Assembly (NCBI GenBank): GCA_020430245.1
Contig: JAGQKG010000016.1
Span: forward strand, 1-32,415
Reading direction: 5' to 3'
DNA: 32,415 nt
From: Nitrospira sp.
GTDB lineage: Bacteria > Nitrospirota > Nitrospiria > Nitrospirales > UBA8639
Shown piece after piece: positions 1 to 32,415 of the stretch; the first letter of the stretch is position 1; every line of letters starts with the position of its first letter. Made by a program: the position numbers and the translations under genes. The notes below the pieces were generated by a model. The model ran no database searches. It was not told the origin of the DNA and worked only from the letters and a program-made list of their open reading frames with translations.

Positions 1-566
1 AGTGCCGGGAAAAATCGGTGCATGTTTTTAAATGGAGGAAGTCGTTTGACCACAGCCTGCTTAAAGACCTTCAAAGAACATCCGGTGTCTGAAATGCCGT
101 CATGCACAGCCCAATTGCGAACCTGGTTGGCAATTTTTGACGACCATCGACGGACCAGATTGTCATGTCTGGCTTGTCGTCGCCCACACACTAAATCATA
201 CCGTTCCACGAATGGAAGCAGTTTAGCAAAGTCATTCGGGTCATACTGCAAATCACCGTCCATCGTGGCAACGAGTTCTCCTCTGGCCTCTCGAAAGCCC
301 GCATCGAATGCCGCCGTTTGTCCATAATTCCGGTCTAAATGAATCACCCGTATCGCAGGAAACTGTACGGCTAATTGATCCAGCAGGGGCCCACTCCCGT
401 CCAGACTCCCATCGTCCACAAAGACGAGTTCAAATGCCGCGGAGCCACTTTCAGGCCTTGACTCAAAAAACTTGAGCAATTGGCTCGCCAATAGCGGAAT
501 GTTCTCCCGTTCATCTTTAATGGGAATGACAACGGAAATCCAATGGCGCGGCGGGTGGAGGCTCAT
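1..566 (-). CDS. Family 2 glycosyltransferase, C-terminus beyond window
   Basis: Reading the minus strand from the ATG at 566 gives an open frame of 188 codons that runs off the left edge. A TAG lies in frame only a few codons upstream, so this ATG is the first possible start, although no clear ribosome binding site precedes it. The protein shows the GT-A fold signature: an opening WISVVIPIKDERENI strand and turn, a nucleotide-binding FVDDGSLDGSG segment, a RNYGQTAAFDAGF segment, and an acidic metal motif in ATMDGDLQYDP. The later DTGCSLKVFK and NMHRFFPA segments are typical of the dolichol-phosphate-mannose-synthase/ArnC-like branch, which moves a sugar from a nucleotide donor to a polyprenyl phosphate at the inner membrane. 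The substrate cannot be read from this fragment. Any C-terminal membrane helices would lie outside the window. Confidence 0.9.
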   Translation of the reverse strand, partial: MSLHPPRHWISVVIPIKDERENIPLLASQLLKFFESRPESGSAAFELVFVDDGSLDGSGPLLDQLAVQFPAIRVIHLDRNYGQTAAFDAGFREARGELVATMDGDLQYDPNDFAKLLPFVERYDLVCGRRQARHDNLVRRWSSKIANQVRNWAVHDGISDTGCSLKVFKQAVVKRLPPFKNMHRFFPA

Positions 567-804
567 GGATCGCGCGGACTACGCTACAGATTTCAAAATT
601 ATGGCGAAACACACGTTGCGGACCCTCTTACCCGGTACCCATTTTACTGAATATCTAAAAAATCGGTCAAACGGCTCTTCATCACGAGAGGCTTTCCCTC
701 GGTTACTGTGATCGTCATGCTACACGCTCAATCTACGGTTCCGGTAAGTTGACCCTGGGAACAGCCTTTTGTAAGGTGGAGGACATTATGAAGGAGGAAC
801 ATTC

Positions 805-1059
805 ATGCAAGAAGACATTCTGCAAGCCTATTTGGAAATAGAGCAAGCGATGCAGCGCTATTCCATGTTATTACAGGAACATGTGAGTCAGCTCGAAACA
901 CAGACCGATGCGGAATCCAAAAACCGATTCCATAGAATGAAGGCTGGCTCAAAGGCCATGAGAGACAGCAGCCAGATTTATCTCTCCTATGCGAAATATG
1001 TGGCGTATGGAATGCCCGAGGGTGAGGAGCTGGCTGAAGATGAGGACTTACAAGCCTAG
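805..1059 (+). CDS. Small acidic orphan protein, 84 aa
   Basis: A strong AAGGAGG sits at about 790-796, nine bases before the ATG, which supports translation of this short frame. The product is hydrophilic and helix-prone, starting [20 protein letters not shown], and ends in an acidic tail ([13 protein letters not shown]). There is no signal peptide, cysteine motif or membrane segment. Family unknown; I do not recognise a function. It lies between the divergent glycosyltransferase and the convergent tRNA-Pro gene and has no obvious operon partner. A loose TTGACC hexamer at about 753 could be part of a promoter, but no matching -10 is clear. An antisense frame over the same bases has no binding site and overlaps this better-supported gene. 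Confidence 0.7.
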
Positions 1060-1111
1060 CGAACCTTCGTATTGTCCAATTGACTCCCCCTTTGAACATA
1101 CTAGGGAGACG

Positions 1112-1135
1112 AAAAACCCTTTCTGCTGGCAGAAA
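1112..1135 (-). terminator. Probable intrinsic terminator after tRNA-Pro
   Basis: On the minus strand a 6-bp stem TTTCTG/CAGAAA with a CCAG loop (1120-1135) is followed by GGG and five T (1116-1112). It starts five bases after the tRNA 3' end. The stem is short and A/T-rich, so efficiency is uncertain, but the position fits the end of the ihfA-merR-tRNA unit. Confidence 0.5.
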
Positions 1136-1139
1136 AACA

Positions 1140-1216
<77 letters not shown>

Positions 1217-1265
1217 ACGTTCTGCTGACCAGTCGTATTCCCATCCATTGTTAGTGGCTAAAAAT

Positions 1266-1628
1266 CTACACCGTCGTTCGCCCCAAAATCTTCAGAATAC
1301 CTTGTAGCTCCACCTTCGCTTTTTCCACACGGTCTTTGGGGACTTGAACAGCTTTTTCTGATCGTTTTTTGCGATACCAATACCGCTTCAGGCCTGCAAT
1401 CGTATACCCTTCATCATAAAGCATCCGTTTTATTTCAAAGACCGTTTCAATGTCGGCTTTCGAATAGACCCGATGTTTGCCCTGACTTTTCTTCGGTTTG
1501 AGAAAAATGAATTCCGACTCCCAAAACCGCAGGACATACGCGGGAAGATTCGTCAAATCGGCGACTTCCCCTATTTTATAAAAGGCCTTATCCTCGTATT
1601 TGGTTCCACCTCCCATACCTGCAATCAC
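1266..1628 (-). CDS. MerR-family transcriptional regulator
   Basis: The 120-aa product has a MerR-type winged helix: [20 protein letters not shown] is the helix-turn-helix (about residues 17-36), followed by the wing with [17 protein letters not shown] and a helix containing [14 protein letters not shown]. The C-terminus is a short basic helix with no cysteine-rich metal site and no large effector domain, so its signal is unknown. This short MerR form often follows ihfA in bacteria. It lies 55 bases after ihfA and 49 bases before tRNA-Pro, all on the same strand. The start is a GTG at 1628; an ATG at 1616 would remove four residues, and neither has a strong binding site. Role: DNA-binding regulator, targets unknown. 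Confidence 0.9.
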
Positions 1629-1683
1629 CCCACGGTGTATCTAGCAAGAGAGTGAACGAGACCGATTGCGAGATTCTCGCCCG

Positions 1684-1959
1684 TCAAGAATTGACATATT
1701 TCTTAAAGAGTTGGCTTGGTCGGAAGGTCACCACTCGTCTGGGCGTAATGGCAATTTCTTCTCCGGTCCTTGGGTTCCTGCCTTTCCGCTCTCCCTTATT
1801 CCGAACAACAAAGTTCCCAAATCCGGCAATTTTCACAACTTCCCCTTGTTGAAGCATGGACTTGATCAAATCCAAGACATGCTCAACCATTTCCATGGAG
1901 TCGGTTTTTTGGATAGCCGCCGTCTCTGTAATAATTTCGGCAATGTCAGCCTTGCGCAT
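1684..1959 (-). CDS. ihfA: Integration host factor alpha subunit (HU/IHF family)
   Basis: The 91-aa length is normal for this family. It opens MRKADIAEIITETAAI, the N-terminal helices, and carries the DNA-bending arm with GFGNFVVRNKGERKGRNPRTG (about residues 46-66). The segment EEIAITPRRVVTFRPSQLFKK is the usual IHF-alpha ending. A clear GAGGGGG lies seven to ten bases before the ATG. IHF binds and bends DNA at specific sites as an alpha/beta heterodimer and assists promoters, recombination and replication. It could also act as a homodimeric HU-like protein; the beta partner is not in this window. A consensus-like promoter lies about 85-110 bases upstream, with an inverted repeat over its -10 box. 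Confidence 0.93.
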   Translation of the reverse strand: MRKADIAEIITETAAIQKTDSMEMVEHVLDLIKSMLQQGEVVKIAGFGNFVVRNKGERKGRNPRTGEEIAITPRRVVTFRPSQLFKKYVNS

Positions 1960-2030
1960 ACATCAAAACCCCCTCACCAGTGGTCTCGAAGACCGTCCAT
2001 ACGGATTGTGAATTCACGCCTCCGACCCTT

Positions 2031-2045
2031 GTTGCTGGCAGCAAC
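2031..2045. promoter_or_regulatory. Perfect inverted repeat over the ihfA -10/start region
   Basis: GTTGCTG and CAGCAAC are perfect 7-base arms around one central base. The repeat overlaps the downstream half of the predicted -10 box and the expected start point, which is the classic place for a repressor operator. It could also form a small hairpin at the very 5' end of the RNA. Which protein binds, if any, cannot be read from sequence; the nearby MerR-type regulator is one candidate. Confidence 0.4.
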
Positions 2046-2071
2046 GTAACGGGCAACGCAGATGATGTCAA
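2043..2071 (-). promoter_or_regulatory. Sigma70-type promoter of ihfA-merR-tRNA-Pro
   Basis: On the minus strand, TTGACA (2071-2066) is separated by exactly 17 bases from TACGTT (2048-2043). Transcription would start near 2036, leaving a leader of about 75 bases before ihfA. The position, between cimA and ihfA, suggests ihfA has its own promoter rather than depending on the upstream amino-acid operon. Confidence 0.65.
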
Positions 2072-2133
2072 GAACCAGGCTTTTTAAAGGTTTTCCCTTT
2101 GTCAGCCTATGCCAAGAGAGACCGCCATCACTT

Positions 2134-3744
2134 TTACGGCTTCTCCTTCATGAGCTTATACTCAATACTGTCGGCGAGGGCCTGCCAACTGGCTTCAATA
2201 ATATTCTCCGATACCCCGACCGTCCCCCATTTTTCCTTGTGATCCCCCGACTCAATCAGGACTCGCACACGAGAACCGGTTCCATGTCGCCCGGTCAACA
2301 CACGGACCTTATAGTCCAGAAGTTTGACTTCCTTTAACTGCGGATAGAAATGTTCCAGTGCTTTCCGAAGGGCATGATCGAGAGCATTTACCGGCCCATC
2401 ACCGACCGCCGCGGTATGTTCAACCACCTCTCCGACTTTGACCATAATCGTGGCTTCGGAAATAGGGTCTTCATTCGTTTTCCGTTTTTCCACAATGATC
2501 CGGCACCCCAGGAATTCGAAGGATGGGGTATAGGTCCCCATGGCTTTCCGCACTAACAATTCAAAAGACCCTTCTGCGCCTTCAAATTGGTAGCCTTCAT
2601 ATTCCAATGTTTTGAGGGAATCCAGTAATTCAAGGACCTTGGGATTATCCTGAGGAAGGTCCAGCCCGAAGGTTTCCATCTTTCCAAATACGGCACTTCG
2701 TCCACTGCTATCGGAAATGAGTACGCGGCGATGGTTTCCGACGATATCAGGATTCACATGTTCGTAGGTGAGCGGGTTTTTTTGCACCGCATGAATATGC
2801 ACCCCCCCCTTATGAGCAAACGCCGTATCTCCCACATAAGGCTGCCGTTTATTGGGAGTCAGATTAGCCATCTCAGCCACATAATGAGAAATGGCATGAA
2901 GGTGAGCCAAACGTCCATCCCCCAGGGCTGTTCGCTCCATTTTTAATTCCAAATTGGCCATAACGGAACACAGGTTGGCATTCCCGCACCGCTCTCCAAT
3001 GCCATTAATTGTTCCCTGGACCTGGATTGCTCCCGCTTGCACGGCGATCAAGGAATTGGCGACCCCCATCTCCGCATCATTGTGTGCGTGGATGCCTAAC
3101 GGCACAGAGCAGTTCTTGCGGATCTTCGCAAAGATCTCCCCGATATCCCAGGGCATCGTTCCTCCATTGGTGTCGCACAACACGATCCGCTCCGCCCCGG
3201 CTTCCGCCGCAGCGTGAATGGTTTTCATGGCGTAGGCGGGGTCCGTTTTATAGCCATCGAAAAAATGTTCGGCATCGTAAAAGACCTGCCGTCCCCTCGA
3301 CCGGAGATAGGAGATGGAATCGGCAATCAGCTCTAAATTGATTGCCAAGGTTGTTTCCAAGGCTTCCGTCACATGGAGGGTCCAACTTTTCCCAAAGATG
3401 GTCACAATATCCGTCTCAGCGGATAAGAGGGCTTCCAGTGTCGGATCGGCCTTTGCGGTATTTTTGGCTTTTCGCGTCGAACCAAATGCCACAATTTTCG
3501 CGTGCTGCAATGGAGTCGATTTCATGACTTGGAAAAACGCAATGTCCTTCGGGTTGGCTCCCGGCCACCCTCCTTCGATGAAATGCACTCCCAGTTCATC
3601 CAATTTAAGGGCGATACGCACCTTATCCTCCACCGAAAAGCTGACATCTTCGGCCTGAGCTCCATCTCGGAGGGTCGTATCATAGATTTCAATGACCGGA
3701 AATTGAGAATTCATCTCACGCATATGCCCTATCGGTGTATACAC
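2134..3744 (-). CDS. cimA: (R)-citramalate synthase
   Basis: This enzyme condenses pyruvate with acetyl-CoA to citramalate, the first step of a threonine-independent route to 2-oxobutyrate and isoleucine. The 536-aa product has the HMGL/LeuA TIM barrel: YDTTLRDGAQAEDVSFS near residue 20 with the catalytic Arg-Asp, HFIEGGWPGANPKD, the metal-binding GIHAHNDAEMGVAN near 218, and GGVHIHAV. A C-terminal LeuA-type allosteric domain (about 390-530) suggests feedback control. The EGGWPGANPKD pattern separates this CimA group from 2-isopropylmalate synthase. It is the last gene of the operon, starting eleven bases after lysC. The GTG at 3744 has a GGAG close upstream; ATG codons at 3723 and 3714 are alternative starts. 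Confidence 0.92.
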   Translation of the reverse strand: MYTPIGHMREMNSQFPVIEIYDTTLRDGAQAEDVSFSVEDKVRIALKLDELGVHFIEGGWPGANPKDIAFFQVMKSTPLQHAKIVAFGSTRKAKNTAKADPTLEALLSAETDIVTIFGKSWTLHVTEALETTLAINLELIADSISYLRSRGRQVFYDAEHFFDGYKTDPAYAMKTIHAAAEAGAERIVLCDTNGGTMPWDIGEIFAKIRKNCSVPLGIHAHNDAEMGVANSLIAVQAGAIQVQGTINGIGERCGNANLCSVMANLELKMERTALGDGRLAHLHAISHYVAEMANLTPNKRQPYVGDTAFAHKGGVHIHAVQKNPLTYEHVNPDIVGNHRRVLISDSSGRSAVFGKMETFGLDLPQDNPKVLELLDSLKTLEYEGYQFEGAEGSFELLVRKAMGTYTPSFEFLGCRIIVEKRKTNEDPISEATIMVKVGEVVEHTAAVGDGPVNALDHALRKALEHFYPQLKEVKLLDYKVRVLTGRHGTGSRVRVLIESGDHKEKWGTVGVSENIIEASWQALADSIEYKLMKEKP

Positions 3745-3755
3745 ACATCTCCATG

Positions 3756-4991
3756 CTAGGCCTTTCTGCTCCCAGGAGGAACTTCTAATTCAAATTCCTG
3801 GTGCAAGGCCCGAACAGCTAACTCCATGTATTTTTCTTCCACCACACAAGAGATTTTAATTTCCGAGGTACTGATCATCATGATATTAATGCCTTCACGT
3901 GAGAGGGTCTGAAACATTCTGGCTGCGACACCGGAATGCGAACGCATCCCCACTCCCACTAACGAAACTTTGGCAATGGATTCGTTCACCTCAACTGACC
4001 GGGCTTCCACCGATTTGGCAATTTCTTTGATAAGACCCATGCCACGGGTCAGATCAGCTCTCGGCACCGTGAAGGATATGTCCGTTAGGGAATCCTGACT
4101 CACATTTTGAATAATCATATCCACATTGATGGCGGCGTCGGCAATGGAGCAGAACAATGTGGCCGCAATCCCTGGGTGATCCGGGACCCCGACCACCGTG
4201 ACCTTGGCTTGATTCCGATCACCCGTGATCCCCGAGACTAAGACTTGTTCCATATCGTCATCCTCTTTTACCACGCAGGTTCCAGGCCCCTCTTGAAAAC
4301 TGGATCGCACTTCCACAGGTACCTGATATTTCGCAGCTAACTCTACCGAACGAGACTGTAGGACTTTAGCACCCAGACTCGCTAACTCTAACATTTCTTC
4401 ATAGGAGATTTTATCCAACCGTCTTGCGCCTGCCACAATATTGGGATCGGCAGTGTACACACCATCCACGTCGGTATAAATACAGCAGGTATCGGCCTTG
4501 AGCGCCGCCGCCAAGACTACGGCCGTCAAATCAGAGCCGCCGCGCCCTAACGTCGTCACATCGGAGGCGGCGTTGATACCTTGAAATCCGGCTACGATGG
4601 GAATAATTCCGTCACGTAAGGCCCCCAGCACCCGATCCGTATCCACACGGGAGACACGGGCTTTGGTATGCATGCTATCGGTGACAATCCCAACCTGACG
4701 TCCCGTAAAGGATTGCGCCCTGATCCCCAGACTTTTGAGGGTCATCGCCATCAACGCAATCGTGACCCGTTCTCCAGAAGAAAGTAACACATCCAGTTCC
4801 CGATCATCAGGATCGACGCTCAAGGTCTTGGCCATTTTCATGAGGCGGTCCGTTTCCCCGCTCATCGCGGACAACACGACCACCAATTGATGCCCCTCCC
4901 GGTAGGTGCGCTCAATAAGTCGAGCCACGTTTTGAATGCGTTCCAGGCTTCCCACTGATGTACCGCCGAATTTTTGAATGTACAGTGCCAT
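3756..4991 (-). CDS. lysC: Aspartate kinase
   Basis: It phosphorylates aspartate to aspartyl phosphate, the entry to lysine, threonine and methionine synthesis. The 411-aa length matches monofunctional bacterial aspartokinases. The kinase domain opens with [17 protein letters not shown] (from residue 7), and contains [17 protein letters not shown] and [14 protein letters not shown], the substrate and ATP site segments. Two ACT domains follow from about residue 265 ([16 protein letters not shown], then [19 protein letters not shown]), implying allosteric inhibition by lysine and/or threonine. It starts five bases after the stop of the ApgM-like gene and is followed by cimA eleven bases later, so it is read as part of the operon. 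The binding site before its ATG is weak, as expected with translational coupling. Confidence 0.97.
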
Positions 4992-4996
4992 AGGAC

Positions 4997-6232
4997 TTAG
5001 CGAGTGACCATAAATCGCTCGAACAGTTTGGTGGCATCACGGAGTTGGCGGGTGGCTACCTCTCGTTCATTCAATGGCACCGCATGATTTTCGGATTTTT
5101 CCCATGGCCCTTCAACCACCAGATAGGGCGATATGGAAGAACCTCCATCTTTCTGCCAATTCGGACACGGAGTAACCAGGACGACGATCCGGAGGGAGTC
5201 GTGGCTTCCAACAGACTGATGTATGGCTCCAATCACCTGGTCGTCCACTTGCTGAAGATATTCCACTAATTGTGAGGGTGGCACCGCCTGTCCATCCTTC
5301 AATCCCCACTCGGAAAAGGGAATGTGCAGGCAGACCAGGTCATGTTTGTCCAACGCAGCCGAAGCTTTATTGGCCATGGTCTGTAACCAGATGATATCTC
5401 CCTCTGCCACATGTTCAACCTTGACTGTCTGAAGTCCCGCGGCCATTCCAACACCGACATACGGCCCATCGGGCGAAATCACGATACCGTTGACTGGCCA
5501 CCGCTCATGTAACCGAGGCAATTCTACAGGTTTTCCTGATCCCCACAACCATAGACAATTGGCCGGCTTCAACCCGGCATTGAGGCGATCATGGTTCACA
5601 GGGTGATGACAGAGGATGGCCCTAGAAGCCGCCATGAGTTCACGTAGGATTTGCGATCCATCACCGGTAGGCAGATACGCCTCGATCGACTGTCCTAAAG
5701 CCTCGTATGGGTTGCGACAGGCCACTTTCCCGCTCGCCCCCACCCAGACCATAAGATGCCGATAATGGCTACCCATGTAAAATTGAATATTTTCAGAAAC
5801 CAATTGTTCATTGACGGCGTCAATGAGTTCTCGAGCGTCCTCAGTCCCGATTCCTCCGCCAAAGGGGTCGGCCATAAATAACTGGGGACCAAATTTTTTC
5901 TCATCCCCCCATCCATCCTGACCCCGGAGAGTCACCAAATGACAAAGATAGGCCACATCATGGGCGTCCAGAACAACCTCTAAGCCCCCTGCCTCAAAGG
6001 CACCAGGGCCGGTATACCATTTGTGTGGATCGTATCCTAATAAAGCAAGCAGGGCCAGTTCCCCGCAAAAGGGACGGGTTTCTCGGGGAACCCCTAAGCG
6101 TCCCAGCTCACCATGCCCCGCCAATTCATCCAGGTGCGGTGTCCGAGCCGATTGCAAGACGGTTTGGTCTCCTAATTCCTGATATGACTGTCCCGTCAAT
6201 CCATCGACGTGAATCACGATCGTTTTTCGCAC
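4997..6232 (-). CDS. Degenerate ApgM-like protein in the homoserine kinase slot
   Basis: The fold family is recognisable as archaeal-type cofactor-independent phosphoglycerate mutase (alkaline phosphatase superfamily). Signs are a [12 protein letters not shown] opening, [36 protein letters not shown], and [13 protein letters not shown] followed by [20 protein letters not shown]. Homologues in threonine operons of bacteria without ThrB have been proposed as homoserine kinases (TIGR02535, from memory), and this gene lies between thrC and lysC. Oddly, most expected metal and catalytic residues look replaced. The serine of the family's GSDTAHL is Gly or Cys (PFCGELALL), the Asp/His of DEAGH become Ser/Leu (PFSEWGL), and the Asp-His of DHPTP is gone (VTPCPNW). 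The GTG at 6232 is preferred for its GAGG and because it starts at the conserved strand. A TTG at 6274 would add fourteen unconserved residues. Confidence 0.8.
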
Positions 6233-6305
6233 GACCTGAGCCTCACTGTGTTGAGTTAATGAGTAGTTGAACAAACAATCCGAGTTTTCGGAAGGCCATG
6301 AGGAA

Positions 6306-7367
6306 TTAGGGATTGGTTAATTGGGCTCTGACCGCTTCATGTGTTGCAGGAACCGTGACGGGTCGATAGGAGACCGAGATGGCCGTATCCGGATCTTTTA
6401 ACCCGTGTCCGGTTAAGGTACACACAATGTCCCCCTCTTTCGGCAACAACCCGGCGCGATTCATTTTATCAATTCCTGCAAGAGAGGCCGCGGAAGCGGG
6501 CTCGCAAAAAACCCCTTCTTCACTCGCCACCATTTGATACGCTCGAAGAATTTCTTCGTCCGACACCATATCCAGGTATCCGTGTGATTCCTCCACCGCT
6601 TCCAAGGCCAAACACCAACTGGCCGGATTGCCAATCCGAATAGCTGAAGCAATGGTTTTCGGCTCCTCCACGACATGACCCCTGACCAAGGGCGCCGCTC
6701 CTTCCGCTTGAAACCCAAACATACGAGGCAACCCTTGCGTTTGTCCGGCCTTGTGGTACTCCCGATATCCTCGCCAATACGCCGTAATATTCCCAGCGTT
6801 CCCTACCGGCAGGGCATGAATGACCGGTGCATACCCCAACTGATCGCAAATTTCCATGGCGGCCGTTTTTTGGCCTTCTAAACGAAACGGGTTAATTGAA
6901 TTGACCAATTCAATGGCGGTTTCCTCGCACAAATCTTTTACGATCGTTAAGGCCTGATCAAAGTTTCCCTCAATCTGAATGACTCGAGCCCCATGCATGA
7001 GGGCCTGCGTCAACTTACCTAACGCGATATTTCCTGCCGGCACGACCACATACACCGGCAGCCCTGCTTTGGCCCCATAGGCTGCTGCGGAAGCGGAGGT
7101 GTTGCCGGTCGAGGCACACATGAGTCCCCGAGCCTTGTTTTCCAGGGCTTTAGAAACCGCCATGGTCATCCCCCGGTCCTTAAAGGAACCCGTTGGATTG
7201 GCTCCTTCTATCTTCAGATACAGACCCAGGCCGGGACAAATTTTCCCGGCCAAGCGCTTTGCCGGAATGAGTGGGGTATTTCCCTCTAGTAGTGACACGA
7301 TCGGAGTCTGCTCTCCCACCGGGAGAAATTTCCGATATTCCTCGATAATGCCACGCCAAGGAATCAT
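6306..7367 (-). CDS. thrC: Threonine synthase
   Basis: A PLP enzyme that converts O-phosphohomoserine to threonine. With the ATG at 7367 the protein has 353 aa, the size of the short bacterial ThrC. The PLP lysine is in ANPTGSFKDRGM (about residue 63), CASTGNTSASAAAYGAKAGL is the phosphate/PLP-binding loop, and the end of the domain has VFCEPASAASLAGI and CTLTGHGLKDPD. The ATG at 7367 has AAGGGGG ten bases upstream, whereas a TTG at 7394 has no binding site. It lies about 40 bases after hom and 73 bases before the ApgM-like gene. Its presence implies that the organism makes phosphohomoserine, yet no classical ThrB is seen in this operon. Confidence 0.96.
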   Translation of the reverse strand: MIPWRGIIEEYRKFLPVGEQTPIVSLLEGNTPLIPAKRLAGKICPGLGLYLKIEGANPTGSFKDRGMTMAVSKALENKARGLMCASTGNTSASAAAYGAKAGLPVYVVVPAGNIALGKLTQALMHGARVIQIEGNFDQALTIVKDLCEETAIELVNSINPFRLEGQKTAAMEICDQLGYAPVIHALPVGNAGNITAYWRGYREYHKAGQTQGLPRMFGFQAEGAAPLVRGHVVEEPKTIASAIRIGNPASWCLALEAVEESHGYLDMVSDEEILRAYQMVASEEGVFCEPASAASLAGIDKMNRAGLLPKEGDIVCTLTGHGLKDPDTAISVSYRPVTVPATHEAVRAQLTNP

Positions 7368-7408
7368 AATGGAATATCCCCCTTCGTGACGCAATTTGGG
7401 TTCATTTA

Positions 7409-8719
7409 TTATTCCACCCCTTCCATACGAAGTAACGTCGTTGGCTCTGATACCATGGGAAGTGCATTAATTTCCTGGAGTGCCAATTGAACTCCTCGCT
7501 CTATCGAGCGATGCGTCAATATGACCAATGGCACGGTTTGGCCTTCCTTTCGCCCCTTTTGGAGAACGGACGAGATGCTGATCCCACGTTGCCCAAGAAT
7601 CCCTGATATGGCCGACAGAACCCCAGGCTGATCCTTGACCATGCACCGCAAATAATACCGGCTTTCAATGTCGTCCATCGGTTTTATATCAATGGGCGCC
7701 CGCGATTCCCATCGGAAAGAGGTCAGAGGAACCCGTCCGGCAACCCCAGCAATGCGATTCCGTGCCAGATCGATAATGTCCCCCACCACCGCGCTGGCTG
7801 TTGGGAGCGATCCAGCCCCTTTGCCGTAAAGCACAATATCCCCTACCGCATCCCCAATGAGATGAATGGCATTGTAGACTCCATTCACCTGTGCAATGGG
7901 AGACCCGGCCGGCACCAGGGTGGGATGCACTCGTGCCTCAATGGCATGCTCTTGAAGCTTGGCGATTCCCAGCAATTTAACGGTAAACCCAAATTCACGG
8001 GCAAACTCAATATCCAGCGTCGAAATATGGGAAATACCTTCGGTAAAGATGGCTCGCATGGGCACGGGAGTCCCATACGCAAGATTCACCATGATGGCCA
8101 ATTTGTGAGCCGCATCCACGCCATCAACATCCAATGACGGGTCCGCCTCCGCATAACCCTCCCGCTTAGCTTCCAGTAAAATCTTGTTAAAATCACGGTG
8201 TTCATTGGTCATCCGAGTCAGAATATAATTGGATGTGCCGTTCATAATCCCCGTAATGGACACCATCCGATTCGCCGCTAACCCTTCGGTGAGCGATCGG
8301 ATGATAGGGATGCCTCCCCCGACACTCGCTTCAAACCCGAGATCAACACCTGCCTTGAATGCCGCCTCAAAAATTTCTTCGCCATGATCGGCCAACAAGG
8401 CTTTATTCGCCGTTACCACGCACTTTTTGCGTTCAAGCGCCTGAAGAATAAACTGTTTGGCCGGCTCATGCCCGCCAATCAATTCCACGATAATATCAAT
8501 AGCAGGATCATCCAGGATATCCCGAATATCCGTCGTCATCACTCCTTGAGGCACCGAGACTCCACGATCCGTTGTGATGTCCAGGTCCGCAATCCGCGCA
8601 AGCGATACCGGAACTCCGACCCGTTTGGTGATGAGACTGGCATTCTCCTGAAGGATCTTCACTGTTCCTGTTCCCACGGTGCCAAATCCGATTAACCCGA
8701 CCTGGATAGCCTTTCGCAT
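7409..8719 (-). CDS. hom: Homoserine dehydrogenase
   Basis: Reduces aspartate semialdehyde to homoserine with NAD(P)H. The 436-aa product has an N-terminal Rossmann motif (VGLIGFGTVGTGTVKIL). Next come the catalytic segments TANKALLADHGEEIFEAAF, FEASVGGGIPIIRSLTEGL, MNGTSNYILTRM and EAKREGYAEADPSLDVDGVDAAHKL. A C-terminal ACT domain (from about residue 350, YYLRCMVKDQPGVLSAIS) is probably the threonine sensor. The ATG at 8719 overlaps the alaC stop codon and has GGAG seven bases upstream. A GTG three bases earlier is the only close alternative. The overlap indicates translational coupling with alaC. Confidence 0.97.
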   Translation of the reverse strand: MRKAIQVGLIGFGTVGTGTVKILQENASLITKRVGVPVSLARIADLDITTDRGVSVPQGVMTTDIRDILDDPAIDIIVELIGGHEPAKQFILQALERKKCVVTANKALLADHGEEIFEAAFKAGVDLGFEASVGGGIPIIRSLTEGLAANRMVSITGIMNGTSNYILTRMTNEHRDFNKILLEAKREGYAEADPSLDVDGVDAAHKLAIMVNLAYGTPVPMRAIFTEGISHISTLDIEFAREFGFTVKLLGIAKLQEHAIEARVHPTLVPAGSPIAQVNGVYNAIHLIGDAVGDIVLYGKGAGSLPTASAVVGDIIDLARNRIAGVAGRVPLTSFRWESRAPIDIKPMDDIESRYYLRCMVKDQPGVLSAISGILGQRGISISSVLQKGRKEGQTVPLVILTHRSIERGVQLALQEINALPMVSEPTTLLRMEGVE

Positions 8720-9903
8720 CACAGTTCTCCATCCAACTTTAAGGCCTGACGGATTCCTCTGACGGCCTGAAAAATTCGGTGCTCATTTTCGACTAGCGCA
8801 AAGCGAACATAGTCATCGCCCCCTTCTCCAAATCCTATCCCTGGTGACACCGCAACTTTGGCCTCTCGTAATAATAACTTGGAAAACTCCAATGATCCCA
8901 TTCCGAGGTAGGGTTGTGGGATTTTTGCCCAGGCAAACATCGTGGCGCGAGGATAGTCAATCGGCCAACCAATGCGGTTGAGTCCGCGGACCAGAGCATT
9001 GCGCCGTCGCTCATATCGTCCCACAATTTCCTTGACGCAATCCTGCTGACCATTCAGGGCTATAATACTGGCAATTTGAATTGGCTGGAACATGCCATAA
9101 TCCAGGTAACTTTTGATCTTGGTCAACGCCCCAATGACCTCACGATTCCCGACACAGAATCCTACTCGCCAACCCGGCATATTATAACTCTTCGAGAGGG
9201 AATAAAATTCCACGCCAATCTGTTTGGCTTCAGGAATTTGAAGAAGGCTGGGTGCCTTATACCCATCGAACACGATATCGGCATAGGCCAAATCATGAAT
9301 GACCCAGACTTGGTGTTCCAGAGCAAACTCCACCACCTTTTTAAAGAACTCCAGATCAACCACCCGGGTGGTTGGATTATGAGGAAAACTGATGATCAAC
9401 GCCCGAGGAGCCGGTTGCGTCTGCTTAAAGGCCTTTTTCAGGTTTTCAAAAAAATCAGAATCAGGCCCGAGTTCAACCCCACGGACTTCTCCGCCCGCAA
9501 TGACCACACTGTACATATGAATCGGATACGTCGGAGACGGGGCCAAAACCACGTCACCCGGGCCCACCATGGCCAGGGCCAAATGCGCCAACCCTTCTTT
9601 CACCCCCAGGGTCACAATCGCTTCTGTTTCCGGATCGAGATTGACCTCATAATTTCGCTGATACCAATCGCAGATCGCATGACGCAATTTGGTAATGCCC
9701 CGTGAAGCCGAATACCGATGATTGCGCCCGAGTCGCGCGGTCTCAATCAATTTGTCTACAATATGACGGGGTGTGGGCTGGTCGGGATTGCCCATGCCTA
9801 AATCAATGATATCTTCTCCCCGCTTCCGGGCTTGGAGTTTTAACTCTTGAACCTGGGAGAAGACGTATCCTGGCAGTCGTTGAATTCGGTAAAAAGGTTC
9901 CAT
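8719..9903 (-). CDS. alaC: Alanine transaminase, AlaC type
   Basis: A class I/II PLP aminotransferase of 394 aa. It matches the AlaC pattern closely: [67 protein letters not shown] and [17 protein letters not shown], where Lys 238 is the PLP lysine. The C-terminal [20 protein letters not shown] carries the carboxylate-binding Arg. AlaC makes alanine from pyruvate and glutamate; a broader specificity or an LL-diaminopimelate role is possible for related enzymes. It is the first gene of the operon and overlaps hom. The ATG at 9903 has no strong binding site. A consensus promoter and two palindromes lie in the 100 bases upstream. Confidence 0.9.
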
Positions 9904-9917
9904 TGTTGGTGTAAAAT

Positions 9918-9928
9918 GACGAATCGTC
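9918..9928. promoter_or_regulatory. Palindrome in the alaC leader
   Basis: GACGA and TCGTC arms flank one central base just before the alaC start codon region. It shares the AATCGT half-site with the larger palindrome at 9959-9970. It could be a second binding site for the same regulator or a small RNA hairpin near the ribosome binding region. Confidence 0.3.
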
Positions 9929-9958
9929 CTTGATGGTTTGGGAAGGAAATGGATAGAT

Positions 9959-9970
9959 AATCGTACGATT
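9959..9970. promoter_or_regulatory. 12-bp perfect palindrome below the alaC promoter
   Basis: AATCGTACGATT reads the same on both strands and lies just downstream of the predicted alaC start point (about 9977). Position and symmetry fit an operator for a dimeric repressor, but the regulator is unknown. It is also upstream of the pdxJ promoter on the other strand, although about 110 bases away. Confidence 0.4.
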
Positions 9971-9983
9971 TAATGGAGTTTTT

Positions 9984-10012
9984 ATTCTAGATGAGGTGAC
10001 GCGACCAGTCAA
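9984..10012 (-). promoter_or_regulatory. Promoter of the alaC-hom-thrC-apgM-lysC-cimA operon
   Basis: On the minus strand TTGACT (10012-10007) is spaced 17 bases from TAGAAT (9989-9984), a near-consensus sigma70-type promoter. The leader would be about 75 bases. The AAATTGACTG sequence around the -35 box is repeated about 20 bases further upstream, giving a second possible -35 element. Confidence 0.7.
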
Positions 10013-10079
10013 TTTCAGAGGATGGGAAATTTCAGTCAATTTTTCCTGACTCATTCTCCCTGAAACACACTTCCGTTTA

Positions 10080-10109
10080 TTGCAGGAAGATTTTCCCTTT
10101 TGCCATAAT
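10080..10109 (+). promoter_or_regulatory. Promoter of the pdxJ cluster
   Basis: TTGCAG (10080-10085) is followed 18 bases later by CATAAT (10104-10109), preceded by TGC, an extended -10 element. The leader to the pdxJ ATG would be about 40 bases. It is divergent from the alaC promoter. Confidence 0.55.
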
Positions 10110-10154
10110 GAGATCTTGTAGATTCATCACTCACCCAGCGCTTCAAGGACTTCC

Positions 10155-10868
10155 ATGGCACGACTCGGCGTGAATATCGACCATGTGGCGACGCTTCGCC
10201 AAGCTCGTGGTGGACATGAACCAGACCCCATTATTGCGGCTTCGTTGGTTCACCTTGCCGGGGCCGATGGCATTGTGGTGCATCTCCGGGAGGACCGGCG
10301 GCATATTCAGGATCGAGATCTGACCATTTTGCGTGAAACCGTGCAGACGCATCTCAACTTAGAAATGGCCGCTGACGATGCCGTGGCCAAAATTGCCTTG
10401 AACATTAAACCCGATCTTGTGACCCTTGTGCCCGAACGGCGCCAGGAACTCACCACAGAAGGTGGGTTGGACGTGATCGAGCATCGGGACCGTATCCAGG
10501 CCATGGTGCAATTACTCCATGAAGGCGGCATCCCTGTCAGTCTTTTTATTGATCCTGATGTCAATCAACTTCGCGCCGCCCACAAGGTCCAAGCCGACTG
10601 CGTGGAACTGCATACCGGTCGGTATGCCAATACCCGCCGTCAGCAGGAAGAAGATGTTGAGCTTGACGCGTTGGTTCAAACAGCTAAACTCGCGTCGAAA
10701 TTAGGAGTGCGTGTGAGCGCAGGGCATGGGCTGAATTACCGAAATATCAAGCGACTAACCAGCATTTCAGAAATTGAAGAATTTAACATCGGGCATAGCA
10801 TTATCGCTCATGCCATATTTGTCGGACTCGAACGAGCAGTCCGTGACATGAAACACCTCATGGATTAA
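10155..10868 (+). CDS. pdxJ: Pyridoxine 5'-phosphate synthase
   Basis: Condenses 1-deoxyxylulose 5-phosphate with 3-amino-2-oxopropyl phosphate to pyridoxine 5'-phosphate, the last ring-forming step of the DXP-dependent vitamin B6 route. At 237 aa it has the family's usual length. The TIM-barrel signatures are complete: [17 protein letters not shown] at the N-terminus, [17 protein letters not shown] with the active-site His/Arg/Asp, [38 protein letters not shown], and the C-terminal AGHGLNYRN and [21 protein letters not shown] lies shortly before the ATG. It heads the plus-strand cluster. In many bacteria acpS follows pdxJ; here there is only a 150-base gap with no recognisable gene. Confidence 0.98.
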
Positions 10869-11018
10869 CGTCTATCAGAAGAATCTGAACCTCATCCGTG
10901 TGCACCGGGCATGATCCAAAGACACGGTTGAACACGACTCTCGTCCTGACCCTTCTTCGCATGACTTAAGTTGCCCAAGCTTTAATGAACCATTTCTCCC
11001 TATTCCTGTGATCTGCCT

Positions 11019-12575
11019 ATGTGGGTCGTGACCGCTGCACAGATGCAAACGCTTGATCGGCGCACGATCCAAGAAGGCAAGGTTCCCGGCCTAACCTTGA
11101 TGGAGCGGGCTGGAACCGGCGCGATGACCCACCTCATAGAAGCCTGGGGTTCCCCTAAAGGCAAAAAGGTCGTCATTTTTTGTGGCAAGGGCAATAATGG
11201 TGGAGATGGTTTGGTCATAGCCAGGCTGATGGCAAAAAAAGGGGCAAAGCTAAGGGTAGTCTTAATGGCTCCGCTCAAGGACCTCAGTCCTGATGCCAAG
11301 ATTATGTATCGGCGGCTTAACAAAGTAATCAACCCGTCACTGATAACCGTCAATCCATCCGAAGAATCCCTGCATTCTTTCACCCAAGACGCTGACATTC
11401 TTATCGATGCGCTCCTTGGTACGGGCCTCTCTTCTTTAGTTCGCTCCCCCTACTCCTTCGCCATTGAAGCCATGAATGCCTCGCAGGCCTTTACCGTAGC
11501 CATAGATATTCCATCAGGGCTGGATAGCAATACGGGGGCCATACTGGGAACCGCGGTTCAGGCCGATCTCACTGTGACGTTCGGATACCCGAAACGCGGC
11601 CTGTTTTTGGGGTCGGCAATCGACAAAGTTGGCACCGTTCAGGTCATCGATATTGGGATTCCCCAGGACTTTGTATTGGCTTTTCATCCTCAGATTCACC
11701 TTCTTTCGCAAGAGCTAGTTCGCCCTTTCATTCCTCTTCGCCCTCCGTCTTCACATAAGGGGACCTTTGGACATGCAGGTATCGTTGGTGGTTCCCCAGG
11801 GAAAACCGGAGCTCCGGCTATGGCTGGGCTAGGAGCACTTCGTATTGGAACCGGACTGGTTACCGTAGCCACTCCTCAAAGCGTTTTCCCCATCCTGGAG
11901 TCAAAACTTCTGGAAGTCATGACTGAACCCATGCCAGAATCGTCCCAACGTTTGCTGGGAATGGAGGCCTATCCGGTTCTTCTTGCGTTCGCAGCCACAA
12001 AATCGGCTCTGGCTTTCGGACCTGGTATGGGGATTTCTCCTGAAACAACCAAAGTCTTGTGTCATCTCCTTCCTCAATTGGAAGCACCCTGCGTTCTCGA
12101 TGCCGATGCCCTTAATGGGTTAGCACAACATACCCAAATTTTTTCCTCCATGAAACAACCACCTGTTCTAACGCCACATCCAGGAGAGATGGCCAGACTT
12201 CTTCCAGGCTCTTCCTCTCAACAGGTCAATGAGGATCGCATCGGCGTCAGCAGACAATTTGCCATGCAACATCAGGTGGTTTTAGTACTAAAAGGTGCTC
12301 GAACCATCATCGCCGACACCCAGGGACAGGTGGCCATTTGCTCAACAGGCAATCCTGGAATGGCTTCCGCAGGAATGGGAGATGTCCTAACCGGAATAAT
12401 TACGGGGTTATTAGCTCAGGGCTTGAGCGGTTGGGATGCGGCCAGGGTTGGAGTCTACCTGCATGGATTGGCAGGCGATCTGGCTGCAGCCACCATTGGT
12501 CAACCAGGACTGATCGCCGGTGATGTGCTGAACGCGATCCCCCATGCATTGACCCATACTCTGTCTCACTCGTAG
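11019..12575 (+). CDS. nnr: Bifunctional NAD(P)HX epimerase/dehydratase
   Basis: Repairs damaged, hydrated NAD(P)H. The N-terminal epimerase half (NnrE, about residues 1-215) has the nucleotide-binding FCGKGNNGGDGLVIARLM and the catalytic-site segment DIPSGLDSNTG. The C-terminal dehydratase half (NnrD, about 225-510) has KGTFGHAGIVGGSPGKTGA, AFGPGMG, VLDADALNGLA, LTPHPGEMARLL and the ribokinase-like NPGMASAGMGDVLTGII with its glycine-rich anion hole. The fused 518-aa length is typical of bacterial YjeF proteins. The ATG at 11019 starts at the conserved MWVVTAAQMQTLD; no strong binding site is evident. It ends six bases before the tsaE start, so the two are coupled. Confidence 0.96.
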   Translation: MWVVTAAQMQTLDRRTIQEGKVPGLTLMERAGTGAMTHLIEAWGSPKGKKVVIFCGKGNNGGDGLVIARLMAKKGAKLRVVLMAPLKDLSPDAKIMYRRLNKVINPSLITVNPSEESLHSFTQDADILIDALLGTGLSSLVRSPYSFAIEAMNASQAFTVAIDIPSGLDSNTGAILGTAVQADLTVTFGYPKRGLFLGSAIDKVGTVQVIDIGIPQDFVLAFHPQIHLLSQELVRPFIPLRPPSSHKGTFGHAGIVGGSPGKTGAPAMAGLGALRIGTGLVTVATPQSVFPILESKLLEVMTEPMPESSQRLLGMEAYPVLLAFAATKSALAFGPGMGISPETTKVLCHLLPQLEAPCVLDADALNGLAQHTQIFSSMKQPPVLTPHPGEMARLLPGSSSQQVNEDRIGVSRQFAMQHQVVLVLKGARTIIADTQGQVAICSTGNPGMASAGMGDVLTGIITGLLAQGLSGWDAARVGVYLHGLAGDLAAATIGQPGLIAGDVLNAIPHALTHTLSHS

Positions 12576-12581
12576 GACCTC

Positions 12582-13109
12582 GTGAACCTGAATCCCTCTC
12601 AACCCATTCCTCAGACCTCAAGCCAGGATGCCTTTCATCTACGAATGAATTCTGTCCAGGAAACCATCAAATTCGGTGAACGGTTAGGGCAACATTTCAC
12701 AGGGGGAGACGTAGTAGCTTTAACAGGCGACTTGGGAGCCGGAAAAACCGTTCTCACTTGTGGCATCGCCCTGGGGCTAGGAATTCCAATGGATCAAGTC
12801 AGCAGCCCCACGTTTACCCTTATTCAAGAATATCCAGGTACTATTCCGCTTATTCATGTGGATTTATATCGCCTTGAGGGTCCATCCGATCTATTCAGCT
12901 TAGGGCTGGAGGAATATTTCACTCCAAACACAATTGTCCTGATTGAATGGGCGGAGCGGTTCCCTCAAATATTACCCTCCGACCATATGGTCATTTTCTT
13001 GGAATACGGAGAGGCAGAAGACATCCGCTTTGCCACTCTATCTGGAACTGGACCCAAAAGTATCCGAAAGGTGGCCAACATAAAAGGAAAGTTTTCAAAG
13101 CCACATTGA
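12582..13109 (+). CDS. tsaE: tRNA threonylcarbamoyladenosine ATPase TsaE
   Basis: P-loop ATPase of the TsaB-TsaD-TsaE complex that makes t6A at position 37 of ANN-decoding tRNAs. The Walker A motif GDLGAGKT is at residues 49-56, followed by SSPTFTLIQEYPG, the HVDLYRLE segment and the IEWAER motif typical of the family. The predicted length of 175 aa is slightly longer than usual (about 150-160). The extra residues come from a polar N-terminal leader if the GTG at 12582 is used, which has AGGA upstream. An ATG at 12645 would start closer to the conserved region but lacks a binding site. It directly follows nnr, a common arrangement. Confidence 0.96.
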   Translation: MNLNPSQPIPQTSSQDAFHLRMNSVQETIKFGERLGQHFTGGDVVALTGDLGAGKTVLTCGIALGLGIPMDQVSSPTFTLIQEYPGTIPLIHVDLYRLEGPSDLFSLGLEEYFTPNTIVLIEWAERFPQILPSDHMVIFLEYGEAEDIRFATLSGTGPKSIRKVANIKGKFSKPH

Positions 13110-13133
13110 CTCAACTTATCTGTACCGCATACA
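13106..13133 (+). promoter_or_regulatory. Possible mutS promoter
   Basis: TTGACT overlaps the tsaE stop codon and is followed 16 bases later by CATACA, a weak -10. The 167-base gap before mutS contains no gene and would fit a separate promoter. Support is weak. Confidence 0.25.
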
Positions 13134-13276
13134 ACTGAACCTTCATGGTCGTGCCGCCATCCGATCCAAAAAAGAATCAAGAAGGCACGGCATCAACCTG
13201 CAACTGCATTGTTCAACACACTCGTTTCCGATGATTCCCCACATTCCACAGCAATAATGACGAAACACTTTCCCCG

Positions 13277-15916
13277 ATGAAAGACCAGGAACTTTCCCCG
13301 CTCATGCGCCAATTCCGAGCCGTCAAGGCTCAACATACTGATGCCATTGTATTTTTTCGTGTTGGAGATTTTTATGAAATGTTTTTTGAGGACGCTGAAG
13401 AAGCTTCGAAACTTCTTGGCATCGTGTTAACGGCCAGAGGGAAGGTTAAAGGGGAGGCCATCCCTCTTTGCGGAGTGCCCTATCACACCTCAACCGGGTA
13501 TATCGCCAAACTCTTAAAGGCCGGGAAAATAGTGGCCTTGTGCGAACAAGTCGAAGACCCCAAAATTGCCAAAGGGCTCGTCCGTCGTGAAGTCGTGCGT
13601 GTCTATACCCCTGGAACCTTATACGATCATGAGTTGCTTCCGGCAGGAGAGGGCAATTTCCTATCAGCCCTGTGTTACACCCCGTTATCCGTACCGGAAA
13701 AGACCAAGCCAGCCAATCGCTTCGGACTGGCCTCTATGGATCTTTCAACGGGTGAGTTTTGGATCTCAGAATCCTGGATGCAGCATTCACTGCAAGAGAT
13801 TGTCGATGAACTTGTCCGCCTTGAGCCTAAAGAAGTCATCTTTCCTGCTCAACTTCAGGAGGAAATGACCTCCGTATTCCAGTCCTTACCAATCGCCCGC
13901 AACGTGTCTCGTCAGGCAACGACTTTTGACCTTGAGGCCAGCAAGACGATCCTGACCAGAATTTTTCAAGTCAATCAGTTCGAAGACCTCCAGCTACATG
14001 GTCTCCGACCAGGTCTTCAGGCTGCCGGTGGTCTCTTACACTATCTGGCCGAAACTCAGCCAACACTCGCACATGCCCATATACGACGACCATGGATTCG
14101 ACTTCTCGAACATGAAATGCAATTGGATCAGACCACCCTGCGTAATTTAGAAGTTTTGAAGCCCGTATCCGAACAGCGTCAAAGCCCTACCTTGCTCACC
14201 ACATTGGACAAGACCAAAACCCCTATGGGGACCAGACTCTTGCGGCAATGGATTGTCCGTCCCCTGACCCAGGTCACGTCCATTCAATTACGACAGGAAG
14301 CTGTGAAGGAATTGGTCCTAAACCTTGCCGCGCGCATGACGATTCGTGACCATTTGAAATCTGTACAAGATCTTGAACGCCTCAATAGTCGAATTGTTCT
14401 GGAGGTAGGCAATCCCCGAGACCTCATCAATCTCCATCGTTCACTGGAAGTCTTGCTTGTCCTTCAGGACCTCTTACCGTCACTCCAGTCTGCCATGCTT
14501 CAAACCATCCATGCCGCCTGGGATCCACTCCTGGATGTCTCCTCATGGATTGCCGACACGATCATTCCCAATCCGCCTCTTTCGTCAAAGGAAGGAGGCA
14601 TTATTCGTGAAGGCGTGAATGCGGAACTGGATGAGCTGCGAATTCTGGCAAAAGAGGGAACCCGGTTACTGGCGGAAATGGAGACCCGGGAACGCAACCG
14701 GACCGGCATCGACTCTCTCAAGGTGAAATTCAATCAGGTCTTTGGCTATTACATTGAAGTGACGAAATCAAATTTATCTCGAGTCCCTGCCGATTACCAT
14801 CGGAAACAAACCCTGGTCAATGCCGAACGGTTTACTACCCTAGAGCTCCAAGACCTCGAAGGTCGGCTCTCAAGCGCAGACCAAAAAATGAAAAACCTGG
14901 AAGAGCAGTTATTTGGTGAAATCCGTCTCCGTGTCGCATCTGCCACCACCAGAATACAGGGAATGGCCCAACAGTTAGCCACATTAGACGTCATAACGGG
15001 CTTGGCGGAAGCAGCTTCTATCAACCGGTATCACCAACCTACAGTCCATGAAGGCGGAACAATCCAGATCACCGAAGGTCGACATCCGGTCATTGAGCAC
15101 CTCCAACAGACTGAAGGATTTATTCCCAACGATACGATACTGGACTTGGACACAAACCGACTTTTATTAATCACCGGACCAAATATGGCTGGCAAAAGTA
15201 CTTACTTGCGGCAAGTTGCCCTTATCGTGCTTATGGCTCAAATAGGAAGTTTTGTGCCGGCTGAATCAGCCAGGATAGGAATTGTGGACAGGATTTTTAC
15301 CAGAGTGGGTGCAGCAGATGACCTCAGCGCCGGCCAAAGTACATTCATGGTGGAAATGAGTGAAACGGCCAGAATTCTGGATACCGCGACTTCGCGAAGT
15401 TTATTGTTACTGGATGAAGTTGGGAGGGGAACCAGCACCTATGACGGACTGAGTATCGCCTGGGCGCTAGCCGAATATATCTTAGATCGTGGACATCTTG
15501 GAGCACGAACCCTTTTTGCCACTCATTACCATGAAATGACTCAATTAGAGGCGCTTCGTGAAGGCATCAAGAACTATACGGTCCTCGTCCAAGAAAAAGG
15601 ACAGGATGTTTTGTTCTTGAGAAAGATCGTCCAGGGAAAGGCCGATCGAAGCTATGGCATTCAAGTCGCCAAACTGGCAGGGATACCAAAATCAGTCCTA
15701 GATCGTGCCAAGAATATCCTGTCTCAGCTTGAACAGGATACCTCATATACAAAGGTGACACTCAGTGAGGAATTAGTGAATACGACTTCCCTCGAACACA
15801 TCTCACCAAAACCTCATATTATTTTAGATGAAGTCAAACAAATGGATCTTTTTTCGATGACTCCGCTTGAAGCTCTCAATAAACTCGCGGACTTCAAAGC
15901 CAGATTGAATGAGTAA
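13277..15916 (+). CDS. mutS: DNA mismatch repair protein MutS
   Basis: Recognises mismatches and small loops and, with MutL, starts strand-directed repair. The 879-aa length fits MutS1. The N-terminal domain begins SPLMRQFRAVKAQHTDAIVF and carries the mismatch-inserting Phe-Tyr-Glu in VGDFYEMFFEDAEEAS. The core has DKTKTPMGTRLLRQWI and the clamp YIEVTKSNLSRVP. The ATPase domain has Walker A GPNMAGKSTYLRQ at residue 634, the signature DDLSAGQSTFMVEMSETA, Walker B LLLDEVGRGTSTYDG and FATHYHEM. The C-terminal helices end in FKARLNE. The ATG at 13277 has no good binding site but is the conserved start. A bidirectional terminator follows within six bases. Confidence 0.98.
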   Translation: MKDQELSPLMRQFRAVKAQHTDAIVFFRVGDFYEMFFEDAEEASKLLGIVLTARGKVKGEAIPLCGVPYHTSTGYIAKLLKAGKIVALCEQVEDPKIAKGLVRREVVRVYTPGTLYDHELLPAGEGNFLSALCYTPLSVPEKTKPANRFGLASMDLSTGEFWISESWMQHSLQEIVDELVRLEPKEVIFPAQLQEEMTSVFQSLPIARNVSRQATTFDLEASKTILTRIFQVNQFEDLQLHGLRPGLQAAGGLLHYLAETQPTLAHAHIRRPWIRLLEHEMQLDQTTLRNLEVLKPVSEQRQSPTLLTTLDKTKTPMGTRLLRQWIVRPLTQVTSIQLRQEAVKELVLNLAARMTIRDHLKSVQDLERLNSRIVLEVGNPRDLINLHRSLEVLLVLQDLLPSLQSAMLQTIHAAWDPLLDVSSWIADTIIPNPPLSSKEGGIIREGVNAELDELRILAKEGTRLLAEMETRERNRTGIDSLKVKFNQVFGYYIEVTKSNLSRVPADYHRKQTLVNAERFTTLELQDLEGRLSSADQKMKNLEEQLFGEIRLRVASATTRIQGMAQQLATLDVITGLAEAASINRYHQPTVHEGGTIQITEGRHPVIEHLQQTEGFIPNDTILDLDTNRLLLITGPNMAGKSTYLRQVALIVLMAQIGSFVPAESARIGIVDRIFTRVGAADDLSAGQSTFMVEMSETARILDTATSRSLLLLDEVGRGTSTYDGLSIAWALAEYILDRGHLGARTLFATHYHEMTQLEALREGIKNYTVLVQEKGQDVLFLRKIVQGKADRSYGIQVAKLAGIPKSVLDRAKNILSQLEQDTSYTKVTLSEELVNTTSLEHISPKPHIILDEVKQMDLFSMTPLEALNKLADFKARLNE

Positions 15917-15921
15917 AACAC

Positions 15922-15955
15922 AAAAAAAGGCCTGTGGTTGCCCACAGGCCCTTTT
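15922..15955. terminator. Bidirectional intrinsic terminator
   Basis: A 9-bp G/C-rich stem, GGCCTGTGG (15929-15937) with CCACAGGCC (15942-15950), has a 4-base loop. On the minus strand it is followed by seven T (15928-15922), and on the plus strand by CTTTT. It separates convergent mutS and the exported-protein gene at 15978. Confidence 0.9.
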
Positions 15956-15977
15956 AAAAAAAGCTTTTTAGCCAAAG

Positions 15978-16631
15978 TTACTTTGCTGACTCGAACGCCC
16001 CCTTGGCTGGGTCATAAATTTTCCCAAGCCCTTGATCAGAGTAGGGAATGATACCCGCAATGGCTTGCCCGTCTGGGATTAACACATCATAAAGCATTTT
16101 TCGGTTATTTGGCCAGCTATCAGCCCGTATGGCCTCTAATACAGGCAACGAACGGAGACTATGAATATTTCTTGGTTTTTCAGGAGTCCCTGCTACCTCC
16201 TGAACTGCCTTGGCTGATGAAGCCACTCGATGGTTTTGCTCGGTTTCTTGAACAACAATCTCAACCAAACCATAGTTTGATGGCTTTGTGTCTGTCATCA
16301 CAGCCTGACTGGAAGAATCTTTCCCAGCCGCGACTAGTGTTTTCCACACCTCATCGCTCCCTGGATATACCTTGATGTTTTTTCCAGGGTAATATTTTTG
16401 CCAATAATACCCACTTTCAGCATTCCCACCAAATACGGCAACATTGATCCACACAGCTTTATCGTAGGGGTCTACCACAGCCACCCGACCCTGGAGAGTC
16501 GTTGGCTTGCTTAAATCGCCCCACTCAAACCGCTCTTGAAAAGCTTCGATTGCCATTGCACTCGAGGCCATCGCCCCGACTAGCGCCACAGCTCCAACAA
16601 GGGCCAACCCTTTCTTCTTAGCACTTTTCAT
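15978..16631 (-). CDS. Exported protein of unknown function, 217 aa
   Basis: A classical Sec signal peptide is clear: basic MKSAKKKG, a hydrophobic stretch LALVGAVALVGAMASS and an AMA cleavage site before IEAF (about residues 1-27). The mature part is polar, with no cysteines, membrane helices or known catalytic motif. It has TLQGRVAVVDPYDKAVWINVAVFGG, suggesting a beta-rich fold, then aromatic SGYYWQKYYPG. I do not recognise the family. A strong GAGGAGGGAAG lies seven bases before the ATG, implying high translation. It starts 58 bases after the neighbouring exported-protein gene and is probably cotranscribed from the promoter at 17364-17392. Expected location: periplasm or outside the cell. 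Confidence 0.85.
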   Translation of the reverse strand: MKSAKKKGLALVGAVALVGAMASSAMAIEAFQERFEWGDLSKPTTLQGRVAVVDPYDKAVWINVAVFGGNAESGYYWQKYYPGKNIKVYPGSDEVWKTLVAAGKDSSSQAVMTDTKPSNYGLVEIVVQETEQNHRVASSAKAVQEVAGTPEKPRNIHSLRSLPVLEAIRADSWPNNRKMLYDVLIPDGQAIAGIIPYSDQGLGKIYDPAKGAFESAK

Positions 16632-16689
16632 AATGGCTTCCCTCCTCGACTAAAATTTTTATTCAAATCATGAATTATCAGAAAAATGT

Positions 16690-17229
16690 TTATTCTTCTT
16701 GTAACAATTTAAATCCCGTGACCGTACGACCATCTACTTGAACTTCCATAGCCACGAAATCTTGGGCCGCCTTCGTGATTTGGTCCATTAACGCTTTGTC
16801 CTTGACAGCTAAACGAACTGTCGTTTGCGGGGTATACCAACCTGAATATGGATTGTTCTTTTCGTTCCCGCCCTGATAACCCCAAGCACAGCAAGAAAAC
16901 AATGATTCAGGAAGGGTTTGAATTCGATCATCAGAAGCCCTGCCTGGAGGATTGCCTGTCTCTGCCGGACCAGAGGTGTTCCAATACTGAATTCCGAATA
17001 ATATTTCTCCCTCAGGGTTATCCGCCCAATGGCCAAAAACCCGACCCTTTAAACTGGTAGCTGGTACACCTTTAAAAGAAACATCACCTTGGCTGGTGAC
17101 ATCATTTGGGTCACCTTTTGACTTGTCAGGACCAGGACCAGCTGCATACCCAACGCTTACTAATCCAAGACTCAACAGGCCAAAGGCACAGAGAGCTACC
17201 AATTCCTGACGTAGAGATGACTTCTTCAT
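16690..17229 (-). CDS. Exported protein of unknown function, 179 aa
   Basis: An N-terminal signal peptide (MKKSSLRQ, then a hydrophobic stretch to about residue 30, cleavage after GYA) directs it across the inner membrane. The mature protein has SLKGRVFGHWADNPEGEILFG, a CCAWGYQGGNE segment with adjacent cysteines, and a C-terminal TVRLAVKDKALMDQITKAA with FVAMEVQVDGRTVTGFKLL, which looks like a beta-strand domain. Family not recognised. GGGAGGAG lies close before the ATG. It is the first gene of a two-gene unit with the 217-aa exported protein. Both share an L(K/Q)GRV strand near the start of the mature part, so a distant common fold is possible but unproven. Confidence 0.85.
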   Translation of the reverse strand: MKKSSLRQELVALCAFGLLSLGLVSVGYAAGPGPDKSKGDPNDVTSQGDVSFKGVPATSLKGRVFGHWADNPEGEILFGIQYWNTSGPAETGNPPGRASDDRIQTLPESLFSCCAWGYQGGNEKNNPYSGWYTPQTTVRLAVKDKALMDQITKAAQDFVAMEVQVDGRTVTGFKLLQEE

Positions 17230-17363
17230 CTGCTCCCTCCTTACAGTGTTAGAATGACAAAAAATTAAAAAACGACTTACCTTTGTTTATCTTCAAAACC
17301 GCTTTTCCCCAGATCTACATACCCGTAATCCTAAAAGGAAAACAAGGTATTCGAGAGGGTCCA

Positions 17364-17392
17364 ATGCTACTCATCCAGGGCATGGTTGTCAA
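17364..17392 (-). promoter_or_regulatory. Promoter of the two exported-protein genes
   Basis: On the minus strand TTGACA (17392-17387) is followed after exactly 17 bases by TAGCAT (17369-17364). The start point would be near 17357, giving a leader of about 125 bases before the 179-aa gene. It lies wholly in the gap after the M16 peptidase stop codon. Confidence 0.7.
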
Positions 17393-17417
17393 GCGGAAAA
17401 AAATGTGGTTTTGATGA

Positions 17418-18686
17418 TCATCCCCATCTGGGAACTCCTCTTTTTGGAATGGGTCCCAATGCTGTGACCACAAATTGCTGTAGATCAAATAATTTCTGGC
17501 TTAAATGACGAATTTGTTCTGGGGTAATCCGATCTATGGCCTTTACCATCTCCTGGAGGGAGACATGACGCCCTTGATACATTTCGTCTTTCGCCAATTT
17601 ATTCATCCGCCCGTATGTTCCTTCCAAGCCCAACATCAAACTTCCCTTTAATTGTGTTTTGGTTCGCTCTAATTCAGTGGTCGCCACGTCACGACGGCAT
17701 AATTTCTTGGTTTCTTGACAAATTCGGTCAATGACTGCTGACATTTCATTCGGGCGGGTGGCGGCATAGACGGTGAGCGTCCCACCATCCAAAAAACCGG
17801 AAAGATGAGAATAAATGGTATAGGCCAATCCACGTTTTTCCCGGATTTCCTGAAATAATCGCGAACTGACTCCTCCTCCCAGAATTGTGCTTAAGACATG
17901 GGCCGCATATCGATCCGGATGCCCCACCGGCAATCCCTTAAAACCGACACACACATGCACCTGCTCCAACGGCTTAACGTGAAGACTTTGCCGTTCCTGC
18001 GGATGATCGGGCCAAGGTGTTTCCCGTATGTTTGAAGTAAGCTTGCCGTATTCGCGTCGTTTCCATTTACCAAAATATGTGTTGACGGTATCAATGATTT
18101 CTGGAAAGGAAAAATTTCCGGCCACTGCAACAATTGTGTGCTCAGGACGATAATGCTGCTCCCTATACTTCAGGAGCAATTGGCGACTGAGTCTTTTCAT
18201 CACTCCAGGCTCTCCCAGGATTGGACGCCCCAACGGGTGGGAGCCAAAGATATCCTTGGCATGCAATTCATGAATATAGTCCTCTGGATCATCCTGGACG
18301 GTCCGGATCTCCTCAAGGACGATTTGTTTTTCTTTTGCAATGTCTTTTGCAGAAAACCTTGAATCGTGAAACAGATCAGCGATGAGATCAAGAGCCAGCC
18401 TCATCTGCTGATCCAACACCTTTACATAAAAAGCTGTGGCTTCATGAGTCGTAAAGGCATTCATTTCACCACCCAAGGCATCGATCTCATTGGAAATTTG
18501 GGACGCAGTCCGTTTTGGTGTACCTTTGAACATCATATGTTCAATGAAATGAGATAGGCCACCCTCACCCCTGTCTTCGTCACGACTTCCGACCGTGGCC
18601 CATACCCCTAAGGCAACGGATTTCAAAGATGACATCCGTTCCAGGACAACCCGGACTCCATTATCCAAAATGACTTTTTTATACAC
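17418..18686 (-). CDS. M16-family zinc peptidase (MlpA/PqqL-like)
   Basis: The inverted zinc motif HxxEH is present as HFIEH (residues 46-50), with the downstream acidic segment EKQIVLEEIRTVQDDPEDY holding the third zinc-ligand Glu. The C-terminal half has the M16 R/Y segment GGGVSSRLFQEIREKRGLAYTIYSH. The 422-aa length fits the single-chain M16B group related to mitochondrial processing peptidase and Bacillus MlpA. No signal peptide is seen, so a cytoplasmic peptide- or protein-degrading role is likely; the substrate is unknown. It follows pnp by 20 bases, the same neighbourhood as mlpA in Bacillus. The start is a GTG at 18686 with a weak binding site. Confidence 0.93.
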   Translation of the reverse strand: MYKKVILDNGVRVVLERMSSLKSVALGVWATVGSRDEDRGEGGLSHFIEHMMFKGTPKRTASQISNEIDALGGEMNAFTTHEATAFYVKVLDQQMRLALDLIADLFHDSRFSAKDIAKEKQIVLEEIRTVQDDPEDYIHELHAKDIFGSHPLGRPILGEPGVMKRLSRQLLLKYREQHYRPEHTIVAVAGNFSFPEIIDTVNTYFGKWKRREYGKLTSNIRETPWPDHPQERQSLHVKPLEQVHVCVGFKGLPVGHPDRYAAHVLSTILGGGVSSRLFQEIREKRGLAYTIYSHLSGFLDGGTLTVYAATRPNEMSAVIDRICQETKKLCRRDVATTELERTKTQLKGSLMLGLEGTYGRMNKLAKDEMYQGRHVSLQEMVKAIDRITPEQIRHLSQKLFDLQQFVVTALGPIPKRGVPRWG

Positions 18687-18706
18687 GCTCTATGACTCAG
18701 GCAGGT

Positions 18707-20812
18707 TTAAGAGGTCCGCTGATCCTTGTCCGCCTGTTCGGCCATAGCGTCTTTCCGGCTAAGACGGATCTTCCCTTGTCGATCAATTTCCAGAACTTTC
18801 ACAAGAATCTGTTCACCTTCAGAAATTTCGTCCGTGACCGATGCCACACGATGAGGAGCTAATTGCGAAATGTGCACAAGTCCATCCATGCCGGGGAGAA
18901 TTTCCACAAAGGCGCCAAAATCTACAATCTTTCGCACTGTCCCGAGGTAGATTTTCCCAATCTCCGCTTCTTCAACAATCCGCTGAACCATATCCATCGC
19001 CTTTTGCGCCGACTCCCCGTCAACCGCCGCAATCGTGACCACTCCTGAATCATCGACATTCACTTTCACTCCACAATCGGCAATGATGCTACGAATCATT
19101 TTACCCCCTGGCCCAATGACATCCCGGATTTTATCTTGTTTGATCTGAATTGTAGTAATACGGGGCGCATAGGCTGCCAATTCGGTGCGAGGCACCGTCA
19201 GGCATTCATCCATTTTCCCAAGGATGTGCAATCGTCCCTCACGAGCCTGAGCCAAGGCCTGTCGCATCAGGGATGGGGTAATTCCGGCAATCTTTATATC
19301 CATCTGCAGTGCTGTGACTCCATCTCGTGTTCCTGCCACTTTGAAATCCATATCACCAAGATGGTCTTCCATTCCCAAAATATCTGAAAGAATCGCGACG
19401 CCACCTTGTTCTAAAATTAAACCCATCGCAATTCCTGCCACTGGGGTTTTAATGGGAACTCCCGCATCCATCATGGCTAATGCCCCGCCACAAATCGTCG
19501 CCATTGAAGAGGACCCGTTTGACTCCAAAATATCCGAGACAAGTCGAATGGTATAGGGAAACTCGTCTTTGGTCGGAAGCACTGCCGCTAATGCACGTTC
19601 GGCTAATTTGCCATGGCCGACTTCACGCCGTCCTGGACCACGAAGCATTTTCGCCTCACCCACGCTAAAAGGCGGGAAATTATAATGCAACATAAATGAA
19701 CGGAAATACTCTCCTTCCAATGCATCAATCCGTTGCTCATCATCTGAAGTGCCCAAAGTCACAACAGCCAATGCCTGGGTCTCCCCTCTGGTAAATAACG
19801 CAGAGCCATGGGTCCGAGGAAGAATCCCCACCTCAGAAGATATGGGGCGAATGTCGGATAGACCTCGACCATCAGCTCTCTTCTTTTTTTCCAGAATCAT
19901 TCTCCTGACCTCGGAATATTCCAAGTCTGCAAACACTTTTTTCACCTTGACTTTTCGATCGGCATCGTCTCCGGCAACCGTCTCAATCGCTTCTTGGAGA
20001 ATTTGGGCAAACCGGTCTTGGCGTTCCGCTTTTGCTGCGATATACATGGCATCACAGATGGGAGCGGCCGCAACTTGGCGTACGGCATTCTCAAGTTCAG
20101 GGTCAATGGCTTCTACCTGTAATACCCGTTTGGCTTTGCCCACCTTAGCTTGTAATTCTTCAATTTTGGCGACGATATTCTTGATTTCACCATGAGCCAG
20201 TTCAATTGCGTCAATCATGGTGTCTTCCGATAGCCCATCCGCACCAGCCTCGACCATCATCACGGCGTCCTTCGTCCCGGCCACTACGAGATTTAACTCG
20301 CTTTCCTCCTGTGCCTTCTTATCGGGATTGACCACAAATTGGCCGTTCACTCTTCCAATTCGCACGCCCGCCAATAACCCGGAACCGGGGATATCAGAAA
20401 CGGCAAGTGCTGCCGATGCGGCCACAATGCCGATGACGTCCGAAGACATCGTCTGATCAATAGAAAGCACGGATACGATGATCTGGGTTTCATAAAAGTA
20501 GCCTTCCGGCATTAACGGCCGAATGGGGCGGTCAATGAGGCGGCTGGTTAACACCTCTTTTTCGCTGGGGGCCCCTTCCCGTTTGAAAAACCCGCCAGGT
20601 ATTTTCCCTGCTGAATAGGCTTTTTCTTGATAGTTCACGGTCAAAGGCAAGAAATCGGCGTCAGGCTTCAAGGTCTTTGAGGCTACCGCCGTAGCTAACA
20701 CCACGGTATCAGCATAGGTCGCCAACACGGCACCATCTGCTTGTTTGGCCATTCGGCCAGTTTCCAAACGAAGCGGGCGACCACCAACTTCCATTTCAAC
20801 GAAATGAATCAT
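18707..20812 (-). CDS. pnp: Polyribonucleotide nucleotidyltransferase
   Basis: Phosphorolytic 3'-5' exoribonuclease of the RNA degradosome. The 701-aa length is normal. Two RNase PH-like domains are visible: an N-terminal half with FKREGAPSEKEVLTSRLIDRPI, and a catalytic half with GETQALAVVTLGT, YNFPPFSVGE and ILESNGSSSMATICGG, followed by MDFKVAGTRDGVTALQMD. The C-terminus has a KH domain (IRDVIGPGGKMIRSII, about residue 565) and an S1 domain (GTVRKIVDFGAFVEILPG, about 635). It lies 126 bases after rpsO, the common order. A hairpin in that leader could take part in autoregulation, as known for enterobacterial pnp. Confidence 0.98.
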   Translation of the reverse strand: MIHFVEMEVGGRPLRLETGRMAKQADGAVLATYADTVVLATAVASKTLKPDADFLPLTVNYQEKAYSAGKIPGGFFKREGAPSEKEVLTSRLIDRPIRPLMPEGYFYETQIIVSVLSIDQTMSSDVIGIVAASAALAVSDIPGSGLLAGVRIGRVNGQFVVNPDKKAQEESELNLVVAGTKDAVMMVEAGADGLSEDTMIDAIELAHGEIKNIVAKIEELQAKVGKAKRVLQVEAIDPELENAVRQVAAAPICDAMYIAAKAERQDRFAQILQEAIETVAGDDADRKVKVKKVFADLEYSEVRRMILEKKKRADGRGLSDIRPISSEVGILPRTHGSALFTRGETQALAVVTLGTSDDEQRIDALEGEYFRSFMLHYNFPPFSVGEAKMLRGPGRREVGHGKLAERALAAVLPTKDEFPYTIRLVSDILESNGSSSMATICGGALAMMDAGVPIKTPVAGIAMGLILEQGGVAILSDILGMEDHLGDMDFKVAGTRDGVTALQMDIKIAGITPSLMRQALAQAREGRLHILGKMDECLTVPRTELAAYAPRITTIQIKQDKIRDVIGPGGKMIRSIIADCGVKVNVDDSGVVTIAAVDGESAQKAMDMVQRIVEEAEIGKIYLGTVRKIVDFGAFVEILPGMDGLVHISQLAPHRVASVTDEISEGEQILVKVLEIDRQGKIRLSRKDAMAEQADKDQRTS

Positions 20813-20872
20813 GTTTCAACCTTTCTGATCCTTGAGTGGATATATTGATATGGAGTGTGAGGCTTCGCTTCG

Positions 20873-20907
20873 CATTGAGAACTGGGCATCCGTTACCCAT
20901 CTCATTG
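20873..20907 (-). promoter_or_regulatory. Hairpin in the rpsO-pnp gap
   Basis: On the minus strand a TGAGA/TCTCA stem extends to CA/TG across an A-A mismatch, with an inner GGG/CCC helix. The stem stands about 60 bases before pnp. There is no T-run after it, so it is not a normal terminator. It resembles leader structures that are processed in pnp autoregulation; that role is inference. Confidence 0.35.
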
Positions 20908-20938
20908 ATTCTGCTCACCCAAAAACCTGTATTCCGTC

Positions 20939-21208
20939 TTATTTTCTTATGCCCAGTGCAGCAATCACGGCTTGGTATTTTCCCTCATCTCGACGCCGCA
21001 AATAATCTAATAACTTTCTTCGCTTGCTCACCATTCTCAAAAGGCCCCGTCGGGAATGGTGGTCTTTTTTGTGTGTCTTGAAATGTTCGGTCAAACTCGA
21101 AATTCTATTCGTTAACAAGGAAATCTGCACTTCAGACGAACCGGTGTCCTTGGCGTGAATCCGATGCGATTCTATTGCCGCCGTTTTTGCTTCTTTTGTT
21201 AAGCCCAT
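20939..21208 (-). CDS. rpsO: 30S ribosomal protein S15
   Basis: Binds 16S rRNA early in 30S assembly and helps form an intersubunit bridge. The 89-aa length is exact for the family. Conserved segments include [22 protein letters not shown] and [18 protein letters not shown], ending in [29 protein letters not shown] lies a few bases before the ATG. It follows truB directly; ribF, often found between the two, is missing here. A 126-base gap separates it from pnp. Confidence 0.98.
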
Positions 21209-21303
21209 AACTCCTCCTCCAATTCCTCAAGGTTACATGAGTTCAGTAAGAAATTCCTTCTACGAATGTCGTCTTATCCCCACGAAACTAAAATTTTTAT
21301 TTC

Positions 21304-22296
21304 CTAGGCAAACACCGTTTCAATCGCTAATACGGCCTCCCCCTTCCCTGCCTGAAAAACCGGACCCCTCCCTAAACCAAGTAATTGCCCATCTTTCTGT
21401 CTCACCCTCACCATATTATTGTCCCCCATGGGTGAACCTTTTGGGTCCAAATAGGAATTGGCCACACGATCCCAGGAGATCGCATTCCCATGGAGCACCT
21501 TTCGAGTATCATCCCCATCGACCTCAACGGCGGGAAATCCTTCAAGGGCCTGATCTAAACCCAAAAACGCTCCATCAAGATGGGAGAATTCAAGGCCCTC
21601 AAGCAAGGATTCTACTTCAAGGGCCTGATCAACATGAATAGGCCCGACCCTTCGTCGCTGAAGCCACTTTAAATGTCCACCCACCTGTAATACGTTTCCA
21701 ATATCTTCGCAGAGAGTTCGAACATAGGTTCCCTTAGAACAGACAACCCGAAAAGCGACCTCAGGGATATTCAGTCTTTGGATTTCTAAATCATGGATCA
21801 CCACGGTTTTTGCCGGGCGTTCAACCGTTTCGCCTTTCCTGGCTTTTTTATACAAAGGCTGCCCCCCGATTTTCACAGCCGAGTACATGGGTGGCACTTG
21901 CTGAATAGACCCTTGAAAGGTTGCAAACGCTAATCGGATACGTTCCTCCGTCAGAGATTCCACTGGTGATTCTTCTAATACCGTACCCCAAGCATCCTGC
22001 GTATCAGTCCGTTGGCCCAATTGAAGCACGGCGCCGTACTCTTTTTCCCATCCCAACAAATATTGGGCTATTTTGGTTCCTTTCCCAATTAAGATCGGCA
22101 ACACGCCTGTCGCATGGGGATCCAAGGTACCTGCATGCCCGACTTTCTGAATACCCAAAGCCGACCTGAGGCGCTGCACCACATCATGCGATGTCCACCC
22201 ATCAGGCTTATTGACATTCAGGACTCCATGTAAGGCCATTCCCTGCGCTGCCTTCACAATTTTGGGATAGTGGATACAAGACACCGCTGGAGCCAT
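21304..22296 (-). CDS. truB: tRNA pseudouridine(55) synthase
   Basis: Makes pseudouridine 55 in the T-loop of elongator tRNAs. The catalytic Asp is in KVGHAGTLDPHATGVLPI (residue 59 from the ATG at 22296). Other landmarks are LNVNKPDGWTSHDVVQRLR, QVPPMYSAVKIGGQPLYKKAR and CSKGTYVRTLCEDIG; a C-terminal PUA-like region follows. The ATG at 22296 shares one base with the rbfA stop (TAATG) and has a G-run just upstream, which favours it. Homologues usually begin near the internal ATG at 22239 (MALHGVLNVNK), which would remove nineteen residues; the choice is open. Confidence 0.96.
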   Translation of the reverse strand: MAPAVSCIHYPKIVKAAQGMALHGVLNVNKPDGWTSHDVVQRLRSALGIQKVGHAGTLDPHATGVLPILIGKGTKIAQYLLGWEKEYGAVLQLGQRTDTQDAWGTVLEESPVESLTEERIRLAFATFQGSIQQVPPMYSAVKIGGQPLYKKARKGETVERPAKTVVIHDLEIQRLNIPEVAFRVVCSKGTYVRTLCEDIGNVLQVGGHLKWLQRRRVGPIHVDQALEVESLLEGLEFSHLDGAFLGLDQALEGFPAVEVDGDDTRKVLHGNAISWDRVANSYLDPKGSPMGDNNMVRVRQKDGQLLGLGRGPVFQAGKGEAVLAIETVFA

Positions 22297-22715
22297 TACC
22301 CCCCTACAATTTCACTCTTGTCGGGGAGCAATGAGGATGCTTCAGTCCCCCTGGATTCCCCAGAGTCTTCATGAAGCGAATCCAACAACTTTTCAATGCG
22401 ATTCCCATACTCGGCACTCGTATCCCGATAAAAGATTAATTCAGGTGTATAGCGCAGATTTAACCGTCGGCCCAATTCGGTTCGAATAAATCCCACAGCG
22501 CTTTTCAGACCGTGACCCGTCACCTGATCAAAATGAGCTTGATCCAAAGCGGTCACATAGATCCGTGCGATTTTGAGATCAGCGGTCATCTTCACCCCTG
22601 TTACGGTCACGAATTGGATACGCGGATCTTTCGTTTTTCTGGAAAGAATTTCCGCCACTTCCATCCGGATCTGATCGGCAACCCGCGTCGCACGACTGCT
22701 ATTGGTTTTTGCCAT
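22296..22715 (-). CDS. rbfA: 30S ribosome-binding factor RbfA
   Basis: Assembly factor that binds immature 30S subunits and helps 16S rRNA 5' end maturation. The 139-aa protein has the single KH-like fold: RVADQIRMEVAEILSRKTKDPRI, VTVTGVKMTADLKIARIYV and GFIRTELGRRLNLRYTPELIF, followed by YGNRIEKLLDSL. The acidic, serine-rich C-terminal tail is longer than average. It overlaps truB by one base and follows ylxP, the typical order in this operon. Confidence 0.96.
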   Translation of the reverse strand: MAKTNSSRATRVADQIRMEVAEILSRKTKDPRIQFVTVTGVKMTADLKIARIYVTALDQAHFDQVTGHGLKSAVGFIRTELGRRLNLRYTPELIFYRDTSAEYGNRIEKLLDSLHEDSGESRGTEASSLLPDKSEIVGG

Positions 22716-22736
22716 AACGTGAAAAATAAAGGGAGC

Positions 22737-23024
22737 TTACAAGACTTCAATCTGAGATCGTAAAAGCTCGAGGGAAGGATTAGAACGTATAAAGTTGAGG
22801 ACCTGGTCTAAGACTTGATTGACCCTTCCCGTTTCATTTGCCACACACACCACCCCCAAAATGGCTTTTTGCCATAGGTCTTGTTCATCAATTTCAGCAA
22901 CGGAAACATTAAACCGATTTCGCAATCGGGTAATCAAGCTTGAGAGTATCTGACGCTTCCCCTTCAACGACTGAACATCAGGGATATGGAGTTCGAGCGT
23001 ACACAACCCCACGATCATCCCCAT
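22737..23024 (-). CDS. ylxP: DUF503 protein, YlxP type
   Basis: A 95-aa protein with the YlxP pattern: VGLCTLELHIPDVQSLKGKRQILSSLITRLRNRFNVSVAEID near the N-terminus and the VVCVANETGRVNQVLDQVLNFIRS stretch. The family has a ferredoxin-like fold and a role in ribosome assembly is suspected from its constant place between infB and rbfA; the exact function is not settled. AAGGGAA lies six bases before the ATG. It starts about 25 bases after infB. Confidence 0.92.
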   Translation of the reverse strand: MGMIVGLCTLELHIPDVQSLKGKRQILSSLITRLRNRFNVSVAEIDEQDLWQKAILGVVCVANETGRVNQVLDQVLNFIRSNPSLELLRSQIEVL

Positions 23025-23049
23025 TCAGGATTCCCTTATCCATTCAGCA

Positions 23050-25662
23050 TTATAATTTTGTGGCCTCCTCTTCCAATACGTAGGCCTCTAACACATCGCC
23101 GACTTTTAAATCATTAAAATTCTCAACTCCAATTCCGCATTCATAGCCTTGCTGAACTTCCCGTGCATCGTCCTTAAACCGCCTTAATGATCCGATTTTT
23201 CCTTCATAGACCATTACCTGGTCACGAACCACTCTTACTTTGGTATTTGAACGGGATATCAATCCATCATTCACGTAACAGCCGGCAATGGTGCCGATTT
23301 TCGGAACAGAGAATAGCTGTCGAACCTCCGCATGCCCCATGACTCGTTCCTTGATCGTTGGAGACAGGAGCCCCTCTGCAGCCGAACGAATATCATCAAG
23401 AATATTATAAATAATGGTGTACAACCGAATTTCCACACCCTCACGTTCCGCAATAGCAGCCGCTTTCGAATCGGGACGAACATGAAATCCAATGATAATC
23501 GCTTTTGACGCTGCCGCTAACAACACATCAGTTTCGTTGATGCCTCCCACTCCACTATGAATGAGCTTAAGCTTTACCGCTTCGGTAGAAATCTTTAACA
23601 GTGCATCGCCCAAAGCCCCTACCGATCCTTGCACATCCGCCTTGATCAGTAGCGGCAATTCCTTGATTTCGCCATCATTAGATTCTGCATAAAGCTCCTC
23701 AAGGGTTCTTCTGGACGTGGACGCGAGGCCTACATCTTTTTGTTTTTGCTGCCGAGCTTGGGCAATTTCCCTCGCAGCCCGCTCATCCTTCACCACGACC
23801 AGCTGATCCCCAGCCTCAGGTACCCCTAATAAGCCAATGACTTCAACCGGTATCGATGGCCCAGCCTCCTTCAAGCGTTCACCTTTATCCGATGTCAATC
23901 CTCTCACCCGGCCACTCACTGCCCCCACGACAAACGAATCTCCAACTCGTAAAGTTCCGGCTTGAATCAACACCGTGGCGACAGGTCCACGCCCCTTATC
24001 TAATTTCGCTTCCAGCACGACCCCTCGAGCAGAACAGGTGGAATCGCCTTTCAATTCCATAATTTCTGCCTGAAGCAACAACATATCAAGCAGTTGGTCT
24101 AACCCCTTGTTTTGCTTAGCCGATACTTCAACAAAAATGGTTTGCCCTCCCCATGCTTCAGGTTGCAAGCCATGCTCGGCTAAACTTTGCTTGACTCGAT
24201 CAGGGTTGGCACCCGGCTTGTCCATTTTATTCACGGCCACAATAATCGGCACATTGGCCGCCTGCGCATGATTAATGGCTTCAATTGTCTGAGGCATCGG
24301 CCCATCGTCCGCAGCCACAACCAAGACCACAATATCTGTAACCTGCGCCCCACGAGCCCGCATGGCCGTAAAGGCTTCATGGCCTGGGGTATCCAGGAAC
24401 GTCACACCACGTTCACCAGCTTTTACAAATGACGCACCAATATGCTGAGTAATCCCTCCTGCCTCTTGGTCGGTCACCTGGGTCTGCCGAATGGCATCCA
24501 GCAACGAGGTTTTTCCATGATCGACATGTCCCATGACGGTCACAACAGGTGCGCGAGGCTCTAACTTTCCTTGCTCTCCACCTTCAATCATCTCATCCAA
24601 GAGGGCTTCCCCTCCCTTAGCAGCCACAGCTTCAACCACGAGGCCATAGCTCTCTGCAATGAGTACTCCAGCGTCTAAATCCATGGGTTGATTGAGGGTT
24701 TTTGCAATATTTAAATCCATTAATTTCCGAATAATTTCCGTGGGCTTTTGGCCGATGACTTCGGCAAAATCTTTTACGGATATCCCAGCAGTGACCTTCA
24801 TAACTTTTTTCCGGGGTTTGGTGACTTCACCCACCGAAGGCTGTTGGACCTGACGGGTACGTTCCTCTCGTCGCAAGGTTGGCAATGGTCGAAGGTCTTG
24901 CCAGACTGCGGCATCTTCAAAGCGTGCCGCAAAAAGGTCTTCGTCTTTTACACGCGCAACTTTTTTAATTTTTTTGCCTTTTTCCTCTATGGGAATCTCT
25001 CGCGATAGAACCCCGGTCTTCTTGTCGGATTTCCCTTCACCTTTCCTCTCTTTTTCAGTAGATTTATTAGAGGGGGATGGTGCAACGATTTTCTCATCAA
25101 GAACAGGTGGAGAGGCCAAACCACCAGGAAGCCCTCCCGATTCAGTGGGCAGTAAGTCGGGGACCTCTGGATGAAGTTCCACGGCCGAGTCGCCCGGACT
25201 CTGAGTCAAAACCGGAGCCGTCTCCAATGGAGACTCTGACTCCTCCTGAATAACCGGCGGCGCTTCGGCCTTACCCTCCGCGGATGGAGACAATTCTCCC
25301 ATCTCCTCTTCCAGGATTTCCTCTTCCGTTTTTTTCTTTTTAATTAGTATGTGCTTTTTTCCCGTTTTTTTAGGTTCATCAGCCAAGGTCTCTGAACGAT
25401 GTCTCCCAGAAACCGACGATTCTTTTTTCAGTAGGCGCCCCCCCTCAGAGCTTTTCACACCGACAGGACCCGGGACGGATGGATCTCCAGGTTTAGGAGT
25501 TGTTTCAGGAGTTTTACCAAGAATAATATTCATAGCCCATTTGGCCATATTGTCTTCCACTGTATTGCTATGGGAACTAACCTGAATGCCAAGTCGCACC
25601 AATTCAGGAATAAGCAAACGGCTCTCCATCCCAATTTTTTTGGCTATCTCATGAACTCTCAT
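23050..25662 (-). CDS. infB: Translation initiation factor IF-2
   Basis: GTPase that brings fMet-tRNA to the 30S subunit and promotes subunit joining. At 870 aa it is a full-length form. An N-terminal IF2_N domain ([21 protein letters not shown]) is followed by a long Lys/Glu/Pro/Ser-rich linker to about residue 270 and a second IF2_N copy ([21 protein letters not shown]). The G domain starts at GHVDHGKT (residues 378-385) and has DTPGHEAF and NKMDKPGA. Domains II to IV follow ([38 protein letters not shown]). AAAGGAC precedes the ATG. It follows nusA by 75 bases; ylxR and ylxQ, present in Bacillus, are missing. Confidence 0.98.
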
Positions 25663-25737
25663 GCACGTCCTTTACTGTAAAGCCGTATCCTTAACGATCC
25701 CGAGCTCTGCCCTGACACTGTTGGTCCAACCTTAGGA

Positions 25738-26898
25738 TTATCCAACGCTTCCATCTTGTGAGGCTATTTCAGGTTCCTTGGCATTTTCCACAGAATCTTC
25801 CGTAATCTGTGCGGCCTCTTCAGCCAAGGCCGCTTTAATCTCTAGGTCACGCTCAAGCTTTTGCTTTTCGTATTCTGTGGAACTAATGATGTCAATCTTC
25901 CAACCTGTCAGCTTTGCCGCTAATCGTACGTTTTGCCCATTTTTTCCGATAGCCAAAGAGAGCTGAGAATCCGCCACCACCACTAATGCTGATTTCTTTT
26001 GTTCATCAATCCCTACTTTTTCAATGGAGGCAGGGGTCAAGGCCTCTCCAATAAAGACGCGAGGATCGTTTGTCCAGGGAATAATATCTATTTTCTCGCC
26101 ATGCAGTTCCCGAACAATGGCCTGAACACGTGAACCTTTAACCCCAACACACGCGCCAACCGGATCAACCGCCTTATCTCGTGAGGCCACTGAAATTTTC
26201 GTCCGGTCACCCGGCTCACGTACCACCCCTTTAATCTCAACAATTTTCTCTGTAATTTCAGGCACTTCCAGACCAAACAATTTCACCACGAATTGTGGAT
26301 GAGCTCGGGAAAGGATAACTTGCACATCTTTTGGAGTTCGTCGAACTTCTAGGAGTAAAGCCCGCACTCGATCACCCCGCCTGTGGGCTTCCCGTGGGAT
26401 TTGCTCCTGAATAGGTAGAAGGGCTTCTGTTTTTCCAATATCTACGAGGTAATTTCGACGCTCTTGGCCCAAAATTACCCCATGAACTAATTCCCCTTCT
26501 TTTTTGGAATATTCCCGTTCAATGGACTCCCATTCGGCCTCTCGAACTTTTTGACAAATGACCTGCTTGGCGGCCTGTGCAGCTATTCGCCCAAATTCTT
26601 CCAAATCAATGAGTGAGCCAATTTCGTCTCCCATTTCAGCTTCATCATCAATTTTCCTGGCATCTTCCAGTGAAATTTCTGTCTTGGAATCCAGCACGTT
26701 CTCGGCAATCGTCTTTTTCTTCACGATTGAAATCTCACCGGTTTCCGTATCAATGTCGACTTGAATATTTTCACCATGCCCAAATCGTTTCTTCGCCGCC
26801 GTGAGAAGGGCCGACTCCAAAGCCAAAATGACTTTAGCCTTATCGATTCCTTTCTCCCGCCCGATTTGATCAATAACCAACATGAGTTCACTTTTCAT
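25738..26898 (-). CDS. nusA: Transcription termination/antitermination factor NusA
   Basis: Binds RNA polymerase and nascent RNA and controls pausing, termination and antitermination. From the ATG at 26898 it has 386 aa. The N-terminal domain contains KAKVILALESALLTAAKKRF. The S1 domain (about residues 134-194) has GELVHGVILGQERRNYLVDIG. Two KH domains follow, with GACVGVKGSRVQAIVREL (about 248-265) and LAIGKNGQNVRLAAKLTGW (about 315-333). There are no C-terminal acidic repeats of the enterobacterial type, only a short Glu-rich tail. The ATG at 26898 has AGGA before it; a TTG five codons upstream is less likely. It follows rimP by 72 bases. Confidence 0.97.
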   Translation of the reverse strand: MKSELMLVIDQIGREKGIDKAKVILALESALLTAAKKRFGHGENIQVDIDTETGEISIVKKKTIAENVLDSKTEISLEDARKIDDEAEMGDEIGSLIDLEEFGRIAAQAAKQVICQKVREAEWESIEREYSKKEGELVHGVILGQERRNYLVDIGKTEALLPIQEQIPREAHRRGDRVRALLLEVRRTPKDVQVILSRAHPQFVVKLFGLEVPEITEKIVEIKGVVREPGDRTKISVASRDKAVDPVGACVGVKGSRVQAIVRELHGEKIDIIPWTNDPRVFIGEALTPASIEKVGIDEQKKSALVVVADSQLSLAIGKNGQNVRLAAKLTGWKIDIISSTEYEKQKLERDLEIKAALAEEAAQITEDSVENAKEPEIASQDGSVG

Positions 26899-26970
26899 AT
26901 GTATTCCTCGCAAGGCACGATGAGCGGTTCAAACGGACATGGGCGATTGGTGCGAATTTCAATTAAACAG

Positions 26971-27450
26971 TTAGAACGAAACCTCTAATCTCGCTTTGGC
27001 AATATCATCCCAGGCCAAAACGACTTCCTGAGGGTTCTTGCTTTGGTTATCCATCAAATGAATCCCCATGTCTGTGACAGTCATCAATTTTCCCAAGACA
27101 ACTGATTGCTTGTTGATCGAGCTTTTCAGAGTGACTCGAAGTCGTTCGCCCACCACTCGTTCATAATCTTTTTGATCTCGGAGCGGTCGATCTAAACCAG
27201 GCGAAGAAACTTCAAACCGATATGCGGCTTGCTCTGGGTGAAGAACCTCCCAGGTACGACGCAGAGATTGATGGAATTGTTCACAATCTTCAATTCCAAC
27301 TCCCCCCTTTTTATCAAGAATCAATCGAACCAAAAGGCTGGCGGGTCTCCCGGTGCACTGAACTTCGAAGATATCCACTCCTAAGGCTCGAGCAATGGGT
27401 TCGCCCACTTGGCGAATAACTTGCTCAAGATTGTCAGCCGTGAAGGCCAC
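26971..27450 (-). CDS. rimP: Ribosome maturation factor RimP
   Basis: Needed for late maturation of the 30S subunit. The 159-aa protein has the N-terminal alpha/beta domain (VIRQVGEPIARALGVDIFEVQ, LVRLILDKKGGVGIEDCEQF) with the conserved FEVSSPGLDRPLR, and a C-terminal SH3-like domain. It begins with a GTG at 27450 with GAGGA seven bases upstream. It is the first gene of the rimP-nusA-infB operon. A hairpin and T-run stand 38-62 bases before the start codon, which could make expression depend on readthrough. Confidence 0.95.
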   Translation of the reverse strand: MAFTADNLEQVIRQVGEPIARALGVDIFEVQCTGRPASLLVRLILDKKGGVGIEDCEQFHQSLRRTWEVLHPEQAAYRFEVSSPGLDRPLRDQKDYERVVGERLRVTLKSSINKQSVVLGKLMTVTDMGIHLMDNQSKNPQEVVLAWDDIAKARLEVSF

Positions 27451-27487
27451 CAGAATTCCTCACTACGAGCGGCCACAAACCAAGACC

Positions 27488-27512
27488 AAAAAAAAGTGGG
27501 CTCACGCCCACT
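27488..27512 (-). terminator. Terminator-like hairpin in the rimP leader
   Basis: On the minus strand AGTGGGC (27512-27506) pairs with GCCCACT (27501-27495) across a GTGA loop, and seven T (27494-27488) follow. This is a textbook intrinsic terminator oriented toward rimP. There is no minus-strand gene upstream for it to terminate, because the neighbour is divergent. It may be an attenuator for the rimP-nusA-infB operon, or, if the promoter at 27525-27553 is right, a 5'-end stem that stabilises the mRNA. Confidence 0.7.
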
Positions 27513-27524
27513 CTACTCGAAAAC

Positions 27525-27553
27525 AACCTAGCATTTTCCATTTTTAAAGGCAA
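27525..27553 (-). promoter_or_regulatory. Candidate rimP operon promoter
   Basis: On the minus strand TTGCCT (27553-27548) is separated by 17 bases from TAGGTT (27530-27525), preceded by TGC as an extended -10. A start near 27518 would place the hairpin at about +7 to +24 of the RNA. A more distant promoter cannot be excluded. Confidence 0.45.
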
Positions 27554-27714
27554 GAGCTAAGCCGATTCACCGCAACATCCTATGAATGAGTAAGATCCTC
27601 AACTCTCTTACTACCCGTCGTACCATGGGAATAAGGCAGACCCTATGATAAGCTAATTCCTGGGTATGGAAATACTCACTTCCGTATGCAATCAACGAGA
27701 GAGGAGTTCAACCG

Positions 27715-28644
27715 ATGCCTTGTATAGTTTCCGTAGCCTCCGGGAAGGGGGGAGTTGGAAAAAGTATGGTCGTCAGCAATCTTGGACTTCTCCTCGCCAA
27801 AACAGGACTTCGCGTCACTCTGGTCGACTTAGACATTGGTGGAGCTAATCTTCACATCTTATTCGGGATGTTCCATCCCCCAGCCACTCTCACAGATTTT
27901 TTGACAAACACTCTCAATAACTTAAATGAGATCGCCCAGCCTATCCCCAGCCATTCTATCCTTAAGCTCATTCCTGGTACCGGAGAAACGCTGATTACCG
28001 CAAACTTGCCCTACGCCAAAAAGAAACGCCTTATTCGGCACTTACAGAAACATGATGCAGATATTATTCTCGTTGACGTCGGCGCGGGCACCAGCTATCA
28101 CGCACTGGACTTTTTTCTGCTCGCGGACTATTTCCTGGCCGTGGCCACTCCTGACCCGACTTCGGTTTTAGATCTGTATCGATTCATTAAACTTGCCGCC
28201 ATTCGAAAGGTTCTTACGGCTTTTTTAGCCCGTGACCCAGTGGCAGATGCCCTCCTGGACAAAGACTTCCATAGTGTCGCAGCAGTCCTGGAAGCCGTTG
28301 GAAGAACGAGCGAGCAAGGGGTGACGATTGCTCAAGAAGCTCTAAAAAGGTTTCAACCAGCCCTCATCTTAAACCGAATGACTCCCAAATCCAGGATTAA
28401 TACCCTGCATTTACAACATCTGCTTAAGCAGTATGTCGGAACCGACCTCTCTATCTTAGGAAATATTCCAGAGGACATTCACGTACAGCAATCCATCTTA
28501 AAATATCTTCCCGTGGTGGAACTGGCTCCCTCTTCCCCAGCGACCATCGCGCTGCATCAAATTGCCGACAATGTACGTAAAATGGTGGAGCAACCACCTG
28601 AATCAGTTGGCCGGACGGAAGAAATCAGAAAGATTCGAGCATAA
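27715..28644 (+). CDS. MinD/ParA-family ATPase
   Basis: A deviant Walker A P-loop, SGKGGVGKS, stands at about residues 9-17, followed by VTLVDLDIGGANLHILFG (switch I/A' region) and DIILVDVGAGTSYHALDFF (Walker B). LILNRM is the usual nucleotide-base segment. The 309-aa protein resembles the FlhG/MRP-like members of the MinD/ParA group that place flagella, partition cargo or act as regulators. It has no clear amphipathic membrane-targeting helix at the C-terminus and no flagellar genes nearby, so the cargo is unknown. A helical insert (about residues 160-215) is longer than in MinD. GAGAGGAG stands close before the ATG. It is divergent from rimP and convergent with the SWIM gene. Confidence 0.88.
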   Translation: MPCIVSVASGKGGVGKSMVVSNLGLLLAKTGLRVTLVDLDIGGANLHILFGMFHPPATLTDFLTNTLNNLNEIAQPIPSHSILKLIPGTGETLITANLPYAKKKRLIRHLQKHDADIILVDVGAGTSYHALDFFLLADYFLAVATPDPTSVLDLYRFIKLAAIRKVLTAFLARDPVADALLDKDFHSVAAVLEAVGRTSEQGVTIAQEALKRFQPALILNRMTPKSRINTLHLQHLLKQYVGTDLSILGNIPEDIHVQQSILKYLPVVELAPSSPATIALHQIADNVRKMVEQPPESVGRTEEIRKIRA

Positions 28645-28814
28645 CTCATTAACTGACGTCATTACCTTATTACTATTACTTTGGCTTTTTTTGAAAAAAT
28701 CCGACGGCTCTCTTCCCACTATGGAAGGGTCAGAAGGCCGATCTCATCGTTCATTGAACCTCGCCTTGACTGAAAAGTCATATTGTCAGCCAAACCCGCG
28801 ATAAACCACCGCCC

Positions 28815-29576
28815 CTAGTTGGATGTTTTAGAAAGTTTTGCCAATGCCTCTTGCAAGTGTTTGACTCTTTTCTCTAACGCCCTGCAATTCTCTTGTGCCA
28901 CCTCGGCTTCCACCTTTAACACATCCAGCTTCTTCGTGAGGTTTTCAACCATACCTTCGGCTGATTGCAGGCTCCTCAACGCATCAATTCGATCCTCTTC
29001 ACCTTCCAAGCAGTGTGAATTAAGGCGTTCAATCACACCAACCCATTCTCGAGCAACACCTCCGAGCGAATCAGGCACCGGAGGTAGAGTGGCCTCCCGA
29101 CCTAAAAGCCCAACAGCTTTCTGTACCCAATCGATAAACAGGATGGCTTCCCAAAAATTCAAATCACCTGCACCCGCGGATTCCTCCGAATAGGACGCTC
29201 CTACCCGCCCCTGCGTATCTGAAGAGGGAACCGGGTCCTTATGATTTTCCTTGGCGCTCGGCTTGAGTGATGAACCGTTATGGAATTGGTGCAATAACAC
29301 CGCAACACAATGGCGACAAAAAGGTTGCTCAGTCGATGGGCAGGAACACCTGGTCGACAAGGTCCCCGCTCGCAACTTAATCGTTTGCGAATACACGCCA
29401 TAGACGCCATTGACCTCGGCCGTGATTTGCGTCTGGTCCGCCTCAAGGACCTTGACGCGTTGGGCGGAAAAATATTGATTGCCTTCTTCGAAGACCGTTC
29501 CCCCAACGACCGATTGAATCATGTCGGCATCTAATTGGTTTAGCTCCTGAGCCGAACAGGAAATTCTATTTCTCAT
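28815..29576 (-). CDS. SWIM zinc-finger protein with coiled coil
   Basis: The SWIM motif CxCx7CxH is intact in CSCPSTEQPFCRHC (Cys 77, Cys 79, Cys 87, His 89 from the ATG at 29576). The preceding GGTVFEEGNQYFSAQRVKVL and the beta strands VYSQTIKLRAG are the standard SWIM N-terminal context. SWIM domains bind DNA or proteins and are often found in or beside SNF2 helicases, but none is visible here. A polar linker (about 105-150) leads to a helical part ending in a predicted coiled coil (about 200-250; repeated Leu/Val heptads). This solo form with a coiled coil has no known function I can name. A TTG at 29591 would add five residues; neither start has a good binding site. Confidence 0.85.
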   Translation of the reverse strand: MRNRISCSAQELNQLDADMIQSVVGGTVFEEGNQYFSAQRVKVLEADQTQITAEVNGVYGVYSQTIKLRAGTLSTRCSCPSTEQPFCRHCVAVLLHQFHNGSSLKPSAKENHKDPVPSSDTQGRVGASYSEESAGAGDLNFWEAILFIDWVQKAVGLLGREATLPPVPDSLGGVAREWVGVIERLNSHCLEGEEDRIDALRSLQSAEGMVENLTKKLDVLKVEAEVAQENCRALEKRVKHLQEALAKLSKTSN

Positions 29577-29763
29577 GCGGGCAACACTCAATCAAAAAAT
29601 GAGATCGTCCTCCCACCTCAAGAAGGGTCAGGACGGTTTAATGTTTTGAAAAATATTACCGAGAATGAACCTTAGAGCCAACTACCAATTTCCATTATCA
29701 TGATCTAACACTACCACGCCCTCAAATTACCGCCTGGCACCCTACCTTGCCGGACGTGCCATC

Positions 29764-31332
29764 ATGAAACCCGCCGTTCCCACTGGCCACACGCCCCCCG
29801 CTTCCTTTCTCGAAAGTCTGCTCGCCGAAGCCCCGGATACATTGCCGATCCTCAGGCAAAGTTGCATCCAAGTCTTAAATCTTACTCAGGATAAACACTC
29901 AAATGCCAGCGATATTGGAGAAATCATCATGCGCGATCAAGCCATGATGGCCAATGTCATTAAAATCGCGAATAGCCCTGCCTATCATACCCGCACACCA
30001 GTCAAAACCCCAACCTATGCGGTGGCCTTAATCGGGTTTGACGTCATTCGCGCCTTGGTAGTCTCTGCCCAATTAATTGAACAGGCCGACACATTCGGGG
30101 CCAACACCGCAAATCTGAAACATCTCTTGGCTCGAGCCCTGGTCGCTGGGGCCCAGGCGCAGGAACTGGGAAAAGCCATCAATTACGAGGAGGCAGGGTC
30201 GTTGTTTACCAATGCCATGCTCTATTCACTGGGAGACCTTATCCTTGCCCTTTGTCGACCTGAGGTAGCCGAACAACTAGAGGCCATACGCCGAGAGGAT
30301 CCAGCCAAGGTCCTCAAAGCCGAAATAACCCTTTTGGGACGACCGTTGCATGTCATGGCCGCCGCCATGGCTAAGCATTGGAATCTGCCGGATAGCTTGG
30401 TGCAACTATTGGAGAAGAAGCCTGTCTGGCCTAAATCCCGCCCCGAAGCAGATCAACGGATCATGGAAGGTATCGTTCGGGCCGCTAATGAATTGAGTGA
30501 TTGTCTTCTTAACCCATTGGCTGCCGGACAGGGAGAGGTATTCCAAAGCCTGATCGAACAGTTTCTCCCCCCATTCGGCCTCTCCATGATCCAATTGGAA
30601 CACACCGTGTCCAAAGCCTTCCGTCAAGCCTCAGAAGTCGCCTCGGCCATCAACATTGACCGACAACACTTTCTTCCCGCACCTGATACCGATGGCATAT
30701 TGTTTCACAATCAATACCTACATCGGCTCACCCAAACGATCTATCAGGCTCTCGACCCCGAAGGGACTCTTTCCGAAGAATCAGCACAACCGCCTCCGCA
30801 AGCATCCCCTTGTCTCTCGCATTCTCCGGCATCCGATAGGCCATTGCTGAATTTCACAATCGAGTCCATGAAAATATCCGAGCCCTCCTCGTTGCTCACC
30901 TTTGCCACCCGAACGCTCTATGCCTCATATGGATTTGAACGTGTCTGGCTCGCATTGGTGGTACCGGGAAAAGATAAGCTCGAAGCCAAGATTGGCTACG
31001 GAGCCGATTCTGAAGCGATACAAGCGAAATTTCACTGTCCGATAAAAAAGGGGAATTTCTGGGACCGGCTCATCCATCAATTCCAGCCGATACGATTTTC
31101 CTCCTTAATCGACGAAGGAGCAGAGGGAGGCATATCCCCAGATTTTCTTCAGTATTGGGGAGGGCAACCAGGTTTTATGGGAACGCTCTACATTCCCAGT
31201 AAGCCCATTGGTCTCATCTTAGTGGATCGAGGTTCGACAGGAAACCGATTGACAGAAATTGATTTCGCAGCCTTCTCCATGGTGTTGTCGCAAACCAACG
31301 CCAACCTCGCCCGATTAACTCAACATCACTAA
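29764..31332 (+). CDS. HDOD-domain signalling protein
   Basis: The HDOD domain (about residues 18-215) is clear: LPILRQSCIQVLNLTQDKHSN, then ASDIGEIIMRDQAMMANVIKIANSPAY, then TYAVALIGFDVIRALVV. As in other HDOD proteins the HD-phosphohydrolase metal residues are not conserved. The central part is helical. The C-terminal 150 residues (about 365-515) contain SLLTFATRTLYASYGFERVWLALV and GYGADSEAIQAKFHCPI with strands ending FMGTLYIPSKPIGLILVDRG, which resembles a GAF-type sensor, but I call that tentatively. HDOD proteins link signals to motility, competence or c-di-GMP control. The ATG at 29764 lacks a clear binding site. No partner gene stands beside it; it is the last housekeeping-type gene before the probable mobile region. 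Confidence 0.88.
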   Translation: MKPAVPTGHTPPASFLESLLAEAPDTLPILRQSCIQVLNLTQDKHSNASDIGEIIMRDQAMMANVIKIANSPAYHTRTPVKTPTYAVALIGFDVIRALVVSAQLIEQADTFGANTANLKHLLARALVAGAQAQELGKAINYEEAGSLFTNAMLYSLGDLILALCRPEVAEQLEAIRREDPAKVLKAEITLLGRPLHVMAAAMAKHWNLPDSLVQLLEKKPVWPKSRPEADQRIMEGIVRAANELSDCLLNPLAAGQGEVFQSLIEQFLPPFGLSMIQLEHTVSKAFRQASEVASAINIDRQHFLPAPDTDGILFHNQYLHRLTQTIYQALDPEGTLSEESAQPPPQASPCLSHSPASDRPLLNFTIESMKISEPSSLLTFATRTLYASYGFERVWLALVVPGKDKLEAKIGYGADSEAIQAKFHCPIKKGNFWDRLIHQFQPIRFSSLIDEGAEGGISPDFLQYWGGQPGFMGTLYIPSKPIGLILVDRGSTGNRLTEIDFAAFSMVLSQTNANLARLTQHH

Positions 31333-31380
31333 ATACTACGTCACAACCTGAAGTTCTGCTAGGCAAACGCTCCTCATCGT

Positions 31381-31408
31381 GGTTCTTGCGTGACGCACAA
31401 TGAGAACC
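31381..31408. repeat. Nested inverted repeat in the HDOD-to-element gap
   Basis: Outer arms GGTTCT (31381-31386) and AGAACC (31403-31408) enclose an inner palindrome TGCGTGACGCA (31387-31397). There is no T-run, so it is unlikely to be an intrinsic terminator. The rest of 31333-31620 has no recognisable gene, tRNA or promoter; a weaker GAGTC/GACTC stem lies at 31506-31519. It could be an operator or part of an element end. Confidence 0.3.
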
Positions 31409-31620
31409 CATAAGCATTACACCTGCACCAGGTTACTCTGAACGGATGGGAGCCAGAAAAGCCGTTTATGCCCGGAGAGCGTGAGAAAATCAGGACCAAG
31501 AACTGGAGTCGAATGACTCACGACCGAGAACGAATCCATTTAAGATGAGGCAGACGGTTGAGAACAGTAATATGCCGCGTAGTCAAGGAATTATCCACAT
31601 TTGCCGAAAAGGAGTGACTT

Positions 31621-31890
31621 ATGCCTAGGACCGCTACAACGAAAATCAAACCACCAAGTCAAAAACGTAACCCACGAGAAACCGTGTATTTGAACAGCGT
31701 CACCCTCGATATGTTGAGGATGTTACATGACCAATACCCACGTCGGACAAAAAGTGACCTCATTAATGCCGCCATTGAGCACCTATTCCACAGCGGATAC
31801 GAAACCGGGCTTGATGGCAACCTATTACCCATTAACCCATCAGTCTACGTGTCAAAGTTGAAAGGAGGGTCGACTGATGGTCGTAAGTAA
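31621..31890 (+). CDS. Small ribbon-helix-helix-like protein
   Basis: An 89-aa basic protein preceded by a strong AAAAGGAG. The middle matches a ribbon-helix-helix fold: a strand RETVYLNSVTLDML, a first helix with LRMLHDQYP, a turn at RRTKSD and a second helix LINAAIEHLFHSG. Such proteins bind DNA as dimers and serve as antitoxin, partition or phage regulators. No toxin gene is seen beside it. Because an integrase gene follows 109 bases downstream on the same strand, a role as element-encoded regulator or recombination accessory factor is a reasonable guess. Family not firmly recognised. Confidence 0.65.
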   Translation: MPRTATTKIKPPSQKRNPRETVYLNSVTLDMLRMLHDQYPRRTKSDLINAAIEHLFHSGYETGLDGNLLPINPSVYVSKLKGGSTDGRK

Positions 31891-31920
31891 AGCCCATAGT
31901 TCATGTCATAGTTCAAAGGG

Positions 31921-31937
31921 GCGGCCCTTCGGGCCGC
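31921..31937. repeat. G/C-rich hairpin between the RHH gene and the integrase
   Basis: GCGGCCC and GGGCCGC form a perfect 7-bp stem around TTC. No T-run follows on either strand, so it is a poor intrinsic terminator. It stands 31 bases after the RHH stop and 62 bases before the integrase start, where it could slow ribosomes or polymerase or be a protein site. Confidence 0.45.
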
Positions 31938-31999
31938 AAAACAAACGCAGATCATCTACATTACGTCTTATTCCACCACGACAGGAGGAACACAACGGG

Positions 32000-32415
32000 A
32001 TGCCAAAGAAACGTGAAGAACACATCACTATCCATGACACGATTAAAGAATACTGGCATTTGTGGGAGTTATATGGACATACGGACAAGAGCCGACCATG
32101 AGGGATCTTTGCCAATCACTTTGAGCCGTATTTCGGAAGTATTCGGCTCAACGACATTACCCCTCAAATGGTGGAGATGTATCTGCTTACCCGGAAACGA
32201 TCTGGGGCAGCAAACGGGACACTGTGGAGGGAGCTACGACTCTTCAAATGTCTCATGAGGATAGCGGATAGTCGAGAGTGGGTTTACATGGGTAAGTTTC
32301 GGCATATCACCCTCCCCAGAGAGAAGGGACGAGAGAGTGTGGCAACCATGGCAGCATTAGACGCTATTAGGATCCTAGGGCATGAAGATCTCTGGGACAT
32401 AGTTTTTGATACCGG
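32000..32415 (+). pseudogene. Tyrosine recombinase, interrupted by TGA, cut by window edge
   Basis: From the ATG at 32000 (AGGAGG at 31983-31988) the frame reads 33 codons to a TGA at 32099-32101 and continues in the same frame, open, to the end of the window. Both parts belong together: before the stop HDTIKEYWHLWELYGHTDKSRP, and after it GIFANHFEPYFG, NDITPQMVEMYLLTRKRSG, ANGTLWRELRLFKCLMRIA and WVYMGKF. This is the SAM-like N-terminal, DNA-binding half of a phage-type integrase. The last readable residues (ILGHEDLWDIVFDT) lead into the catalytic box with the first Arg, which is beyond the edge. A C-to-T change in an Arg codon would explain the TGA. The gene is probably inactive, unless UGA is read through. 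Confidence 0.75.

Follow-up and report, generated by a model that had tools for sequence, protein, structure and literature searches.

The window analysed here is a stretch of 32,415 nucleotides from a Nitrospira sp. MAG of the order Nitrospirales, which has the isolates UBA8639 and NPIRA03/NPIRA06 among its named relatives; Nitrospira defluvii belongs to a second family of the same order. The threonine operon of this genome is encoded on the minus strand in the conserved order aminotransferase-hom-thrC-X-lysC-cimA, where X is an ApgM-like gene. The operon begins with a class I/II aminotransferase gene (8719-9903), followed by hom (7409-8722), encoding homoserine dehydrogenase with an ACT domain, and by thrC (6306-7394), the product of which is a canonical threonine synthase (TIGR00260, 308.8 bits versus a cut-off of 167.1; full-length alignment with PDB 1uim/1v7c). 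Gene X (4997-6232) is separated by 5 bases from lysC (3756-4991), encoding aspartate kinase, and the last gene, cimA (2134-3744), encodes citramalate synthase (TIGR00977, 774.3 bits versus 450). The coordinates thus agree with the initial annotation, which had placed X between thrC and lysC, and in the order members examined its orthologs are always located in the threonine operon. The window also contains a gene for a MerR-type regulator (1266-1628), which most of the order members examined likewise have next to their threonine operon, with a tRNA gene (1143-1216) adjoining it on the same strand.

The open reading frame of X stops at 4997 and may start either at TTG 6274 (425 amino acids) or at GTG 6232 (411 amino acids), the latter fitting the conserved MKxxxxxDG beginning more closely. 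The protein matches PF10143 (122.3 bits, 2.6e-35), and stays below the cut-offs of the Metalloenzyme domain PF01676 (12.4 versus 24.3 bits), of TIGR02535, the proposed homoserine kinase ThrB2 (238.7 versus 446.3 bits), and of TIGR00306, apgM (244.5 versus 320 bits). An AlphaFold2 model based on 69 aligned sequences (pLDDT 91.4, pTM 0.91) predicts a well folded protein, and the top Foldseek match of the model is the archaeal phosphoglycerate mutase (PGM) PH0037 (2zkt, E 5.5e-27). The protein therefore possesses the PF10143 domain together with the ApgM fold, as the ApgM family requires, and the ApgM-like identity proposed at the outset is borne out by the domain match and by the fold match with the archaeal PGM. 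Its location in the threonine operon of a genome without ThrB is the context that characterizes ThrB2.

In the iPGM of Bacillus stearothermophilus one metal is liganded by D12, S62, D444 and H445, and the other by D403, H407 and H462. When the window protein was aligned with relatives retaining all seven ligands (loci L005, L006 and L014), a single canonical metal/phosphate ligand out of seven was recovered, D10, the Asp of the DG motif (6203-6205, minus strand as for all positions below). The phosphorylated catalytic Ser is replaced by G57 (6062-6064). Residues 307-315, SEWGLKDGQ (5288-5314), stand in place of the DEA(G/S)H motif, with both ligands gone and three residues inserted; T354-P355 (5168-5173), in a stretch reading VTPCP, replace the Asp-His of DHPTP, and residues 363-364 (GG, 5141-5146) occupy the position of the last His, where THT reads DGGSS. 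The alignment with intact relatives confirms what had been suspected from the sequence, i.e. replacement of the catalytic Ser and of the DEAGH and DHPTP ligands with retention of the first Asp, and metal ligands were not recovered at shifted positions in any alignment row. Among 17 distinct sequences from the genus of the window, D1 is Asp, the Ser position is Gly and D2 is Thr in all 17, and the other four ligand positions lack the canonical residue. Such conservation, in these 17 sequences and in the whole order, excludes sequencing error or chance as the cause.

Among 101 distinct Nitrospirales proteins, never more than five of the seven ligands are found together. Two sequences have the canonical last His (99 have lost it) and 64 keep D1, which is absent from many Nitrospira proteins; these per-ligand counts are approximate, since parts of the C-terminal half could not be aligned with certainty, whereas the absence of the full set in every sequence is firm. 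The losses form a mosaic and are recurrent, with several independent losses of each ligand on the tree of thrC, lysC and hom. The N. defluvii protein (FP929003, locus L186), an ortholog in the same operon slot with a conserved lid and approximately 40% identity, keeps five of the seven ligands (Pro stands in place of H2 and Ser in place of the last His), scores 334 bits against TIGR02535, below the 446.3-bit cut-off, and passes TIGR00306 (352 versus 320 bits). On this comparison the N. defluvii copy appears to represent an earlier stage of the loss, and proteins of its group, with five of seven ligands, might be able to bind one metal.

The ApgM-like gene shows dN/dS of 0.07-0.27, about two to five times the values of its neighbors (0.00-0.09 for the aminotransferase gene, hom, thrC, lysC and cimA) and far below 1, all these being simple Nei-Gojobori estimates with dS near saturation in some pairs. 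The constraint is unevenly distributed. The insertion (lid) domain, residues 86-245 (5498-5977), is strongly conserved, with dN/dS of 0.04-0.16 and the lowest column entropy (minimum at residues 121-160 and 221-240), and the C-terminal metalloenzyme half, residues 246-411 (5000-5497), is diverging, with dN/dS mostly of 0.13-0.36 and of 0.70 in one close pair. Across lineages the C-terminal half is 17-44% identical where the lid is 51-71% identical. In pairs of intact proteins the lid and the C-terminal half display 80 versus 79, 52 versus 49 and 55 versus 48% identity, and in pairs of degenerate ones 69 versus 38, 57 versus 17 and 52 versus 25%. The retained lid pocket includes RHLMVW (158-163; 5744-5761) and HPVN..R..G.KPAN..W.WG (210-231; 5540-5605). 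Its residues N141, F151, Y152, H159, W163, N213, R216 and W228 are invariant, R158 and W230 nearly so (both are changed in one family, f7), and intact TIGR02535 proteins have the same set. Archaeal PGMs carry an Arg at the position of W230, and Trp is present here also in threonine-operon proteins. Outside the lid H303 and D330 are invariant. In iPGM structures the lid faces the substrate, so the substrate-facing part, in the form proper to the threonine-operon subgroup, has been kept and the phosphate-transfer machinery lost.

The distribution of homoserine kinases was surveyed in 113 Nitrospirales genomes and 34 members of the class outside the order. ThrB (GHMP, TIGR00191) scored over its cut-off in 32 of the latter 34, and in the two exceptions (G003 and G007) thrC and lysC flank a gene for a ligand-complete TIGR02535 protein. 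Over the respective cut-offs, ThrB was found in none of the 113 Nitrospirales genomes and ThrB_alt (APH-type, TIGR00938) in none of the 147 genomes of the class. The window genome is 88% complete, and two single-contig genomes of the same genus (100% and 98% complete) agree with it in having no recognized kinase. The initial annotation had proposed a search of the genome for thrB; neither ThrB nor ThrB_alt was detected over the cut-off in the window genome or in the order, and the order-wide absence of known homoserine kinases had not been foreseen. Failure of the family models is compatible with a divergent homoserine kinase in the order and does not prove the absence of one. One order member, G138, encodes a thrB product 0.6 bit short of the cut-off (167.7 versus 168.25 bits). 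It belongs to an additional hom-thrC-thrB set, accompanied by a divergent lysC (L143, G138:C1:1340000-1351000, Nitrospiraceae), probably acquired, and the main threonine operon of this genome (L142) also retains a strongly eroded ApgM-like copy.

Several other proteins were considered as sources of the activity and rejected. The three GHMP matches in the window genome are IspE, encoded beside prs, and two sugar-kinase-like proteins. The one APH kinase common to all ten tested genomes resembles AmgK and is a poor candidate for the replacement because it is also present in lineages with an intact TIGR02535 protein; at its loci (L239-L248, all ten class genomes tested) a nucleotidyltransferase-sized open reading frame adjoins in most cases, possibly as an AmgK-MurU pair for cell-wall recycling. 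Other alkaline-phosphatase-superfamily proteins of the window genome have no PF01676 match. Another ThrC-like protein, which shares about 36% identity with the operon ThrC, is encoded in a conserved sulfur-carrier cluster that contains no kinase (L234:4677-10044 of G143:C1, also L233 and L235-L238). The genes of this cluster, named by eye, are ThiS-like, CysK/M, two MoeB-like, MoaD-like, NIL-domain-like and JAMM-protease-like. Together they resemble a protein-thiocarboxylate route to cysteine or homocysteine, in which the ThrC-like protein may act on O-phosphoserine or on O-phosphohomoserine. The operon ThrC itself aligns with 463 bits to 2zsj and 447 bits to the Thermus thermophilus enzyme and conserves the NS.NP.R and GNAGN stretches, and the residues around the substrate phosphate are retained. 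As a normal threonine synthase is present, O-phosphohomoserine is very probably still the intermediate of the pathway. No paper was found in which a homoserine kinase is assigned in Nitrospira or Leptospirillum.

In two sister families without thrB, the gene between thrC and lysC encodes a ligand-complete TIGR02535 protein (539 and 541 bits). In the phylum 141 of 296 genomes encode a protein above the TIGR02535 cut-off, hence the intact protein is probably ancestral. Judged by the same operon slot and the ligand-complete relatives in sister families, the window protein evidently descends from the TIGR02535 family. Most Nitrospirales genomes with a match carry a full-length open reading frame. 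The gene has been cleanly deleted in two genera of the family of the window (f1-g2 and f1-g4) and in family f4, where the operon is otherwise intact and nothing has been inserted between thrC and lysC. In genome G094 (L042:7800-9000) a frameshift and several stops have made it a pseudogene, flanked by an intact thrC and an intact lysC. Known homoserine kinases were not recognized in the gene-deleted lineages or in G094. The protein therefore cannot by itself account for O-phosphohomoserine formation throughout the order, unless those lineages have acquired yet another, unknown enzyme. Family f7 encodes a normal thrB together with a full-length ApgM-like protein of the threonine operon that has none of the seven ligands, and family f12 encodes thrB together with, in most members, a partly eroded ApgM-like copy (loci of both families L046-L048, L008-L012 and L017); thrB is located elsewhere, and the copy at L047 is degenerate and full-length. 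Retention of dead copies more than once, even beside a known kinase in f7, favors a non-catalytic role, although R158 and W230 of the lid are altered in f7.

Three other readings of the gene have to be weighed. Automatic annotation suggests a glycolytic phosphoglycerate mutase, and an archaeal PGM is indeed the best fold match, with the N. defluvii copy passing the TIGR00306 cut-off. Such a function is barely credible for a protein that fails TIGR00306, lacks the catalytic Ser and the metal ligands and has Trp (W230) for the Arg of archaeal PGMs, as threonine-operon proteins do; the gene is always in the threonine operon, and dPGM scores over its cut-off in the window genome and in all tested order members. 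The gene might instead be vestigial, its catalysis having become redundant after another kinase arose, so that it is now functionless and being slowly lost inside the operon. Deletion in three lineages, breakage in G094, the recurrent independent ligand losses and the fast C-terminal half with its one close pair at 0.70 are what such decay would produce, but the low dN/dS of the gene, and of the lid in particular, has been maintained over long divergence, full-length frames persist in most genomes with a match, the lid pocket is almost invariant across families, and f7 has independently retained a dead copy beside a normal thrB. We regard functionless decay as rather improbable.

The third reading assumes that the protein is still a homoserine kinase working without the two-metal center, through a new active site built from R158, N213 and R216 of the lid with D10, H303 and D330. 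The operon slot is that expected for the kinase, the order has no other recognized homoserine kinase, the pocket residues are common to intact TIGR02535 proteins, and H303 and D330 are invariant; these two residues could take part in a different catalytic arrangement, which is a point against a pseudoenzyme. Nevertheless, with D1 present in only 64 of 101 sequences there is no common set of acidic metal ligands, the diverging half is the former catalytic one, genomes with the gene deleted or broken also lack the known kinases, and a similar dead copy in f7 coexists with a true thrB. A new active site is on balance quite improbable. Of the three options offered in the initial annotation, the new active site is the one weakened, because in some members the gene has been deleted or broken and no known kinase has been gained, and the other two, a regulatory pseudoenzyme and a kinase step encoded elsewhere, fit jointly, because the site is lost, the gene is constrained and relatives lacking it keep the threonine operon.

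Sequence comparisons demonstrate the descent from TIGR02535, the loss of the metal/phospho-Ser center across the order, purifying selection concentrated on the lid and the lack of a recognized kinase. Catalytic residues lost under purifying selection are the hallmark of a pseudoenzyme, and we infer a non-catalytic role for the ApgM-like protein. It is probably a pseudoenzyme derived from the ThrB2 family and kept for ligand binding or control of a partner, with homoserine phosphorylated by an as yet unidentified enzyme encoded elsewhere. An enzyme of this kind would have assumed the phosphorylation of homoserine no later than the base of the order, thereby freeing the old catalytic site of the ThrB2-derived protein. 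The lid pocket may still bind homoserine, O-phosphohomoserine or another aspartate-family metabolite, and the retained protein would serve as sensor, regulator or scaffold, its possible targets being the operon neighbors LysC and ThrC or the kinase, with the gene broken or deleted in lineages not needing the regulatory role. Several lineages do without the gene, and its proposed role is thus not essential everywhere. The more specific version, in which an undiscovered kinase unrelated to ThrB, ThrB_alt and active TIGR02535 proteins is accompanied by the dead ThrB2 as its metabolite-binding regulator or subunit, or that of LysC or ThrC, has somewhat less than an even chance of being correct.

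Nitrospira and its relatives are major nitrite oxidizers and comammox organisms, and their threonine pathway has no assignable homoserine kinase, a gap hidden by automatic annotation of the gene as phosphoglycerate mutase. The order offers a natural series of intact, partly lost, fully lost, broken and deleted genes, which makes it possible to test whether TIGR02535 proteins are homoserine kinases and what replaces them. A pathway gap should not be filled by TIGR02535 homology alone. The occurrence of a PGM gene next to that for aspartokinase has been observed earlier without explanation (PMC6327494), and no report of TIGR02535 inactivation in Nitrospirales was found in the literature consulted. 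The Nitrospirales proteins would form a branch of pseudoenzymes within a known family, and discovery of the missing kinase would be more novel.

The closest known system is that of TIGR02535/ThrB2 proteins such as BT2402 of Bacteroides thetaiotaomicron, which have the fold, the PF10143 domain and the threonine-operon context in common with the window protein; the lid pocket motifs, including W.WG.G, are likewise common to it and the intact TIGR02535 members of the phylum. TIGR02535 is a published candidate homoserine kinase, the support being genetic and not biochemical (PMC7311316, PMC9026213): BT2402 is needed for growth without threonine, although it did not rescue an Escherichia coli thrB mutant and its kinase activity is unproven (PMC7311316). 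Zinc sites of BT2402 are fully conserved (PMC9765024), so the metal site that the initial annotation expected in ApgM-like homoserine kinases is indeed kept in BT2402 and in the sister families but not in Nitrospirales, where the window protein, at 239 bits against the 446-bit cut-off, has lost six of the seven ligands. Archaeal ApgM (PH0037, 2zkt; Thermoplasma acidophilum, 3idd/3kd8) is the closest solved fold, from which the window protein differs by the lack of the metal/phospho-Ser center and by Trp for the Arg of the R.AG motif, and its operon context and the presence of dPGM oppose glycolytic use. PhpG (CMP-5'-phosphonoformate:3-phosphoglycerate transferase, NF038358) shares the ApgM fold and shows that the family can change its chemistry. 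A true PhpG (570 bits versus the cut-off of 545) is encoded in a genome of the same genus (L039:8505-9797, G143:C1:1139630 region) in an apparent phosphonate biosynthesis cluster, as the second PF10143 match of that genome and unrelated to threonine. Unlike the window protein, PhpG retains the Ser and the DEAGH/DH ligands and belongs to a phosphonate gene cluster rather than to a threonine operon.
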